Part shown: one piece after another, positions 1 to 64,000 of the stretch
Numbering within the stretch: the first letter of the stretch is position 1
Layout of the letters: each line of letters opens with the position of its first letter
Notes under the pieces: generated by a model
The model's database searches: none
Told to the model about the DNA's origin: nothing
What the model saw: the letters and a program-made list of their open reading frames with translations, nothing else
Position numbers and translations under genes: made by a program
From: Streptomyces sp. CB00455
GTDB taxonomy: Bacteria; Actinomycetota; Actinomycetes; Streptomycetales; Streptomycetaceae
Assembly: GCF_001905445.1 (NCBI RefSeq)
Contig: NZ_LIVQ01000002.1
Location: 992,001 to 1,056,000, forward strand
Reading direction: 5' to 3'
Length of the DNA stretch: 64,000 bases

Positions 1-114
1 GCGTTCCGTGACCTCGGTGATCAGCGCGGTGACCGTCGTCCCCAGCGCCGCCGCACGCGCCTTCAGGCGTTCATGGAACTCTTCGTTCAGGCGGATGGTG
101 ACGTGTCTCGACAT
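1..114 (-). CDS. Ribbon-helix-helix DNA-binding protein, N-terminal part (truncated by window edge)
   Basis: Thirty-eight codons are visible from the ATG at 112-114 to the window edge, with no stop. The start reads MSRHVTIRLNEEFHERL, the basic beta strand plus first helix of a ribbon-helix-helix (CopG/ParD-like) repressor, followed by the turn and second helix (GTTVTALITEV). Such short proteins are usually antitoxins that bind their own operator as dimers. The partner, if any, lies outside the window, so the antitoxin role is inferred from fold only. Confidence 0.7.
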   Translation of the reverse strand, partial: MSRHVTIRLNEEFHERLKARAAALGTTVTALITEVTER

Positions 115-222
115 GCCGACCACCGTACAGCGGGGCCGCTGTACGCAGGAGGGGAACGACGCGAGGGTGGCCCGGGACACAGGTCCCGGACCACCCTCGT
201 CGCGTGCGCGGCGGCGTCGTGC

Positions 223-1419
223 CTACTTCGCGGCGTCGGCCGTCTTCACCAGCTGGTCCTTGGTGACGGCGCCGACGTAGACCTTGCCGTCGTCCGTGAT
301 CAGGGCGTTGACCAGGCGGGTGGAGAAGATCCGGCCCTCGCCGAACTTCCCGGAGACCTTGTCTCCGAGCGAGTTCAGGAACTGCTTGGCCTCCTTGGGG
401 GCGTTCTTGTCGTTCTCCAGGTCCTTCAGGCTCCTGTCGGCCCCGCTGTCGATCCGCGCGACGCTGGACCAGCCCTCGCCGAGGACCTTGACCTCGCCCT
501 TGCCGTTGCCGTCCGCGCGGCCGGCCAGGTCACCCAGGCCCGGGAAGGCATCCAGGCCCTTGAACTCCTTGCCGTGCCCGCCCTTGGCAGCCCCGTCCGC
601 GCCCTCGGTCACCGTGGCGCCCTTGGGCGGGGTGAAGGCGAAGGCGTCCGCGGCCGGCTTGGCGAAGTCCACCTTGGTGAAGCCCGCGTCCACGATGGGC
701 TTGCCGCCCTGGGCGGAGAGCAGCTGCACGCGCAGCGGCACTCCGTTCTTGGCGTCCACCGCGATCTGCACCGAGCCGACCGTGGAACCGGCCTGCTTGG
801 GCTTCAGCACCAGCTGGTAGGCGTCCCGCCCGGCCACCTGCGCCGTGTCGCCCACGCTGACGTCCGTGGTCGGGCCGGCGGCCTTCAGGGCCTCCTCGGC
901 CATCTGCCGCGGCGAGGCGGCCATCCGGTCCGCCGCCTTGTGCTCGGCGCCCTTGCCGGCGTCCTTCTCGTGGAAGACCTCGTTCGACTTGGAGTCGTAG
1001 CCCCACACGTCGTTGCCGTTGTGGACGAGGCTGTACTCGTCCTTGCCGTCCAGGAAGGTCAGCTTCTGGCGGTCCGGGCCGTCCGCGGCGACGCGGAAGG
1101 TGTGGGTGCCGCTCGCCAGCTGCGCGACCTTGTCCTGCGGGGCGGCGGAACCCCCGGTGACGCCACCGCCGCCGAGCAGCCCGCTCGCGAAGGAGGGCAG
1201 GCCCAGGTCGGTGCTGATGCGGGCGGTGCCGGACAGCTGCTGCACGTCCGAGCCGGCGATCTTCTCGATGAGCTGCTGCGCCGTGACCTTCGGCAGGTCG
1301 GGTCCGCCGGCGTTGGCGAAGGCCGGGACCATCGCGACGGTCGCCGCGGCCACACCTGCCACCGCAACCGGTACGGCGTACCGGGCGACCTTGCGAGAAG
1401 TCTTCGTGTTCGCTGCCAT
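223..1419 (-). CDS. LolA-like exported protein
   Basis: A 398-residue protein with an N-terminal signal or anchor segment at about residues 14-37 (basic start, then an Ala/Val-rich core ending near FANAGG). The body is rich in Thr, Gly and charged residues and has the pattern of the actinobacterial LolA/DUF2092 superfamily (half-barrel proteins handling lipid or anti-sigma signals); I recognise the overall type, not single catalytic residues. Streptomycetes lack an outer membrane, so a true LolA role is unlikely; an extracytoplasmic lipid-binding or envelope-sensing role is inferred. It is single, downstream of and on the same strand as the polyprenyl synthase, with a 277-base gap. Confidence 0.65.
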   Translation of the reverse strand: MAANTKTSRKVARYAVPVAVAGVAAATVAMVPAFANAGGPDLPKVTAQQLIEKIAGSDVQQLSGTARISTDLGLPSFASGLLGGGGVTGGSAAPQDKVAQLASGTHTFRVAADGPDRQKLTFLDGKDEYSLVHNGNDVWGYDSKSNEVFHEKDAGKGAEHKAADRMAASPRQMAEEALKAAGPTTDVSVGDTAQVAGRDAYQLVLKPKQAGSTVGSVQIAVDAKNGVPLRVQLLSAQGGKPIVDAGFTKVDFAKPAADAFAFTPPKGATVTEGADGAAKGGHGKEFKGLDAFPGLGDLAGRADGNGKGEVKVLGEGWSSVARIDSGADRSLKDLENDKNAPKEAKQFLNSLGDKVSGKFGEGRIFSTRLVNALITDDGKVYVGAVTKDQLVKTADAAK

Positions 1420-1588
1420 GTCAGTGCCCTGCCCTCTGTGTCGACGGCGGCGACGCCCGTGTCACCGCGCTCACCCGATCTGGTGGGGTTGATGACTCCA
1501 TCTGACCAAAAATGCGGCTCGTGGGCGTCAGCCCCCGGACGCAAGTGCGCGTACGACCGTGGGATGACACGGGGAGGGCCCCTCTCCC

Positions 1589-1606
1589 CCGACCCGTAGG
1601 GGTCGG
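1589..1606 (-). terminator. Possible terminator of the polyprenyl synthase gene
   Basis: Arms CCGACCC and GGGTCGG pair around a 4-base loop, inside a longer C-rich/G-rich stretch that could lengthen the stem. It lies downstream of the stop at 1697 on the minus strand. There is no U-tract, as is common in Streptomyces. Confidence 0.4.
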
Positions 1607-1696
1607 TGGGGCGGAAGGGCCCGTTCCGCGTCTGCGGGGGCGGTAGCGGTGGCGATGCCGTGGCGTGCCGTGCCGGTGGCGCCCCGCCTGCGGGGA

Positions 1697-2707
1697 TCAG
1701 CCCGCCCGGTGCACCACGGCGTCGCAGAGCTCTTCCAGGGCCGACTTCGCGAAGCACTCGGGCAGCGGCGCGAGCATGGCCCGCGCGTCCTCGGCGTAGC
1801 GGACGGTGTCGCGGCGGGCCTGTTCCAGGGCGGGGTGGGCCCGGAGCCGGGTGAGGACCTCGGCATGGCGGGCGTCGTCCGTCAGATCGCCGTCCAGGAG
1901 CCGTACGAGCTCCAGGTCCTCCGCGCGCCCGTCGCGGGCGGCGGTCTCGCGCAGCCGCAGGACGGGCAGCGTGGGGATGCCCTCGCGCAGGTCGGTGCCC
2001 GGGGTCTTGCCGGACTCGTGCGCGTCCGAGGCGATGTCCAGGACGTCGTCGGCGAGCTGGAAGGCGGTGCCGAGCCGCTCGCCGTACTGCGTCAGGATGT
2101 CCACGACGGACTCGTCGGCGCCGGACATCAGCGCGCCGAAGCGGCCGGACACCGCGATCAGCGAGCCGGTCTTGCCGGCGATGACGTCGAGGTAGTGGGC
2201 GACGGGGTCCCGGCCGTCGCGCGGGCCGGCCGTCTCCAGGATCTGGCCGGTCACCAGCCGCTCGAAGGCCTCGGCCTGGATGCGGACGGCCTCCGGACCG
2301 AGGTCGGCAAGGATGTGCGAGGCGCGGGCGAACAGGAAGTCACCCGTCAGGACGGCCACCGAATTGCCCCAGCGGGCGTTCGCGCTCTCGACCCCGCGCC
2401 GGACGTCCGCCTCGTCCATGACGTCGTCGTGATAGAGGGTCGCCAGGTGGGTCAGCTCCACCACGACGGCGGACGGCACGATCCCGGGCGCGTACGGATC
2501 GCCGAAGCGGGACGCGAGCATCACCAGCAGCGGCCGGAAGCGCTTGCCCCCGGCCCGTACCAGGTGCTGCGCGGCATCGGTGATGAAGGGGACTTCGCTC
2601 TTGGTGGCCTCCAGCAGACCCGCCTCGACGGCGGCCAGTCCGGCCTGGACATCGGTCTCAAGAGCCTGGTCCCGCACGCTCAGTCCGAACGGCCCGACGA
2701 CGGTCAC
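1697..2707 (-). CDS. Long-chain (all-trans) polyprenyl diphosphate synthase
   Basis: This 336-residue trans-isoprenyl diphosphate synthase condenses isopentenyl diphosphate onto an allylic primer. The first Asp-rich motif is DDVMD at 94-98 and the second is DDVLD at 220-224; GGKRFRP at 53-59 is the substrate-binding loop. Length and motifs fit hepta- to nonaprenyl synthases that make the menaquinone side chain, which suits the many menaquinone genes further along. The GTG start at 2705-2707 is preceded by AGGAG at a good distance. A -35/-10 pair and a 12-bp tandem repeat lie just upstream. Chain length cannot be read from the sequence with certainty. Confidence 0.88.
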   Translation of the reverse strand: MTVVGPFGLSVRDQALETDVQAGLAAVEAGLLEATKSEVPFITDAAQHLVRAGGKRFRPLLVMLASRFGDPYAPGIVPSAVVVELTHLATLYHDDVMDEADVRRGVESANARWGNSVAVLTGDFLFARASHILADLGPEAVRIQAEAFERLVTGQILETAGPRDGRDPVAHYLDVIAGKTGSLIAVSGRFGALMSGADESVVDILTQYGERLGTAFQLADDVLDIASDAHESGKTPGTDLREGIPTLPVLRLRETAARDGRAEDLELVRLLDGDLTDDARHAEVLTRLRAHPALEQARRDTVRYAEDARAMLAPLPECFAKSALEELCDAVVHRAG

Positions 2708-2724
2708 GAGGGGTACTCCTGTCT

Positions 2725-2748
2725 GCTGACGATCACGCTGACGATCAC
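2725..2748. repeat. 12-bp perfect tandem repeat in the leader of the polyprenyl synthase gene
   Basis: GCTGACGATCAC occurs twice head to tail (2725-2736 and 2737-2748), 18 bases upstream of the GTG start and just downstream of the predicted promoter. Position suggests an operator or leader element; no regulator is identified. Confidence 0.6.
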
Positions 2749-2752
2749 CTGG

Positions 2753-2781
2753 ATTGTCGATGTGTCGCTGCCATCACTCAA
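2753..2781 (-). promoter_or_regulatory. Predicted vegetative promoter of the polyprenyl synthase gene
   Basis: Read on the minus strand: TTGAGT (2776-2781), 17-base spacer, GACAAT (2753-2758). This fits a principal-sigma (HrdB) promoter. The start site would fall at the edge of the tandem repeat. Confidence 0.5.
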
Positions 2782-2898
2782 GCCAGCGTATCGGGTCTGT
2801 TTTCGATCACCGAGAGCGCCCGCCCGGTCGCGACCCGCGCACCGCCCGAACTGCACCGGTATGTTCGGTGAGAAGGCGAAACAACCGGAGATTACGTG

Positions 2899-2985
2899 GT
2901 GTCCGGAACTGCGGGCGACACGGAGGAACCCGCGGATCCGCAGGCCGGCCGGCCGCCACCCCAGTCGCGGCCCGCGGCCTGCTGA
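2899..2985 (+). CDS. Possible small ORF, 28 residues
   Basis: A GTG start (2899, with another in-frame GTG at 2896) follows GGAG by 8 bases and opens a short acidic, Pro-rich reading frame ending at TGA 2983-2985. It lies in the 363-base gap (2708-3070) between the divergent polyprenyl synthase and CocE genes. It may be a small protein, a leader frame or chance; I recognise no family. Apart from the promoter and repeat listed above I see nothing else in this gap. Confidence 0.2.
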   Translation: MSGTAGDTEEPADPQAGRPPPQSRPAAC

Positions 2986-3070
2986 ACCATGGTCCATCTC
3001 CTCCCCGTCGCCGGTGGACGGCTCGCCGACCGTGCACCCCGTCCACCGAGGCGATTGGCGGCTGAACGAG

Positions 3071-5080
3071 ATGATCATCCGTACCGGTTTCCCGTACGAG
3101 ACCACCCGCGAGGACGTCCGCATCGCGCTGCCCGACGGCGTGGAGCTGTACGCCCGCGTCTGGCGCCCGGTGACCGGCGAGCCCGTACCGGCGCTGCTGG
3201 AGTACCTCCCCGACCGGCTCACCGACCGGACGGCGCCGCGCGACTGGCAGCGCCACCCCTGGTACGCGGGGCACGGCTACGCCTCCGTCCGGGTGGACGT
3301 GCGCGGCCACGGGTGCAGCGGGGGCCGCCCGGGCGACACGTACGACGCCCGTGAGCCGGCGGACGGGGTCGCGGTGGTGGAGTGGCTGGCGTCGCAGCCG
3401 TGGTGCACGGGGTCGGTGGGGATGTTCGGGATCTCCTGGGGCGGCTCCCACAGCCTGCGGGTCGCCTCGCTCGCACCCGAGGCCCTGAAGGCGGTCGTGA
3501 GCGTCTGTTCGACGGACGACCGGTACGACAACGGCGGGCACTACACGGGCGGATCGGTGCCGGCCGCGGACATGCACGCGCGCGCGGCCGCCGCTCTGGC
3601 CTTCGCCGCCCGTCCGCCGGACCCGCTGTACGCGGGCGAGGGCTGGCGGGAGCAGTGGCTGGACCGCCTGGAGGCGCTCCAGCCGCTCATCCACACCTGG
3701 CTCTCGCACCAGACCCGTGACGCCTACTGGCGCCACGGCAGCGTCCGCGAGGACTACGGGGCGATCGGCGCGGCCGTGCTCGCGGTGGGCGGCTGGCACG
3801 ACCCCTGCCGGGACACCGTCCTGCGGCTGGCCGAGCACCTGCCGGCGGACCGCGTACGGGGCCTGATCGGGCCGTGGTCGCACCAGTACCCGGACCGCGG
3901 GCTGCCGCCGGGCCCCGCCATCGGCTTCCTGCAGGAGACCCTGCGCTGGTGGGACCACTGGCTCAAGGGGGAGGACACCGGCGTGCTGCAGGAGCCGCTG
4001 CTGCGCTCCTGGATCAGCGACTCGCACGCGCCCGCCACGGTGTACGAGGAGCTCCCGGGCCGCTGGACCGGGGAGCGGGCCTGGCCCTCGCCCTCCGTCG
4101 TCCCCGTCCGCTACGGGCTCCAGGGCGCGCCGGTGGTCGTCGCTTCCCCGCAGCACACCGGCGTGGACGCGGGCCGGTCCTTCCCCTCCGGCAACGACGC
4201 CGACCTGCCGCCGGACCAGCGGGAGGAGGACGCGAAGTCGGCCTGCTTCGAGTTCCCGGTGGGGGGCGTGGAGCCGCTGGAGATCCTGGGCCGGCCGTCG
4301 GTGGCCCTGCGGCTGCGGCTGGAGGTGCCGTACGGGCAGGCCGTGGCCCGGCTGTGCGACGTCGCCCCGGACGGCTCCTCGACGCTGGTCACCCGGGGCG
4401 CGCTGAACCTCTCCGCCCGCCGTGGGCGGGAGCGGGCCGTGCCGTGGCCGGTGGGGTCGTACGAGGACGTCACCTTCGAGCTGAACGCCATCGGCCACGC
4501 CTTCGCTCCGGGGCACCGCATCCGCCTGGCGGTGTCCTCGGCGTACTGGCCGTGGATCTGGCCGCGGGCCGGTTCCGAGGCCGGCTGGACCCTGGACCCG
4601 GCAGGCAGCGCGCTGACCCTGCCGGTGCGGGTGGGCGCCGCCGGCGGGGCGGACGAGGGCATCGTCTTCGAGGCCCCGGAGCAGTCGGAGCCGCTGCGGG
4701 TCCTGCAGCCGGCCACGCTGGACGAGCCGCCGCCGGAGCGGCTCGTCGTACGGGACGTCGCGCGCGGCACCTGGCGGCTGGAGGTGGACCCGCGGTACGG
4801 GGGCACGCGGGTGTATCCGGACGGGCTGGAGTTCGGCGAGGAGGCGCGGGAGGTGTACGAGATCCAGGACGCGGACCCGCTGTCGGCCCGCGCCCGCTCG
4901 GAGTGGCGGATCCGGCTCCACCGGCCGGAGCTGGGCTGGGACACCCGGGTGGAGACCCGCTCCGAGATCCGCTGCGACGAGGGCGGCTTCCAGACGTCGA
5001 ACGAGGTGGTGTGCCGGGAGGGCGAGGAGGTGGTCTTCCACCGCACCTGGGAACGCCGCCTCCCCCGCACGGCGGGCTGA
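3071..5080 (+). CDS. CocE/NonD-family alpha/beta hydrolase (X-Pro dipeptidyl-peptidase type)
   Basis: A 669-residue hydrolase in the family of cocaine esterase, glutaryl-7-ACA acylase and X-Pro dipeptidyl peptidases. The nucleophile elbow GISWGG puts the catalytic Ser at 122; downstream GGWHDP and GPWSHQ supply the likely Asp and His of the triad. The second half is the jelly-roll domain typical of the family (APGHRIRLAVSS region), followed by an extra C-terminal region of about 140 residues. There is no signal peptide, so it should be cytoplasmic. The ATG at 3071 is where homology begins (MIIRTGFPYETTREDVRIAL); the reading frame is open far upstream but not coding-like. The substrate is unknown. 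It stands alone between divergent and convergent neighbours. Confidence 0.85.
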   Translation: MIIRTGFPYETTREDVRIALPDGVELYARVWRPVTGEPVPALLEYLPDRLTDRTAPRDWQRHPWYAGHGYASVRVDVRGHGCSGGRPGDTYDAREPADGVAVVEWLASQPWCTGSVGMFGISWGGSHSLRVASLAPEALKAVVSVCSTDDRYDNGGHYTGGSVPAADMHARAAAALAFAARPPDPLYAGEGWREQWLDRLEALQPLIHTWLSHQTRDAYWRHGSVREDYGAIGAAVLAVGGWHDPCRDTVLRLAEHLPADRVRGLIGPWSHQYPDRGLPPGPAIGFLQETLRWWDHWLKGEDTGVLQEPLLRSWISDSHAPATVYEELPGRWTGERAWPSPSVVPVRYGLQGAPVVVASPQHTGVDAGRSFPSGNDADLPPDQREEDAKSACFEFPVGGVEPLEILGRPSVALRLRLEVPYGQAVARLCDVAPDGSSTLVTRGALNLSARRGRERAVPWPVGSYEDVTFELNAIGHAFAPGHRIRLAVSSAYWPWIWPRAGSEAGWTLDPAGSALTLPVRVGAAGGADEGIVFEAPEQSEPLRVLQPATLDEPPPERLVVRDVARGTWRLEVDPRYGGTRVYPDGLEFGEEAREVYEIQDADPLSARARSEWRIRLHRPELGWDTRVETRSEIRCDEGGFQTSNEVVCREGEEVVFHRTWERRLPRTAG

Positions 5081-5143
5081 GCGGCCCCGGGGACGGCGGC
5101 GCCGCCGCGGGCCGGGGGCCGCGGGCCAGGGACCGGGGCCCGG

Positions 5144-5980
5144 TCAGGCGTAGAGGCGTTCCAGGACCACCGCGATGCCGTCCGCCTCGTTCGACAGCGT
5201 CAGCTCGTCGGCCACGGCGACCAGCTCGCGGTGGGCGTTGGCCATGGCCACCCCGTGCGCCGACCAGGCGAACATCGGGATGTCGTTCGGCATGTCCCCG
5301 AAGGCGATCGTCGCCGAGGCGGGCAGGCCCAGGACCTCCGCCGCCCGTGCGAGGCCGCTCGCCTTGTCGATGCCGGGCGGCTGGAGCTCGACCGTGTGCT
5401 CCCCGGCCATGGTGACGTTCACCAGGTCGCCGACCACCGACCGCGCCGCGCGCGTCAGCTCGTCGTCGTCCAGCCGGGGGTGCTGGAGCAGCACCTTGTT
5501 GATCGGGGCCGACCACAGGTCCGCGCGCCGCGGCACGCGCACCGTCGGCAGGTGCGGGTGCCACATCCGGTAGCCCGGCCCTATCAGCATCTCCGCGTCG
5601 ATCCCCTCCTGGTTGACCGCCGCGTACACCTCCCCGATCTCCGCTTCGATCTTGCCGAGGGCCACTTCGGCCAGCCAGCGGTCCATGGACACGGAGTGCA
5701 GCAGGCGCCCGCGCGCCGCGTCGTACACCTGCGCGCCCTGCCCGCACACCGCGAGCCCCGTGTAGCCGAGGTCGTCCAGGACGTGGCGGACCTGTGGGAC
5801 GGGGCGGCCGGTGACGATGATGTGCTGGGCACCGGCCGCGCGGGCCGTCGCGAGTGCCTGGTGGGAGCGGGCGGAGACGGTGTCCCCGGCGCGCAGCAGA
5901 GTCCCGTCCAGGTCGGTGGCGATCAGTGCATAGGGGAGGGCGGAAGTCACGGCGTCAAGGATACGGACCTCGTTGGACAA
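5144..5980 (-). CDS. Cof-type HAD-superfamily phosphatase
   Basis: HAD hydrolase of the Cof/YbiV type with a C2 cap; members dephosphorylate small phosphometabolites. Motif I is DLDGTLL with the nucleophile Asp at residue 23 counted from the first possible start; motif II is the ITVTGRP-like VTGRP segment; motif IV is GDMPND near the C-terminus. The start is uncertain: TTG at 5978-5980 (278 residues) or the in-frame GTG at 5948-5950 (268 residues); neither has an ideal ribosome binding site. It is divergent from fahA across 111 bases. The substrate is unknown. Confidence 0.85.
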   Translation of the reverse strand: MSNEVRILDAVTSALPYALIATDLDGTLLRAGDTVSARSHQALATARAAGAQHIIVTGRPVPQVRHVLDDLGYTGLAVCGQGAQVYDAARGRLLHSVSMDRWLAEVALGKIEAEIGEVYAAVNQEGIDAEMLIGPGYRMWHPHLPTVRVPRRADLWSAPINKVLLQHPRLDDDELTRAARSVVGDLVNVTMAGEHTVELQPPGIDKASGLARAAEVLGLPASATIAFGDMPNDIPMFAWSAHGVAMANAHRELVAVADELTLSNEADGIAVVLERLYA

Positions 5981-6027
5981 GTCCTACAAATAGTGCCCGA
6001 ATCCGGCCTCCCGCAGCCCCCACCAGC

Positions 6028-6038
6028 CACGTAACGTG
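6028..6038. promoter_or_regulatory. Short palindrome in the HAD/fahA divergent promoter region
   Basis: CACGT-A-ACGTG is a perfect 5-bp inverted repeat with a one-base centre, 53 bases before the fahA ATG. A role as operator is only a guess from its position. Confidence 0.25.
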
Positions 6039-6091
6039 TCAACAAGCCCCCGGGACACCCCCGGACCGCGTCGAAAGCGAGGCAGCACCCC

Positions 6092-7315
6092 ATGCCCCAG
6101 CAGAGCCCCCTCGATGTCCCCGAGGGCGACCCGTTCGGGCCGCACAACCTCCCCTACGGCGTCTTCTCGACGGCATCGCAGGGCCGCCGCCGCATCGGTG
6201 TGCGGATCGGCGGACACGTGCTCGACGCGGGGGCGGCCGCCACCGCGCTCGGTTCCCCGTACGCCGGGCTGCTCGGGCAGCCCTCCCTCAACCCGCTGCT
6301 CGCCGCCGGGCGCACCGCCTGGCGCGACGTGCGCCGCGCGCTGACCGCCTGGGTCACCGATCCCGGCCACCGCCCCGCCGTGGAGCCGCACCTGCTGCCG
6401 CTGGAGGAGGTCGAACTGCACCTGCCGTACGAGGTCGCGGACTACGTCGACTTCTACGCCAGCGAGCACCACGCCACCAACGTCGGCCGGATCTTCCGCC
6501 CGGACGGCGACGCGCTGACCCCCAACTGGAAGCACCTGCCGATCGGTTACCACGGCCGCGCGGGCACGATCGTGGTCTCCGGGACCGATGTCGTACGGCC
6601 CTGCGGGCAGCGCAAGGCGCCCTCGGACCCGGCGCCCGTCTTCGGCCCGTCCGTCAAGCTGGACATCGAGGCCGAGGTCGGCTTCGTCGTCGGCGCCCCC
6701 TCCGAGCTGGGCCGCTCGGTGGGGCTCGGCGAGTTCGAGGACCACGTCTTCGGCCTGTTCCTGCTCAACGACTGGTCGGCGCGGGACATCCAGGCCTGGG
6801 AGTACGTGCCGCTGGGCCCCTTCCTCGGCAAGTCCTTCGCCACCTCCGTCTCGGCGTGGGTGACCCCGCTGGAGGCCCTGGACGCGGCCCGTGTCGCCCC
6901 GCCCGCCCGGGACTTCCCGCTCCTGCCCTACCTCGACGACTCCGCCGACGACCGTCCCGGCGGCTTCGACCTGCACATCACCGTCTCCATCAACGGGCAG
7001 GAGGTGGCGCGGCCGCCGTTCGCGTCGATGTACTGGACCGCCGCCCAGCAGCTGGCCCACATGACCGTCAACGGCGCCTCCCTGCGCACCGGCGACGTCT
7101 ACGGCTCCGGCACCGTCAGCGGCCCGGAGACCGGCCAGCGGGGCTCCCTGCTGGAGCTGACCTGGAACGGCCGCGACGCGATCGAACTCGCCGACGGAAA
7201 GCGCACCTTCCTGGAGGACGGGGACACCGTCACGCTCACCGCGTGGGCCCCCGGCGCCGACGGTACCCGCGTGGGCCTCGGCGAGGTCACCGGCCGCATC
7301 GTGGGCTCCCGCTAG
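6092..7315 (+). CDS. fahA: Fumarylacetoacetase
   Basis: A 407-residue enzyme that cleaves fumarylacetoacetate to fumarate and acetoacetate, the last step of tyrosine/homogentisate catabolism. The N-terminal SH3-like domain (about residues 10-110) precedes the FAH catalytic domain; DYVDFYASEHHATNVG carries the metal Asp and catalytic His region, and EAEVGFVVG, LLNDWSARDIQ and GKSFATS are characteristic metal and active-site segments. The ATG at 6092 begins a typical N-terminus (PFGPHNLPYGVF) and follows a GAGG-type site. Other homogentisate pathway genes are not in the window. The end is followed by a G+C-rich repeat region. Confidence 0.95.
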   Translation: MPQQSPLDVPEGDPFGPHNLPYGVFSTASQGRRRIGVRIGGHVLDAGAAATALGSPYAGLLGQPSLNPLLAAGRTAWRDVRRALTAWVTDPGHRPAVEPHLLPLEEVELHLPYEVADYVDFYASEHHATNVGRIFRPDGDALTPNWKHLPIGYHGRAGTIVVSGTDVVRPCGQRKAPSDPAPVFGPSVKLDIEAEVGFVVGAPSELGRSVGLGEFEDHVFGLFLLNDWSARDIQAWEYVPLGPFLGKSFATSVSAWVTPLEALDAARVAPPARDFPLLPYLDDSADDRPGGFDLHITVSINGQEVARPPFASMYWTAAQQLAHMTVNGASLRTGDVYGSGTVSGPETGQRGSLLELTWNGRDAIELADGKRTFLEDGDTVTLTAWAPGADGTRVGLGEVTGRIVGSR

Positions 7316-7388
7316 TCCCGGCCCCGGGGCGGACGGCCGCGGCGGGGTGGCGGGGCTCCCTGCCGCCCGCCGCCCTGCCGCCCGGGCG

Positions 7389-7436
7389 GCCACCCCGTCG
7401 CGCTGCCATCCCGTCGGGCGGCCATCCCGTCGGGCG
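7389..7436. repeat. 16-bp tandem repeats in the gap after fahA
   Basis: The unit GCCATCCCGTCGGGCG is present twice perfectly (7405-7420, 7421-7436), with degenerate copies before (7389-7404) and after (7437-7452). The 269-base gap 7316-7584 otherwise holds only G+C-rich sequence and the ribosome binding site of the next gene. Confidence 0.6.
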
Positions 7437-7584
7437 GCCACGGCGTGGCCCGGACGCGGGTGCCCCGGCGTACGCCGCCCGGGCGGCCCGGCCCCCCTGA
7501 CCGGCCTGCCGTGCCCGGCCGGGGCGGCCCGCAGGGTGATGCTCCTGGGGCCGACCGCCCGACATCGCCCCAAGGAGACCCCGT

Positions 7585-8154
7585 ATGGCCTCTCGTACCG
7601 GCATCCTCACCCTGGCCCTCGCCGCCGCTCTCACCCTGGCGGGCAGTCCCGCCGGCGCCCACCCCGTGCCACCCGCCGGTCCGGCTTTCGCCGCGGATCC
7701 CGCGGCCTGGTCCGAACTGAAGCGGGCGACCGTGGCGACCAGCCGATACCACCGGGAGCGGGCCGGGCTGGAGGCCGGCTACGTCCCGGACAAGTACTGC
7801 GTCCGCGACCCGGCCGGCTCGGGGGCCCTCGGCTACCCGCACTTCAACCACGCCCACGACAACTCCCTCGACCCCACGAAGCCCGCCGCCCTCCAGTACG
7901 AGGACGACGACAAGGGCCGCCGCAGGCTCGTCGGTCTCGAATGGGTCGTCATGGACCGCGACGGCAGGGTCGACACGGACGACGACCGGCCGGCCCTCTT
8001 CGGACAGCCGTTCAAGGGGCCCTTCCCGGGCCGCTTCAAGGGCCAGCCGGTGCACTACGCCCTGCACGTCTGGCTGTGGAAGAAGAACCCGGCCGGGCTG
8101 TTCGCCTCGTACAACCCGGCGGTGCGCTGCCTGCCCGGCACCACCCGGCCGTAG
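7585..8154 (+). CDS. Secreted protein of unknown function, tandem paralogue 1
   Basis: A 189-residue exported protein. An AAGGAG site precedes the ATG. The signal peptide spans about residues 1-25 (hydrophobic LTLALAAALTLAG, cleavage near GAHP). The mature part has two Cys (in DKYCVRD and AVRCLPG) that probably form a disulfide, and conserved His/Trp-rich segments (LGYPHFNHAHD, LHVWLWKKNPAG). The same pattern recurs in the next gene, showing a local duplication. I recognise no characterised family; binding of a ligand or metal outside the cell is a guess from the His-rich pattern. Confidence 0.8.
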   Translation: MASRTGILTLALAAALTLAGSPAGAHPVPPAGPAFAADPAAWSELKRATVATSRYHRERAGLEAGYVPDKYCVRDPAGSGALGYPHFNHAHDNSLDPTKPAALQYEDDDKGRRRLVGLEWVVMDRDGRVDTDDDRPALFGQPFKGPFPGRFKGQPVHYALHVWLWKKNPAGLFASYNPAVRCLPGTTRP

Positions 8155-8160
8155 CGCGGG

Positions 8161-8176
8161 GCCCCCGTTTGGGGGC
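8161..8176 (+). terminator. Stem-loop after secreted paralogue 1
   Basis: GCCCCC and GGGGGC pair around GTTT, with further G+C-rich flanks that can extend the stem, seven bases past the stop. It probably separates the two paralogous genes transcriptionally or stabilises the first mRNA. Confidence 0.5.
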
Positions 8177-8252
8177 GCGCCGCGTGCAGCGCTCCCGCGG
8201 CCCCGGGATGGTGGACGAAAGCCCGTCCGCCCAGGAAAGCGCAGGAGTCCCG

Positions 8253-8831
8253 ATGCACGCACCCCGCTTCAAGGCCGTCCTCACGTGCGCCGCCGCCGCC
8301 TCCATAGTCCTCGCCGCCCTCCCGGCGGCCAGGGCCGTGGACGGCCCGGCGCCCGACAGGAACAACCACCGGGCGATGCTCGACATGGCGACGGCCTACC
8401 GGGTGACGGCCAAGTACCAGAACGAGCGGGCGGCCATCGCCGACGGCTACATCCGTACGGACGACTGCATGTCCAACAAGAGGGGCCCGGGCGCCATGGG
8501 CTACCACTACCTGAACCCGTCCCGCTGGGGCTCCACGGACCCGAGCAGGCCGACGTCCCTGATCTACGGCGCGGAGAAGGGCCCGGGCGGCCGCAAGCTG
8601 TACGCGGTGGAGTGGCAGGTCTCCGACCCGGACCAGAACCTGGCGACGCACGAAGGCCGCCCCACGATGTTCGGTCTGCCCTTCGACGGCCCGATGCCGG
8701 GCCACACGCCCGGGATGCCCATCCACTTCGACCTGCACATGTGGGGGTACAAGGACAACCCGCAGGGCCGGTTCCACAACTGGAACCTCAACGTCACCTG
8801 CCCCGCGCCGTCTTCTCACGAGCACTCGTAG
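8253..8831 (+). CDS. Secreted protein of unknown function, tandem paralogue 2
   Basis: A 192-residue exported protein whose ATG follows CAGGAG. The signal peptide covers about residues 1-28 (CAAAASIVLAALPAARA). The mature part aligns by eye with the preceding gene: YQNERAAIADGY against YHRERAGLEAGY, AMGYHYLN against ALGYPHFN, HFDLHMWGYKDNPQGRF against HYALHVWLWKKNPAGLF, and the two Cys (DDCMSN, NVTCPA) are in matching positions. Function is unknown. It converges on nuoN across a strong stem-loop. Confidence 0.8.
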   Translation: MHAPRFKAVLTCAAAASIVLAALPAARAVDGPAPDRNNHRAMLDMATAYRVTAKYQNERAAIADGYIRTDDCMSNKRGPGAMGYHYLNPSRWGSTDPSRPTSLIYGAEKGPGGRKLYAVEWQVSDPDQNLATHEGRPTMFGLPFDGPMPGHTPGMPIHFDLHMWGYKDNPQGRFHNWNLNVTCPAPSSHEHS

Positions 8832-8865
8832 GAGCAGCCCTCACGCAGGTGCGGCGATACACCGG

Positions 8866-8897
8866 CGGGCCCCGCTCCCCTGAGGGAACGGGGCCCG
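8866..8897. terminator. Bidirectional terminator between secreted paralogue 2 and nuoN
   Basis: CGGGCCCCG pairs with CGGGGCCCG, a single C/A mismatch follows, then TCCC pairs with GGGA around a 4-base loop. It sits midway between two convergent genes and can end both the plus-strand gene and the nuo operon. Confidence 0.65.
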
Positions 8898-8919
8898 TCG
8901 CCCGCAGCAACGGAACCGG

Positions 8920-10575
8920 TCAGCGGACGAAAGTGCTCGCCTGTCCCGCCAGGTCCAGGAAGTACTGCGGGGCCACGCCCAGGACCAGAGTGACCGCCAC
9001 GCCCACCGCGATGGTCGTCATCGTCAGCGGCGAGGGGACGGCCACCGTCGGGCCGTCGGCCTTCGGCTCGCTGAAGAACATCAGGACGATCACCCGGATG
9101 TAGAAGAACGCGGCGATCGCGGAGGAGAGGACACCGACCACGACCAGCGCGCCCGCGCCGCCTTCGGCCGCCGCCTTGAACACGGCGAACTTGCCGGCGA
9201 AGCCCGAGGTCAGCGGAATGCCGGCGAAAGCCAGCAGGAACACCGCGAACACCGCCGCCGTCAGTGGCGAACGGCGGCCGAGCCCGGCCCACTTGGACAG
9301 GTGCGTCGCCTCGCCGCCCGCGTCGCGCACCAGCGTGACCACCGCGAAGGCGCCGATCGTCACGAAGGAGTACGCGGCCAGGTAGAAGAGGACGGACTGC
9401 ACGCCCTGCGCCGAGGTCGCGATCACGCCCGCCAGGATGAAGCCGGCGTGCGCGATCGAGGAGTAGGCCAGCAGCCGCTTCACGTCCGTCTGGGTCACGG
9501 CGATCACCGCGCCCGCCAGCATCGTGACGATCGCGACGCCCCACATCACCGGCCGCCAGTCCCAGCGCAGGCCGGGCAGGACCACGTACAGCAGCCGCAG
9601 CAGCGCCCCGAAGGCCGCGACCTTCGTCGCCGCCGCCATGAAACCGGTGACCGGCGTCGGGGCGCCCTGGTAGACGTCCGGGGTCCACATGTGGAAGGGG
9701 ACCGCGCCGACCTTGAAGAGCAGACCCGTCAGGACCAGCGCCCCGCCGATCAGGAGCAGCGCGTCGTTGCCCATGGTGTCGGCGAGCGCCGGGTCGATCT
9801 TCGAGACCGTGCCGTCGACCACGTCGGCGATCACGGCGTACGAGACCGAGCCGGCGTACCCGTAGAGCAGCGCGATCCCGAAGAGGAGGAAGGCGGAGGA
9901 GAAGGCGCCCAGCAGGAAGTACTTGACCGCGGCCTCCTGCGACATCAGCCGCTGGCGGCGGGCGACGGCGCAGAGCAGGTACAGCGGGAGGGAGAAGACC
10001 TCCAGCGCGATGAACAGGGTCAGCAGGTCGTTGGCCGCCGGGAAGACCAGCATCCCGGAGACCGCGAACAGCGCGAGCGGGAAGACCTCGGTGGTGGTGA
10101 AGCCCGCCTTGACGGCGGCCTTCTCGCTCTCGCTGCCCGGTACGGACGCCGCCTGGGCGGCGAAGGAGTCCACCCGGTTGCCGTGCGCTGCCGGGTCCAG
10201 GCGCCGCTCGGCGAAGGTGAGGACCGCGACGACCGACGCCAGCAGGATGGTGCCCTGCAGGAACAGCGCCGGGCCGTCCACGGCGACCGCGCCCATGGCC
10301 GCGATGTGCGCCTTGGTGCTCCCGTACCCGCCGGCGGCGAGGCCGACGACCGCCGCGAAGGCCGCGGCCAGGGCCGCGACGGCGAGGAACACCTGGACGT
10401 AGTAGCGGGACTTGCGCGGTACGAAGGCCTCGACGAGGACTCCGAGGACCGCCGCGCCCAGCACGATCAGCGTGGGCGCGAGCTGCGCGTACTCGATCAC
10501 CGGTGCCGGGATCCGTTCGACCGGTCCGTCGGCCGCCAGTGTCCACAGGCTGTGGGCAGCAGTCACGGTGCTCAC
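8920..10575 (-). CDS. nuoN: NADH-quinone oxidoreductase subunit N
   Basis: A 551-residue antiporter-like proton-pumping subunit of the complex I membrane arm, with about 14 hydrophobic helices. The family's conserved ITLFIALEVFSLPLYLL-type segment with its buried Glu is visible as LLTLFIALEVFSLPLYLL, and the broken-helix region YSSIAHAGFILAG follows. The GTG at 10573-10575 is chosen because it overlaps the nuoM stop (GTGA), implying translational coupling. It is the last gene of the nuoA-N operon. Confidence 0.96.
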   Translation of the reverse strand: MSTVTAAHSLWTLAADGPVERIPAPVIEYAQLAPTLIVLGAAVLGVLVEAFVPRKSRYYVQVFLAVAALAAAFAAVVGLAAGGYGSTKAHIAAMGAVAVDGPALFLQGTILLASVVAVLTFAERRLDPAAHGNRVDSFAAQAASVPGSESEKAAVKAGFTTTEVFPLALFAVSGMLVFPAANDLLTLFIALEVFSLPLYLLCAVARRQRLMSQEAAVKYFLLGAFSSAFLLFGIALLYGYAGSVSYAVIADVVDGTVSKIDPALADTMGNDALLLIGGALVLTGLLFKVGAVPFHMWTPDVYQGAPTPVTGFMAAATKVAAFGALLRLLYVVLPGLRWDWRPVMWGVAIVTMLAGAVIAVTQTDVKRLLAYSSIAHAGFILAGVIATSAQGVQSVLFYLAAYSFVTIGAFAVVTLVRDAGGEATHLSKWAGLGRRSPLTAAVFAVFLLAFAGIPLTSGFAGKFAVFKAAAEGGAGALVVVGVLSSAIAAFFYIRVIVLMFFSEPKADGPTVAVPSPLTMTTIAVGVAVTLVLGVAPQYFLDLAGQASTFVR

Positions 10576-12173
10576 TTCGCCGCCTCCCCATTCTTCGCAG
10601 GTACGGCCTCGACAGCCACCTCGGGCTTCGGGTCGCTCTGCTTGACGTCCGACATGGTGTGCTGCACCGCCGGGTTGACGATGTCCGTCAGCGGTTTCGG
10701 GTACACGCCCAGCCCGATCAGCAGCACGATCAGCGGAGCGACCACCAGCACTTCCCGCAGGCGCAGGTCCGGCATCTCGCGGACCTCCTCCTTCACGGGG
10801 CCCGTCATCGTGCGCTGGTAGAGGACCAGCGTGTACAGCGCGGCCAGCACGATGCCGACGGTGGCGATGGCGCCGACGACCGGGTACCGGGCGAAGGTGC
10901 CGACCAGGACCAGGAACTCGCTGACGAAGGGCGCGAGCCCGGGCAGCGACAGGGTGGCCAGTCCGCCGATCAGGAAGGTGCCGGCGAGGACGGGTGCCAC
11001 CTTCTGGACGCCGCCGTAGTCGGCCATGAGCCGCGAGCCGCGCCGTGAGATCAGGAATCCGGCCACCAGCATCAGGGCGGCCGTCGAGATCCCGTGGTTG
11101 ACCATGTAGAGCGTCGCCCCGGACTGGCCCTGGGAGGTCATCGCGAAGATGCCCAGGATGATGAAGCCGAAGTGCGAGATCGAGGCGTAGGCGACCAGCC
11201 GCTTGATGTCGCGCTGTCCGACCGCGAGCAGGGCGCCGTAGACGATGCTGATCAGGGCCAGGACCAGGACCACCGGCGTGGCCCACTTGCTGGCGTCGGG
11301 GAAGAGCCCGAGGCAGAAGCGGAGCATCGCGAAGGTGCCGACCTTGTCGACGACCGCGGTGATCAGCACGGCGACCGGTGCGGTGGACTCGCCCATCGCG
11401 TTCGGCAGCCAGGTGTGCAGCGGCCACAGCGGGGCCTTCACCGCGAAGGCGAAGAAGAACCCGAGGAACAGCAGACGCTCGGTGTTGGTCGCCATGTCGA
11501 GGGTGCCCGCCGCGCGGGCGGCGGTGATCTCCTGGAGCGAGAAGTTCCCGGCGACCACGTACAGCCCGATGACGGCGGCCAGCATGATCAGACCGCCGGC
11601 CAGGTTGTAGAGGAGGAACTTGACGGCGGCGTACGAGCGCTGAGCGGCCGCGTTCTCGTCGGATCCCGCGTGTGCCCGGTCCCCGAAACCGCCGATGAGG
11701 AAGTACATCGGGATGAGCATGGCTTCGAAGAAGATGTAGAAGAGGAAGACGTCGGTGGCCTCGAAGGAGATGATCACCATCGCCTCGACCAGCAGGATCA
11801 GGGCGAAGAAGCCCTGGGTCGGCCGCCAGCGCGTGGAGCTCGTCTCCAGGGGGTCGGCGTCGTGCCAGCCGGCCCCGATCACGAAGGGGATGAGCAGCGC
11901 GGTGAGCGCGATGAGCGCCACCCCGATGCCGTCGACGCCCAGCTCGTAGCGGACGCCGAAGTCGGCGATCCACGCGCGGGATTCGGTGAGCTGGTAGCGG
12001 TCGCCGCCGGGCTCGAAGCGGATCGCGACGAGCACGGCCAGCGCCAGGGTCGCCAGCGAGAACAGCAGCGCGAGCCACTTGGCGGCGGTCCTGCGGGCGG
12101 CCGGTACGGCCGCCGTCAGGATCGCGCCGGCCGCGGGGACCGCCGCCGTCACCGTCAGAAGCGGGAAACTCAT
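10572..12173 (-). CDS. nuoM: NADH-quinone oxidoreductase subunit M
   Basis: A 533-residue antiporter-like membrane subunit. MSFPLLTVTAAVPAAGA opens the first helix; the conserved Glu helix lies in FLFYIFFEAMLIPMYFLIG, the lateral motif in FAVKAPLWPLHTWLPNAM and the broken helix in YASISHFGFIILGIFA. ATG start one base beyond the nuoL stop; the stop overlaps the nuoN start. It pumps protons together with NuoL and NuoN during NADH:menaquinone electron transfer. Confidence 0.96.
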   Translation of the reverse strand: MSFPLLTVTAAVPAAGAILTAAVPAARRTAAKWLALLFSLATLALAVLVAIRFEPGGDRYQLTESRAWIADFGVRYELGVDGIGVALIALTALLIPFVIGAGWHDADPLETSSTRWRPTQGFFALILLVEAMVIISFEATDVFLFYIFFEAMLIPMYFLIGGFGDRAHAGSDENAAAQRSYAAVKFLLYNLAGGLIMLAAVIGLYVVAGNFSLQEITAARAAGTLDMATNTERLLFLGFFFAFAVKAPLWPLHTWLPNAMGESTAPVAVLITAVVDKVGTFAMLRFCLGLFPDASKWATPVVLVLALISIVYGALLAVGQRDIKRLVAYASISHFGFIILGIFAMTSQGQSGATLYMVNHGISTAALMLVAGFLISRRGSRLMADYGGVQKVAPVLAGTFLIGGLATLSLPGLAPFVSEFLVLVGTFARYPVVGAIATVGIVLAALYTLVLYQRTMTGPVKEEVREMPDLRLREVLVVAPLIVLLIGLGVYPKPLTDIVNPAVQHTMSDVKQSDPKPEVAVEAVPAKNGEAAK

Positions 12174-12174
12174 C

Positions 12175-14115
12175 TCACACCGCCCTCATCAGCAGGGTCG
12201 CGGCGATCAGGATCGCCGCGCCCCCGAACATCGAGACCGCGTAGCTGCGGGCGTAGCCGTTCTGCAGCCTGCGCAGCCGGCCCGACAGTCCGCCGACCGA
12301 GGCGGCCGTCCCGTTGACCACCCCGTCGACCAGGCTGTGGTCGACGTACACGAGGGAGCGGGTCAGGTGCTCCCCGCCGCGCACCAGCACGACGTGGTTG
12401 AAGTCGTCCTGGTAGAGGTCCCGCCGGGCCGCCCGGGTGAGGAGCGAGCCGCGCGGGGCGAGCACCGGGACGGGCCTGCGGCCGTACATCGCCCAGGCGA
12501 CGGCGACACCGAGGACCAGGACCACCATGGTGGCGAGCGTGACCGTCAGGGCGCTGACCGGCGGGTGTCCGTGCTCGTACCCGGTGACGGGCTCCAGCCA
12601 GCTCAGGAACCGGTCGCCGATGCTGAAGAAGCCGCCGGCGAAGACGGAGCCGAAGGCCAGCACGATCATCGGGACGGTCATGGACTTCGGGGACTCGTGC
12701 GGGTGCGGCATGCGGCCCGCCCGGTGGTCCCCGGCGGGCTCGGCGCCGGGCGCCGTGTCCGCGTCGGGGGCGGGCTGCCAGCGCTTCTCGCCGAAGAAGG
12801 TGAGGAGCATGACGCGGGTCATGTAGAACGCGGTGATCGCGGCGCCGAGCAGGGCCACCGAGCCGAGGATCCATCCCTCGGTGCCGCCCTTCGCGAAGGC
12901 CGCCTCGATGATCTTGTCCTTGGAGAAGAAGCCGGACAGGCCAGGGAAACCGATGATCGCCAGGTACCCGAGCCCGAAGGTCACGAAGGTGATCGGCATG
13001 TACCGGCGCAGGGCGCCGTACTTGCGCATGTCGACCTCGTCGTTCATCCCGTGCATCACGGAACCCGCGCCGAGGAAGAGGCCGGCCTTGAAGAAGCCGT
13101 GCGTCACCAGGTGCATGATCGCGAACACGTAGCCGATCGGGCCGAGGCCCGCGGCGAGGATCATGTAGCCGATCTGGGACATCGTCGATCCGGCGAGCGC
13201 CTTCTTGATGTCGTCCTTCGCGCAACCGACGATCGCACCGAAGAGGAGCGTGACCGCGCCCACGACGGTGACCACCAGCTGGGCGTCGGGGGCCCCGTTG
13301 AAGACGGCTCCCGACCGCACGATCAGGTAGACGCCGGCGGTCACCATCGTCGCCGCGTGGATCAGGGCCGAGACCGGGGTCGGGCCCTCCATCGCGTCGC
13401 CGAGCCAGGACTGCAGCGGGACCTGGGCCGACTTGCCGCAGGCCGCCAGCAGCAGCATCAGGCCGATCGCCGTCAGCCTGCCCTCGGAGGTCTCGCCGAC
13501 CGAAGCGAAGACCGGCCCGAAGGCGAAGGTGCCGAAAGTGGTGAACATCAGCATGATCGCGATCGACAGGCCGATGTCACCGACGCGGTTGACCAGGAAG
13601 GCCTTCTTCGCGGCGGTGGCCGCGCTGGGCTTGTGCTGCCAGAAGCCGATCAGGAGGTACGAGGCGAGGCCCACGCCCTCCCAGCCGAAGTACAGCAGCA
13701 GGTAGTTGTCGGCGAGGACCAGCAGCAGCATCGCCGCGACGAACAGGTTGAGGTAGCCGAAGAAGCGGCGGCGCCGCTCGTCGTGCTCCATGTACCCGAT
13801 GGAGTAGACGTGGATGAGCGTGCCCACGCCGGAGATCAGCAGGACGAAGGTCATCGACAGCTGGTCGAGCTGGAAGGCGATGTCCGCCTGGAAGCCCTCC
13901 ACCGGGATCCAGCTGTACAGGTGCTGGCTCAGGGTCCGGTCCTGCGCCCCGCGCCCCAGCATGTCGGCGAACAGCGCGGCGCCGATGCCGAAGGAGACGG
14001 CGGCGAACAGGGTGCCGATCCAGTGTCCGGCCCTGTCGAGACGCCGGCCGCCGCACAGCAGCACCACCGCTCCGAGCAGGGGCGCCGCCACCAGCAGCGC
14101 AATCAGGTTCTCCAC
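12175..14115 (-). CDS. nuoL: NADH-quinone oxidoreductase subunit L
   Basis: A 646-residue distal antiporter-like subunit. The N-terminal helices are followed by [22 protein letters not shown] (conserved Glu helix), [20 protein letters not shown] and the [12 protein letters not shown] helix. The C-terminal stretch, ending in a hydrophobic helix, corresponds to the long amphipathic arm that runs along the membrane domain and its anchor. Slightly longer than the E. coli protein because of a loop rich in Pro, Asp and His at about residue 450. It lies between nuoK (9-base gap) and nuoM. Confidence 0.96.
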
Positions 14116-14124
14116 TGCGACCCC

Positions 14125-14424
14125 TTACAGCTTCATCAGGCTGGCGTCGTCGACCGAGGCCGAGTGGCGGGCACGGAACAGCGACACGATGATCGCCAGG
14201 CCGACCACGACCTCCGCGGCGGCGACGACCATCGTGAAGAACGCGATGATCTGGCCGTCGAGGTTGCCGTGCATCCGCGAGAAGGCCACGAAGGCGAGGT
14301 TGCAGGCGTTGAGCATCAGCTCGACGCACATGAACAGCACGATCGCGTTCCTGCGGATCAGCACTCCGGCCGCGCCGATGGTGAACAGCAGCGCCGCCAG
14401 GTACAGGTAGTTGACCGGATTCAC
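14125..14424 (-). CDS. nuoK: NADH-quinone oxidoreductase subunit K
   Basis: A 99-residue, three-helix subunit. The buried Glu in helix 2 ([15 protein letters not shown]) and the second Glu in helix 3 ([13 protein letters not shown]) form part of the membrane-arm proton path. The length is typical. The start overlaps the end of nuoJ by four bases. Confidence 0.96.
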
Positions 14425-15236
14425 TTCGAGGCCTCCTCACGGCCGAGGCGCTCCGAGGACGCCTGCTCCAGTGCCTTGAGGTCGTTCAGCGCATCGCCGG
14501 AGACGTCCCGGATCTGGCCGCGGGCGCGCAGCGTCTTGCTGACCGTCAGCTCGGAGGGGGTGCCGTCCGGCAGCAGGCCGGCGACGTCCACCGCGTTGTG
14601 CCGGGCGTAGACGCCGGGCGCGGGCAGCGGCGGGAGCTGTACGCCCCCGCGGACGCGGCGCTCGGCCAGCTCGCGCTGGGTGGCGGCCCGCTCGGTGCGC
14701 TCGCGGTGGGTCAGCACCATCGCGCCGACGGCCGCGGTGATCAGCAGCGCGCCGGTGATCTCGAAGGCGAAGACGTACTTGGTGAAGATCAGCTGGGCCA
14801 GGCCCTCGACGTGCCCGGCGGAGTTGATCCGGCCCAGCCCGTTGAAGTGGGAGAGCCCGGCGTGGGCGATGCCGGCGATCAGCAGGATGCCGAAGCCGAG
14901 TCCGCACAGGACCGCCAGCCAGCGCTGGCCCTTGATGGTCTCCTTCAGGGAGTCGGCGGCGGTGACGCCGACGAGCATGACCACGAAGAGGAACAGCATC
15001 ATGATCGCGCCGGTGTAGACGACGACCTGGACGACGCCCAGGAAGTACGCCCCGTTGGCGAGGTAGAAGACCGCCAGGATGATCATCGTCCCGGCCAGGC
15101 TGAGGGCGCTGTGCACGGCCTTCTTCATCAGGATCGTGGACAGCGCGCCGATGACGGCGACGGTGCCGAGGACCCAGAACTGGACTGCCTCTCCGGTGGA
15201 GGTCAGCGAGGCGGCCGCGGCGAGCGGAGCGCTCAT
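14421..15236 (-). CDS. nuoJ: NADH-quinone oxidoreductase subunit J
   Basis: A 271-residue subunit with five predicted helices in the first 170 residues, including [20 protein letters not shown] with the conserved Tyr-Thr-Gly-Ala helix 3. The remaining 100 residues form a charged cytoplasmic tail, as usual in Streptomyces and longer than the 184 residues of E. coli NuoJ. It overlaps nuoI and nuoK by four bases at its ends. Confidence 0.95.
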
Positions 15237-15859
15237 CGTCCGATCACCTCCTGCGAGGCGGGCTCGGTCGGGCCGAAGTCGGAGGCGGCCTCCTGCGGGG
15301 CCTGCTCGCCCGCGGACTTCGCCTCCTGCCGGACCGTGCCGGGGGCGGCCCCCGTCACCAGCCCGCGGTAGTAGTCCGTGTCCTGCGTGCCGGGGAACAT
15401 CGCGTGCGGGGCCTCGACCATGCCTTCGGTCAGGCCCGTGAGCAGCTGCTCCTTGGTGTAGATGAGCGATTCACGGCTGGAGTCGGCCAGTTCGAACTCG
15501 TTGGTCATGGTCAGCGCCCTCGTCGGGCACGCCTCGACGCACAGCCCGCACAGGATGCAGCGGGCGTAGTTGATCTGGTAGACCGCGCCGTAGCGCTCAC
15601 CCGGGGAGTAGCGCTCCTCCTCGGTGTTGTCCGCGCCCTCCACGTAGATGGCGTCGGCGGGACAGGCCCAGGCGCACAGTTCACACCCGATGCACTTCTC
15701 CAGACCGTCCGGGTGCCGGTTGAGCTGGTGGCGTCCGTGGAAGCGCGGGGCGGTGGTCTTGTGCTGCTCCGGGTACTGCTCGGTGAGGCGCTTCTTGAAC
15801 ATGGCCTTGAAGGTCACGCCGAAGCCGGCCACCGGGTTCTGCCACTTGTCGTCGGACAT
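15233..15859 (-). CDS. nuoI: NADH-quinone oxidoreductase subunit I
   Basis: A 208-residue peripheral-arm ferredoxin-like subunit. Two [4Fe-4S] motifs are intact: [12 protein letters not shown] (Cys 56, 59, 62, 66) and [12 protein letters not shown] (Cys 101, 104, 107, 111), the N6a and N6b clusters that pass electrons to NuoB. The C-terminal 80 residues are an acidic tail. Three bases separate it from nuoH. Confidence 0.97.
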
Positions 15860-15862
15860 GTC

Positions 15863-17221
15863 TCAACCCTCCTCTCGGTCGCTGTCGGTGTTCGTCCCGC
15901 CGCTGCCGATCAGCTCCCGCTGACCGCGGGACCGCCGGCGCGGTACAGGTGCCAGGTGCTGCCCGGGCTTGGGCGGTACGGGGAAGCCGCCCGCCTGCGG
16001 GTCGAAGGGCCCGGCGGCGGCCCCCTTGCCGGCCTCTTGGGCGGCGGCCTTCTCCCGCTTGTCGCGCAGGACGTCCGCGACGAAGGAGAGGAGCAGGACC
16101 GCCACGACGGCGCCCCCGACGTACAGCACGATCTCGCTGAAGTCGTAACTCTCGTTGCGCAGCGCCCGGACGGTGGCGACCAGCATCAGCCAGACCACGG
16201 AGACGGGGATCAGGACCTTCCAGCCGAGCTTCATCAGCTGGTCGTAGCGCACGCGCGGCAGCGTGCCGCGCAGCCAGATGAAGAAGAACAGCAGCAGCTG
16301 CACCTTGATGACGAACCAGAGCATCGGCCACCAGCCGTGGTTCGCGCCCTCCCAGTACGTCGAGATCGGCGCCGGGGCCCGCCAGCCGCCCAGGAAGAGG
16401 GTGACCGAGACCGCGGAGACGGTGACCATGTTGACGTACTCGGCGAGCATGAACAGCGCGAACTTGATGGAGGAGTACTCGGTGTTGAAGCCGCCGACCA
16501 GGTCGCCCTCGGACTCCGGCATGTCGAAGGGGGCGCGGTTCGTCTCGCCGACCATGGTGATGACGTAGATGATGAAGGACACCGGCAGCAGGACGATGTA
16601 CCAGCGGTCCGCCTGGGCTTCCACGATCGCCGAGGTCGACATCGACCCGGAGTAGAGGAAGACGGAGGCGAAGGCCGCGCCCATCGCGATCTCGTAGGAG
16701 ATCATCTGCGCGCAGGAGCGCAGGCCGCCCAGGAGCGGGTAGGTCGAGCCGGAGGACCAGCCCGCCAGCACGATGCCGTAGATGCCGACCGATGCCACCG
16801 CGAGGATGTAGAGCATCGCGATGGGCAGGTCGGTCAGCTGCATCGTGGTGCGCTGGCCGAAGATGGAGACCTCGTTGCCCGCGGGCCCGAAGGGGATCAC
16901 GGCGATGGCCATGAAGGCGGGGATCGCCGCGATGATCGGGGCCAGGACGTAGACGGCCTTGTCGGCCCGCTTGACGATCAGGTCTTCCTTGAGCATGAGC
17001 TTCACGCCGTCGGCGAGCGACTGGAGCATGCCCCAGGGCCCGTGCCGGTTGGGGCCGATGCGCAGCTGCATCCAGGCGACGACCTTGCGTTCCCACACGA
17101 TGGAGAAGAGCACCGTCACCATCAGGAAGGCGAAGCAGAACACCGCCTTGAGGACGACGAGCCACCAGACGTCGCGGCCGAAGAGGGAAAGGTCCTCCGC
17201 GGCGAGCTGTACCGCGTTCAC
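15863..17221 (-). CDS. nuoH: NADH-quinone oxidoreductase subunit H
   Basis: A 452-residue membrane subunit forming the quinone chamber with NuoB and Nuo[20 protein letters not shown], the loop that lines the quinone site, is intact, as is [19 protein letters not shown]. About eight helices are followed by a cytoplasmic tail. The GTG at 17219-17221 overlaps the nuoG stop in a GTGA; the longer open frame upstream is not coding. Confidence 0.96.
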
Positions 17222-19731
17222 GCGCCCACCTCCGCAGTGGTGTCGCCTGCGCCGGCCGGGGTCGCCGGACCGATGCGCACGAGGGTGCCCGGGCGGGCGC
17301 CGGTGTCGGCGAGGACGCCGGATCCGGTGGAGTTCAGCGGGAGCCAGACCACGCGGTCGGGCATCTCGGTGATCCGCAGCGGGAGTTCCACGGAGCCGGC
17401 CGGGCCGGTCACCGCGAGGACGTCGCCGTCCTTGACGCCCGTCTCGGCGGCCGTGGCGGGCGACAGGCGGGCGCTCGCCTCGTGCCGGGTGCCGGCCAGG
17501 GCTTCGTCGCCGTCCTGGAGCCGGCCCTGGTCGAGGAGGAGCCGGTGGCCCGCGAGGACCGCCTCGCCCGCTCCGGGACGGGGCAGCGGCGTGGTGTCCG
17601 CGGACTGCTCGGCGGCGCGCTCCCCGGCCCACGGGCCGAGCGCGTCGAGCTCACGGCGTACGGCGTGTACGTCGGGCAGCGCGATCGGCCGGTCGGCCGC
17701 GTCGGCCAGCATGTGCAGCACGCGGGCGTCGGCGGGGGCGAGCCGGCGGGTCATCTGGTCGGGCTTCAGCGCGGCCTCGAACGGCCGGACCCTGCCCTCC
17801 CAGTTGATGAAGGTGCCCGCCTTCTCGGCCACGGCGGCGACCGGGAAGACCACGTCCGCGTGGTCGGTGACCTCGCTGGGGCGCAGTTCCAGACAGACCA
17901 CGAAGGCCTCCTGGAGGGCGGTCCGCGCCCGTGCCGGGTCCGGCAGGTCGGCGACCTCGACGCCCGCCACCAGCAGCGCGGACAGCTCGCCTCCGGCGGC
18001 GGCCTGGACGATCTGGCCGGTGTCGCGGCCGTAGCGGTGCGGGAGCGCGTCCAGGCCCCAGACGCCGGCGACCTCGTCGCGGGCCCGCGGGTCGGTGGCC
18101 GGGCGGGCGCCGGGCAGCAGCGACGGCAGCGCGCCCGCCTCGACGGCGGCCCGTTCCCCGGCCCGGCGCGGGATCCACACCAGGGTGGCCCCGGTCGCGG
18201 CGGCGGCCCGTACCGCGGCGGTCAGCGCGCCCGGGACCCCGGCGAGGCGCTCCCCGACGACGATGACGGCGCCCGGTTCGCGCAGCGCCCCGGCGGCGGC
18301 CGCGCCGCCCTCCTCCAGGCCGCTGTGGGCGGCGAGGGCGTCCAGCCACGCGGGCTCGGTGCCGGGCGCGGCGGCCAGCAGGGTGCCGCCCGCCTTCTCC
18401 AGGCCGCGGGTGGCGAAGGGCGCGAGGGCGAAGGTCCGCTGCTTGTGCTTGCGGTGCGCCTTGCGCAGCCGCAGGAAGACCCCGGGCGCCTCTTCCTCCG
18501 CCTCGATGCCGGCCAGCAGCACGGCGGGCGCCGCCTCCAGCGAGGTGTAGGTGACCCCCCTGCCGCCGAGGTCCTTTCCGGTGCCGGCCACGGTGGCGGC
18601 CAGGAACTCGGCCTCCTCCGCGCTGTGCACACGGGCCCGGAAGTCGATGTCGTTGGTGTCCAGCACGACCCGGGCGAACTTGGCGTACGCGTAGGCGTCC
18701 TCGACGGTGAGCCGGCCACCGGTCAGTACTGCGGCCCGGCCGCGCGCGGCGGCGAGGCCGTTCGCGGCGGCTTCCAGGGCCTCGGGCCAGCTCGCCGGCG
18801 CGAGGATGCCGTCGGCGCCGCGCACCAGCGGGGTGGTGAGCCGGTCGGGGCGCTGGGCGTATCGGAAGGCGAAGCGGCCCTTGTCGCAGACCCATTCCTC
18901 GTTGACCTCGGGGTCCTCGGCGGCCAGGCGGCGCAGCACCTTGCCGCGGCGGTGGTCGGTGCGGGTCGCGCAGCCGCCCGCGCAGTGCTCGCACACGCTT
19001 GGGGAGGAGACGAGGTCGAAGGGGCGGGAGCGGAACCGGTAGGCGGCCGAGGTCAGCGCGCCGACGGGGCAGATCTGGATGGTGTTGCCGGAGAAGTACG
19101 ACTCGAAGGGGTCGCCCTCGCCGGTGCCGACCTGCTGGAGCGCGCCGCGTTCCAGCAGCTCGATCATCGGGTCGCCGGCCACCTCGTTGGAGAAGCGGGT
19201 GCAGCGCGCGCACAGCACGCAGCGCTCGCGGTCCAGCAGCACCTGGGTGGAGATCGCGACCGGCTTCTCGTAGGTGCGCTTCCTCCCCTCGAAACGGGAT
19301 TCGGCGTTGCCGTGCGACATCGCCTGGTTCTGCAGCGGGCACTCGCCGCCCTTGTCGCAGACCGGGCAGTCCAGCGGGTGGTTGATGAGCAGGAGCTCCA
19401 TCACCCCGCGCTGGGCCTTGTCGGCGACGGCGGAGGTCAGCTGGGTCTTGACGACCATGCCGTCGGTGCAGGTGATGGTGCAGGAGGCCATCGGCTTGCG
19501 CTGGCCCTCGACCTCGACGATGCACTGGCGGCAGGCGCCGGCCGGGGAAAGGAGCGGGTGGTCGCAGAAGCGTGGGATCTCGATGCCGAGCTGTTCGGCG
19601 GCCCGGATGACGAGGGTGCCCTTGGGCACCGAGAGCTCGATCCCGTCGATGGTCAGGGAGACCGTGTCGGGCTTCGCGGCCGGCCCGCCGGCCTCGCCGC
19701 CACCGGCGGGAGCGTTCGTGGTGACGGTCAT
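17218..19731 (-). CDS. nuoG: NADH-quinone oxidoreductase subunit G
   Basis: An 837-residue peripheral-arm subunit. The N-terminal [2Fe-2S] domain carries Cys in PRFCDHP, GACRQC and [18 protein letters not shown] and [11 protein letters not shown] supply the His/Cys-ligated and N5-type clusters; [11 protein letters not shown] begins the molybdopterin-oxidoreductase-like domain with a further cluster motif, as in N7-containing enzymes. The remainder is the degenerate molybdopterin fold and an Ala-rich C-terminus. It overlaps nuoF and nuoH by four bases. Confidence 0.96.
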
Positions 19732-21107
19732 GCGTTCACCTCCGTGTCAGCCCAGAGGGTCGACTTCCTGGGGTCGAAGGGGCAGCCCTTGCCCGTGATG
19801 TGCTGCTCGTACTCCTCGCGGAAGTACTTCAGCGAGGAGAAGATCGGGCTGGCCGCGCCGTCGCCGAGTGCGCAGAAGGACTTGCCGTTGATGTTGTCGG
19901 CGATGTCGCCCAGTTTGTCGAGGTCGGCGAGGGTGCCGGTCCCGTTTTCGATGGAACGCAGCAGCTGGACCAGCCAGTACGTGCCTTCGCGGCACGGTGT
20001 GCACTTGCCGCAGGACTCGTGGGCGTAGAACTCGGTCCACCGGGTGACGGCCCGCACCACGCAGGTCGTCTCGTCGAAGCACTGGAGCGCCTTGGTGCCG
20101 AGCATCGAGCCGGCGGCGCCCACGCCCTCGTAGTCGAGCGGGACGTCGAGGTGCTCGTCGGTGAACATCGGGGTGGAGGAGCCGCCCGGGGTCCAGAACT
20201 TCAGCCGGTGCCCGGGCCGCATCCCGCCGCTCATGTCGAGGAGCTGGCGCAGGGTGATGCCGAGCGGGGCCTCGTACTGGCCGGGGCCCACGACGTGCCC
20301 GGAGAGCGAGTACAGGGTGAAGCCGGGGGACTTCTCGGTCCCCATCGCCTTGAACCAGTCCTTGCCCCTGTTGAGGATGGCGGGGACCGAGGCGATGGAT
20401 TCGACGTTGTTGACGACGGTGGGGCAGGCGTAGAGCCCTTCCACCGCGGGGAAGGGGGGACGCAGCCGGGGCTGGCCGCGCCGGCCTTCGAGGGAGTCGA
20501 GCAGGGCCGTCTCCTCGCCGCAGATGTAGGCGCCCGCCCCCGCGTGCACCGTGATGTCGAGATCGGTGCCGCTCCCGAGGATGTCCTTGCCGAGGTAGCC
20601 GGCCTCGTACGCCTCGCGCACCGCCTCGTGCAGGCGCCGCAGGACCGGCACGACCTCGCCGCGCAGGTAGATGAAGGCGTGCTGCGAGCGGATCGCGTAG
20701 CAGGCGATGATCATTCCCTCGATGAGGGAGTGCGGGTTGGCGAAGAGGAGGGGGATGTCCTTGCAGGTTCCCGGCTCCGACTCGTCCGCGTTGACCACCA
20801 GGTAATGCGGCTTCCCGTCTCCCTGCGGGATGAACTGCCACTTCATCCCGGTGGGGAAGCCCGCTCCGCCGCGCCCGCGCAGACCGGAGTCCTTCACGTA
20901 GGCGATCAGGTCGTCCGGGGTCATCGCGAACGCCTTGCGCAGGCCCTCGTAGCCCTCGTGGCGCCGGTAGGTCTCCAGGGTCCACGACTCGGGCTCGTCC
21001 CAGAAGGCCGACAGGACGGGCGCGAGGAGCTTCTCCGGGCTGGACCCGCCCCCGGCCTGCGGCCGGGAGGTGTCTCCGAGATGTTCGTTCGGAGTGGACA
21101 CCGACAT
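19728..21107 (-). CDS. nuoF: NADH-quinone oxidoreductase subunit F
   Basis: A 459-residue FMN- and NADH-binding subunit where electrons enter complex [17 protein letters not shown] is the nucleotide-binding Gly-rich loop, [12 protein letters not shown] the FMN site, and [13 protein letters not shown] plus the distal Cys in SFCALGDG ligate the N3 cluster. The start is ATG 21105-21107; an adjacent in-frame GTG (21108-21110) would give the GTGA overlap with nuoE seen elsewhere in the operon. A GGAGGGG site precedes both. Confidence 0.96.
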
Positions 21108-21877
21108 CACTCCCCTCCCTTGGTGGTTGCCTCGCCCCGCGGGTGCACGACCGAGGTGTGCGGGGACTCGCCGCGTGCGAGGCGCAGGCCGGCCAGGGAG
21201 GCGGGGCCGGCGCCGCCGGTGGCCTCGACCGCGCCCTCGCGCTCGTCGGGGAAACCGGCCAGGATGCGGGCCGTCTCCTTGTACGTGCACAGCGGAGCGC
21301 CCCGGGTCGGCTCGACCGGCCGGCCGGCCAGGAGGTCGTCCACCATGGCCTTGGCGGACTCGGGGGTCTGGTTGTCGAAGAACTCCCAGTTCACCATCAC
21401 CACGGGGGCGAAGTCGCAGGCCGCGTTGCACTCGATGTGCTCCAGGGTGACCTTGCCGTCGGGGGTGGTCTCGTTGTTGCCGACCCCGAGGTGCTCCTTG
21501 AGCTCCTCGAAGATGGCGTCCCCGCCCATCACCGCGCACAGCGTGTTCGTGCAGACGCCGACCTGGTAGTCGCCCGAGGGCCGCCGCCGGTACATCGTGT
21601 AGAAGGTGGCGACGGCGGTGACCTCGGCGGTGGTCAGGCCCAGGACCTCGGCGCAGAAGCGGATGCCGGTGCGCGAGACGTAGCCCTCCTCGGACTGCGT
21701 CAGGTGCAGCAGGGGCAGCAGCGCGGAGCGGCTGTCGGGGTAGCGGGCGATGACCTCGGCGGCGTCGGCCGCGAGCCGCTCGCGGACCTCCGCCGGGTAG
21801 TCCGGGGCGGGCAGCTGGGGCATGCCCAGCGAGAGGGGGGCTGCGGGGGTCTCCCCCCGAGAAGGCACGGTGGTCAT
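21107..21877 (-). CDS. nuoE: NADH-quinone oxidoreductase subunit E
   Basis: A 256-residue thioredoxin-like [2Fe-2S] subunit (cluster N1a). The four Cys are in [10 protein letters not shown] and [11 protein letters not shown]. About 70 extra C-terminal residues beyond the E. coli form are rich in Ala, Gly and Arg, as in other actinobacteria. The ATG at 21875-21877 overlaps the nuoD stop (ATGA). Confidence 0.95.
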
Positions 21878-23208
21878 CGGTCGACGCCTCCCATCACGGG
21901 GTCGATGGAGGCGACGGCGACGATGACGTCGGCGACCTGGCCGCCCTCGCACATCGCCGCCATGGCCTGGAGGTTGGTGAAGGACGGGTCGCGGAAGTGG
22001 ACCCGGTAGGGGCGGGTGCCGCCGTCGGAGACGACGTGCACGCCGAGCTCGCCCCTGGGTGATTCGACGGCCGCGTACGCCTGCCCGGCCGGCACCCGGA
22101 AGCCCTCGGTCACGAGCTTGAAGTGGTGGATCAGGGCCTCCATGGAGGTGCCCATGATGTTCTTGATGTGGTCGAGGGAGTTGCCGAGGCCGTCGGGGCC
22201 CATCGCCAGCTGCGCGGGCCAGGCGATCTTCTTGTCGGCGACCATCACCGGTCCGGGATCCAGCCGGGCCAGGCACTGCTCGATGATCCGCAGCGACTGG
22301 CGCATCTCCTCCAGGCGGATCAGGAACCGCCCGTAGGAGTCGCAGGACTCGGTGGTCGGCACGTCGAACTCGTAGGTCTCGTAGCCGCAGTACGGGTCCG
22401 ACTTGCGCAGGTCGTGGGGCAACCCCGCGGAGCGCAGGACGGGGCCGGTGGCGCCCAGGGCCATGCAGCCGGCGAGGTCGAGGTAGCCCACGTCCTGCAT
22501 GCGGGCCTTGAAGATCGGGTTGCCGGTGGCGAGCTTGTCGTATTCCGGCAGGTTCTTCTTCATGGTCTTGACGAACTCGTGCAGCTGGTCGACGGCGCCC
22601 GGGGGCAGGTCCTGCGCGAGCCCGCCGGGGCGGATGAACGCGTGGTTCATGCGCAGGCCGGTGATCAGCTCGAAGATGTCGAGGATGAGCTCGCGGTCGC
22701 GGAAGCCGTAGATCATGATCGTCGTCGCGCCCAGCTCCATGCCGCCGGTGGCGATGCACACCAGGTGGGAGGAGAGCCGGTTGAGTTCCATCAGCAGCAC
22801 GCGGATGACCGTGGCGCGGTCCGGGACCTGGTCGGTGATGCCCAGCAGCTTCTCGACGCCCAGGCAGTACGCCGTCTCGTTGAAGAAGGGCGTCAGGTAG
22901 TCCATGCGCGTCACGAAAGTGGTGCCCTGGGTCCAGTTCCGGTATTCGAGGTTCTTCTCGATGCCGGTGTGCAGGTAGCCGATGCCGCAGCGGGCCTCGG
23001 TGACCGTCTCGCCGTCGATCTCCAGGATCAGGCGGAGCACGCCGTGGGTGGACGGGTGCTGGGGGCCCATGTTGACGACGATCCGCTCGTCGTCCGCGCG
23101 GGCCGCGGACTGCAGGACCTCGTCCCAGTCGCCGCCCGTGACGGTGTAGACGGGGCCTTCGGTGGTCTCCCGGGAGGAGGCGGGGTGCGATGCGTTCGGG
23201 GTGTTCAT
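21874..23208 (-). CDS. nuoD: NADH-quinone oxidoreductase subunit D
   Basis: A 444-residue 49-kDa-type subunit that forms the quinone-reduction site with Nuo[14 protein letters not shown] holds the conserved His of the quinone pocket, and the C-terminal DPVMGGVDR is the usual end. The [NiFe]-hydrogenase-type Cys ligands are absent, as expected. A roughly 35-residue N-terminal extension precedes the conserved core. The ATG shares one base with the nuoC stop (TGATG). Confidence 0.96.
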
Positions 23209-23972
23209 CAGCTGTACGACCTCCGCTGGTCGGGAGCCGGGATCTGGGCGCCCTTGTACTCGACGGCGATGCCGCCGAGCGGGTAGTCCTTGCGCTGCGG
23301 GAAGCCCTGCCAGTCGTCCGGCATCATGATCCGGGTGAGGGCCGGGTGGCCGTCGAAGACCAGGCCGAAGAAGTCGTACGTCTCGCGCTCGTGCCAGTCG
23401 TTGGTGGGGTAGACGGAGACGAGCGAGGGGACGTGCGGGTCGCTGTCCGGGACGGACACCTCCAGCCGCAGGATCCGGCCGTGGGTGAGCGAGCGCAGGT
23501 GGTAGACGGCGTGCAGCTCGCGGCCCTTGTCGTGGGGGAAGTGCACCCCGCAGACGCCGGTGCACAGCTCGAAGCGCAGGGCCGGATCGTCGCGCAGGGT
23601 GCTCGCGACCCGTACGAGGTGCTCGCGGGCGATGTGGAAGGTGAGCTCGCCGCGGTCGACCACCGTCTTCTCGATGGCGTTCTCGGGGACCAGGCCCTGC
23701 TCTTCCAGCGCGCCTTCGAGCTCGTCGGCGACCTCGTCGAAGTAGGAGCCGTACGGGCGGCTGGTCGCGCCGGGCAGGACCACGGTGCGGACCAGGCCGC
23801 CGTATCCGCTGGTGTCGCCGCCGGCGGCGGCCCCGAACATGCCCTTGCGGACGCCGATGACCTCGGGTCCCTGGGCACGCGGTGCGGGTACGTTCCCGCC
23901 GCCCGCGCCGTTGGCGTCCTCCGCGCCTTCGCGGCCGTCGGCGCCGTTCTCCGGCTCTTGGGTCTCGCTCAC
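23208..23972 (-). CDS. nuoC: NADH-quinone oxidoreductase subunit C
   Basis: A 254-residue 30-kDa-type structural subunit. The N-terminal 60 residues are acidic and Gly-rich, apparently disordered. The core ends with the signature [18 protein letters not shown] followed by [22 protein letters not shown], used to contact NuoD. A GTG start at 23970-23972 overlaps the nuoB stop. Confidence 0.95.
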
Positions 23973-24523
23973 CGGAGCAGCCCCTTCATCTCGATGGTGG
24001 GCAGGGCCTTGAGGGCCGCCTCCTCCGCCTCACGGGCCGCCTCTTCGCGGTTCACGCCGAGCTTGCCGCCCTGGATCTTCTGGTGGAGCTTGAGGATCGC
24101 GTCCATCAGCATCTCGGGGCGCGGAGGACAGCCTGGCAGGTAGATGTCCACGGGGACGATGTGGTCGACGCCCTGGACGATCGCGTAGTTGTTGAACATC
24201 CCGCCCGAAGACGCACAGACGCCCATGGAGATGACCCATTTCGGCGCGGGCATCTGGTCGTACACCTGCCGCAGTACCGGCGCCATCTTCTGGCTCACCC
24301 GGCCGGCCACGATCATGAGGTCGGCCTGGCGCGGAGAGCCGCGGAAGACCTCCATGCCGAAGCGGGCCAGGTCGTACCGGCCCGCCCCGGTGGTCATCAT
24401 CTCGATGGCGCAGCACGCCAGACCGAAGGTGGCGGGGAAGACGGATGACTTGCGCACCCAGCCCGCGGCCTGTTCGACGGTGGTCAGCAGAAAGCCGCTC
24501 GGCAGCTTCTCTTCCAGTCCCAT
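23969..24523 (-). CDS. nuoB: NADH-quinone oxidoreductase subunit B
   Basis: A 184-residue subunit holding the terminal N2 [4Fe-4S] cluster. The tandem Cys pair is at 37-38 ([11 protein letters not shown]), with the other ligands in VCASSGG and LPGCPPRPE. These match the canonical pattern. Sixteen bases separate it from nuoA, the widest gap inside the operon's first half. Confidence 0.97.
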
Positions 24524-24538
24524 GGAAAATTCAGCCCC

Positions 24539-24898
24539 TCAGTCCCATTCCAGGCCGCCGCGGCGCCAGACGTAGGCGTAGGCGACGAAGACGGTGAGCA
24601 CGAAGAGCAGCATCTCGACGAGCCCGAAGATCCCCAGGGAGTCGAAGGTGACGGCCCAGGGGTAGAGGAAGACAACCTCGATGTCGAAGACGATGAAGAG
24701 CATCGCCGTCAGGTAGTACTTGATGGGGAAGCGGCCGCCGCCGGCCGGCACGGGAGTGGGCTCGATGCCGCACTCGTATGCTTCGAGCTTTGCCCGGTTG
24801 TACCGCTTTGGACCGATCAGCGTGGCCATGACCACGGAGAAGATCGCAAACCCTGCGCCGAGGGCGCCGAGCACGAGGATGGGCGCGTACGCATTCAC
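24539..24898 (-). CDS. nuoA: NADH-quinone oxidoreductase subunit A
   Basis: A 119-residue, three-helix subunit and the first gene of the operon. YECGIEP carries the conserved Cys of the loop near the quinone site, and LFIVFDIEVVFLYPWAV is the second helix with its acidic residues. The GTG start at 24896-24898 follows AGGAG sites. A Rex-type operator lies 107 bases upstream. Confidence 0.96.
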   Translation of the reverse strand: MNAYAPILVLGALGAGFAIFSVVMATLIGPKRYNRAKLEAYECGIEPTPVPAGGGRFPIKYYLTAMLFIVFDIEVVFLYPWAVTFDSLGIFGLVEMLLFVLTVFVAYAYVWRRGGLEWD

Positions 24899-25004
24899 GC
24901 TCCTCGCTCCTTCCAGTCGTCCTTGACCGTTGGACCGCTGCGCCGGCTGGAGCGCCGCCCAGCGGGTGGCTGGGGGCGTGTCCCGCCTCGCGAAGATCGT
25001 GTAC

Positions 25005-25022
25005 ATGTGAGGCAGTTCACAA
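25005..25022. promoter_or_regulatory. Rex (redox-sensing repressor) operator upstream of nuoA
   Basis: ATGTGAGGCAGTTCACAA matches the Streptomyces Rex consensus TTGTGAA-N4-TTCACAA at all but two arm positions. Rex represses respiratory genes when NADH/NAD+ is low, and nuoA-N is a known Rex target in S. coelicolor. Its position upstream of nuoA is right for that role. Confidence 0.78.
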
Positions 25023-25132
25023 GCCGGACTGCTGCGCATCTTATGCCTGCTCGTCTGTGATCTGCGACACGGGTTGCAACACCGACTTTGTGATCTCCAC
25101 CACCTGACGAACGATCATGAAGGCAGATGAGT

Positions 25133-25176
25133 GGTGATCTTCATACGTGAAGCATCCACATGATCACCAAAGGTGA
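25133..25176. promoter_or_regulatory. Cluster of overlapping palindromes in the nuoA/NlpC divergent region
   Basis: GGTGATC (25133-25139) pairs with GATCACC (25162-25168); inside lies CTTCA-TACG-TGAAG (25139-25152), and TCACC-AAA-GGTGA (25164-25176) overlaps the right arm. A further wide pair, CTTTATCA (25213-25220) and TGATAAAG (25264-25271), follows. The 790-base gap 24899-25688 is A+T-richer than its surroundings and seems purely regulatory. The binding protein is unknown. Confidence 0.4.
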
Positions 25177-25580
25177 CATCCGGCCCTGTTACTGCAGGTA
25201 GAGGCCTTTGCGCTTTATCAAAGGTTTCCCTATGCAGGCAAATTGGCGACAGCAGCTCCTCGGTGATAAAGGGATCGGCGTCGCCCGGACGAGGGAGGTT
25301 CCGCGTACGGAAGTGGACGCGGGGCGGGAGCGCACGCCTGCCGTCACCGACCGTGTGCATCCGTTCACGATCGCGCCGCGGACTTCACGGCAAGGTCACG
25401 GACGGGCCACAGCGTCCGCACAGCGTGACGCTCCTGTGACCTGCGCCACTCCCGTTTCGCGTCGGCAAAAGCGGGCTTGGCCATCTGTGCGGAGTGATGG
25501 TAGGTCGTGGATCAATACGGACTAATTGCAGAAACCCCATGATCACAGGCTTGTGAAGCCATGTCCGTTTGGTCCGATAC

Positions 25581-25645
25581 GGCGTCAATAAGAAGCCTGA
25601 CGCCCCCGGTTCACGGGCTCCGCGAGCAACTGTGGCGCACGCCAC
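25581..25645 (+). ncRNA. Possible structured 5' leader of the NlpC/P60 gene
   Basis: Three consecutive stem-loops can form just before the gene: GGCGTCA/TGACGCC (25581-25604), CCCG/CGGG (about 25604-25616) and GTGGCG/CGCCAC (25632-25645), the last followed by TTTCTT. Actinobacterial cell-wall hydrolase genes often have regulatory leaders such as the c-di-AMP ydaO element, but I do not see the conserved ydaO core here. It could be an unassigned regulatory RNA or chance. Confidence 0.3.
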
Positions 25646-25688
25646 GTTTCTTGAAGGGAACCCATGGGCCCTGATACCGGTTGTCCTC

Positions 25689-26534
25689 ATGTCCCACACC
25701 GCTCACATACCCAGCCACCGGAAGCCCCGCCGCAGCGCCTCGAAGCTTGCGGTCCGCGCCGGAGTTGCCGGTGGCGTCCTCAGCACCCTCGCCATGGCCG
25801 GCACCGCGAGCGCGTCCCCGACCGCCGAGCCCGTGGCCGAGACAACGCTCGAAATGCCGGTCCTCAACCTGGACCTGGGCGCCGACGTCGCCTCCGCCGT
25901 CACCACGGCAGCCGAGAACACCCGCTCGGCAGCCGTCGAAGGCGAACTGACCGCCCAGGAGGAGAGCGCCCGCACCGGCGCCGCCGCCGAGGCGAAGAAG
26001 GCCAAGGAAGACGCCCAGCAGAAGGCCGACGCCGAGAAGAAGGTCCAGGAAGAGGCGGCCCGCAAGGCCGAGGCCGAGCGCGCCAACCGCAGCACCGCCC
26101 GCGCCACGCTCGCGACCAAGTCCTCCTCCGGCGCCACCTCCAGCGACGGCTCGGGCGCCTCGGTCGCCGCCCCGGCGACCGGCTCCGCCGCCGCCATCGT
26201 GAACTTCGCCCGCGCGCAGGTCGGCAAGGCGTACGTCATGGGCGGCACCGGGCCGTCCTCGTTCGACTGCTCCGGCCTCGTCCAGGCCGCCTACCGCCAG
26301 GCGGGCATCTCCCTGCCCCGCATGTCCCAGGACCAGTCCTCGGCCGGCACCTCGGTGTCCCTGAGCGCCCTCCAGCCTGGCGACATCCTGTACTGGGGCT
26401 CCAAGGGCAACGCCTACCACGTCGCCCTGTACGTGGGAGGCGGCAAGTTCGTCGGCGCGCAGAACCCCAGCACGGGCATCGTCGAGCGCGGCATGAGCTA
26501 CGACAGGCCGACGGGCGCCGTGCGCATCCTTTGA
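25689..26534 (+). CDS. Secreted NlpC/P60 peptidoglycan endopeptidase
   Basis: A 281-residue exported cysteine peptidase that cleaves stem peptides of peptidoglycan. The signal sequence spans about residues 10-45 (RAGVAGGVLSTLAMAGTASA). A charged Ala/Lys/Glu coiled-coil segment (about 75-135) precedes the C-terminal NlpC/P60 domain: catalytic Cys in SSFDCSGLVQ, His in AYHVALYVGGG, and the ending TGAVRIL is typical. The ATG at 25689 is the only good in-frame start, though it has no clear ribosome binding site. Divergent from nuoA; followed by a strong terminator. Confidence 0.92.
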   Translation: MSHTAHIPSHRKPRRSASKLAVRAGVAGGVLSTLAMAGTASASPTAEPVAETTLEMPVLNLDLGADVASAVTTAAENTRSAAVEGELTAQEESARTGAAAEAKKAKEDAQQKADAEKKVQEEAARKAEAERANRSTARATLATKSSSGATSSDGSGASVAAPATGSAAAIVNFARAQVGKAYVMGGTGPSSFDCSGLVQAAYRQAGISLPRMSQDQSSAGTSVSLSALQPGDILYWGSKGNAYHVALYVGGGKFVGAQNPSTGIVERGMSYDRPTGAVRIL

Positions 26535-26560
26535 GCCGTGTGAGACGTCGCGACGTCAGG

Positions 26561-26603
26561 AAGGGCCGGTACTCCCCCGCTCGGGGGCGGAGTACCGGCC
26601 CTT
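26561..26603 (+). terminator. Terminator of the NlpC/P60 gene
   Basis: AAGGGCCGGTACT and AGTACCGGCCCTT form a perfect 13-bp stem, extended inside by CCCCC/GGGGG, 26 bases after the stop. Confidence 0.85.
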
Positions 26604-26829
26604 CCGTCTGCCCCGGGCCGCGGAGGGACGCAGGCATCGCAATCCCCGTGACCGGCAGGCAACTTGTCAACGGCAGTCCCGTGCCACCCACCATCACCCG
26701 GCGCCCCTACCGGCCGCCCGCGCAGGGCTCCGTCCCGCCTGGCGGGCGGCCCGTATCGAACCGGCCGAGGCCCTGCGAAGATGGCCGTGGCGCGCCCGGC
26801 CCCGTTCGACCCATGGAGGTGGTGGCTTC

Positions 26830-27129
26830 GTGAGCACCAGGCCGTACGAGTACCACGGCACCGGCGACCCCACCGCGGCCCCCGCCGCCCTCGGTCTCGG
26901 ACTCCTCGCCGTGGGCGGCTGGCTGCTGACCACGGCCCGTCCCTGGCACAAGCCGGGCAACGCCCTGACCCTGGGCCTCGGCTGGAGCGCCTCCGGGGCA
27001 CTGCTGCTGTGCGGGCTGGTGCTGCTGGCCCGCTGCGTGCGCACGGTCCACGGCGTCACGGACGCGCAACCGCGAACGGCAGCGGACCGGGCCGGGGAGC
27101 CCCCCGCCCGGCCCACCGGCTCCTGCTGA
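26830..27129 (+). CDS. Small membrane protein of unknown function
   Basis: A 99-residue protein with a polar N-terminus, two hydrophobic helices (about 20-40, LGLGLLAVGGWLL, and 52-70, GALLLCGLVLLA) and a polar C-terminal tail. The GTG start follows GGAGGTGG. Not similar to a family I recognise. It lies alone between the NlpC/P60 terminator and the toxin-antitoxin pair. Confidence 0.65.
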   Translation: MSTRPYEYHGTGDPTAAPAALGLGLLAVGGWLLTTARPWHKPGNALTLGLGWSASGALLLCGLVLLARCVRTVHGVTDAQPRTAADRAGEPPARPTGSC

Positions 27130-27162
27130 GCCTGCGAAGCCGGTTCCACCTGGGTAACCGTC

Positions 27163-27177
27163 GGACAAGAAATGTCC
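27163..27177. promoter_or_regulatory. Candidate autoregulatory operator of the toxin-antitoxin pair
   Basis: GGACA-AGAAA-TGTCC is a perfect inverted repeat 25 bases before the antitoxin ATG. Ribbon-helix-helix antitoxins usually bind such small palindromes in their own promoter. Confidence 0.5.
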
Positions 27178-27201
27178 TACCGGCGGTGTTACGTTTTAGA
27201 T

Positions 27202-27444
27202 ATGAGCAGTCACGCAGCACCCGAGGCCGCCGAGCGGGCCGGCAAGAGATCCGTGTCGCTCGCCCAGTCGTTGATCAAGGAAGTCGAGGAACGCGCGGGT
27301 AAAAGCGGCTTCTCCTCCGTTGTGGCCGAAGCTCTGGAGGAATGGCTCGCCGCGCAGAAGCTCCGCGAGGTCGTGACCGCTGACCGCAAGGCGTTCGGCC
27401 CCGTATCCGCCGAAGCTCGGCGGCAGGCGGAGCAGGAGTGGTAA
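27202..27444 (+). CDS. Ribbon-helix-helix antitoxin
   Basis: An 80-residue protein. KRSVSLAQSLIKEVEERAG is the beta strand and first helix, FSSVVAEALEEWLA the second helix of the ribbon-helix-helix fold; the C-terminal 25 charged residues would contact the toxin. The ATG at 27202 starts the conserved part; an in-frame ATG at 27172 lies inside the operator palindrome and is less likely. There is no obvious ribosome binding site, so the mRNA may be leaderless. It overlaps the toxin by seven bases. Function is inferred from fold and pairing. Confidence 0.75.
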   Translation: MSSHAAPEAAERAGKRSVSLAQSLIKEVEERAGKSGFSSVVAEALEEWLAAQKLREVVTADRKAFGPVSAEARRQAEQEW

Positions 27445-27887
27445 GCAAGCGCCTCAAGATCAAGGCGAAGAGCGAGGGCACGCTCGTCCTGGACGCCCAA
27501 GGGCTTTCACTGCACGTCGACGGTGACGAGGGGATGCGTGCTCGCATCGAGGTCGCTCAGCAGAGCGGCCGACGCGTGGCGCTGTCCGCACTGACGCCCC
27601 TGGAGGTGCGTCGAACAGGAGAAGCCGCCAAGCGACTCCAGTTCCTGCTGTCCCGGTTCGACGTGAAGCCGGTCAACGACGCGGTGACGGACGCCGCGGC
27701 GAAACTGCTGGACGCCTCGGGCCTCGACGGGCACGAATGCCTCGTGGACGCACTCGTGGTGGCCACGGCCGCGCTCTGCCCGCCCCCGGTACTCCTCGTC
27801 ACCTCCGACAAGTCGCACATCCCCGCGCTGTGCAAGGCCGCAGAGGAGCTTCCCGGCTCACCGAAGGTGAAAATCGTCAACGTGTGA
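27438..27887 (+). CDS. PIN-domain ribonuclease toxin (VapC-like)
   Basis: A 149-residue PIN-domain protein. The acidic metal-binding residues are in LVLDAQG (Asp 19), SALTPLEV, HECLVDA and the final TSDKSHI, in the order expected of PIN nucleases. VapC-type toxins cleave tRNA or rRNA when their antitoxin is degraded. The GTG start at 27438 is used because it overlaps the antitoxin stop and follows CAGGA. Base composition matches its neighbours, so there is no sign of recent acquisition. Confidence 0.78.
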   Translation: MVSKRLKIKAKSEGTLVLDAQGLSLHVDGDEGMRARIEVAQQSGRRVALSALTPLEVRRTGEAAKRLQFLLSRFDVKPVNDAVTDAAAKLLDASGLDGHECLVDALVVATAALCPPPVLLVTSDKSHIPALCKAAEELPGSPKVKIVNV

Positions 27888-27902
27888 CGACCCCACCCCA
27901 CG

Positions 27903-27939
27903 GGCCGGGCCGCTCGACTGTCCAGCGAGCGGCCCGGCC
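27903..27939. terminator. Bidirectional terminator between toxin and menJ-like gene
   Basis: GGCCGGGCCGCTCG pairs perfectly with CGAGCGGCCCGGCC (14 bp) around a 9-base loop, in the 60-base space between convergent genes. Confidence 0.85.
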
Positions 27940-27947
27940 TTGAACGG

Positions 27948-29231
27948 TCAAGCTCGGGGTGCCACCTTCGAGAGGCCGTTGATGATGCGGTCCATCGCGT
28001 CGCCGCCCGTCGGGTCGGTCAGGTTGGCCAGCATCTTGAGCGTGAACCGCATCAGCACCGGGTGGGACAGGCCGCGCTGCGCGGCGATCTTCATGACCTT
28101 GGGGTTGCCGATCAGTTTCACGAAGGCGCGGCCCAGCGTGTAGTAGCCGCCGTACGTCTCCTTGAGCACCTTCGGGTAGTTGTGCAGGGCCAGCTCGCGC
28201 TGGGCCGGGGTCGCCCGGGCGTGCGCCTGCACGATGACGTCGGCCGCGATCCGGCCCGACTCCATGGCGTAGGCGATGCCTTCGCCGTTGAAGGGGTTCA
28301 CCAGGCCGCCCGCGTCACCGACGAGCAGCAGGCCCTTGGTGTAGTGCGGCTGCCGGTTGAAGGCCATCGGCAGGGCCGCGCCGCGGATCGGCTGCGTCAT
28401 GTTCTCGGGGGTGTAGCCCCAGTCCTCCGGCATGGAGGCGCACCACGCCTTGAGCACCTCGCGCCAGTCCAGCTCCTTGAAGGCGGAGGAGGAGTTGAGG
28501 ATGCCGAGACCGACGTTGGAGGTGCCGTCGCCCATGCCGAAGATCCAGCCGTAGCCGGGCAGCAGCCGGTCCTGCGGGCCTCGCCGGTCCCACAGCTCCA
28601 GCCAGGACTCCAGGTAGTCGTCGTCGTGGCGGGGCGAGGTGAAGTAGGTGCGCACCGCGACGCCCATCGGACGGTCCTCGCGCCGGTGCAGGCCCATCGC
28701 CAGGGAGAGCCGGGAGGAGTTGCCGTCGGCCGCGACGACCAGCGGGGCGCTGAAGGTGACCGGCGTCTTCTCCTCGCCCAGCTTGGCCTGCACGCCGGTG
28801 ATGTGGCCCGTGCGCGGGTCGCGGACGGGTTCGCCCACGGTGCACCGCTCGTAGAGGCGGGCGCCGGCCTTCTGTGCCTGGCGGGCCAGGGTCTCGTCGA
28901 AGTCGTCGCGCTTGCGGACGAGTCCGTAGTCCGGGTAGGAGGCGAGTTCCGGCCAGTCCAGCTGGAGCCGCTGGCCGCCACCGATGATGCGCAGGCCCTT
29001 GTTGCGGAGCCAGCCGGCCTCTTCGGAGATGTCGATACCCATGGCCACCAGCTGTTTGGTGGCGCGGGGGGTCAGGCCGTCACCGCAGACCTTCTCGCGC
29101 GGGAACGCCGTCTTCTCCAGCAGCAGGACGTCCAGTCCGGCCTTGGCGAGGTAGTACGCGGTGGTGGACCCGGCGGGCCCGGCCCCGACGACGATCACGT
29201 CCGCGGAGTGTTCGGAGAGGGGCTCGGTCAC
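27948..29231 (-). CDS. menJ: FAD-dependent geranylgeranyl reductase-family protein, probable menaquinone side-chain reductase
   Basis: A 427-residue flavoprotein. The FAD Rossmann motif VVGAGPAGS begins at residue 14, and VCGDGLTPRATKQL matches the family's second conserved segment; LLVGDAGGLVNPFNGEGIAYAMESGR is represented by the GDAGG flavin-phosphate motif. The family reduces polyprenyl double bonds. In mycobacteria the homologue MenJ saturates one isoprene of menaquinone and sits beside menG and a polyprenyl synthase; here menG and mqn genes are a few kilobases away. The assignment to menaquinone is inference from family and context. The symbol is tentative. Confidence 0.75.
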   Translation of the reverse strand: MTEPLSEHSADVIVVGAGPAGSTTAYYLAKAGLDVLLLEKTAFPREKVCGDGLTPRATKQLVAMGIDISEEAGWLRNKGLRIIGGGQRLQLDWPELASYPDYGLVRKRDDFDETLARQAQKAGARLYERCTVGEPVRDPRTGHITGVQAKLGEEKTPVTFSAPLVVAADGNSSRLSLAMGLHRREDRPMGVAVRTYFTSPRHDDDYLESWLELWDRRGPQDRLLPGYGWIFGMGDGTSNVGLGILNSSSAFKELDWREVLKAWCASMPEDWGYTPENMTQPIRGAALPMAFNRQPHYTKGLLLVGDAGGLVNPFNGEGIAYAMESGRIAADVIVQAHARATPAQRELALHNYPKVLKETYGGYYTLGRAFVKLIGNPKVMKIAAQRGLSHPVLMRFTLKMLANLTDPTGGDAMDRIINGLSKVAPRA

Positions 29232-29259
29232 TGCGGGGTCTCCCGAAGGCTCGATATAG

Positions 29260-29275
29260 GGTGCCAGGCGGCACC
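29260..29275. promoter_or_regulatory. Inverted repeat in the menJ/GNAT divergent region
   Basis: GGTGCC-AGGC-GGCACC, 29 bases upstream of the menJ-like start. It could be an operator or an mRNA hairpin. Confidence 0.3.
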
Positions 29276-29327
29276 GGACGTGTGCAGTCTATGCAGCGAG
29301 AGAGATCGCGATCCGAAGGGCTGCCCG

Positions 29328-29858
29328 ATGACCACCTCGCCGACCCGGCCGCTTCCCGCCGTACAGCTCCGCGTGCCCACCGACGAGGACGCCCACACCT
29401 GGCACCGCGTCTTCCACGACCCCGACGTCATGGAGTTCCTCGGCGGTCCCGCCGAACTGTCGCTCTACGAGGAGTTCACCGCGCGCCAGCGCATGCACGA
29501 CGCCCAGCTCGGCTACTGCCTGTGGACCCTGCTGGACGAGGAGGGCGCGGTGATCGGCTTCACCGGCGCCCAGCCCTGGCCCCGGGACAAGGACTGGGGG
29601 CCGGTCGGGGAGATCGAGATCGGCTGGCGGCTGGCCCGCTCCGCGTGGGGCCGGGGGTACGCCTACGCCGCCGCGCTGGCGACGCTGGAGAGGGTCCGGG
29701 AGGCCGGTGTCCCGCACGTCGTCGCGATGATCGACGACGCCAACGTCCGTTCCATAGCGGTGGCCGAGCGGCTCGGCATGACCCTGGCGGAACGCTTCCT
29801 CCTGCCGAACGGGGTCCGTCACGGCCGCCGCTACTCGCTGACGCTGGGGCCTGCCTGA
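29328..29858 (+). CDS. GNAT-family N-acetyltransferase
   Basis: A 176-residue acetyltransferase of the RimJ/RimL-like branch. The pattern VPTDEDAHTWHRVFHDPDVMEF opens as in that branch in two halves, IEIGWRLARSAWGRGYA holds the acetyl-CoA pyrophosphate loop (WGRGYA), and VRSIAVAERLGM is the usual final helix. The ATG at 29328 follows GAAGGG. The acceptor, which may be an amino acid, antibiotic or ribosomal protein, cannot be predicted. Confidence 0.85.
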   Translation: MTTSPTRPLPAVQLRVPTDEDAHTWHRVFHDPDVMEFLGGPAELSLYEEFTARQRMHDAQLGYCLWTLLDEEGAVIGFTGAQPWPRDKDWGPVGEIEIGWRLARSAWGRGYAYAAALATLERVREAGVPHVVAMIDDANVRSIAVAERLGMTLAERFLLPNGVRHGRRYSLTLGPA

Positions 29859-29861
29859 CGG

Positions 29862-29892
29862 GCCGGGCCGGGCCAAGGGCGCGGCCCGGCCG
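29862..29892. terminator. Bidirectional terminator between GNAT and glsA
   Basis: GGCCGGGCCG and CGGCCCGGCC pair around an 11-base loop in the 40 bases between convergent genes. Confidence 0.6.
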
Positions 29893-29898
29893 GCCGCG

Positions 29899-30855
29899 TC
29901 AGAAGACCGACAAGCCCGTCAGGGTCGTGAAGCGGTCCAGGGCCGCCACACCCGCGACGGAGTTGCCCTGGCGGTCCAGGCCCGGACTCCACACCGCGAT
30001 GGTGCACCTGCCCGGGACGACGGCGACGATCCCGCCGCCCACCCCGCTCTTGCCGGGCAGCCCGACCCGGTAGGCGAACTCGCCCGCCGCGTCGTACGTT
30101 CCGCACGTCAGCATCACCGCGTTGATCTGCTTGGCCTCGCTGCGCGTCAGCAGCCGCGAGCCGTCCGCCCGCAGCCCGTGCCGGGCCAGGAAGCGCCCGG
30201 CGCGGGCCAGGTCGGCGCAGCTCATTTCGATGGAGCACTGCCAGAAGTAGTGGTCCAGGAGCGTCGGCACCGGGTTGTCGATGTTGCCGTACGCGGCCAT
30301 GAAGTGGGCGAGGGCGGCGTTGCGGTCGCCGTGCTCCTGCTCGGAGGCCGCGACGCCGGCGTCGAAGCCGATGTCCGGATTGCCGCTCTCCTCCCGCATG
30401 AAGCGGAGCAGTTCGCTGCTCGCGTCACCGGTCAGCGTCTGGAGCCGGTCGGTGACGACCAGGGCGCCCGCGTTGATGAACGGATTGCGCGGGATGCCGT
30501 TCTCGTACTCCAGCTGCACGAGCGAGTTGAAGGGGTTGCCGGAGGGCTCGCGGCCCACCCGGTCCCACAGGGCGTCGCCGCCCTCGGCCAGGGCGAGGGC
30601 GAGCGCGAAGACCTTGGTGATGGACTGGGTGGAGAAGGGGACCTGCCAGTCCCCGGTCCCGTAGACGTTGCCGTCGAGGTCGGCGATCGCCATGGCGAAC
30701 CTGTTCGGGTCCACCGAGGCGAGCGCCGGGATGTACTCGGCCGGGGTGCCGCTGCCCACCAGCGGCACCAGGTCGGCCGCGATCTGGCGGAGCAGGGCGG
30801 CGTAGTCGAAGGGGGCCTCCTCGAAGGGCACGTCGCCGAAGGGAGCGGTGTCCAC
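29899..30855 (-). CDS. glsA: Glutaminase
   Basis: A 318-residue beta-lactamase-fold glutaminase (glutamine to glutamate and ammonia). The catalytic Ser-x-x-Lys is QSITK (Ser 78, Lys 81); NPFINAGA, the conserved Asn/Tyr region around YGNIDNP, and the C-terminal GKSGVGGG loop are all present. Cytoplasmic, of normal length. Its start lies four bases beyond the menG stop, so menG and glsA are probably co-transcribed, an unexpected pairing with no obvious metabolic logic. Confidence 0.93.
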   Translation of the reverse strand: MDTAPFGDVPFEEAPFDYAALLRQIAADLVPLVGSGTPAEYIPALASVDPNRFAMAIADLDGNVYGTGDWQVPFSTQSITKVFALALALAEGGDALWDRVGREPSGNPFNSLVQLEYENGIPRNPFINAGALVVTDRLQTLTGDASSELLRFMREESGNPDIGFDAGVAASEQEHGDRNAALAHFMAAYGNIDNPVPTLLDHYFWQCSIEMSCADLARAGRFLARHGLRADGSRLLTRSEAKQINAVMLTCGTYDAAGEFAYRVGLPGKSGVGGGIVAVVPGRCTIAVWSPGLDRQGNSVAGVAALDRFTTLTGLSVF

Positions 30856-30859
30856 CGCG

Positions 30860-31552
30860 TCAGGCCTTGGTGCCCCGGTGCAGCGCCACGATGCCGCCGC
30901 TCAGGTTCCGCCAGGCGACCTTGGCCCAGCCGGCCTTCTGCAGCAGGACGGCCAGCGCCGGCTGGTCGGGCCATTCGCGAATGGATTCGGCGAGGTACAC
31001 GTACGCGTCGGGGTTGGACGACACCGCGCGCGCGACCGGGGGCAGGGCGCGCATCAGGTACTCGGTGTAGACGGTCCGCAAGGGGGCCCAGGTGGGCTGT
31101 GAGAACTCGCAGATGACGACCTGCCCGCCCGGCTTGGTCACCCGGTACAGCTCGCGCAGGGCGGCGTCGGTGTCCTGGACGTTGCGCAGGCCGAAGCTGA
31201 TCGTGACGGTGTCGAAGACGCCGTCCTTGAAGGGCAGCCCGGTCGCGTCGCCGGCGGTCAGCGGCAGCCAGGGGTTGCGCTTCTTGCCCTCGCGGAGCAT
31301 GCCCAGGGAGAAGTCGCAGGGGACGACGTAGGCGCCGGCGGCGGCGAAGGGCAGCGACGAGGTGGCCGTGCCGGCGGCCAGATCGAGGACGCGCTGCCCG
31401 GGGCGCGCGCCGACCGCCTTGGCGACCTCCTTGCGCCACAGCCGGGCCTGGCCGAGGGAGAGGACGTCGTTGGTCAGGTCGTAGTTCGCGGCGACCCCGT
31501 CGAACATGGAGGCGACTTCGTGCGGCTGCTTGTCCAGGGAAGCCCTTGTCAC
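30860..31552 (-). CDS. menG: Demethylmenaquinone methyltransferase
   Basis: A 230-residue class I SAM methyltransferase that performs the last step of menaquinone synthesis. [13 protein letters not shown] is the family's opening signature, [10 protein letters not shown] the SAM-binding motif, and [12 protein letters not shown] the UbiE/MenG motif. The GTG at 31550-31552 is used: it follows GAGGGG and the protein then begins [17 protein letters not shown], whereas the longer frame upstream is Pro/Arg-rich non-coding sequence. Confidence 0.94.
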
Positions 31553-31791
31553 TGGCGTTCGCCCCTCGGTGTGCGATGCGGATCGGCGGGTACGGCCCCA
31601 TCCTCTCAGGCCGGCCCTCCTGCCCGGGCGCGACCCTGCCGCAGGCGGACAACTGGCCCGAAGGACAGTTACGCACGGGAGCGCCGGGGCGTTGACTGGG
31701 GCCGGTGCGGCCCGGTGACGGTCACCCGCCGGATCACGGCCCGGACCAGCGGCCGGGTCCGAGGCGGCCGCCACGAGCAAAGGGCTTCACG

Positions 31792-32751
31792 ATGCCGGCA
31801 GGCCGCTCCACCGGTCGCCCCCGCCCCCGTCTCAGCCCCCGCGCCGTGCGCCGGGCCGAGCGGCGCAGGCGGCTGCGGCTCACGATCCTGGGCTCCGCGG
31901 CCGCGGTCGCGGTCTCGGCGACCGCGTACGCCGTGGTGCCGAACGGCGGCGCGGCCGCGGTCGCGGAAGGCCGGGCGGCGGCGGCCCGGCCCGGCCCGCA
32001 GGACGGGCAGGGCGCCAAGGGTGCCAAGGGCGCCGGCGGCACCGAGGAGGCGGGCGGCGGCGCGGACGCGCAGGGCGGCAGACGCTCCCCCGCCCCGGTG
32101 AAGTCCCCGGACACGGCCCGGCACCCCGCCCCGGGGGCGCCGTCCCCCTCCACCGGCGCCTCCGCGTCGCCCGCCGCGCCGGTTCCGGCAGCCGGGCCGG
32201 GCACCTTCCGGGCCTCCGGCGCCTCCGGCGAGGCACAGGGCAAGGGAACCGCGCTCCGCTGGCGGATCGAGGTCGAGGAGGGCAGCGGTGTCGACCCGGA
32301 CTCCGCGGCCCGCTCCGTGGAGGCGATCCTCGGGGACCCGCGCGGCTGGACCAGGGACACGGCGTACGGTTTCCGGCTGGCCGCCCCCGGAGAGCCGGTC
32401 GACTTCACGGTGAAGATCGCCACGCCCGCCACCACCGACCGCCTGTGCGAGGTGGTCACGCCCGAGCTGATCGGCGAGACCAACTGCCGGGCCGGTCACA
32501 CCGTCGTGGTGAACCTCAAGCGCTGGCAGGAAGGGTCGCCGCAGTTCAGCGGCCCGGTCGAGGAGTACCGGGCGCTGATCGTCAACCACGAGGTCGGGCA
32601 CGAGCTGGGCCACGACCACGAGACCTGCCCGGGCGCGGGAAAGGCCGCCCCCGCGATGATGCAGCAGATCAAGGGCCTGCTCGGCTGCCAGGCCAATGCC
32701 TGGCCGTTCGACGCGAGCGGAACTTATCTGTCCGGCCCGCACGTCCCTTAA
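31792..32751 (+). CDS. Membrane-anchored DUF3152 protein with zinc-protease motif
   Basis: A 319-residue protein. A basic N-terminus and one hydrophobic helix (about 29-50) anchor it; residues 55-145 form an Ala/Gly/Pro-rich linker; the C-terminal domain is DUF3152, with HEVGHELGHDH starting at residue 266, the HExxHxxGxxH zinc ligand pattern of metzincin-like proteases. Four Cys in the domain (DRLCEV, ETNC, HETC, LGCQ) could form two disulfides outside the cell. The domain therefore looks enzymatically competent; no substrate is known to me. Divergent from menG. Confidence 0.85.
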   Translation: MPAGRSTGRPRPRLSPRAVRRAERRRRLRLTILGSAAAVAVSATAYAVVPNGGAAAVAEGRAAAARPGPQDGQGAKGAKGAGGTEEAGGGADAQGGRRSPAPVKSPDTARHPAPGAPSPSTGASASPAAPVPAAGPGTFRASGASGEAQGKGTALRWRIEVEEGSGVDPDSAARSVEAILGDPRGWTRDTAYGFRLAAPGEPVDFTVKIATPATTDRLCEVVTPELIGETNCRAGHTVVVNLKRWQEGSPQFSGPVEEYRALIVNHEVGHELGHDHETCPGAGKAAPAMMQQIKGLLGCQANAWPFDASGTYLSGPHVP

Positions 32752-32803
32752 CCGGGAGGGCCGGCCAAGGGATGGCCCGGCCGGGGGGCGAGGAGTGGAA
32801 ACC

Positions 32804-33124
32804 GTGCGCGTCGTCAGCTTCAGCGTCCCCGCCTGGTTCCCGTCCTACGACGCCCAGGCGCCGGCGCGGGCGCAGCTGACCGAGCAGGAGTCGGCGGTGT
32901 TCCTGTGCCTGGCCACCGGGGCCTCCAATGCGGAGCTCGCCGCCGAGCTGCAACTCTCCGTCAGCACGGTCAAGTTCCACGTCGGCAACATACGGGCGAA
33001 GCTGGGCGGCATCAGCCGTCTGCAGGCCTGCCTGCTCGCCGCGCTCGCCCGCGAGGCCCCCGGCGCCCGCGCCGGGGTCGGCGCCGGGGTCAGCGCCGGC
33101 GGTGCAGCAGTCGGCCCCCGATGA
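32804..33124 (+). CDS. Small LuxR-type helix-turn-helix regulator
   Basis: A 106-residue protein that is essentially only a LuxR/GerE DNA-binding domain: LTEQESAVFLCLATGASNAE and LQLSVSTVKFHVGNIRAKLG are the scaffold and recognition helices. There is no receiver or sensor domain, only about 30 N-terminal residues and an Ala/Gly-rich tail. The GTG at 32804 is preferred (GAGGAG eight bases before) over the in-frame GTG at 32795. Its last 35 bases overlap the convergent gene at 33090-33728. Targets unknown. Confidence 0.8.
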   Translation: MRVVSFSVPAWFPSYDAQAPARAQLTEQESAVFLCLATGASNAELAAELQLSVSTVKFHVGNIRAKLGGISRLQACLLAALAREAPGARAGVGAGVSAGGAAVGPR

Positions 33125-33728
33125 CGGTGGCCACGCAGTCCGCCGGCGGCTGCGCCGCCGGGTCCTCGGTCGCGAAGACCGCGAAACGGGCCGGCGCGCC
33201 CGGCTCCAGGACCCCGTAGTAGGCCTGTTCGGCCGCTTCCAGCCCGGCGAAGGGGTCCAGGGACGGCGGCTGCGGCGCGCGACCCGCCGGCGGCAGGACG
33301 GTCAGCCCGGAGCGGACCACCGCCGTGCGCACCGCCGGGATGACGAAACGGCCGGTGACCGCCACCACCCCGCGGGCGAGGAGCTTCTGGGTGCCGCGCC
33401 GGGCGCTGTTGCCCCACCGCGACTCGGTCAGCTCCAGGGCGTCGAGCGCGTCCTGCCCGCTGATCGGGCCGGCGCCGAGTTCGGCGGTCTCGGACGGGTC
33501 GTCGGGGTAGTAGGTCCGCTCCAGCAGCACCTCCGCCCCGCGTACCAGCAGCCCCGGGGTGAGAGTCCCCGGCCAGCGGCGGGTACGGGCGTGCGGACTT
33601 GCCGCCGCAAGGGCCTCGTACGGTCCCACGCGGGTGATCCGGTCGCCCTCGACGAGGACCGCGCCCCCGGGCAGGGGCGCGGACCCGGCGCCGGGCACGA
33701 GGAGTTCGGCGGTGTGCAGCGTCAGCAT
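33090..33728 (-). CDS. Imidazolonepropionase-like protein lacking the catalytic barrel
   Basis: A 212-residue protein. The N-terminal 65 residues resemble the beta-sandwich half of an amidohydrolase (LVEGDRITRVGPYEAL, then TLTPGLLV where active enzymes have PGFxDxHxH), and the end (LEPGAPARFAVFATEDP...CVATVIGGRLLHR) resembles the closing half of the same sandwich. The metal-binding HxH and the rest of the TIM barrel are missing, so it should not be an amidohydrolase. It starts 18 bases after mqnC, so it probably belongs to that operon. Function unknown. Confidence 0.75.
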   Translation of the reverse strand: MLTLHTAELLVPGAGSAPLPGGAVLVEGDRITRVGPYEALAAASPHARTRRWPGTLTPGLLVRGAEVLLERTYYPDDPSETAELGAGPISGQDALDALELTESRWGNSARRGTQKLLARGVVAVTGRFVIPAVRTAVVRSGLTVLPPAGRAPQPPSLDPFAGLEAAEQAYYGVLEPGAPARFAVFATEDPAAQPPADCVATVIGGRLLHRRR

Positions 33729-33746
33729 CGGCGGCGGTCCCGGCCG

Positions 33747-34946
33747 TCAGTTCGTCGAGATGAGCTTCAGCTCGGGGTGCGCGGTGCCGCCCTCGATGGC
33801 GGTCGAGGAGATGTGCGAGACGACGCGGTCGTCGACCGGGTCGTTCGCCGGGTCGTCGTGCACCGCCAGGTGCTCGTAGGTCGTCGCGCGCTGCGCCGGG
33901 GTGCGGCCGGCCTTGCGGATCAGGTCGATGATCTCCTGGCGGTTGGAGCGGTGCTTGGCACCGGCCGAGGAGACGACGTTCTCCTCCAGCATGATCGAGC
34001 CGAGGTCGTCCGCACCGTAGTGCAGCGAGAGCTGGCCCGCTTCCTTGCCGACGGTGAGCCAGGAGCCCTGGATGTGGGCGACGTTGTCGAGGAAGAGCCG
34101 CGCGATCGCGATCATCCGCAGGTACTCGAAGATCGTCGCCTGGGTGCGGCCCTTGAGGCGGTTGTTCTCGGGCTGGTAGGTGTACGGGATGAAGGCGCGG
34201 AAGCCGCCCGTGCGGTCCTGCGTGTCCCGGATCATCGCGAGGTGCTCGATGCGCTCGGCGTTGGTCTCGCCGGTGCCCATCAGCATCGTGGAGGTGGACT
34301 CCACGCCCAGCCGGTGCGCGATCTCCATGATCTCCAGCCAGCGCTCGCCGGACTCCTTGAGCGGGGCGATCGCCTTGCGCGGGCGCTCCGGCAGGAGTTC
34401 GGCGCCGGCGCCCGCGAAGGAGTCGAGACCGGCGGCGTGGATGCGCTTGATGGCCTCCTCCGCCGAGACGCCCGAGATGCGGGCCATGTGCTCGACCTCG
34501 GAGGCGCCGAGGGAGTGGATGACCAGCTGCGGGAACGCCTTCTTGATGGCGGAGAAGTGGTGCTCGTAGTACTCGACGCCGTAGTCGGGGTGGTGCCCGC
34601 CCTGGAACATGATCTGCGTACCGCCGAGCTCCACGGTCTCCGCGCAGCGGCGCAGGATGTCGTCGAGGTCGCGAGACCAGCCCTTCTTCGTGTCCTTGGG
34701 GGCCGCGTAGAAGGCGCAGAACTTGCACGCCGTGACGCACACGTTCGTGTAGTTGATGTTCCGCTCGATGATGTACGTGGCGATGTGCTCGGTGCCGGCG
34801 TAGCGGCGGCGGCGCACCGCGTCGGCCGCCTGGCCGAGCGCGTGCAGCGGCGCGTGACGGTAGAGGTCGAGCGCCTCTTCCCGGGTGATCCGGCCCCCCG
34901 CGGCGGCGCGGTCGAGGACTGACTGGAGAGCGGCCTGGTCGGTCAC
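33747..34946 (-). CDS. mqnC: Cyclic dehypoxanthinyl futalosine synthase
   Basis: A 399-residue radical SAM enzyme of the futalosine pathway to menaquinone, cyclising dehypoxanthine futalosine. The cluster motif CVTACKFC is followed by FYAAPKDTKKG; MFQGGHHPDYG, STMLMGTGET and the C-terminal VVSSAGAKHRSN are MqnC signatures. The GTG start follows AAAGGTG. It lies between the kinase gene (73-base gap) and the amidohydrolase-like gene. Confidence 0.96.
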   Translation of the reverse strand: MTDQAALQSVLDRAAAGGRITREEALDLYRHAPLHALGQAADAVRRRRYAGTEHIATYIIERNINYTNVCVTACKFCAFYAAPKDTKKGWSRDLDDILRRCAETVELGGTQIMFQGGHHPDYGVEYYEHHFSAIKKAFPQLVIHSLGASEVEHMARISGVSAEEAIKRIHAAGLDSFAGAGAELLPERPRKAIAPLKESGERWLEIMEIAHRLGVESTSTMLMGTGETNAERIEHLAMIRDTQDRTGGFRAFIPYTYQPENNRLKGRTQATIFEYLRMIAIARLFLDNVAHIQGSWLTVGKEAGQLSLHYGADDLGSIMLEENVVSSAGAKHRSNRQEIIDLIRKAGRTPAQRATTYEHLAVHDDPANDPVDDRVVSHISSTAIEGGTAHPELKLISTN

Positions 34947-35019
34947 CGGTGCGTCACCTTTCGGCGGTGTGTCAAGGTCCGGACCCGATCCAGCCTACGC
35001 CAGCGGTTCCGGCGGCCCT

Positions 35020-36825
35020 TCACGGGCTGCGGATGAGGTCTCCCTCGGGGTTTCCGGCCGGGCGGTCGCCGGACTTGTAGTGGAGGGTGCCGTCGGGGTT
35101 GAGCGTGAACCGCTCGTCGGAGGAGCCGTCCGCGCAGATCCCGGGAGCGGGGTTGGGGCCGCCCGCGGTGTCCAGGACGAGCGAGCGGTCGGTGGCGGAG
35201 GCCAGCTTCCAGTCGCCGCTGCAGTCGGTGCCGAGGACCGGCACGATCGACTTGTCCCGGCCGACGACCTCGCCGACCCGGCCGGCCTTGATGGTGATCT
35301 CGAACTCGCTGGAGACCCCCATGCGCGCCGTGGTGACGGTGCCCCTCCAGGTCCCGGTGAGCTGCCCGGGGACGTCGCCGCGGGTGCCCTTGGGCGGCTG
35401 TCCGGTCGCGCCGCCGCTCGGTGTGGCGGCGGGGGGCGTCCCGGCCGGGGCCGGAGCCGAGGAGGCCGAAGGGGACGTCCGCGGGCCGCCCTCGGCGGTG
35501 TCCCGGCGCTCGGCGCCCTGCCCGGGGAGCAGGCCCGTCGCGTACAGCCCGCCGGACAGCACCGCGAGGGCCGCGGCCGCGGTGAGGACGAGGGTGCAGC
35601 TGAACCGCCGGCCGGCGGCGGTCACGCCGACCCGGCGCTCGCCGGGGGCGGTCCGGGGCTGCGGCACCCCGGCGCCGGGCGTCCCGGCGGGCGGACCGTA
35701 GGGGCCGTACGGCCCTGCCGTGGGGGGAGCACCGGCACCGGCCGCCGCGGACCCGTAGGCGGGATCCGGCGTCCCGAACCCCGCGCCGCCCGGCACGGGG
35801 CCACCGCCCGGCACGGGGCCACCGGGGCCGTCCGGCGGGCCGAAGCCGGGGTGCGCCGTGCCGCCGTGGTCCGCCGCGCCCTGGCCGCCGTACGAGGGAG
35901 TGGTGAAGGGGACCGGCCCGGAAGGACTCTCCGCGGACGCGAGGTCGAGGTCGAGCAGCGCCACCGCGGCCCGGCTGGCTTCCTCGACGAGGGCAGCCGG
36001 AAGCCAGCCCGGACCGAGCGGGGCGCCGTCGAGGGCGCGCGCGACCGCTTCCGGAGAGGGCCGGCCGGCGGCCGCCTTCGCCAGGCAGGCCGCGATCAGC
36101 TCGCGCAGTTCCCCGGCCGGGAGGGCGCCCAGCTCGGGCGGCTCGTGGACGACCTTGTACAGGAGCGTCGCGGAGTTGTCCCCGGTGAAGGGCGGGTGTC
36201 CCGTCGCCGCGAAGGCCAGGACCGCGCCGAGCGAGAACACGTCGGCCGCTCCTGTGACGCCCTTGCCGAGGATCTGCTCGGGCGACATGTAGCCGGGGGA
36301 GCCCACCGAGACGCCGGTGGAGGTGAGGGAGGCCGTCCCGTCGGTGGCCCGGGCGATCCCGAAGTCGATCAGCCGGGGCCCGTCGAGGGTCAGCATCACG
36401 TTCGAGGGCTTCACGTCCCGGTGGACGAGGCCCAGCCCGTGCACCGCCACCAGGGCCCGGGCCAGCCCGGCGCCGATGGCCCGCACGGAAGCCTCGGGGA
36501 GGGGGCCGTGCGCGGCCAGCGCCCGGTCCAGGGAGGGGCCGGCGACGTAGCCGGTGGCCACCCACGGCACCGGGGCCCCGGCATCCGCGTCCAGGACGGG
36601 CGCGGTCCACTCGCCGCCCACCCGTCGCGCGGCCTCCACCTCCCGGCGGAAACGGGCGCGGAACTCCTCGTCGGCGGCGAAGTGCGGGTGCACGATCTTG
36701 ACAGCGACGGTCCGGCCGCCCGCGCTGCGCCCCAGGTAGACCCGGCCCATACCGCCCGCGCCGAGCCGGCCGAGCAGCCGGTACGCGCCGATGGTGCGCG
36801 GCTCACCCGCTTCGAGCGGCTGCAT
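35020..36825 (-). CDS. Transmembrane Ser/Thr protein kinase (PknB/PASTA-less type)
   Basis: A 601-residue Hanks-type kinase. LGRLGAGGMGRVY is the P-loop; AVKIV has the ATP Lys 43; HRDVKPSN at 135-142 is the catalytic loop, DFG is at 154-156, and GYMSPEQ is the activation/P+1 segment, all intact. A Gly/Pro/Ala-rich linker (about 305-405) leads to one membrane helix (FSCTLVLTAAAALAVLSGG) and an extracytoplasmic domain with a beta-strand pattern (TWRGTVTTA onward, Cys in GTDCSG and PGICADG, likely a disulfide) that may sense a ligand. There are no PASTA repeats. It lies directly upstream of mqnC and may be co-transcribed with it. Confidence 0.92.
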   Translation of the reverse strand: MQPLEAGEPRTIGAYRLLGRLGAGGMGRVYLGRSAGGRTVAVKIVHPHFAADEEFRARFRREVEAARRVGGEWTAPVLDADAGAPVPWVATGYVAGPSLDRALAAHGPLPEASVRAIGAGLARALVAVHGLGLVHRDVKPSNVMLTLDGPRLIDFGIARATDGTASLTSTGVSVGSPGYMSPEQILGKGVTGAADVFSLGAVLAFAATGHPPFTGDNSATLLYKVVHEPPELGALPAGELRELIAACLAKAAAGRPSPEAVARALDGAPLGPGWLPAALVEEASRAAVALLDLDLASAESPSGPVPFTTPSYGGQGAADHGGTAHPGFGPPDGPGGPVPGGGPVPGGAGFGTPDPAYGSAAAGAGAPPTAGPYGPYGPPAGTPGAGVPQPRTAPGERRVGVTAAGRRFSCTLVLTAAAALAVLSGGLYATGLLPGQGAERRDTAEGGPRTSPSASSAPAPAGTPPAATPSGGATGQPPKGTRGDVPGQLTGTWRGTVTTARMGVSSEFEITIKAGRVGEVVGRDKSIVPVLGTDCSGDWKLASATDRSLVLDTAGGPNPAPGICADGSSDERFTLNPDGTLHYKSGDRPAGNPEGDLIRSP

Positions 36826-36956
36826 CGGGTCCTCCCGTCCCCCGGGATCCGGGGCCCTCGCGTCATCCGGCCAAGCAGCACCTTAGGCCGTCTCTTCCGC
36901 AGGCAGCGCGGGCCCGGCAGGATCCGAAGGGAAAGGGACGTCCCCGGACCGGCGGG

Positions 36957-37088
36957 GCGGGCGGACCGACGGACGGACGGGCGGACGGACCGGCTGACGG
37001 GCGGACGATCCGGGGCCGGCGGACGGGGAGATCGTCCACCGCGACGCGCGGCCGCTCCCCTCTTTCCCTTCGCGTCTTTCCCTTCGCG
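36957..37088. repeat. Low-complexity and tandem repeats upstream of the kinase gene
   Basis: In the 331-base gap 36826-37156, bases 36957-37005 are a run of GGAC/GGACG-type tetra- and pentamers, and TCTTTCCCTTCGCG occurs twice in perfect tandem (37061-37074, 37075-37088). The gap holds the kinase promoter and the end of the mqnA transcript; I see no gene in it. Confidence 0.55.
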
Positions 37089-37156
37089 CGAGCGCCGGGG
37101 CGGTGAATGCCGGGAGCGGATCGAATTCCGGGAACGGGAATCCGCGCGGCGCCGGC

Positions 37157-38029
<873 letters not shown>

Positions 38030-38120
38030 CTAGCCCCCGGTTCGGCGTCAGCCGTCGGACGGGTCTCAAACGTCCGAGTGACGTGATCTTTCCCTCTGGT
38101 CTCGGCCGCAGGGTGCGTGC

Positions 38121-38126
38121 TAGGCT
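38121..38126 (+). promoter_or_regulatory. Predicted -10 element of the cold-shock gene
   Basis: TAGGCT preceded by TGC (extended -10 type). A -35 is not clear. Transcription from just downstream would give a leader of about 125 bases. Confidence 0.4.
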
Positions 38127-38164
38127 CGTCGCAAGTTGCAGTTTGGTTTCCCTTGCAGTACGAG

Positions 38165-38190
38165 GCCTGCGGAGAATGTGACCCGCAGGC
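38165..38190 (+). promoter_or_regulatory. Attenuator-like hairpin in the cold-shock mRNA leader
   Basis: GCCTGCGG and CCGCAGGC form a perfect 8-bp stem with a 10-base loop, followed at once by TTTTGTAGTTTTC, an unusually T-rich tail for this genome. It looks like an intrinsic terminator placed about 70 bases before the start codon, so it may act in temperature-dependent attenuation. Confidence 0.45.
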
Positions 38191-38257
38191 TTTTGTAGTT
38201 TTCAGACTTCTTAGCAGGTTCTGGAGCAGGGCGACCCTTTGGCCCATAGGAGGGCTC

Positions 38258-38461
38258 ATGGCTACCGGAACCGTGAAGTGGTTCAACGCTGAAAAGGGCT
38301 TCGGCTTCATCGCCCAGGACGGCGGCGGCCCGGATGTCTTCGTCCACTACTCCGCGATCAACGCCTCTGGCTTCCGCTCCCTCGAGGAGAACCAGATGGT
38401 GAACTTCGACGTCACGCAGGGTCCCAAGGGCCCGCAGGCGGAGAACGTCACCCCGGCCTAG
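38258..38461 (+). CDS. Cold-shock protein (CspA family)
   Basis: A 67-residue single-stranded nucleic acid chaperone. RNP1 is KGFGFIA at 13-19 and RNP2 is DVFVHY at 26-31; the rest of the five-stranded OB fold is normal. A strong AGGAGG precedes the ATG at 38258. Acts on mRNA structure in the cytoplasm; streptomycetes carry several paralogues, so a specific symbol is not given. Confidence 0.96.
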
Positions 38462-38504
38462 TCGCCTGGGCCAGCCTCATCGCGGGTTGGAAATGCAGTA
38501 ACCA

Positions 38505-38548
38505 AGGAGCCCTGTCCCCTCTGCGCGAGCAGAGGGGACAGGGCTCCT
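38505..38548. terminator. Terminator of the cold-shock gene
   Basis: A perfect 20-bp stem (AGGAGCCCTGTCCCCTCTGC and its complement) with a GCGA tetraloop, followed by a short T-containing tail. Confidence 0.92.
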
Positions 38549-38601
38549 GCCTTTGCCCCTCCGCGGTGGGTGGCGAGGGGCGGGCGGGGGCGGGGGCAAC
38601 G

Positions 38602-38641
38602 CCGTGGGGCCGGCACCGTCTGCACGGTGCCGGCCCCACGG
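38602..38641. terminator. Terminator of the lytic transglycosylase gene
   Basis: A perfect 18-bp stem (CCGTGGGGCCGGCACCGT and its complement) with a 4-base loop, 38 bases past the minus-strand stop at 38679. Together with the preceding hairpin it insulates the two convergent genes. Confidence 0.88.
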
Positions 38642-38678
38642 TGTTGTCCGCAGCCCTGCGTCGGTCCCGGCGGTGGCC

Positions 38679-40418
38679 TCAGGAGGTCTTGGCCGGAGGC
38701 TTCGACGGGGACGGAACCGGGGCCGGGGTGGCCTTCGGGGCTGTGACGTTGAACTCCAGGACCAGGACCACCTGCTGCGGGGTGGTCAGGCGCAGGGAGT
38801 ACCTGCCGGCGGGGAGGTCGGCGTCGGTGAACAGCTCCGGCAGGGTGATCCTGCCGTCGGCGCCCGACGTGGGCAGCGTCCGGCGGTAGACCTTCTTGCC
38901 CGCCTCGTCCTTGAAGTACGGGCCCTTCGCGGTCGCCGGGTCGACCGGGACCCACGCGCCGTCCTTGTCCTTGTCCTTCACCACCAGCTCGGCGAGGACC
39001 TCGGTGCCCTCGACGGCCTTGCCGTCGGCCGTGGCGAGGACCTCGACGCCCTGGAAGCTCTTGCCGGCGACGGCCTCCAGCGGCTTGGAGCCGTCCGGGC
39101 GGGCCAGCAGGTCGGCGAACGGCTTCGCCGTCACCTTGCCGGTGAAGGTCATCGTGAACTTGCCCGCCGTGTCGTAGGCCGACACCCGCAGGCTGAAGGT
39201 GCCCGGCTTGGGACCCGCCGTCAGACCGGGAGCCGTCGCGATGCCCTCGGCGTCCGTCAGGACCACCAGCGAGTCCGCGGGTGCCTTCGGGAAGGCGGTG
39301 CCACCGGTGGTGTCGGCCTCCACCGCGAAGACGACCTTCTGTCCGACCGCCGGCTTGCCGTCGCTGAGGACCGCCTTGACCTTCGGGACCTCGGCGAACG
39401 GCGCGCCCGTCTCGGCCGTGAGACCGGGACCGCCGAGCAGCACCAGCTCCGCGAGGTGCGGGGCCGGCGGCTTCTGCGGCTCGGCCGGAGGCGTGGTGGG
39501 CGGGGTCTTCGGCGGAGTGGTCGGCGGCGTCGCCGGCGGGGTCTTCGGCGGAGTGGTCGTGGACGGGCGGGGCGTGACCGGCTGGTGCGGGGTCACCGGC
39601 GACGGAGTCGGCCGGCTGCCGGGGGGCTGCGTCGGGTAGTTGCCCACGGGCGGGTTCGGCACCTCGGCGACGCCGCCCGCCTGGTACTGCCGCATGTAGC
39701 CGAGCACGGTGTTCACGTACTCGCGGGAGTTGTTGTAGCTCAGGATCGCGGCGTCCAGTTTGGCCGGGTCCGAGAGGTCCTTGTCGCCCGCGCACAGATA
39801 GAGTCCCGCACCCAGCGCCGCGTCGTAGATGTTGTTCGGGTCCCGCTTGGCGTCACCGTTGCCGTCGGCGCCCCACGTGGTCCACGTGGAGGGGATGAAC
39901 TGGAGCGGACCGACGGCCCGGTCGTAGACGGTGTCCGCGTCCCACTCGCCCTTGTCGGTGTCGCGGATCTCGGCGAAGCCGTTGCCGTCGAGGCGGGGGC
40001 CCCGGATCGGCTTCTCGGTGTAGCCGTCGGTCTTGAGGCCGTAGCCCGAGGCGTGCACGGACTCGACCCGGCCGATACCGGCGATCAGCTGCCAGGGCAG
40101 CTTGCAGTGGGGGAGCGCGGCGGCAACGGACAGCTCGGCGCGCTTGTAGGCGTCCAGGGCCGTCGCGGGTATGCCGGTGGCGCCCTCCGGCGCGGTGTCG
40201 CCCGGCGGCACCTGCGGATCGGCGAGGTCCCCGGGCAGGTCCAGCCGGGCGTCACCGCGTTCGGCAGCCTGCGGACTGTCCGGGGTCGGTTCGGACTCCC
40301 CCGCGTCGGCGGTCGACGGATTGGTCACGACCGCGGCGGTGGTCAGGCTGGCCGCCAGGGCGGCGGTGCACAGGACCTTGCGCGAGGTGTTGACGAGGTG
40401 ACGGTGAAGCGGCTTCAC
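38679..40418 (-). CDS. Secreted lytic transglycosylase with Ig-like C-terminal region
   Basis: A 579-residue exported enzyme. The signal segment is at about 12-35 (VLCTAALAASLTTAAVV). The catalytic domain (about 75-220) is of the MltB/SLT_2 type: LPWQLIAGIGRVESVH holds the catalytic Glu, and GPLQFIPSTW and ILSYNNSREYV complete the fold. A Pro/Thr linker (about 235-295) leads to two beta-rich regions that look like Ig-type modules (APGLTAGPKPGTFSLRV). Cleaves glycan strands of peptidoglycan. The GTG at 40416-40418 is preferred because the signal peptide starts there (MKPLHRHLVNTSRKVL). Confidence 0.88.
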   Translation of the reverse strand: MKPLHRHLVNTSRKVLCTAALAASLTTAAVVTNPSTADAGESEPTPDSPQAAERGDARLDLPGDLADPQVPPGDTAPEGATGIPATALDAYKRAELSVAAALPHCKLPWQLIAGIGRVESVHASGYGLKTDGYTEKPIRGPRLDGNGFAEIRDTDKGEWDADTVYDRAVGPLQFIPSTWTTWGADGNGDAKRDPNNIYDAALGAGLYLCAGDKDLSDPAKLDAAILSYNNSREYVNTVLGYMRQYQAGGVAEVPNPPVGNYPTQPPGSRPTPSPVTPHQPVTPRPSTTTPPKTPPATPPTTPPKTPPTTPPAEPQKPPAPHLAELVLLGGPGLTAETGAPFAEVPKVKAVLSDGKPAVGQKVVFAVEADTTGGTAFPKAPADSLVVLTDAEGIATAPGLTAGPKPGTFSLRVSAYDTAGKFTMTFTGKVTAKPFADLLARPDGSKPLEAVAGKSFQGVEVLATADGKAVEGTEVLAELVVKDKDKDGAWVPVDPATAKGPYFKDEAGKKVYRRTLPTSGADGRITLPELFTDADLPAGRYSLRLTTPQQVVLVLEFNVTAPKATPAPVPSPSKPPAKTS

Positions 40419-40756
40419 AGTGCGGCGATCCCCCCAGGAGCCGTCAACGGATACGGCCGGTCGGGCCGTGAATATCCACTGTCTATCAGGTATTAGTGAG
40501 CGACTCACCGTCCCCCCGGCAGTTGTGGCCCGCCATTCGTCTCGGCTTCACCCCGCTCTGCGGACAGAACGACCAGCAAGCCCAAGTCGTTGCCGGGATG
40601 CCCCTGTTGGTGTGGGTTTCGAGCCGGGTTCCCTTCTTGCGGGAGTTTCGGGTGTCGGGGGGACAGCTGGGCGCTCACGAACGGCACCCGCGTACACGGC
40701 GGTTGCGCGCAGGCACAGTGGACCGCGACAGCTACGGCGACACGGAGGTTTCACTG
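40419..40756. other. Intergenic region between lytic transglycosylase and small membrane protein genes
   Basis: A 338-base divergent promoter region. The only motif I see is the palindrome GTGAG-CGA-CTCAC at 40496-40508. No convincing small gene or known riboswitch core was found on either strand. Confidence 0.5.
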
Positions 40757-41053
40757 ATGTCCGACACGCGTTCCACCCCCCGCCCCGCCCCTCGCCCCGC
40801 CGCCGGCCGGGCCACGTGGTCCCTCCCCCTGCTGGTGCTCACACCTCCGGCGGTCATCCGGCTGGCGGCGGAGCCCTCCGGCGGGTGGCTCGTCGCCTTA
40901 TGGGTGTTCTGGGCCGTGGGCGCTGTCCTGGTGGCAGCCGAGTGGAGGCCGGCGGCGCGCCACGGGGTGCGCGGCCGGGACTTGATCACCTGCCTGATAG
41001 CCCACGCGGTGCTCGTGTGGCACCTGGTGCTGCTGCTCTTCGTGCAGCGGTAG
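40757..41053 (+). CDS. Small membrane protein of unknown function
   Basis: A 98-residue protein with three hydrophobic segments: SLPLLVLTPPAVIRLA, LVALWVFWAVGAVLVAA and CLIAHAVLVWHLVLLLF. The ATG at 40757 follows GGAGG by 9 bases. No family recognised. It converges on the TAP-type peptidase. Confidence 0.7.
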   Translation: MSDTRSTPRPAPRPAAGRATWSLPLLVLTPPAVIRLAAEPSGGWLVALWVFWAVGAVLVAAEWRPAARHGVRGRDLITCLIAHAVLVWHLVLLLFVQR

Positions 41054-41123
41054 CCCGTCGCAGGCCACCGGCCCGCCCCGCCGGGCCGCCGCGCTGCCGG
41101 GCTCGCCGGTCTGTCCCGCCGGG

Positions 41124-42701
41124 TCACTCCCCGGCGGGGCAGGACCGTTTCCCGGCCGGGAGCCGGCCCTCGGTGAGGAACCGGTTCGCGTACTGCCGGA
41201 CACAGGATGAGGACGCGTACGCGGTGTGCCCATCGCCCCGGTGGTCCAGGACGACCGCCGAGCCGAGGCGCTCGGCGGTCTCCCGCGTCCACTCGTACGG
41301 GGTCGCCGGGTCGCCCCGAGTACCGACGAGCAGCATCCGCGGCGCGCCCGGGTGGTCGATCCTGCGGATGAAGTCCGTGCCTGCGGGGCGCCCGTAGCAG
41401 GTGAGTACGGTGGCCAGCTGCCCCGGGCCGAAGACCTTCGAGGCCGCGAGGAACTGACCGCGGCGGGCGTCCAACTCCCGCCGGACGGCCTCCGGGCCGG
41501 CGTGCTCGTCGGACCGGTCCGGGTCGTCGGCGCAGTTCACGGCGGCCTGCGCGGTCCGGCTGTTGTCGGCCGGCACCGACCCGGGCCCGCTGTCCTGCTC
41601 CTGGACCTCCTGCGGGCGGTCGGAGGGGCCGGTCGGGCCGCCGAGCTGGAGCAGCCCCACCGGGTCGTGTTCGCGCTCGGCCAGCGCGAGGGCGTCGGCG
41701 AGCCGGGGCCAGGTGCTGGTGGCGTACAGGGCGTTGCCGATGGAGGCCGCCGCGTCCTGACCGGTCACGTGGGAGCCGTCCTCGCCGGTGAGCGGTTCCT
41801 CGTCGAGCCGCGCCACCAGGGAGTCGACGCGGCGCGCGGCGGCGCGCGCGTCCGTCCCGTAGACACAGTCCGGCCGACGGGTGCACCAGGCCAGGAAGCC
41901 GTCCAGGGCCCGCTGCCGGCCGCGTGCCGTCGCGAGGGCCTGCTCCACCAGCGGCTCGGTGAGGGTGTCGACCCCGTCGAGCACCATGCGGCCGGTGTGC
42001 CCGGGGAACTGCGCGGCGTACACGGCGCCGAGCCTGGTCCCGTAGGAGAAGCCGAGGTAGTTCAGCTTCCGGTCGCCGAGCACCCGGCGCATCACGTCCA
42101 TGTCGCGCGAGACGTTCACCGTGCCGACGTACGGCAGGACCGGGCCGGAGGCCAGTTCGCAGCGCCCGGCCACGGCGCGCAGGGCGGACAGCCGCGCGGC
42201 GGGATCACCCTCCGCCGCGTCGGCGGTCTCCATGGAGCCGCCGCAGGAGACGGGTTCGCTGTGGCCCACCCCGCGGGGGTCGAAGGCGACGAGGTCGTAG
42301 CGCTTGCCGAGGTCGGCGTAGGTCTCGGCATCCGCCGCCAGGCCCGCGACACCCGGAAGGCCGGGGCCGCCGAAGTTGAGCAGGAGCGAGCCGAGGCGGT
42401 GGCCCCGGTCGGTGGCGGGTATGCGGGCGAGGGCCAGCGTGACCGTTCCCTTGGCGGGGTTCGCGTAGTCGAGGGGCACCTCGACGGTCCCGCATCCCAT
42501 CCCGGCGGGCGCGCCCGTCCCGGGGCAGTCCCCCCAGCGGATGCGCTGGGCGTGGAAGCGTTCCAGCGGATCGCTCCCGGGGGCTGCCGGGGCGGCGGTG
42601 AAGGAAGCCAGGAGCAGCGCGCAGGCCACGGCGAAGGCACGGGGGCGGGAACGGGAACGGGAGCGGACACGGACAGGGACACGGCAACTGGGGTGGCGCA
42701 C
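41124..42701 (-). CDS. Secreted TAP-type alpha/beta-hydrolase (tripeptidyl aminopeptidase family)
   Basis: A 525-residue exported serine peptidase or esterase. Its N-terminus alternates Arg and Ser (residues 10-21) before the signal core AFAVACALLLASFTAAPAA. LLLNFGGPG is the oxyanion loop, FDPRGVGHSEPVSC follows, and the nucleophile elbow is GFSYGT (Ser 219). The C-terminal TAP-like domain contains TRGDPATPYEW (likely Asp) and DHRGDGHTAY (likely His). Homologues remove N-terminal tripeptides or hydrolyse esters outside the cell; which applies here is unknown. Confidence 0.87.
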   Translation of the reverse strand: MRHPSCRVPVRVRSRSRSRPRAFAVACALLLASFTAAPAAPGSDPLERFHAQRIRWGDCPGTGAPAGMGCGTVEVPLDYANPAKGTVTLALARIPATDRGHRLGSLLLNFGGPGLPGVAGLAADAETYADLGKRYDLVAFDPRGVGHSEPVSCGGSMETADAAEGDPAARLSALRAVAGRCELASGPVLPYVGTVNVSRDMDVMRRVLGDRKLNYLGFSYGTRLGAVYAAQFPGHTGRMVLDGVDTLTEPLVEQALATARGRQRALDGFLAWCTRRPDCVYGTDARAAARRVDSLVARLDEEPLTGEDGSHVTGQDAAASIGNALYATSTWPRLADALALAEREHDPVGLLQLGGPTGPSDRPQEVQEQDSGPGSVPADNSRTAQAAVNCADDPDRSDEHAGPEAVRRELDARRGQFLAASKVFGPGQLATVLTCYGRPAGTDFIRRIDHPGAPRMLLVGTRGDPATPYEWTRETAERLGSAVVLDHRGDGHTAYASSSCVRQYANRFLTEGRLPAGKRSCPAGE

Positions 42702-42889
42702 TGCGCCCTCCTCGGGTGGCCCCCCGCCGGCGGTCAGCCCACGATAAACGCCTTCCCTCGCCCCCGCCCGCCCAGGGGGTCCGGTGTCCCTTGGGCCGGA
42801 CGGGTGGGCGCGCGGAGCCGCCGTCGAGTGGCCGGCACGTCGCCGCTCCCGTCGAACGGCAGCTCCGCGGCCCTCGGAAGTCAGGCCCT

Positions 42890-42958
42890 GCAGACGCGGA
42901 AGCAGACGCCGACGCGGACGCAGACGCGGAAGCAGACGCGGACGCAGACGCGGAGGCA
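42890..42958. repeat. GCAGAC/GCGGA(A/C) tandem-repeat tract after the acyl-CoA synthetase gene
   Basis: About 70 bases built from CAGACGCGGAAG- and GACGCGGACG-type units of 6 to 12 bases repeated in head-to-tail fashion. It begins 13 bases past the minus-strand stop at 42972 and would form part of the 3' end of that transcript. The rest of the 270-base gap is unremarkable. Confidence 0.6.
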
Positions 42959-42971
42959 GGCCCCTCGACGG

Positions 42972-44864
42972 TCAGCGTTCGCGCGGAGTCCGGTACAGCT
43001 CCTCGATCTGGCGTGCGTAGTCGCGGGCGATGGCGCCCCGTTTGAGCTTCAGCGAGGGGGTCAGATGGCCCCGCGCCTCCGTGAAGTCGCCAGGCAGGAC
43101 GACGAAACTGCGGATCGACTCCGCGCGCGACACCAGCCGGTTCGCCTCGTCGACCGCCCGCTGGAGGTCCGCCCGCAGCTCTTCGTCGTGCACCAGCGTG
43201 CTGATGGGCACGCCCTGCTTCTTGTGCATCTGGCGCCAGTGCAGCAGCCCGTCCGGCTCCAGGGTGATCAGGGCGGTGATGTACGGCCGGTTGTCGCCGA
43301 TCACCATGCACTGCCCGACCAGGGGGTGGGCCCGCAGCCAGTCCTCCAGGGGCGCCGGGGCCACGTTCTTGCCGCCGGAGGTGATGATCAGGTCCTTCTT
43401 GCGGCCGGTGATGGTGAGGTAGCCGTCGGCGTCGAGCTCTCCGATGTCCCCGGTCGGCAGCCAGCTCCCGGGCGGGACGCCCTGCCCGCTGTTCCAATAC
43501 CCGGCGAAGACGTGGCGTCCGCCCAGCAGCACCTCGCCGTCGTCCGCGATCCGGACGGCCGTGCCCGGCAGCGGCCAGCCGACCGTACCGAGCCTGGGCC
43601 GCAGCGGTGGGGTCACCGTGGAGGCTCCGGTCGTCTCCGTCAGCCCGTAGCCCTCGAAGACCTCGATGCCGGCGCCCGTGTAGAAGGCGGCGAGCCGCCG
43701 GCCCAGCGGGGAGCCGCCGCTCAGGATGTAGCGGACGCGGCCGCCGAGCGCGGCGCGGATCCGCCGGTAGACGAGCGGCTCGTACAGGGCCCGCGCGGCG
43801 CGCAGCCCGGGCCCCGGTCTCCTGCCTTCGGCCGTCTCGCCGTAGCTTCGCGCGATGCGGGCGGCCCGGTCGAAGGAGGCGCCCCGGCCCATCTTCTCGG
43901 CGGTGGCGCGGGCGGTGTTGTAGACCTTCTCCAGCACGTACGGGATGGCGAGGAGGAAGGTCGGACGGAAGCCCGCGAGGTCGGCGAGGAGGTCCTCGGT
44001 GCTGATGCTGGGCGCGTGAGCAAGTTTGACCCGGGCCCGCATGCAGCCGACGGCCACCATCCGGCCGAAGACGTGGCTGAGCGGCAGGAAGAGGAGCGTG
44101 GACGCCGGGTCCTTGCTGACGGACCGGAAGACGGGGTGCAGCAGCGCGACCGAGTTGTCCACCTCGGCGAAGAAGTTGGCGTGGGTGATCACGCAGCCCT
44201 TGGGCCGGCCGGTGGTGCCGGAGGTGTAGATGAGGGTCGCGACGGAGCCCGGCGTACGGGTGGACCGCCGGGCGTGCACCACCCGGTCGGGCAGGTGCTC
44301 CCCGGCCTTGACCAGTCGGGCCAGGGCGCCGGTGTCGAATTCCCACAGGTGCGCCAGCCAGGGCAGGTTGCCGCGCTCGGCACTGATGATGCGGGCCTGC
44401 GCGGTGTCCTCGACGGCGCAGGCCACGGCGCCGGAGTCGTGGATGATCCAGCGCGCCTGGAGGGCGGAGGAGGTCGGGTAGACCGGTACGGTGACCAGCC
44501 CGGCGGCCCACGCGGCGAAGTCGAGCAGGGTCCATTCGTAGGTGGTACGGGCCATGATGGCGAGCCGGTCGCCCTCGCGCAGCCCCTCGGCGATCAGGCC
44601 CTTGGCGACGGCCGTCACCTCCGCGGCGAATTCGGCGGCGGTGACGTCCCGCCAGGTCCCGTCCCGCTGCTTGCGCGCGAGCACGGCTTCGCCGGGAGCC
44701 TGCCGGGCGTTGTCGAAGGGGATGTCCCCGAGCGAGCCGCTCACCGGCGGCCCGGCGAGCGCGGGCACCCGTACTTCGCGCACCACCCCGTCGAGCACCG
44801 TCTTGACGGGCTCGACGGGCTCGGCTGGGTCGACGGGGTCGGCCGGATGGGGCAGGGCTTCCAC
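42972..44864 (-). CDS. Long-chain fatty-acid-CoA ligase (AMP-forming)
   Basis: A 630-residue adenylate-forming enzyme activating fatty acids to acyl-CoA. The P-loop YTSGTTGRPKG, the A5 motif GYGLTETTG, the A7/A8 region TGDIGELDADGYLTITGRKKDLI with its hinge, and the A10 Lys (SLKLKRGAI) are all present. The N-terminal 20 residues are a Pro/Val/Asp/Glu-rich tail. An inverted repeat overlapping its likely promoter suggests control by a TetR-type repressor. Confidence 0.92.
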   Translation of the reverse strand: MEALPHPADPVDPAEPVEPVKTVLDGVVREVRVPALAGPPVSGSLGDIPFDNARQAPGEAVLARKQRDGTWRDVTAAEFAAEVTAVAKGLIAEGLREGDRLAIMARTTYEWTLLDFAAWAAGLVTVPVYPTSSALQARWIIHDSGAVACAVEDTAQARIISAERGNLPWLAHLWEFDTGALARLVKAGEHLPDRVVHARRSTRTPGSVATLIYTSGTTGRPKGCVITHANFFAEVDNSVALLHPVFRSVSKDPASTLLFLPLSHVFGRMVAVGCMRARVKLAHAPSISTEDLLADLAGFRPTFLLAIPYVLEKVYNTARATAEKMGRGASFDRAARIARSYGETAEGRRPGPGLRAARALYEPLVYRRIRAALGGRVRYILSGGSPLGRRLAAFYTGAGIEVFEGYGLTETTGASTVTPPLRPRLGTVGWPLPGTAVRIADDGEVLLGGRHVFAGYWNSGQGVPPGSWLPTGDIGELDADGYLTITGRKKDLIITSGGKNVAPAPLEDWLRAHPLVGQCMVIGDNRPYITALITLEPDGLLHWRQMHKKQGVPISTLVHDEELRADLQRAVDEANRLVSRAESIRSFVVLPGDFTEARGHLTPSLKLKRGAIARDYARQIEELYRTPRER

Positions 44865-44896
44865 GGCGCTCTCCTCGGTCCGACGGCTGGGAGGCA

Positions 44897-44926
44897 GTTA
44901 CCGCCGGTAATCTACGCACCGGTAAC
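44897..44926. promoter_or_regulatory. Candidate TetR-type operator of the acyl-CoA ligase gene
   Basis: GTTACCG (44897-44903) is mirrored by CGGTAAC (44920-44926), and the left half itself forms TTACCG-C-CGGTAA (44898-44910). On the minus strand a possible -10 (TAGATT) lies between the two elements. Fatty-acid genes in actinobacteria are commonly controlled by TetR repressors binding such sites. Confidence 0.45.
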
Positions 44927-45022
44927 CGCCCCTGAACAGCCTTCGGACCCTTTCTTCACCGCCGCACCACACGCACCCACACCCGTCTCACCTCCTCTGC
45001 GCATGCGTCGGCGGCCGCCGTC

Positions 45023-46216
45023 TCACGCGGCGCACTCCGCCGGCCCGGGTGGACACTCCCGGCAGCGGCCGGGCACAGGGGCGCGGAAGGCCCGTTCGCA
45101 GCCGTCGCAGGTCTGGAACGGGTCGGGCCGTCGGACCCTCGGGGTGGCCGGTTCAGCAGGAAGGTGGGGTGGCACCTGCGTCCGGAGCCGGTGGGCGAGC
45201 AGCCCGGCGGGGTTGTGCAGGACGGCGGGCAGGCCGCAGGTCAGGACGTGGCGCACGGCGTCCGGCGTGGCCCCGCGCTCCAGCCAGGCGGACACGCCGG
45301 GCGCGAGCCGCCTCACGTGGTGCTCGGCGAGCAGCAGGCGCGGATCATCCCCGCGCAGCCGGGCGAGGAGGTCGAGGGCCTCACGGCGGACGGGCGCGGC
45401 GGGAGCGGGAGCGGCAGAGGCCGCGGGGGCGGGGGCGGGGGCGGGGGCCGGGCGGGGCTGCGGCTCCGGCCCCGGGCCGGGCTCGGGAAGCGACTCCGGG
45501 CCCGGCTCGTGCGCACGCTCCGACTCGTGCTTCTGTTCCGGCACGGACGCAGGCCCCGGCCCAGGCTCGTGCTCCGGCTCCGGCTCGCGCTCCGGCTCCG
45601 GCTCGCGCTCCAGCTCCGGCTCGCGCTCCAGCTCGTTCGCAGTCTCCGGCCCCGGCCCCGGCTCCAGCTCGTGCGCAGGCCCCGGCTCCGGCGCGTAGTC
45701 AAGATCGGGCGCGGAGTCCAGATCGGGTGCGGAGTCCAGATCGGGTGCGGAGTGCACGTCCAGGTGTCGCTCGACCGGCAGGTCGCGGTCAGCCGGTGCG
45801 GACGCCGGGAACACGGGCGGCAACGACACGGACGGGGGCTCTGGGGCCGGGGCGGGCGGCCGGTTGTAGGACACCGTGCTGGTGACCATGCGCCCGTCCT
45901 CCAGCCGGACGCGGCTGCGCTTCAGGTACCCGTACGCCTCCAGCTCCCGCAGCGCGGTGGCGATCCGATCCGCCCCCTCGGGGAACCGCGCGGCCAGCCG
46001 TTTGATCTCGATCCCGGTCCCGGCCGGGAGCGACTGGATGTGGGTGGAAAGACCGATGGCGAGCAGCGACAACGCGGGGTGCTGGGCCAGGTGGTTGCCG
46101 ATCACCGTGAAGCGTTCGGTGTGCCGCACGTTGACGTGGACGACACCGGAACGGGGTGTACCGCCGCGAACCCGGGACGAGGCGCGCGACGGCGCGCTAA
46201 GCTGCTGAAGAGCCAT
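45023..46216 (-). CDS. Winged-helix protein with Glu/Pro low-complexity repeats and a Cys cluster
   Basis: A 397-residue protein. Residues 30-115 look like a winged-helix domain (LAQHPALSLLAIGLSTHI, IATALRELEAYGYLKRSRVRLEDGR), similar to DNA-binding proteins common in Streptomyces. Residues 130-260 are low complexity: three SAPDLD units, then a long run of Glu-Pro and Pro-Ala repeats. A helical domain (RREALDLLARLRGDDPRLLLA) and a C-terminal pair CDGC and CREC, likely a zinc knuckle, follow. Probably a DNA-binding regulator; targets unknown. Confidence 0.7.
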   Translation of the reverse strand: MALQQLSAPSRASSRVRGGTPRSGVVHVNVRHTERFTVIGNHLAQHPALSLLAIGLSTHIQSLPAGTGIEIKRLAARFPEGADRIATALRELEAYGYLKRSRVRLEDGRMVTSTVSYNRPPAPAPEPPSVSLPPVFPASAPADRDLPVERHLDVHSAPDLDSAPDLDSAPDLDYAPEPGPAHELEPGPGPETANELEREPELEREPEPEREPEPEHEPGPGPASVPEQKHESERAHEPGPESLPEPGPGPEPQPRPAPAPAPAPAASAAPAPAAPVRREALDLLARLRGDDPRLLLAEHHVRRLAPGVSAWLERGATPDAVRHVLTCGLPAVLHNPAGLLAHRLRTQVPPHLPAEPATPRVRRPDPFQTCDGCERAFRAPVPGRCRECPPGPAECAA

Positions 46217-46369
46217 GGGGAAGCCGTTTACTTCCTACTTGGTCAGGCCCTCGACCGGGATTGCAGTCCCGCCGGGGGCCGTCTCATGTCTGGTGTTGTG
46301 GGGCGAGCATATGCCCGCGAACCGGCCCGGAATCCAGCCCAGTTGGCACACTTCACCCATGTGAGTTAC

Positions 46370-46393
46370 GGGGAGCCGGTGGGGTGGGGTGGG
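46370..46393 (+). other. Potential G-quadruplex
   Basis: Four G runs (GGGG, GGGG, GGGG, GGG) with loops of 7, 1 and 1 bases lie in the 205-base space between the winged-helix gene start and the end of the ATP-binding protein gene. Confidence 0.35.
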
Positions 46394-46421
46394 TTGGATT
46401 TAGCCCGGGTTCTTGAACGGG

Positions 46422-46955
46422 TTACACGTCCGGGCCCACCGGATCCCGGTTCCCCGGGACCCGGTTCCCACCCCCCAGGCCCGGGCCCGAACCCGGACCT
46501 CCCGCCTCCGGACTCCCCGTCCCGGACCGGTTGTCACGGCACTCGCCCCACCCCGCCACATCCAGCTCCGCCCACACCGTCTTGCACGGAGCGGGCCCCC
46601 TCACCACCCCCCAGCGGTCGGCGATCGCCTCCACCAGGACCAGCCCCCGCCCGCCTTCCGCCTCCTCCGCCGCGTCCCGGCTCCCCGGGACCCGGTCGCC
46701 GCGGGTGTCGGCCACCTCGATCCGCAGCACACCGCCGCTCAGTACGACCCCGATCCGAAAGCCTCGCCCGGGCACCCGTCCGTGGGTCACGGCATTGGCG
46801 GCCAACTCGGCCACGATGAGCGCCGGCCCCTCCGTCGGCAGCCCCCAGGCCGCGATCTTCTCGACGGCGAGGTGCCGCGCCTGCCGGGCGCCGCGCGGGG
46901 TGGCGGCGAGCCGGGCGCCGAACCGGCGGCCGGAGTCACAGATATGTGTATGCAC
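46422..46955 (-). CDS. ATP-binding (HATPase_c) anti-sigma-like regulator
   Basis: A 177-residue GHKL-ATPase protein resembling RsbW/SpoIIAB anti-sigma kinases. ELAANAVTHGR is the N box with its Asn, VADTRGDRVP the G1 box and GGRGLVLVEAIADRWG the G2 region. A 35-residue Gly/Pro-rich tail follows. The GTG at 46953-46955 (HTHICDSG) is the best start. It is divergent from the Scr1-type regulator and DUF397 genes, the arrangement seen many times in Streptomyces genomes. Confidence 0.85.
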   Translation of the reverse strand: MHTHICDSGRRFGARLAATPRGARQARHLAVEKIAAWGLPTEGPALIVAELAANAVTHGRVPGRGFRIGVVLSGGVLRIEVADTRGDRVPGSRDAAEEAEGGRGLVLVEAIADRWGVVRGPAPCKTVWAELDVAGWGECRDNRSGTGSPEAGGPGSGPGLGGGNRVPGNRDPVGPDV

Positions 46956-47109
46956 GTCACTCAGCGTGGCGCCCGTTGCGTACGGTGAGAAGTGCCAACG
47001 CCCTTGCGTCCGGGATCTGTCCGGCGCTTGTCCGGCGCTGTCGCGGCTGTCCGGGACGGCCGCCGGGCAAGGGGCGCTGAGGAATTCGGTACGTCGGAGG
47101 TGGGCGCGC

Positions 47110-47967
47110 ATGAGCGTGGACAGGGACGGCACGGAAGACGCCGGCTGGGACGTGGATCCCGACGACGAGCAAGGGGCGGCGGTGCTGGCCGCGCTGGGCC
47201 GCCAGCTGAGGGCCTGGCGCGAGGAGGCGGGCATCAGGGCCGCCGCCTTCGGGACGGCCATCGGGTACGGGGAGGACCTGGTCCGCAAGGTGGAGGCGGG
47301 CAAACGCATCCCCCGCCCCGAGTACCTGGACAAGGCGGACGAGGCCCTGCGGGCGGGCGGGAAGATCGCCGCGATGAAGGCGGACATGGAACAGGTCCGC
47401 TACCCGAAGAAGGTCCGCGACCTGGCGAAGCTGGAGGGCCGGACCGCCGAGATCGGCGTTTACAGCACTCATGGCATCCACGGCCTCTTGCAGACGCCGG
47501 AACACGCCCGTGCTCTCTTCGAGATGCGGCAACCCTCCTACTCCCAGGCCGAGGTGGAGTGGTACACAGCAGCACGGATGGCCCGCCAGTCCGTCTTTGA
47601 CCGCACACCGGCCCCGGCCATCAGCTTCGTCCACGAGGCATCGGCGTTGAGCCGTCCCATCGGAGGCACAATGGTGTGGCGCCGTCAGCTCGAACGGCTC
47701 CTGGAGGTGGGCACATTGCGGAATGTGTCCCTGCAAGTGATGCCGAACTCCTGCGAGGCCCACGCCGGCATGGACGGTGGGATCGAGATCCTGAAGTTCG
47801 GAGACGGCACCGGGGTAGGCCGCTCCGAGGGGGCGTTCAACGGTCGTCCGGTTTCCGAGCCGAAGCACCTCCGGATCCTTGACCTGCGCTATGGCATCAT
47901 CCGGGCTGAGGCTCTCACGCCACGGGAGTCGCGAGACTTCATCAAGGGACTGCTGGGAGAGACATGA
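47110..47967 (+). CDS. Scr1-type XRE-family regulator with DUF5753
   Basis: A 285-residue protein with an N-terminal helix-turn-helix (about 25-80; LGRQLRAWREEAGIRAAAFG) and a C-terminal DUF5753 ligand-binding domain (about 100-280; GIHGLLQTPEHARAL, VMPNSCEAH). These proteins pair with DUF397 partners and control development or antibiotic genes in Streptomyces. The ATG at 47110 follows GGAGG. Confidence 0.9.
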   Translation: MSVDRDGTEDAGWDVDPDDEQGAAVLAALGRQLRAWREEAGIRAAAFGTAIGYGEDLVRKVEAGKRIPRPEYLDKADEALRAGGKIAAMKADMEQVRYPKKVRDLAKLEGRTAEIGVYSTHGIHGLLQTPEHARALFEMRQPSYSQAEVEWYTAARMARQSVFDRTPAPAISFVHEASALSRPIGGTMVWRRQLERLLEVGTLRNVSLQVMPNSCEAHAGMDGGIEILKFGDGTGVGRSEGAFNGRPVSEPKHLRILDLRYGIIRAEALTPRESRDFIKGLLGET

Positions 47968-48155
47968 TCGACAATCCCGAGCTCAACTGGTTCAAGAGCA
48001 CCTACAGCAGTGGCAGTGAAGGCGACTCCTGCGTCGAGGTGGCCACGACCTCCGCCGTCATCCACGTCCGCGACTCCAAGGACACCCGGCTCCCCGGCCT
48101 CACCTTCGCGCCCCGCGCCTGGGCGGGATTCGTGGCGCACGCCGCCGGCCACTGA
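47964..48155 (+). CDS. DUF397 protein, partner of the Scr1-type regulator
   Basis: A 63-residue protein with the DUF397 signature: WFKSTYSSGSEGDSCVEVA, then VRDSKD and the terminal W-x-x-F (AWAGFVAHA). Its ATG overlaps the regulator's stop (ATGA), so the two are translationally coupled. DUF397 proteins such as Scr2 bind and antagonise their cognate regulator. Confidence 0.92.
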   Translation: MIDNPELNWFKSTYSSGSEGDSCVEVATTSAVIHVRDSKDTRLPGLTFAPRAWAGFVAHAAGH

Positions 48156-48226
48156 GGTCGCGACCCGTCGGGGCGGCTTCCCCCTCCGCCTTAACATGGA
48201 CATGGCGATCAAGTTGGGGGGATGTC

Positions 48227-48667
48227 ATGTCATTTGACGCGGAATGGGCACAGCACAAGGCTGCCGCCATGGCCGGACAGCAACCGCCTGCCATGCGGCT
48301 CAATCACGTTCCCGCCGAGACGGGCGGCAGCCCGGCGGGCAGCCTGCTGGCCGGGGCCGGGTCCATCAACGGTAACGCCAACCTCCTGATCGAGATCGCC
48401 GCGCTCCTCCACGAGGGCCGGCCCGACGGCGACGCGAGCACCATGGCCCGCGCACCCCGGGCCCACGCCGACGTCTCGGCGGAGGCCCTGCGTTTCGCGC
48501 GGTTCGCCGACGACCAGTTCAAGGACACGATCAACCTGTTCGCCGCCCTCGCCACCCGTCTGAAGACGACCGGCACCGACTTCGCCCGGGTGGATGACGC
48601 CACCGGCCGCAACTTCCTCGACCGCGTCCTCGAATCGGGGCAGTACGTGAAGCCGGAGTCCAAGTGA
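48227..48667 (+). CDS. ESX/WXG100-like small helical protein
   Basis: A 146-residue, almost wholly helical protein. Its C-terminal half (AEALRFARFADDQFKD, then TINLFAALATRLKTTGTDFAR) resembles the second helix of WXG100-type proteins with their ALATALRTT-like pattern; an exact WXG motif is absent. GGGGGG precedes the ATG at a short distance. It overlaps the next gene by four bases, suggesting a co-translated pair in which it acts as targeting partner or chaperone for type VII secretion. That role is inference. Confidence 0.6.
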   Translation: MSFDAEWAQHKAAAMAGQQPPAMRLNHVPAETGGSPAGSLLAGAGSINGNANLLIEIAALLHEGRPDGDASTMARAPRAHADVSAEALRFARFADDQFKDTINLFAALATRLKTTGTDFARVDDATGRNFLDRVLESGQYVKPESK

Positions 48668-50049
48668 GCGGGCTCGGCTACCGCAAGGACGTCGAGTTCC
48701 TGGAGGAGTGCAACCCGGCGCTCGTGGAGCGCAACGCCGCCGAGTTCCGCCGCCTGCGCGACCTCCTCGTCCAGGTCGAGGAGCCGGCCCGGCGGGCGCA
48801 GACCCGTACGCAGTGGCAGAGCGACGGCAGCCACACGTACACGGGCCGCCTCGCGGAGGCACGGCAGTTGGTGACCCACATGGCCGAGGGCTACGACAAG
48901 GCCGCGAGCGCCCTGAACGCCTACGCCGCGGCCCTCACCACGGCCAAGTCGCACTACCGCGACGGCAAACGCTCGGAAGGGGCGCTCGCCGCGCTCATCG
49001 GCACGAAGGGCACCGCGATCACGCGCACCGCGCAGATGGCGGAGCCGATGCGGCAGTGGGAGGACATGCGGGCCACGACCGGCGTCTTCGACTGGCTGGC
49101 CGAGGCCACCATGGACGTGGACGACATCCGGGACGAGGCCAACGGCCTCCACGACGCCGCGGGCGGGAGCTTCCACCTGGCGAAGACCGCCGAACAGGAA
49201 GCGCGCAGCACCTGCGTGCACGCGCTCAGGCAGGCGTACGAGCTGCTGCCCGAGTTCACGGTGCGGGGCGGCGGGGGGATCGACGTGTACGCGGCGATGG
49301 CGGACATCCGCCGGGAGGCGGCGGAGGCCCGCACCAGCCCGCTGACCCACCTGCCGGGCAGCGGCCCGAAGCGGCAGCTCACGGAACCGGTCGGGAAGGC
49401 CGAGGTCTCACCGGAGCTGAAGGACATCCGGATGCGGGTGGCGAGCCTGCCGATGCCGGATGACGGCTACTGGAGCGCGCCCGACGGGGACGGGGAGAAG
49501 GCCGAGTGGATCTCGCGCAACAAGGAGCTGCTGCGGGCGGCCGCCCAGCACGCCGGGCTGCCGGAGGAGATGGTGGCGGGCATCGCTTGGAAGGAGATCT
49601 CGGGCCAGCCGGGATTCGTGGACGACGGCGTCGACACGGTCCGGGAATGGGCCGCTTCTGATATGAGCCCCATCACGCCCGAGAATCTCTTCAGCCGGGC
49701 GGGCGGCGCACCTGACGAGACCTCCTTCGGCCCGATCGCCATCCAGGTCCGGCGTGGGGCCGAGGTGCTGGGCTACGACCCGGCGCACCTCACCGAGGAC
49801 CAGCGGGACGTCGTGGAGGAGTCGCTCCAGGACCCGAAACAGAACGCCTTCATCGCCGCGAACTTCCTCGCCCAGATCAAGGCAGAAGCGGGCTACGGCA
49901 ACATCCCCGCCGGCGAGCTGACCGACGCCCAGATGCGGGAGATCGCGGCCCGCTACAACGGCGGCCCGTACTGGCAGTCGGACAAGGCCCAGAACTACGG
50001 CAACGACTTCGGCGACAGCCTCCCCACGGTGAAGGACGCAATGCGATGA
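48664..50049 (+). CDS. Putative secreted effector: helical ESX-like N-terminus and lysozyme-like C-terminus
   Basis: A 461-residue protein without a signal peptide. Residues 1-150 are helical with a Trp-containing break (TQWQSDGSHTYTGRL), as in N-terminal domains of type VII-exported proteins. Residues 285-461 resemble a soluble lytic transglycosylase fold: GLPEEMVAGIAWKEISG places a catalytic Glu at about 311, TSFGPIAIQVRRGAEVLGY and NAFIAANFLAQI follow, and RYNGGP at about 430 corresponds to the AYNAGP motif of SLT enzymes. It may thus cut peptidoglycan after export. It overlaps the small helical gene upstream and the small membrane protein downstream by four bases each. The domain calls are by eye. 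Confidence 0.65.
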   Translation: MSGLGYRKDVEFLEECNPALVERNAAEFRRLRDLLVQVEEPARRAQTRTQWQSDGSHTYTGRLAEARQLVTHMAEGYDKAASALNAYAAALTTAKSHYRDGKRSEGALAALIGTKGTAITRTAQMAEPMRQWEDMRATTGVFDWLAEATMDVDDIRDEANGLHDAAGGSFHLAKTAEQEARSTCVHALRQAYELLPEFTVRGGGGIDVYAAMADIRREAAEARTSPLTHLPGSGPKRQLTEPVGKAEVSPELKDIRMRVASLPMPDDGYWSAPDGDGEKAEWISRNKELLRAAAQHAGLPEEMVAGIAWKEISGQPGFVDDGVDTVREWAASDMSPITPENLFSRAGGAPDETSFGPIAIQVRRGAEVLGYDPAHLTEDQRDVVEESLQDPKQNAFIAANFLAQIKAEAGYGNIPAGELTDAQMREIAARYNGGPYWQSDKAQNYGNDFGDSLPTVKDAMR

Positions 50050-50366
50050 CGGTCGACCACGCGGGCAGCGCACCGACCAGGAAGCGTCGATGGGCCCGCT
50101 GGGCGCTCGGAGTCCCCCTCGCCCTCATCCACGCGCCGAACGCCCTCGTCGTCTACGCCCTGCTGCGCTACCCGCCTCAGGGCTCATGGGACCACCAGGG
50201 GTACACCGGGTCGGCGATGCTGGCCCTCGTCTCCCTCACGCTGAGCGTGATCGGGCTGCTGATCACGCTCGTCCCGCCCGTCCGCCGGACCCTGGGCACC
50301 TGGTGGCTCGCCCCGCCGGTCGTCCTCGGGGCGATCGCGTGGATCCGCATGGCCACCCTGGAGTGA
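50046..50366 (+). CDS. Small membrane protein, candidate partner or immunity protein, copy 1
   Basis: A 106-residue protein with three hydrophobic segments (LGVPLALIHAPNALVVYALL, AMLALVSLTLSVIGLLITLV, LAPPVVLGAIAWI). Its ATG overlaps the stop of the lysozyme-like gene (ATGA). The paralogue at 50584-50898 shares LGVPLAL, the GLLI core, and the R-R/T-x-G-x-WW segment before the third helix. Tight coupling to a putative muralytic effector and duplication with it suggest immunity or export help; neither is shown. Confidence 0.7.
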   Translation: MTVDHAGSAPTRKRRWARWALGVPLALIHAPNALVVYALLRYPPQGSWDHQGYTGSAMLALVSLTLSVIGLLITLVPPVRRTLGTWWLAPPVVLGAIAWIRMATLE

Positions 50367-50398
50367 CGGCCCCGGACCCATGACACGCCACAGCCCCC

Positions 50399-50587
50399 GG
50401 AGTGCAACCCGGCGCTCGTGGAGCGCAACACCGCGACAACATTCCCGCCGGCGAGCTGACCGACGCCCAGATGCGGGAGATCGCGGCCCGCTGCAACGGC
50501 GGCCCGTACTGGGAGTCGAAGAAGGGCCAGGACTACGGCAATGAGTTCGTCGACAACCTCGGCAACGTGAAAAAGGCCATGCGATGA
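50399..50587 (+). pseudogene. Remnant of a tandem copy of the lysozyme-like effector gene
   Basis: Bases 50399-50429 match 48705-48735 (near the start of the effector gene) at all 31 positions; soon after, 50444-50492 match 49906-49954 at all 49 positions, and similarity continues to the shared ATGCGATGA end. The middle, about 1.17 kb, is deleted and the two pieces are in different frames, so no full protein is made. A 15-base match (50385-50399 and 50909-50923) marks the left edge of the repeated unit. From an internal GTG a 61-residue product covering only the C-terminal RCNGGPYW region is possible. Confidence 0.85.
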
Positions 50588-50898
50588 GGATCCGCCGCGA
50601 GAACATCGACCTGCCCGAGGACCAGGGCTGTCTGCGGTGGGTGCTCGGGGTGCCCCTCGCGCTCCTCTACGGGCCTGCCGCGTACCTCTGCTACACCGCC
50701 CTGGCCGCCCGGCCTGGGCCCCGTGACCATCCCTGGCGCGAAGACGTCCAAGCCGTCGCCTACCTGTCCGTGGGCCTGTGTCTCCTCGGGCTGCTGATCA
50801 GCGTCACTCCCGTCTTCCTCCGGACCATGGGCCGCTGGTGGTACGTCCTGCCACTGCTCCTGGCGGCGGTCGCGTTCGTCCGCGCGAAGACGGTCTGA
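50584..50898 (+). CDS. Small membrane protein, copy 2
   Basis: A 104-residue paralogue of the protein at 50046-50366, with matching segments LGVPLALLYGPAAYLCY, LCLLGLLISVTPVFLRTMG and LPLLLAAVAFV. Its ATG overlaps the stop of the effector remnant exactly as copy 1 overlaps the intact gene. It has remained an open frame although its upstream partner decayed, which is expected of a selected immunity gene but also of a recent event. The terminator follows. Confidence 0.7.
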   Translation: MRIRRENIDLPEDQGCLRWVLGVPLALLYGPAAYLCYTALAARPGPRDHPWREDVQAVAYLSVGLCLLGLLISVTPVFLRTMGRWWYVLPLLLAAVAFVRAKTV

Positions 50899-50910
50899 CA
50901 GGCGGGGAAC

Positions 50911-50948
50911 GCCACAGCCCCCGCCCGGACGGGGGCGGAGGCTGCGGC
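50911..50948. terminator. Bidirectional terminator between membrane protein copy 2 and the symporter
   Basis: GCCACAGCCCCCGCC can pair with GGGGGCGGAGGCTGCGGC with small internal mismatches, in the 80 bases between convergent genes. Its left half is also found after membrane protein copy 1 (50385-50399). Confidence 0.6.
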
Positions 50949-50978
50949 GAGTCGCAAGGTGCGGCGAGGGGCTGCGGG

Positions 50979-52301
50979 TCAGGCGGCCACGGGGACCTTC
51001 ACCGGCTCCGCGGGCTGCGGGGCGGGCTCGTCCAGCGGGGAGGACGAGGCGGCGGCGTAGGCCTCCTTGTCCAGGATTCCCTCGCGGGCCGAGACGATGA
51101 CCGGGACGACGGCCTGGCCGGCCACGTTGGTGGCGGTGCGCATCATGTCCAGGATCGGGTCGATCGCCATCAGCAGGCCGACGCCCTCCAGGGGCAGGCC
51201 CAGGGTGGACAGGGTCAGGGTCAGCATGACCGTGGCACCAGTGAGGCCCGCCGTGGCGGCCGAGCCGACCACCGAGACGAAGGCGATGAGCAGGTACTCC
51301 TTGATGCCGAGCTGCACGTCGAAGATCTGCGCGATGAAGATCGCGGCGAGCGCCGGGTAGATCGCGGCGCAGCCGTCCATCTTCGTCGTGGCGCCGAACG
51401 GGACGGCGAAGGAGGCGTACTCCTTCGGGACGCCGAGGCGCTCGGTGACCTTCTGGGTGACCGGCATCGTGCCGACCGACGAGCGGGAGACGAACGCCAG
51501 CTGGATCGCGGGCCAGGCGCCCTTGAAGAACTGGACCGGATTGACCTTGGCGACCGTCGCGAGGAGCAGCGGGTAGACGCCGAACATCACGAGCGCCGAA
51601 CCGATGTAGACGTCGGCGGTGAAGGTGGCGTACTTGCCGATCAGGTCCCAGCCGTACGTGGCGATCGCGGTGCCGATCAGGCCGACGGTGCCGAGCGGGG
51701 CGAGGCGGATGACCCACCACAGGGCCTTCTGGAGGAGCTCCAGGACGGCCTCGGCGATGTTCAGGACCGGCTGTGCCTTGCTGCCGAGCTGAAGGGCGGC
51801 GATGCCGGCGACGGCGGCGAGGAAGACGATCTGAAGGACGTTCAGCTCGGTGAAGGGCGTGATGATGTCCTTCGGCACGATGCCGGTCAGGAAGTCGATC
51901 CAGGAGCCCTGCCGCTTGGGCAGCTTGCCGTCCTGCGGGGTGAGGCCGGTGCCCGAGCCCGGGTTGGTCAGCAGGCCGATCGCGAGGCCGATGCCCACCG
52001 CGATCAGCGAGGTGATCATGAACCAGAGCAGGGTGCGGGAGGCGAGCCGGGCGGCGTTGTTCACCTTCCGCAGGTTGGTGATGGACACCAGGATCGCGAA
52101 GAAGACGAGCGGGGCGACGGCCAGCTTGAGCAGCTGGATGAAGATGTCGCCGACCTGTTCGAGCGTGGTCCTGAGCCAGCTGACGTCCTGGCTGCGGGCT
52201 ATCCAGCCGAAGAGGACGCCGAGCACGAGACCGGCGATGATCTGGGCCCAGAAGGGGAAGCGGAAGGAGGCCTTGGCGGGGGCCTGGGGGGTCGCGGACA
52301 C
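50979..52301 (-). CDS. DAACS-family symporter, TcyP-like (predicted L-cystine uptake)
   Basis: A 440-residue glutamate-transporter-fold protein with about eight helices and two re-entrant loops. The first loop reads SRSSVGTMP. Helix 7 reads TTKMDGCAAIYPAL, where typical members have NMDGT; helix 8 reads ILDMMRTATNVAGQ, where Na+-coupled members end in Asp. From memory, E. coli TcyP has the same SRSS, a GCAGLYPAM segment and no final Asp, so this protein groups with cystine symporters by eye. The GTG at 52299-52301 is chosen (GGAG seven bases before); earlier in-frame starts at 52305 and 52323 are possible. The polycysteine leader upstream independently suggests a sulfur amino acid substrate. 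Confidence 0.75.
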   Translation of the reverse strand: MSATPQAPAKASFRFPFWAQIIAGLVLGVLFGWIARSQDVSWLRTTLEQVGDIFIQLLKLAVAPLVFFAILVSITNLRKVNNAARLASRTLLWFMITSLIAVGIGLAIGLLTNPGSGTGLTPQDGKLPKRQGSWIDFLTGIVPKDIITPFTELNVLQIVFLAAVAGIAALQLGSKAQPVLNIAEAVLELLQKALWWVIRLAPLGTVGLIGTAIATYGWDLIGKYATFTADVYIGSALVMFGVYPLLLATVAKVNPVQFFKGAWPAIQLAFVSRSSVGTMPVTQKVTERLGVPKEYASFAVPFGATTKMDGCAAIYPALAAIFIAQIFDVQLGIKEYLLIAFVSVVGSAATAGLTGATVMLTLTLSTLGLPLEGVGLLMAIDPILDMMRTATNVAGQAVVPVIVSAREGILDKEAYAAASSSPLDEPAPQPAEPVKVPVAA

Positions 52302-52435
52302 GGACACGCTCCGGTGGGGACGCACAAAGAACTGGGGGCAGGGTTCTGCGGTGGCGCTGGTCTGGCGGTGCGACAGCCGGAAAGAGGCCGGCCGGGACCG
52401 CTGCTGTATCGATTCAGCTCAACGGGGAGCGGGAA

Positions 52436-52543
52436 TCAGCGACAACAGCAACAGGCCGCGGACACGCGGCGGCAGAGGTCGACGTGCAGGCGCGCCACGA
52501 GCGGGACGCTCGGGGTCATCGGGTGCGCGGCCTTGGTCAACAT
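52436..52543 (-). CDS. Polycysteine leader peptide (candidate cysteine attenuator)
   Basis: A 35-residue open frame starting at ATG 52541-52543 and ending in SAACCCCR then TGA. The four consecutive Cys codons are TGT TGC TGT TGT; TGT is a rare codon in such a G+C-rich genome, which suits ribosome pausing as a sensor. A promoter positioned so that transcription begins at the A of the ATG implies leaderless translation. Polycysteine leaderless short ORFs are known cysteine-responsive attenuators in mycobacteria. It precedes the TcyP-like gene by about 135 bases of G+C-rich sequence able to form hairpins. Confidence 0.72.
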   Translation of the reverse strand: MLTKAAHPMTPSVPLVARLHVDLCRRVSAACCCCR

Positions 52544-52550
52544 GTTGAAC

Positions 52551-52580
52551 ACGCTAACACTTCCCCTTTGGGAATCTCAA
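52551..52580 (-). promoter_or_regulatory. Promoter of the polycysteine leader and symporter
   Basis: Minus-strand TTGAGA (52575-52580), 18-base spacer, TAGCGT (52551-52556), then seven bases to the leader ATG, the spacing expected for a leaderless transcript. The start site overlaps the palindrome TCAACATGTTGA (52537-52548), a possible repressor site. Confidence 0.6.
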
Positions 52581-52637
52581 AGGCGTTCTTTGGGACGAGG
52601 GCGCGGGCGACGGGCTGCGGCGCCCTGGAAAACACCG

Positions 52638-52678
52638 CCGCCCCAGCGCTACGGGCGGTGTACCCGTTGCTGGGGCGG
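52638..52678 (-). terminator. Terminator of the DUF4229 gene
   Basis: CCGCCCCAGC pairs with GCTGGGGCGG; an inner ACGGG/CCCGT pair and outer ACACCG/CGGTGT extend the structure. It lies 30 bases beyond the minus-strand stop at 52708. Confidence 0.6.
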
Positions 52679-52707
52679 TTCGGTGTGTGATGAAACCGAC
52701 GAGGAAC

Positions 52708-53019
52708 CTATGAGGCGACCCGGGCCGCGTCGTCGACCTGGTCCTCCTGGCTGCGGTTCGCGGCGAGCTTCTCCTTCGCCCCGGCGACGCGGCCGGTGAT
52801 CTGCTCGGACATCTCGTCGCGCTGCTTGCGCAGCAGGACGTAGGAGAGCGGCGCGGACAGGACGAGGGCGAGCAGCACGATCCAGGCGGCATTGGCGTCC
52901 CCGAGGGCGGAGGGCACCCAGCCGAGGCGGACGAGGAGCGCCACGACGACGAGGCATCCGACGAAGATGCCCAGGCGCATTGCGGTGTAGCGGATCGTTG
53001 CGCTCGCCTTGAGGGACAC
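52708..53019 (-). CDS. DUF4229 small membrane protein
   Basis: A 103-residue protein with two hydrophobic helices (RLGIFVGCLVVVALLVRLG and AAWIVLLALVLSAPLSYVLL) followed by a charged cytoplasmic tail (RKQRDEMSEQITGRV). This is the DUF4229 layout found in actinobacteria, function unknown. The GTG at 53017-53019 follows AAGGG. Confidence 0.8.
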   Translation of the reverse strand: MSLKASATIRYTAMRLGIFVGCLVVVALLVRLGWVPSALGDANAAWIVLLALVLSAPLSYVLLRKQRDEMSEQITGRVAGAKEKLAANRSQEDQVDDAARVAS

Positions 53020-53122
53020 GGTGACCCTTCTCTCTCGTCGTCCTACGCCAGAAATGTCTCCGTCCAGTGAAGCACGCCGGGGCCCCGCCCCGGCCCGGGG
53101 GTCGCTCAGTGCAGGGGGTCGC

Positions 53123-53647
53123 TCAGTGCAGGGGCAGCAGCATCGTGATGTCGTCTCGGTCGTCGCCCGGGGCGACGCGGATGGCGTCCGGGACGCGGCC
53201 GACCTCCTTGTAGCCACAGGCGGCGTAGAAGTGCTCCAGGCCGTGGCCGCCCCGGCAGCCGAGGCGGATGGCCTCGATGCCCTCGACGGAGCGGGCCGCC
53301 CGCTCGGTCGCGGCCATCAGTGCGCGTCCGTGGCCCTTGCCCTGGTGGCGCGGGTGGACCATCACCGTGTACGCCCACAGCCAGTGCCGTTGGAGCCGGT
53401 GCGTGTTGTGGGTGAGGAAGGCAGTGGCGGCGACTTCGCCGTCCGCGTCGCGTCCTACCAGCAGCCGGCTCCCGCCGTCGGCGACCGCGGCGAGCTGCCC
53501 GATCAGCGCGGGGCGGATGTCGTCGACGGTGACCGGAGGCACGAAACCCACGGCGCCGCCCGCGTTGGTGGCGTCGGCCCACAGCGTCAGGATGCCTTCG
53601 CGCAGGGCGGGGTCGATGACCGGGTCGAAGGTAAAAGTAAGGGTCAT
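53123..53647 (-). CDS. GNAT-family N-acetyltransferase
   Basis: A 174-residue acetyltransferase. VMVHPRHQGKGHGRALM is the acetyl-CoA-binding motif A (Q-x-x-G-x-G), and GLEHFYAACGYKEVG the C-terminal GNAT motif. ATG at 53645-53647 is taken; a GTG at 53681-53683 would add 12 residues with no better start signal. A perfect 17-bp tandem duplication (53101-53117, 53118-53134) spans its stop codon and changes nothing in the protein. Substrate unknown. Confidence 0.82.
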   Translation of the reverse strand: MTLTFTFDPVIDPALREGILTLWADATNAGGAVGFVPPVTVDDIRPALIGQLAAVADGGSRLLVGRDADGEVAATAFLTHNTHRLQRHWLWAYTVMVHPRHQGKGHGRALMAATERAARSVEGIEAIRLGCRGGHGLEHFYAACGYKEVGRVPDAIRVAPGDDRDDITMLLPLH

Positions 53648-53692
53648 TAGGGGAGAGTAGCTATTACCTTTCCGGTTATCCACTCGCAGAAA

Positions 53693-53722
53693 GGCCCCGA
53701 TCCCGGGCGGGGGATCGGGGCC
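53693..53722 (-). terminator. Terminator of mqnE
   Basis: GGCCCCGATCCC and GGGATCGGGGCC form a perfect 12-bp stem with a 6-base loop, 46 bases beyond the mqnE stop. Confidence 0.85.
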
Positions 53723-53767
53723 TGTCCGCTCTGCGCGCCCTGGGCGGCCCCGGCGGCCGGCCGGGGG

Positions 53768-54931
53768 TCAGACGCGCATGGCCTGCGGCGTCTCGCGCAG
53801 GCCCGCCTCCGGGCCCGGGTATTCGCGGATGATCTCGTACCGCGTGTTGCGCTCGACCGGGCGGAAGCCCGCCTCGCGGATCAGCTCCAGCAGGTCCTCG
53901 CGGCCCAGCTTGTTCGGAGTGCCGTAGTTGTCCGCGTCATGCGTGATCTTGTACTCGACGACCGAGCCGTCCATGTCGTCCGCGCCGTGCTGGAGCGCGA
54001 GCTGGGCGGTCTGCACTCCGTGCATCACCCAGAAGACCTTGACGTGCGGCACGTTGTCGAAGAGCAGCCGCGAGACGGCGAAGGTCTTCAGCGCCTCGGC
54101 GCCCGTCGCCATCGTCGTCCGCGCCTGGAGCCTGTTGCGTACCTTTCCGTCCTTCATGTCCACGAAGTCGTGCTGGTAGCGCAACGGGATGAAGACCTGG
54201 AAACCTCCGGTCTCGTCCTGCAGCTCACGCAGCCTCAGCACGTGGTCCACCCGGTGGCGCGGCTCCTCGATGTGCCCGTAGAGCATCGTCGCGGGCGTCT
54301 TGAGGCCCTTGGAGTGCGCGAGCCGGTGGATGCGCGACCAGTCTTCCCAGTGGGTGCGGTGGTCGACGATGTGCTGGCGGACCTCCCAGTCGAAGATCTC
54401 CGCGCCGCCGCCGGTGAGCGACTCCAGGCCCGCCTCGATCAGCTCGTCCAGGATGTCGGAGGCCGACATCCCGGAGATCGTCTCGAAGTGGTGGATCTCG
54501 GTCGCCGTGAACGCCTTCAGCGAGACGTTCGGCAGCGCCTTCTTCAGCTCGGACAGCGAGCGCGGGTAGTACCGCCACGGCAGGTTCGGGTGCAGGCCGT
54601 TGACGATGTGCAGCTCGGTGAGGTTCTCGTTCTCCATGGCCTTGGCCAGGCGCACGGCCTCCTCGATGCGCATCGTGTACGCGTCCTTCTCGCCCGGCTT
54701 GCGCTGGAAGGAGCAGTACGCGCACGAAGCGGTGCACACGTTCGTCATGTTGAGGTGGCGGTTGACGTTGAAGTGGACGACGTCGCCGTTCAACCGCGTG
54801 CGCACCTCGTGGGCGAGGCCACCGAGCCAGGCCAGGTCGTCCGACTCGTAGAGGGCGATGCCGTCCTCACGCGTCAGCCGCTCGCCGGAGCGGACCCTCT
54901 CCTCCAGCTCGCGCTTGAGCCCAGCGTCCAT
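53768..54931 (-). CDS. mqnE: Aminofutalosine synthase
   Basis: A 387-residue radical SAM enzyme joining 3-enolpyruvylbenzoate and adenosine to aminofutalosine (futalosine pathway, step after MqnA). The cluster motif is CTASCAYC; FNVNRHLNMTNVC before it and IVNGLHPNLPW, TEIHHFETISG and QHGADDMDG later are MqnE signatures. Stands alone between an Lrp regulator upstream and its own terminator. Confidence 0.96.
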   Translation of the reverse strand: MDAGLKRELEERVRSGERLTREDGIALYESDDLAWLGGLAHEVRTRLNGDVVHFNVNRHLNMTNVCTASCAYCSFQRKPGEKDAYTMRIEEAVRLAKAMENENLTELHIVNGLHPNLPWRYYPRSLSELKKALPNVSLKAFTATEIHHFETISGMSASDILDELIEAGLESLTGGGAEIFDWEVRQHIVDHRTHWEDWSRIHRLAHSKGLKTPATMLYGHIEEPRHRVDHVLRLRELQDETGGFQVFIPLRYQHDFVDMKDGKVRNRLQARTTMATGAEALKTFAVSRLLFDNVPHVKVFWVMHGVQTAQLALQHGADDMDGSVVEYKITHDADNYGTPNKLGREDLLELIREAGFRPVERNTRYEIIREYPGPEAGLRETPQAMRV

Positions 54932-55007
54932 GCCGGTCGCCCGCCTTCCTCTGTGTCCCGCAGTCCCGTCCTACCACTGCTGCCTGTAACCGCCACCCAC
55001 CGTACTC

Positions 55008-55481
55008 TCAGCCCTCCTCGGGCAGTTCCCCGACCCGGTTCTCCCACTTGGTGGAGAGCACGATGGTGGTACGCGTCCGCGAGACGCCCTTGGTGCCCGA
55101 GAGCCTGCGGATGATCTTCTCCAGGCCGTCCACGTCGCTGGCACGCACCTTCAGCATGAAGGAGTCGTCGCCCGCGATGAACCAGCAGTCCTCGATCTCC
55201 GCGAGGTCGCGCAGCCGGCGGGCCACGTCCTCGTGGTCCGCGGCGTCGGAGAGGGAGATGCCGATCAGCGCGGTGACGCCGAGACCGAGCGAGGCCGCGT
55301 CGACGGTCGCGCGGTAGCCGGTGATGACTCCGGCCGTCTCCAGCCGGTTGATGCGGTCGGTGACGCTGGGGCCGGAGAGGCCCACGAGACGGCCCAGCTC
55401 CGCGTACGAGGCACGGCCGTTTTCCCGGAGTGCCTGGATGAGCTGCCTGTCCACCGTGTCCATTTGCGTGGAGCCTTCCAT
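55008..55481 (-). CDS. Lrp/AsnC-family transcriptional regulator
   Basis: A 157-residue feast/famine regulator: helix-turn-helix at about 20-60 (YAELGRLVGLSGPSVTDRINRL) and a C-terminal RAM domain that binds an amino acid (VTALIGISLSDAADHEDV, FMLKVRASDVDGLEKII). The ATG at 55479-55481 is used; a second in-frame ATG at 55461-55463 has a slightly better AAGG site. Divergent from a 47-codon gene across a 105-base region with a strong palindrome. Ligand unknown. Confidence 0.88.
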   Translation of the reverse strand: MEGSTQMDTVDRQLIQALRENGRASYAELGRLVGLSGPSVTDRINRLETAGVITGYRATVDAASLGLGVTALIGISLSDAADHEDVARRLRDLAEIEDCWFIAGDDSFMLKVRASDVDGLEKIIRRLSGTKGVSRTRTTIVLSTKWENRVGELPEEG

Positions 55482-55522
55482 TATTCGGTGATCCTGCAAG
55501 TCTAGGTATAGAATCTAAGGCA

Positions 55523-55542
55523 CACAGGGTCAACACCCTGTG
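55523..55542. promoter_or_regulatory. Candidate Lrp operator in the divergent region
   Basis: CACAGGGT-CAAC-ACCCTGTG, a perfect 8-bp inverted repeat between the Lrp gene and the small gene at 55587. Lrp-type proteins usually regulate their own promoter and the divergent neighbour. Confidence 0.5.
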
Positions 55543-55586
55543 AATTCTTTCAACAGATCAATGACGATCTTCAGGAGTGGTTCACC

Positions 55587-55730
55587 GTGTACACGATCGA
55601 GATGGCCTACGCGCACATGCGACAGCTCCAGGAGCTGGCCAACCGATCCCGTGCCCACCAGCCGTCCGCCGCCCAGCGCCTGACCGAGGGCGGCAAGACC
55701 CAGGGGCCGCGCGGCGCCAAGAAGGCCTAA
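55587..55730 (+). CDS. Small basic protein, 47 residues, function unknown
   Basis: The GTG at 55587 follows AGGAG at a good distance and opens 47 codons with normal Streptomyces codon use: a helical start (YTIEMAYAHMRQLQELANRS) and a basic Gln/Gly/Lys-rich tail ending GAKKA. An in-frame ATG lies at 55602. No known family; the ribosome binding site and position opposite the Lrp gene make it likely to be real. Its end overlaps the end of convergent ubiX by four bases. Confidence 0.65.
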   Translation: MYTIEMAYAHMRQLQELANRSRAHQPSAAQRLTEGGKTQGPRGAKKA

Positions 55731-56440
55731 CCACCGCCACCCGCCCCCCGGGGAGCACGGGAGCCACCGGGCTCCCCCTCCCGGGCGGCCCCGCCGAGCT
55801 CCCCGTCCCAGCGGCGGTAGAGCCCGTGCGCCACCCCTGCCGCGTCCAGCACGCGGCCCGCGACGAAGTCCACCAGGTCCTGGATGTGCGTCGCACCCGC
55901 GTAGAACGCCGGAGAGGCGGGCAGCACGACCGCGCCGGCCTCGTCCAGCGCCACCAGGTGCCTGAGCGTCTGGCCGCTCAGCGGGGTCTCCCGCACCGCG
56001 ACCACCAGCCGGCGCCGCTCCTTCAGGGTCACGCTCGCCACGCGCTGGAGCAGGTCCTTCGACAGTCCGAGCGCCACCCCCGCCACGCAGGCCGTGGACG
56101 CCGGGACGATGAGCATCCCCTTGACCGGGTACGACCCCGAACTCGGGCCCGCCGCCAGGTCCCCCGCACCCCAGTACCGGACGTCTCCCGTGAAGGGTTC
56201 GAAGGCCCCCGGCTTGCCGTCGGCGCCGCGCGCCAGCCACTGCGTCAGATCGTCCCGCCAGTGCGCGTCGCGGAAGGCGATCCCCGTCTCGTCCAGCAGG
56301 GTCAGGCGCGAAGCACGGCTGACCACCAGGTCGACACTCTCCCCCGCATCGAGCAGCCCCCGGAGCACCGCCGCCGCGTACGGCGTCCCGGACGCCCCCG
56401 AAACCCCGACCACCCACGGGGTGCGCTTGCGCTCAGTCAT
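55727..56440 (-). CDS. ubiX: UbiX-type flavin prenyltransferase
   Basis: A 237-residue enzyme that prenylates FMN to make the cofactor of UbiD decarboxylases. GVSGASGTPYA (about 12-22) is the flavin site, VVSRAS and VPASTACVAGVALG follow, and VVAVRETPLS is a UbiX signature. A 25-residue Gly/Arg-rich tail is unusual. With ubiD and mqnP close by it probably serves the late futalosine-pathway decarboxylation (called mqnM in that context). Confidence 0.93.
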   Translation of the reverse strand: MTERKRTPWVVGVSGASGTPYAAAVLRGLLDAGESVDLVVSRASRLTLLDETGIAFRDAHWRDDLTQWLARGADGKPGAFEPFTGDVRYWGAGDLAAGPSSGSYPVKGMLIVPASTACVAGVALGLSKDLLQRVASVTLKERRRLVVAVRETPLSGQTLRHLVALDEAGAVVLPASPAFYAGATHIQDLVDFVAGRVLDAAGVAHGLYRRWDGELGGAAREGEPGGSRAPRGAGGGG

Positions 56441-56503
56441 GCCTCCGAGACTATCCGGCCACCCCTGACCGGGCGCCGGTCAGGTCACCGTGCCGGTGGC
56501 CAG

Positions 56504-56548
56504 GGGGTGTCCTGCCGGTCGGACCCGCCCTGATCGGCAGGACACCCC
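56504..56548 (-). terminator. Terminator of the ubiD-mqnP operon
   Basis: GGGGTGTCCTGCCG pairs perfectly with CGGCAGGACACCCC (14 bp) around a 17-base loop, directly after the mqnP stop. A second inverted pair, CTGACC/GGTCAG (56464-56481), lies between it and the ubiX start. Confidence 0.75.
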
Positions 56549-56549
56549 A

Positions 56550-57473
56550 CTAGAAGGTGAGCCCGCGGACCGCCAGGTCGAGCAGGGCGAACACGAAGAG
56601 GGCGATGCCGATGAAACCGTTGACCGTGAAGAAGGCGCGGTTCAGCCGGGACAGGTCGTGCGGGGTCACGATCGTGTGCTCGTAGCAGAAGGCCACGGCG
56701 ACGACCAGCAGGCCCACCCAGAACAGCACGCCCGCGTCCGTGGCCAGGGCGTACCAGACCAGCAGGCCCGTGGTCACGACGTGCGCCGCGCGCGCTCCCC
56801 ACAGGGCGGCCGGGACACCGAAGCGGGCCGGGACCGACTTCACACCGTCCGCGCGGTCCGAAGCCACGTCCTGGGAGCCGAAGATCAGGTCGAAGCCGCC
56901 GATCCACACGCCCACCGCGAGGCCCAGGACGACCGCGTCCCAGGACCACGCGCCGCTGACGGCCAGCCAGGCGCCGACCGGCCCCATCGCCTGGGCGAAG
57001 CCCAGGATGGCGTGCGGGAAGTTCGTGAACCGCTTGCCGTAGGGGTACACCACCATCGGCACCACCGCGACGGGCGCCAGCATCAGGCAGAGCGGGTTCA
57101 GCAGCGCCGCCGAGCCGAGGAAGACGGCGAGCGCGATCGCGGCCCCGGTCCACGCGGAGCGCACCGAGACCGCGCCCGTGACCAGTTCACGGCCGGCGGT
57201 GCGCGGGTTCCGCGCGTCGATCTCGCGGTCGATGATGCGGTTGGCGGCCATCGCGAAGGTCCGCAGCCCCACCATGCAGACGGTGACGAGCAGCAGTTCG
57301 CGCCAGTGCACGTGCCGGTCGAGCTGGAACATGGCGGTGAGCGCGGCGATGTAGGCGAACGGCAGCGCGAAGACCGAGTGCTCGATCATCACGAGCCGCA
57401 GGAACGCCTTGACCTTGCCGGTGGTCTGCGGTGCGGGGCCCGGTCCGACCACGCCGTCGGCGGTGGTCATCAT
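56550..57473 (-). CDS. mqnP: UbiA-family prenyltransferase, probable 1,4-dihydroxy-6-naphthoate polyprenyltransferase
   Basis: A 307-residue membrane enzyme with about eight helices that attaches the polyprenyl chain to the naphthoate head group. The two Asp-rich motifs are NRIIDREIDARNPRT and FGSQDVASDRADG, which bind Mg-diphosphate. The ATG at 57471-57473 follows AGGAG by seven bases; the next codon is also ATG. It overlaps the upstream gene by four bases, in the order ubiD, hypothetical, mqnP. The futalosine assignment rests on context. Confidence 0.9.
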   Translation of the reverse strand: MMTTADGVVGPGPAPQTTGKVKAFLRLVMIEHSVFALPFAYIAALTAMFQLDRHVHWRELLLVTVCMVGLRTFAMAANRIIDREIDARNPRTAGRELVTGAVSVRSAWTGAAIALAVFLGSAALLNPLCLMLAPVAVVPMVVYPYGKRFTNFPHAILGFAQAMGPVGAWLAVSGAWSWDAVVLGLAVGVWIGGFDLIFGSQDVASDRADGVKSVPARFGVPAALWGARAAHVVTTGLLVWYALATDAGVLFWVGLLVVAVAFCYEHTIVTPHDLSRLNRAFFTVNGFIGIALFVFALLDLAVRGLTF

Positions 57474-57955
57474 GCGAGGCTCCTGCGGAACTGTTCGACC
57501 TCGGCCCGCAGGTCGGTGAGGGACGCCGGGCCGATCTCTACGTCGAGGGGGGCCGCTCCGTCGGACTCCGGCGGGACGACACGGGCGAGGAAGGCGAAGC
57601 CCTCGCCCGCCGGGCGGCCCTCCACGCGCAGCAGTTCGTGCCCGGCCACCGTGAGCGCCACCGTGAACTCGGCGTCCGGATCGGCCAGAGCAGCCAGCAG
57701 CCGCTGCGCGAAACCGGCCGCCTCGGCGTCGGCGAGCCCGGGCAGGGCGACCTCCCGGCCCTCGCCGTCGGTCCGGTCCGCGATCAATTGCCACAGGTCC
57801 GACGGTCCGGCGAACTCCTCGGGGGTGACCCCCGCGCGCTCGGCCGCCTGCCGCACTTGCGGCTGCGCGGGGTCGATCGCGGGACGCACCAGCGCCACGC
57901 ACGGGGTGTCGGTGCCGATGAAGAGGGCGGGGCCGCCCACGGCGATCGTGCTCAC
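57470..57955 (-). CDS. Conserved hypothetical protein between ubiD and mqnP
   Basis: A 161-residue soluble protein, no signal or membrane segment. Acidic, with two alpha/beta-looking stretches (AVGGPALFIGTDTPCVALVRP; EFTVALTVAGHELLRVEG, each shown in part). It overlaps ubiD (GTGA) and mqnP (ATGA), so it is translationally coupled to both and is probably needed with them. I recognise no family and offer no function. Confidence 0.75.
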   Translation of the reverse strand: MSTIAVGGPALFIGTDTPCVALVRPAIDPAQPQVRQAAERAGVTPEEFAGPSDLWQLIADRTDGEGREVALPGLADAEAAGFAQRLLAALADPDAEFTVALTVAGHELLRVEGRPAGEGFAFLARVVPPESDGAAPLDVEIGPASLTDLRAEVEQFRRSLA

Positions 57956-59406
57956 AGGCCGTACTCCTTCCAGCGCGCGTCCACGAGGGCGGCCGTCGCC
58001 GGGTCCGACTCGACCATGTCGGGCCAGCCCCCGTCGCGGGTGTAGCCCTCCTCGGGCAGCTTCCTGGTGGCGTCGATGCCCGCCTTGCCTCCCCAGAACT
58101 GCTGGTAGGAGGCGTGGTCGAGGTGGTCCACCGGACCCTCCACGACGGTGAGGTCGCGCGAGTAGTCGGTGTTGCCCAGCGCCCGCCAGGACACTTCGTG
58201 CAGGTCGTGGACGTCGCAGTCGGCGTCGACCACGATGATCAGCTTGGTCAGCGACATCATGTGCGCGCCCCAGATGGCGTGCATGACCTTCTGTGCGTGC
58301 TTCGGGTACTTCTTGTCGATCGAGACGATCGCGCAGTTGTGGAAGCCGCCCGACTCCGGCAGGTGGTAGTCCACGATGTCCGGCACGATGATCTTGAGCA
58401 GCGGGAGGAAGAAGCGCTCGGTCGCGCGGCCCAGCGGGCCGTCCTCGGTCGGCGGCCGGCCCACCACGATCGACTGGAGCAGCGGGCGCCTGCGCATGGT
58501 CACGCAGTCGATGGTCAGGGCCGGGAAGGGCTCCTGCGGCGTGTAGAAGCCGGTGTGGTCGCCGAAGGGGCCCTCGGGGAGCACCTCCCCCGGTTCCAGC
58601 CAGCCCTCGATCACGACCTCCGCGTGGGCCGGGACCTGGAGCGGGACCGTCTTGCAGTCGACCATCTCGATCCGCTTGCCCGCGACGAAGCCGGCGAACA
58701 GGTACTCGTCGATGTCGCCGGGGAGCGGCGCGGTGGACGCGTAGGTGACGGCCGGCGGGCAGCCGAAGGCGATCGCGACCGGCAGCCGCTCGCCGCGCTT
58801 GGCGGCGACCGCGTAGTGGTTGCGGCTGTCCTTGTGGATCTGCCAGTGCATGCCGATGGTGCGCTTGTCGTGGCGCTGGAGGCGGTAGAGACCGAGATTG
58901 CGCACGCCGGTCTCGGGGTGCTTGGTGTGGGTCAGCCCCAGGTTGAAGAAGGAACCGCCGTCCTTGGGCCAGGTGAAGAGGGCCGGGAGCCGGTCGAGGT
59001 CCACGTCGTCGCCGGTGAGGACGACCTCCTGGACCGGGGCGTCGCCCTTGATCTTCTTCGGCGGGACGTGGACCATCGAACCCAGCTTGCCGAAGGCCTC
59101 GCGGACGCCGATGAAGCCCTGCGGCAGCTCCGGCTTCAGCAGGCCGCCGATCTTCTCGCTGATCTCGCCGTACGACTTCAGCCCGAGGGCCTTGAGCAGG
59201 CGCCGGTCGGTGCCGAAGACGTTCATGGCCAGCGGCATCGCCGAGCCCTTGACGTTCTCGAAGAGGAGGGCGGGGCCACCGGCCTTGTTCACCCGGTCGA
59301 CGATCTCCCCGACCTCCAGGTACGGGTCGACTTCGGCCTTGATGCGCTTGAGGTCGCCCTCCCGCTCCAGGGCCCGGAGCAGCGAGCGGAGATCGTCGTA
59401 AGCCAT
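57952..59406 (-). CDS. ubiD: UbiD-family prenyl-FMN-dependent decarboxylase
   Basis: A 484-residue decarboxylase. AYDDLRSLLRALEREGDL opens as in UbiD; PALLFENVKGS, GMHWQIHKDSRNHYA, EVVIEGWL and EGPFGDHTGFY are family landmarks, the last two with the Glu-Arg-Glu region of the active site. It probably removes the naphthoate carboxyl group in the futalosine route (mqnL role), using cofactor made by UbiX. First gene of a three-gene operon. Confidence 0.94.
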   Translation of the reverse strand: MAYDDLRSLLRALEREGDLKRIKAEVDPYLEVGEIVDRVNKAGGPALLFENVKGSAMPLAMNVFGTDRRLLKALGLKSYGEISEKIGGLLKPELPQGFIGVREAFGKLGSMVHVPPKKIKGDAPVQEVVLTGDDVDLDRLPALFTWPKDGGSFFNLGLTHTKHPETGVRNLGLYRLQRHDKRTIGMHWQIHKDSRNHYAVAAKRGERLPVAIAFGCPPAVTYASTAPLPGDIDEYLFAGFVAGKRIEMVDCKTVPLQVPAHAEVVIEGWLEPGEVLPEGPFGDHTGFYTPQEPFPALTIDCVTMRRRPLLQSIVVGRPPTEDGPLGRATERFFLPLLKIIVPDIVDYHLPESGGFHNCAIVSIDKKYPKHAQKVMHAIWGAHMMSLTKLIIVVDADCDVHDLHEVSWRALGNTDYSRDLTVVEGPVDHLDHASYQQFWGGKAGIDATRKLPEEGYTRDGGWPDMVESDPATAALVDARWKEYGL

Positions 59407-59496
59407 AGGGGCCAGTATCCGTCACCAACTACCCTGGAGGCGTCACCGGGGCCCGATGCGGGCCCGCCGCCACTGCCCGGGAGTCGGTCCCACACC

Positions 59497-59862
59497 GTGC
59501 TGCGCTATCTGCCGTTCCTGCTGATCCTTGCGCTGACCATCTACGCCTTCATCGACTGCCTGAACACGCCCGAGGAAGAAGTCAAGCACCTGCCCAAGGC
59601 GGTCTGGGTGCTCATCATCCTGCTGTTCTCCATCGTCGGCCCGGTGGTGTGGCTGTTCGCCGGCAAGAAGCGGGCCGCGGTCGGCGGAGGCTTCGGCGGG
59701 GGCCGGGCGCGCCGCACCCAGTGGGTCGCGCCGGACGACAACCCGGAGTTCCTGAAGTCCCTGCGGGACGAGCAGGACAAGCTCAAGGGGCGGGGCGACG
59801 ACGGGGGCGGGGACCGGGACAAGGACGGGGACCGGGACCGGGACAAGGGCGACCAGCCGTAG
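59497..59862 (+). CDS. PLDc_N-domain small membrane protein
   Basis: A 121-residue protein with two helices: RYLPFLLILALTIYAFIDC and AVWVLIILLFSIVGPVVWLF, the phospholipase D-nuclease N-terminal (PLDc_N) domain. The C-terminal tail is charged and ends in Asp/Arg/Lys/Gly repeats (GDRDKDGDRDRDKGD). No nuclease domain is present. A GTG start at 59497 fits the homology. Function unknown; divergent from ubiD. Confidence 0.85.
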   Translation: MLRYLPFLLILALTIYAFIDCLNTPEEEVKHLPKAVWVLIILLFSIVGPVVWLFAGKKRAAVGGGFGGGRARRTQWVAPDDNPEFLKSLRDEQDKLKGRGDDGGGDRDKDGDRDRDKGDQP

Positions 59863-59919
59863 GGCGGGCCTCCCAGGGGCCGGGGCCCGGCCGGCGTGGC
59901 GCCGGCGCCGGGCCGGAGG

Positions 59920-60294
59920 TCACCGCGCCCAGGGCAGGACGCGGGTGCCCTCGGTCCCCGGGACCGTGACGACCCCGTCCGCGCGCATGGCGACATGGGC
60001 CTCGAAGGACTCGGGGGCGTGGATCCGGCGGAGCACGTCCGGGGGCAGGACCAGGGTCTGGCCGGCGGTGGCGGTCTCGGTGCGGCCGCCGTCCCAGGTG
60101 ATCTCCAGGGACCCGGCGGTGAGCGTCCAGACCTGCTCCCGGCTGGCGCAGTGCTCGGGGCCGGTGGCGCCGGCGGCCATCTCGACGCGCCAGGTGCTGA
60201 GCTCGGCGCTGCCCCGGCTGGGGGCGGCCAGTCCGGTCATGGTGGCGTTCGGGGTAACGGTGACGTGCTCGGGGGACGTCGTGATCACGTGCAT
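59920..60294 (-). CDS. Cupin-domain protein
   Basis: A 124-residue single cupin barrel. GPEHCASREQVWTLTAGSLE corresponds to motif 1 (with His and Glu) and GQTLVLPPDVLRRIHAPE to motif 2 (His). The ATG at 60292-60294 follows GAGG and is preferred to upstream in-frame starts that lie close to the operator. Divergent from a MarR-family gene across a large palindrome; probably that regulator's target. Small cupins of this kind bind a metal and a small molecule; substrate unknown. Confidence 0.82.
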   Translation of the reverse strand: MHVITTSPEHVTVTPNATMTGLAAPSRGSAELSTWRVEMAAGATGPEHCASREQVWTLTAGSLEITWDGGRTETATAGQTLVLPPDVLRRIHAPESFEAHVAMRADGVVTVPGTEGTRVLPWAR

Positions 60295-60345
60295 GGGGGA
60301 CCTCTTCTTCGGGACGGACATCCGGCACCGCGGCCGGACGCCAGG

Positions 60346-60391
60346 GTGAGTCAAGCGCCTTTACTCATCTGAGTAAAGCACGTTGACTCAC
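60346..60391. promoter_or_regulatory. 46-bp nested palindrome: MarR operator between cupin and MarR genes
   Basis: Outer arms GTGAGTCAA (60346-60354) and TTGACTCAC (60383-60391) and inner arms CTTTACTCA (60359-60367) and TGAGTAAAG (60370-60378) are both perfect and share one centre. Two nested 9-bp inverted repeats suit binding of one or two MarR dimers that control both divergent genes. Confidence 0.75.
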
Positions 60392-60409
60392 CCGTGTCAC
60401 CATGTTTCC

Positions 60410-60874
60410 GTGACCAGAGACGAATACGAGGGCGTCGAGCTGACCTTCCTGCTCGGCCTCGGCTTCCAGCTGCTGCTCGGCGAGTTCACCCGCCGGGTGG
60501 CCGCGGCCGGATACCCGGACTTGCGCCCCCTGCACGGCATGGCCTTCCAGTCCCTCAAGGGGCCCGGAGCCACCGCCACCGAGCTCGCCGAACGGCTCGG
60601 GGTGACCAAGCAGGCCGCCGGCCAGATCGTCGACGACCTGGAACGGCGCGGCTACGTCCGCCGCGAGCCGCACCCCGGGGGCGGCCGCCGCAAGCTGGTG
60701 GTGCTGACCCCGGCGGCGGACACCCACCTCGCCGTGGCGGGCCGCATCCTGCACGAACTGGAGGCCGAGCTCGGCCACAGCGTCGACCTCGGCGCCCTGC
60801 GCGGCGAGCTCGGCCGCGTCGTGCGCACCCTGCACGGCGAAGGGGGGCTGCCGCCCCTGCGCCCGGTGTGGTGA
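60410..60874 (+). CDS. MarR-family transcriptional regulator
   Basis: A 154-residue winged-helix regulator. LKGPGATATELAERLGVTKQ and AAGQIVDDLERRGYV form the helix-turn-helix, REPHPGGGRRKLVVLT the wing. Flanking helices make the dimer interface. The GTG at 60410 lies just outside the operator; a TTG at 60383 lies inside it and is unlikely. Ligand unknown; probably represses itself and the cupin gene. Confidence 0.9.
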   Translation: MTRDEYEGVELTFLLGLGFQLLLGEFTRRVAAAGYPDLRPLHGMAFQSLKGPGATATELAERLGVTKQAAGQIVDDLERRGYVRREPHPGGGRRKLVVLTPAADTHLAVAGRILHELEAELGHSVDLGALRGELGRVVRTLHGEGGLPPLRPVW

Positions 60875-60924
60875 GCGCCGGCCGGGGCCGCGCCGCACCC
60901 GCGGACCCGGCCGACAGCCGAACG

Positions 60925-60963
60925 CAGCGGCGCCCTGACCCCCGGGGGGTCAGGGCGCCGCTG
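60925..60963. terminator. Bidirectional terminator between MarR and ccsB genes
   Basis: CAGCGGCGCCCTGACCCC pairs with its exact complement (18 bp) around a 3-base loop between convergent genes. Confidence 0.9.
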
Positions 60964-61010
60964 TGCCGCTTCTGTTCGTCCGGCTGTGGAGCGCTGCGCC
61001 GCTGCGCCGG

Positions 61011-62090
61011 TCAGACGCCCGCGTACGAGTGCTTGCCGCTGAGCAGGATGTTCACGCCGTAGTAGTTCCAGATCCAGCAGGCGAAGGCGAAGAGCGCGAG
61101 GTAGGCCGCCTTGCGGCCCTTCCAGCCGGCGGTGGCGCGGGCGTGCAGGTAGCAGGCGTAGGCCACCCACGTCACGAAGGACCAGACCTCCTTGGGGTCC
61201 CAGCCCCAGTAGCGGCCCCAGGCGTCGCCGGCCCAGATCGCGCCCGCGATGATCGTGAAGGTCCACAGCGGGAAGACGGCCGCGTTGATGCGGTAGGAGA
61301 ACTTGTCGAGCGAGGCCGCCGAGGGCAGCCGCTCCAGCACGGACGAGGCGAAGCGGCCCGGCTTGCCGCCGCCGGCGAGCTTGCCCTCGTAGGAATCGCG
61401 GAAGAGGTAGAGGACCGCGCCGGCCGCACCGATGTAGAAGACGGCGCCGCAGAAGATCGCGGTGGAGACGTGGATCCACAGCCAGTACGAGTGCAGGGCG
61501 GGCACCAGCTGATCGCTGTCGGTGTACAGCCAGGTCACGGCGATGCCGAGGTCCAGCAGGACGGTGGTGACCAGGATCAGGCCGAGCCAGCGGATGTTCT
61601 TCTTCAGGGCGAGCAGCACCAGGTAGGCGCCGACGGCCACCGTGGAGAAGGTCACCGAGAACTCGTACATGTTGCCCCAGGGGGCACGCTGCACCGACAT
61701 CGCGCGGCTGACGACGCCGGCCGCCTCGATCAGGAAGGCGAGCGCGGTCAGCGAGACCGCGATCCGCCCGTACAGGTCACCCTGCTCGGTGCCGCCCGCC
61801 GCGCCCGGGCCGTCGGGCACGTCGCGCGTGCCCGAGGCGGACCGGGTGACCACCTTCGGCTGGTCGAGGACGGCGGCGCCGCCCGCCCGGCCCCGCACCT
61901 GCACGGCGGGCGCGGAAACCTGGGCGGAGGTCAGCGCGGCGGCCGTACGCGCCACCTTGCTGCGGCTGCCGAAGGTCCACTCGGCGATGTGCGCGAAGAA
62001 GGCGAGCATGTAGACCGCCATCGACGAATAGACCAGGTAGTTGCTGATCTGGGCGAGATTCTCGTTCGTTGCGGCTGCGAGCGGCGTCAT
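61011..62090 (-). CDS. ccsB: Cytochrome c biogenesis protein CcsB
   Basis: A 359-residue membrane protein of system II cytochrome c maturation (ResC/CcsA type), which with ResB exports haem and attaches it to apocytochrome. The haem-handling WWD motif region is WGRYWGWDPKEVWSF; conserved His occur in HSYWLWIHVSTAIF and elsewhere. About eight helices, with an 80-residue loop rich in Ala and Gly after the first. Overlaps resB by four bases. Confidence 0.95.
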   Translation of the reverse strand: MTPLAAATNENLAQISNYLVYSSMAVYMLAFFAHIAEWTFGSRSKVARTAAALTSAQVSAPAVQVRGRAGGAAVLDQPKVVTRSASGTRDVPDGPGAAGGTEQGDLYGRIAVSLTALAFLIEAAGVVSRAMSVQRAPWGNMYEFSVTFSTVAVGAYLVLLALKKNIRWLGLILVTTVLLDLGIAVTWLYTDSDQLVPALHSYWLWIHVSTAIFCGAVFYIGAAGAVLYLFRDSYEGKLAGGGKPGRFASSVLERLPSAASLDKFSYRINAAVFPLWTFTIIAGAIWAGDAWGRYWGWDPKEVWSFVTWVAYACYLHARATAGWKGRKAAYLALFAFACWIWNYYGVNILLSGKHSYAGV

Positions 62091-63868
62091 CCGCGCTCTC
62101 CTTCAGGGGTTTCATCGAGGGGTTCGACAGCTTCGGCGGCCGGGTCTGCGGGCGCGGCGGCCGGGTCGGCGGGCGCGTCCGCGGACGCCTGTGCCGGTGC
62201 GGACGGCGCCTGCTGGTGCAGGGTGGCGGCGAGCCCGGCCAGTTCCTCCGGGAGCCTGGCGGATTCGCTGCGGCCCAGGCCCGCCATCTCCACGACGGTC
62301 ACGCCGTCCGCGCCGCGCACCGCGCGGACCCAGATCCGGCGGCGCTGGATGAACAGGGATCCGGCCAGGCCCGCGATGGCGGCGACGGCGCCCGCGAGGG
62401 CGAGGCCGCTGCCGGGCTGGTGGGTGATGGAGAAGGTGGCCCAGCGCTCGATGCCCTCGAACTTGACGGTGCCCGCGCCGTTCGGCAGTTCCATCGATTC
62501 CTCGGGCAGCAGGCTCTTCTTGAAGAGCTGGCCCGAGGGGTCCTTGAAGGACTCCATCTTGGAGGTGTCGAGCTGGTAGACGTTCTGGGGCAGACCCGAG
62601 TCCACGCCGAGGCTGCCGTGCCATGCGCTCAGCATGAGCGCCGGGAAGCCCAGCTCCGGGAACTGGGAGAACATCATGCCCTTGCCCTGGCCGGCGAAGG
62701 TCGGCACGAAGACCGCGTTGAAGCCGAGCTGCTCCTTCTTGCCGTCCTTGTCCTTGTAGCCGTCGGGGACCTTCACGGCGCCGGTGGAGGTGAGGTTGGC
62801 GTCCTGCGGGAGCATCGGCACGGCGTCCTTGAAGATCACCTTGCCGGTGGGGTCGGTCACGGAGATGACGGGCGCGTAGCCGTGGCCGAGCAGGTAGACC
62901 TTGGAGCCGTCGACGTCGAGGGGCTTGTTGACCTGGATCTCGCGCTTCTGCGGCTTGCCGTTCGCGCCCTCGCTGAAGGTGACGTACGCCTTGAAGTCGC
63001 GCGGGGTGCCCTTCTGCGGGCCGGACTGCTCGTACGTCGCGTCGAACTTGTCCAGGGTGAAGGAGAAGGGCGGCAGGTCCTCGGGGTCGAAGAGGCTGCC
63101 GGACTTGAAGTCGTCGTACTGGGTGAGCGTGTTCGAGAAACCCTTGCCGCGCAGGACGAGCTTGCCGCCCTCGGACTTGAAGTACTGGCCCCAGGCGAAG
63201 GCCACCAGCATCACGATCAGCGCGACGTGGAAGAGCAGGTTCCCGGCCTCGCGGAGGTAGCCCTTCTCGGCCGCGACGGAGTTCCCGCCGCCGGCCTCGG
63301 TGCGGAAGCGGCGCCCGCCGAGCTGGGTCCGCGCGTACGACAGCACCTGGTCCGGGGACGTCTCCGTGCGCCACGTCGTGTACGCGGGCAGCCGGTCCAG
63401 GCGCTTGGGGGCGCCGGGCGGGCGGCCGCGGAGCTGAGCGACGAACTGCCAGGAGCGGGGCAGGATGCAGCCGATCAGCGAGATGAACAGCAGCAGGTAG
63501 ATCGCGGAGAACCACACCGAGCTGTAGACGTCGAAGAGCTGGAGCTTCTCGGCGATCGTCACCCAGGAGGGGTTGTCCTGCTTCCAGACGGCGACCTTCA
63601 TCGCGTCGACGTTGGTCTGCGGGATCAGGGAGCCCGGGATCGCGCCCAGGGACAGCAGGAAGAGCAGGATCAGCGCCACCCGCATGGAGGTGAGCTGGCG
63701 CCAGAACCAGCGGAGCCAGCCGATCACCCCGATGCCGACGGCCGGCCCCGCGGGGCCGTCCTCCAGCGGGGCGGTGGACAGCTGGGCGCCGGCAGCGCCG
63801 AGCGCGGGCTCGGCCGGGTCCTCGGACGGGTGCGGCGCCCCGGTGGGCGCGTTGTCGGTCGTACTCAT
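62087..63868 (-). CDS. resB: Cytochrome c biogenesis protein ResB
   Basis: A 593-residue partner of CcsB in the haem lyase complex. An acidic N-terminus precedes three helices (residues about 60-200, including VALILLFLLSLGAIPGSLIP), then a large extracytoplasmic domain and a final helix near LALAGAVAAIAGLAGSLFI, followed by an Ala/Asp/Pro-rich tail. LGAIPGSLIPQ is the family's opening signature. Works with ccdA and ccsB on the same strand. Confidence 0.95.
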   Translation of the reverse strand: MSTTDNAPTGAPHPSEDPAEPALGAAGAQLSTAPLEDGPAGPAVGIGVIGWLRWFWRQLTSMRVALILLFLLSLGAIPGSLIPQTNVDAMKVAVWKQDNPSWVTIAEKLQLFDVYSSVWFSAIYLLLFISLIGCILPRSWQFVAQLRGRPPGAPKRLDRLPAYTTWRTETSPDQVLSYARTQLGGRRFRTEAGGGNSVAAEKGYLREAGNLLFHVALIVMLVAFAWGQYFKSEGGKLVLRGKGFSNTLTQYDDFKSGSLFDPEDLPPFSFTLDKFDATYEQSGPQKGTPRDFKAYVTFSEGANGKPQKREIQVNKPLDVDGSKVYLLGHGYAPVISVTDPTGKVIFKDAVPMLPQDANLTSTGAVKVPDGYKDKDGKKEQLGFNAVFVPTFAGQGKGMMFSQFPELGFPALMLSAWHGSLGVDSGLPQNVYQLDTSKMESFKDPSGQLFKKSLLPEESMELPNGAGTVKFEGIERWATFSITHQPGSGLALAGAVAAIAGLAGSLFIQRRRIWVRAVRGADGVTVVEMAGLGRSESARLPEELAGLAATLHQQAPSAPAQASADAPADPAAAPADPAAEAVEPLDETPEGERG

Positions 63869-63881
63869 GTGCGTTAAGTCC

Positions 63882-64000
63882 TCAGATCCCCACCGTGAAG
63901 CTTTGGGCCCAGCTCTGCATGTCGCTGACGATGCTGTCCCACGTTCCTGTGACGAGCAGCAGGCCCGTGAGGATCAGCATGCCGCCACCGATGCGCATCA
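63882..64000 (-). CDS. ccdA: CcdA-family cytochrome c biogenesis protein, C-terminal part (cut by window edge)
   Basis: The last 39 codons of a gene that begins outside the window: a hydrophobic helix (IGGGMLILTGLLLVTGTW) and the short end DMQSWAQSFTVGI. This matches the C-terminus of CcdA/DsbD-like membrane proteins that carry reducing equivalents to apocytochrome c. The stop lies 13 bases before the resB start, so the three genes form one operon. Confidence 0.75.
   Translation of the reverse strand, partial: MRIGGGMLILTGLLLVTGTWDSIVSDMQSWAQSFTVGI

Follow-up and report, generated by a model that had tools for sequence, protein, structure and literature searches.

Does a short frame that closes in a run of cysteine codons let a streptomycete gauge its own cysteine supply, and does it set the output of the transporter gene behind it? 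The locus that raises this question lies on the minus strand of a 64,000-nucleotide stretch of Streptomyces sp. CB00455 DNA, the window of our analysis. Direct reading finds a 35-codon frame from an ATG at 52543 to a TGA at 52436, translated as MLTKAAHPMTPSVPLVARLHVDLCRRVSAACCCCR before the stop, whose 3′ end reads TGT TGC TGT TGT, then CGC (Arg) and TGA. The promoter ahead of it (52551–52580) consists of TTGAGA (52580–52575), an 18-base spacer and TAGCGT (52556–52551), followed by seven bases and the ATG, and 134 bases lie between the leader stop and the GTG at 52301 of a symporter gene (50979–52301). The first-pass annotation had described both the frame with its four Cys codons, three of them TGT, and the promoter seven bases before the ATG, and both read as described there. 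We consider it probable that a cysteine-responsive leader of the NF042934 type controls the symporter, with a second layer of control at an operator in the promoter; most likely, the leader would let the ribosome itself measure cysteine.

The leader frame and its conserved parts

Symporter orthologues came from two sources, a scan of named genomes (best 80 of 589 relatives) and a set of 61 genomes, which together gave 107 loci (L003–L082, L001 and L083–L108); the same species may be present twice (the leaders of L013 and L091 are identical). The leader motif stands 5′ of the symporter orthologue at 102 of these 107 loci, a set that includes the best 80 of the 589 relatives. The pattern HxDL[CVAR] found 101 of the leaders, and L093, with Gly after DL, was added by reading. 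The motif extends to two other families of the order (L105–L107). In two of the 102 (L029 and L084) the leader is disrupted after HVDL, likely by a frame change, and the symporter is kept; five loci (L032, L098, L103, L104 and L108) have no such leader on direct reading. Although the search pattern requires H, D and L, the symporter loci showed no similar leader without these residues.

The −10 box was searched in the 101 leaders with the pattern GTGTTANNGT (or GTGTTGACTA), which matched all except L045, L105, L106 and L107. Among the 97 matching loci the box is TANNNT in 96 and TGACTA in one, and the start codon follows after 7 nt in 83 and after 6 nt in 11; in the remaining three the scripted start is a GTG at 1 nt, yet an ATG is present at 7 nt. 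Scripted starts are ATG at 77 loci and GTG at 20, those three included. Because the spacing across orthologous loci is 6–7 nt, the ATG at 52543 is favoured and the GTG at 52552 was rejected as the leader start, and the same spacing predicts translation from a leaderless ATG. Since Streptomyces loci repeatedly share the promoter, the start codon and the leader, the arrangement is, by this comparison, beyond chance. A generic sigma-70 scan of the window called no promoter at the leader, and an Rfam search of 51800–53200 at E up to 1 returned no match. At L045 an inverted duplication containing N surrounds the leader start (about 1305–1420) and is probably an assembly fault.

For comparisons within the leader, the disrupted L029 and L084 and the tail-extended L096 and L099 were removed from the 101, leaving 97 leaders with 77 distinct sequences. 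Counted from the motif His as position 0, residues R−2, H0, D2, L3, C4, R5 and C11 each occur in 77/77 distinct leaders, R−2, R5 and C11 lying outside the search pattern; position +4 is Gly in L093, which does not belong to this set. Over the motif R-L-H-V-D-L-C-R (52469–52492; positions −2 to 5) pN/pS is 0.02, against 1.36 at −9 to −5, 0.63 at −4 to −1 and 0.54 at 4 to 11. This low ratio, at a pS of 0.39, argues that the motif is held as a peptide, not as RNA. The codon 11 positions past the His (52451–52453) is TGT in 96 of the 97 leaders, and at C4 79 leaders use TGC and 18 use TGT. TGT is a rare codon: in a background of 29 window frames, picked by length and codon composition, it accounts for 11 of 110 Cys codons. 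Among the rows left out, position +11 is TGT in L096, TGC in L099 (with its tandem tail), and TGC and CGT in the disrupted L084 and L029, respectively.

The Cys tract, which had been put forward as the feature to align across Streptomyces, did not prove to be the conserved part. Four Cys in a row occur in 6 of 101 leaders, and the run was rejected as a conserved sensor; the constant elements are the peptide motif and one TGT. Counted from the His, the 97 leaders hold two Cys in 8 cases, three in 29, four in 53 and five in 7. The extra codons TGC TGT TGT of the window (52442–52450) are, by this distribution, a lineage-specific feature. These leaders are maintained by selection acting on the peptide and on a single codon, and not just by an abundance of Cys codons.

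A leader family before sulfur genes

The model NF042934, a "putative leader peptide" (cis_reg_atten), describes the motif [HA]-V-D-L-x-R...C in actinomycetes, often before sulfur genes, and the leader studied here is of the same kind. The window copy scores 15.2 bits against a cut-off of 27 and, in a scan of its own genome, ranks no better than several chance-like matches; with E up to 10, the search also gave matches in 10 of 14 control genomes, none over the cut-off. Its membership therefore rests on its orthologues. Six of these, scored singly, gave 35.6 and 31.7, which pass, and 26.4, 25.6, 22.0 and 18.9, which fall below 27, and all of the 32 leaders chosen from 87 distinct ones match at E ≤ 1. 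By these scores the orthologues belong to the family, and with the deep conservation this supports the earlier reading of the locus as a predicted leaderless, cysteine-linked leader before a transporter. The case is less novel than was first supposed, as NF042934 already covers this kind of leader and has many members in the class, with a match over the cut-off in 57 of 79 genomes and in 0 of 14 controls.

Five other matches in the window's own genome exceed the cut-off, and the genes 3′ of them encode a Sulfatase, a ThiS-like protein together with a cysteine-synthase-like one (named by eye, with a weak Cds1 match), a cysteine dioxygenase, a NIR_SIR protein (sulfite/nitrite reductase) and a Rhodanese. 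Together with the 29 best-scoring class loci given, some of the same genus, these make 34 family members at other loci, and the +11 codon is TGT in all 34 (31 scripted, three read on shorter loci). The other Cys codons of the 31 scripted members comprise 48 TGC and 11 TGT. D, L and R belong to the NF042934 profile and are partly selected by it; the TGT codon is not. Downstream genes were scanned for ten of the 34, the next frame being picked mechanically and some picks plainly not being genes; the five scanned at class loci gave APS kinase, CbiX, NMT1-like, luciferase-like and DUF4395 domains. The window's genome also holds three weaker NF042934-like frames, of which L118 (flavin-reductase-like gene 3′) and L119 (2OG-oxygenase-like gene 3′) have TGT at +11 and L117 has no Cys there; the genes downstream of all three were named by eye.

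Polycysteine leaderless attenuators of mycobacteria are reportedly the subject of work by Canestrari et al. in 2020. The present leader resembles them as a short, predicted leaderless ORF, in the window copy with consecutive Cys codons, that would form the first cistron and has a link to cysteine, here a predicted one. It differs in its target gene, and here the Cys run is optional and the peptide motif with one TGT is constant. Passages of PMC9031893, PMC9094748 and PMC13236596 describe such mycobacterial attenuators, and in a passage of PMC1262725 Cys leaders are predicted in mycobacteria, P. acnes and B. longum. Cysteine leaders of this type are already a known kind in related bacteria. The leader L188, which has six consecutive Cys, ties the mycobacterial type to the same motif: it scores above the cut-offs of NF042934 and of NF042933, the family named for Ms5788A. 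For S. lividans, the leader table in the consulted part of PMC8079986 assigns none to cysteine, and its metL leader, assigned to methionine, holds three Cys. Literature searches over titles, abstract starts and passages returned no description of a Streptomyces symporter gene preceded by a cysteine leader, nor the literal leader motif strings. Compared with NF042934, the window copy differs in its score below the cut-off, its Cys run, its SDF symporter target and a predicted operator over its promoter. By the same searches, the symporter target, a palindrome common to Cds1 genes, and peptide selection with a nearly fixed TGT look new.

TnaC and SecM are leaders that work by nascent-chain arrest. 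As in these, conserved residues lie 6–13 positions before the codon that would be sensed, where an arrest motif would lie in the ribosomal tunnel, and the selection on the peptide before the stall codon that is a trait of arrest peptides is present here over positions −2 to 5. The signal differs, in that it would be the loss of charged tRNA, and arrest here is putative. The pattern suggests a role for the nascent peptide in sensing. It also raises the question of how cysteine can be sensed where a single Cys codon follows the motif, as in 6 of the 31 read. One answer, which we offer as possible rather than probable, is that the members of NF042934 as a whole are conditional arrest peptides in which V-D-L-x-R, 6–10 residues before the decoding site, would make the ribosome, at one fixed UGU, unusually sensitive to a shortage of Cys-tRNA. 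A single Cys codon would then suffice, and Cys runs would be a later, lineage-specific addition.

The symporter and a palindrome common to cds1 genes

The symporter gene most likely starts at the GTG at 52301, not at the GTG at 52325; a GGAG (52312–52309) sits seven bases before the former. The product has an SDF domain (PF00375, 357 bits, E 1.7e-106), and its TM7 segment KMDGCAAIYPA shares with that of E. coli TcyP (QNGCAGLYPA), annotated as a cystine/sulfocysteine:cation symporter, the signature GCAxxYPA with one inserted residue, which is absent from E. coli GltP, DctA and SstT. This signature is read from the single TcyP reference and is not a curated rule. Overall identity is 29.8% to TcyP, 27.0% to GltP, 27.5% to DctA and 23.2% to SstT; in the SDF carrier alignment, L002, L109, L111 and L105 contributed no residues. 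Since the leader-free L108 also has GCAAIYPA, the signature and the leader are not strictly coupled. The fold and the TM7 signature agree with the earlier description of a TcyP-like symporter. The TM7 signature, the leader and the operator taken together make cystine, or a sulfur amino acid related to it, the likely substrate.

The earlier account of the promoter left out a predicted operator over the −35 box. It consists of a palindrome, CTTTGAGATTCCCAAAG (52566–52582), and an outer CAAAG half-site (52588–52592), which together read CAAAG-N5-CTTTGAG-N3-CTCAAAG. The palindrome is recognisable at 96 of 97 loci, and over the 97 loci several columns are invariant and those of the outer half-site nearly so. 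In the window's genome the whole arrangement is unique at up to 3 mismatches and the palindrome alone at up to 1. The exact palindrome occurs in 38 of 101 genomes of the genus, and the backward control gave none. Inspection of 15 of the 38 places found seven before the symporter leader, seven before a gene for a PLP enzyme and one within a coding region that by eye resembles recA. An HMM test of one of these seven PLP genes identified it as that of the L-cysteine desulfhydrase Cds1 (604.8 against 600), and the other six were recognised from similar starts; the palindrome lies 5′ of cds1 at 1937–1953 in L138 and likewise in L139, L140, L141, L143, L144 and L146. Two genomes (G007 and G013) have it before cds1, yet have no close symporter orthologue. 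With up to 3 mismatches it is found at 13 of 24 Streptomyces cds1 loci and at 0 of 6 outside the genus, and the window's own cds1 promoter shows none (best 6 mismatches). A plus-strand scan had called the palindrome a transcription terminator; this was rejected, given that its bases, the third half-site and the placement before cds1 are conserved. Two independent lines, the sulfur-family leader and the palindrome common to Cds1 genes, connect this symporter, conserved in Streptomyces, with the supply of cysteine.

Proposed coupling to the symporter and competing readings

In the proposed mechanism, the symporter mRNA would open with the leader as its first cistron, translated from a leaderless ATG. 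Under a shortage of Cys-tRNA, the ribosome would stall at Cys codons, chiefly at the TGT that is constant at +11 from the His of R-x-H-x-D-L-x-R; the motif, this TGT and NF042934 membership before sulfur genes all favour such cysteine-responsive stalling. The stalled ribosome would mask leader RNA that otherwise helps to close the ribosome-binding site of the symporter, and uptake would rise. With ample cysteine the ribosome would depart and the site would close. As a second layer, a protein would bind the CAAAG-N5-CTTTGAG-N3-CTCAAAG element over the −35 box.

Folding predictions agree with the coupling step in part. Over 97 loci, the mean cost of opening the Shine-Dalgarno GGAG (52309–52312) falls from 5.15 to 4.26 kcal/mol when the leader is masked at the first Cys and to 4.19 kcal/mol at the last, an average easing of about 0.9–1.0 kcal/mol (Wilcoxon p 2e-8; as the loci share descent, this and the other p-values are descriptive). 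Opening becomes easier at 56–58% of the loci and harder at 13–14%; with shuffled gaps it is easier in 21–26% and the mean cost moves from 5.68 to 5.71–5.76. For the window's own leader RNA the cost is 5.82 without masking; a stall at the first Cys raises it to 7.12, and stalls at the +11 TGT and the last Cys lower it to 4.95 and 5.40, respectively. This RNA folds only slightly better than its shuffles (z −1.7 and −1.5). Mycobacterial attenuators, in which the stalled ribosome blocks a structure hiding the ribosome-binding site, thus compare with a modest mean easing here and a mixed response in the window RNA.

The loci were divided by leader tail into clades A (57 loci), B (22) and C (16, including the window). 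Pairing between the Shine-Dalgarno and the leader itself is predicted at 16/22 loci of clade B, 4/57 of A and 2/16 of C, and in clade C masking affects the ribosome site at 7/16. In clade A the CRC-M codons pair with a downstream CAUGCAGCGGC (mean z 2.9, 77% at p<0.05 against dinucleotide shuffles), and 94% of 570 cells are paired, against 18–65% when the helix is slid; covariation lends it no support, because one double change stands against 0 to 2 in the slid controls. A helix in the gap of clade B was not significant. In the window, ACAGCAGCGG (52398–52407) can form 10 pairs, G-U included, with CUGUUGCUGU of the Cys run (52454–52445), and this pairing reaches p<0.05 at 0/16 loci of clade C. 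Leu +3 is CTC in 66 of 77 leaders, and in window frames CTC makes up 464 of 1264 Leu codons; this excess fits CUCUG/CGGAG pairing but not at every locus. The leader ORF of the window contains a hairpin, CGAGCG-TCC-CGCTCG (52498–52512), and some stem of at least 4 pairs occurs in this stretch at 97/97 loci; as a conserved RNA element it is weak, a raw count in a stretch whose amino acids are constrained as well. The clade-wise folding comparison found no single RNA switch conserved across all clades. The refolding of about 135 bases before the symporter gene, as first proposed, is therefore modestly supported, by the mean easing over the 97 loci, and least so in the window's own clade; the route from stalling to the symporter appears clade-dependent and is weakly supported by these models.

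Stalling could instead decide whether RNA polymerase passes the 134-base gap, by classical or Rho-dependent attenuation of transcription. The alternative helices of clade A and a gap that by eye is C-rich would fit such a scheme, and a passage of PMC1262725 suggests Rho for mycobacterial cys leaders, a prediction there termed rather weak. We think it unlikely, since the minus-strand scan found no hairpin with a T-run, the trait of classical attenuators, between leader and gene in the window, and the predicted opening of the ribosome site shifts on average toward translational control. Somewhat more weight goes to a doubt about the cargo, namely that the symporter carries aspartate, glutamate, a C4-dicarboxylate or a sulfonate and that cysteine merely signals sulfur status. 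In NCBIfam the leading names are DctA and GltP, with every score far below the cut-off, the nearest solved structure (9bgz, E 1.9e-74) is labelled an aspartate transporter, and the TM8 residues D...RT..N are kept, though TcyP keeps the same residues. We still regard another acid as the less likely cargo, as TM7 carries the TcyP-type GCAxxYPA with its insertion, not found in GltP, DctA or SstT, and the leader and the Cds1-common palindrome point to cysteine.

A further reading dispenses with the leader: an operator-binding protein alone would control the symporter, and the leader ORF would be a by-product or a mere tuner of leaderless translation. Leader-free loci speak for it. L032 and L103 keep an intact palindrome and L098 and L104 a degenerate one, each with the promoter; at L103 (about 1401–1450), which reads as a natural loss of the leader, the palindrome and −10 box persist and are followed by the symporter's own ATG at the leaderless position. 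Because four of the five leader-free loci retain operator and promoter in this way, the leader is dispensable; L108, the most distant locus, has neither leader nor palindrome on direct reading. Control by the operator alone is nevertheless very improbable in our view, given the peptide selection and the nearly fixed TGT, and given that the leader motif also stands before unrelated sulfur genes.

For the second layer of the preferred two-layer reading, the simplest guess from the position of the site over the −35 box is that the protein binding the predicted operator is a repressor. A gene for an Lrp/AsnC-type regulator lies on the minus strand at 55008–55499, about 2.5 kb upstream of the leader, and its product is a possible candidate for binding the palindrome. 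Its neighbours are a CofH/MqnC-like radical SAM gene (53768–54931) and a flavoprotein gene (55727–56440).
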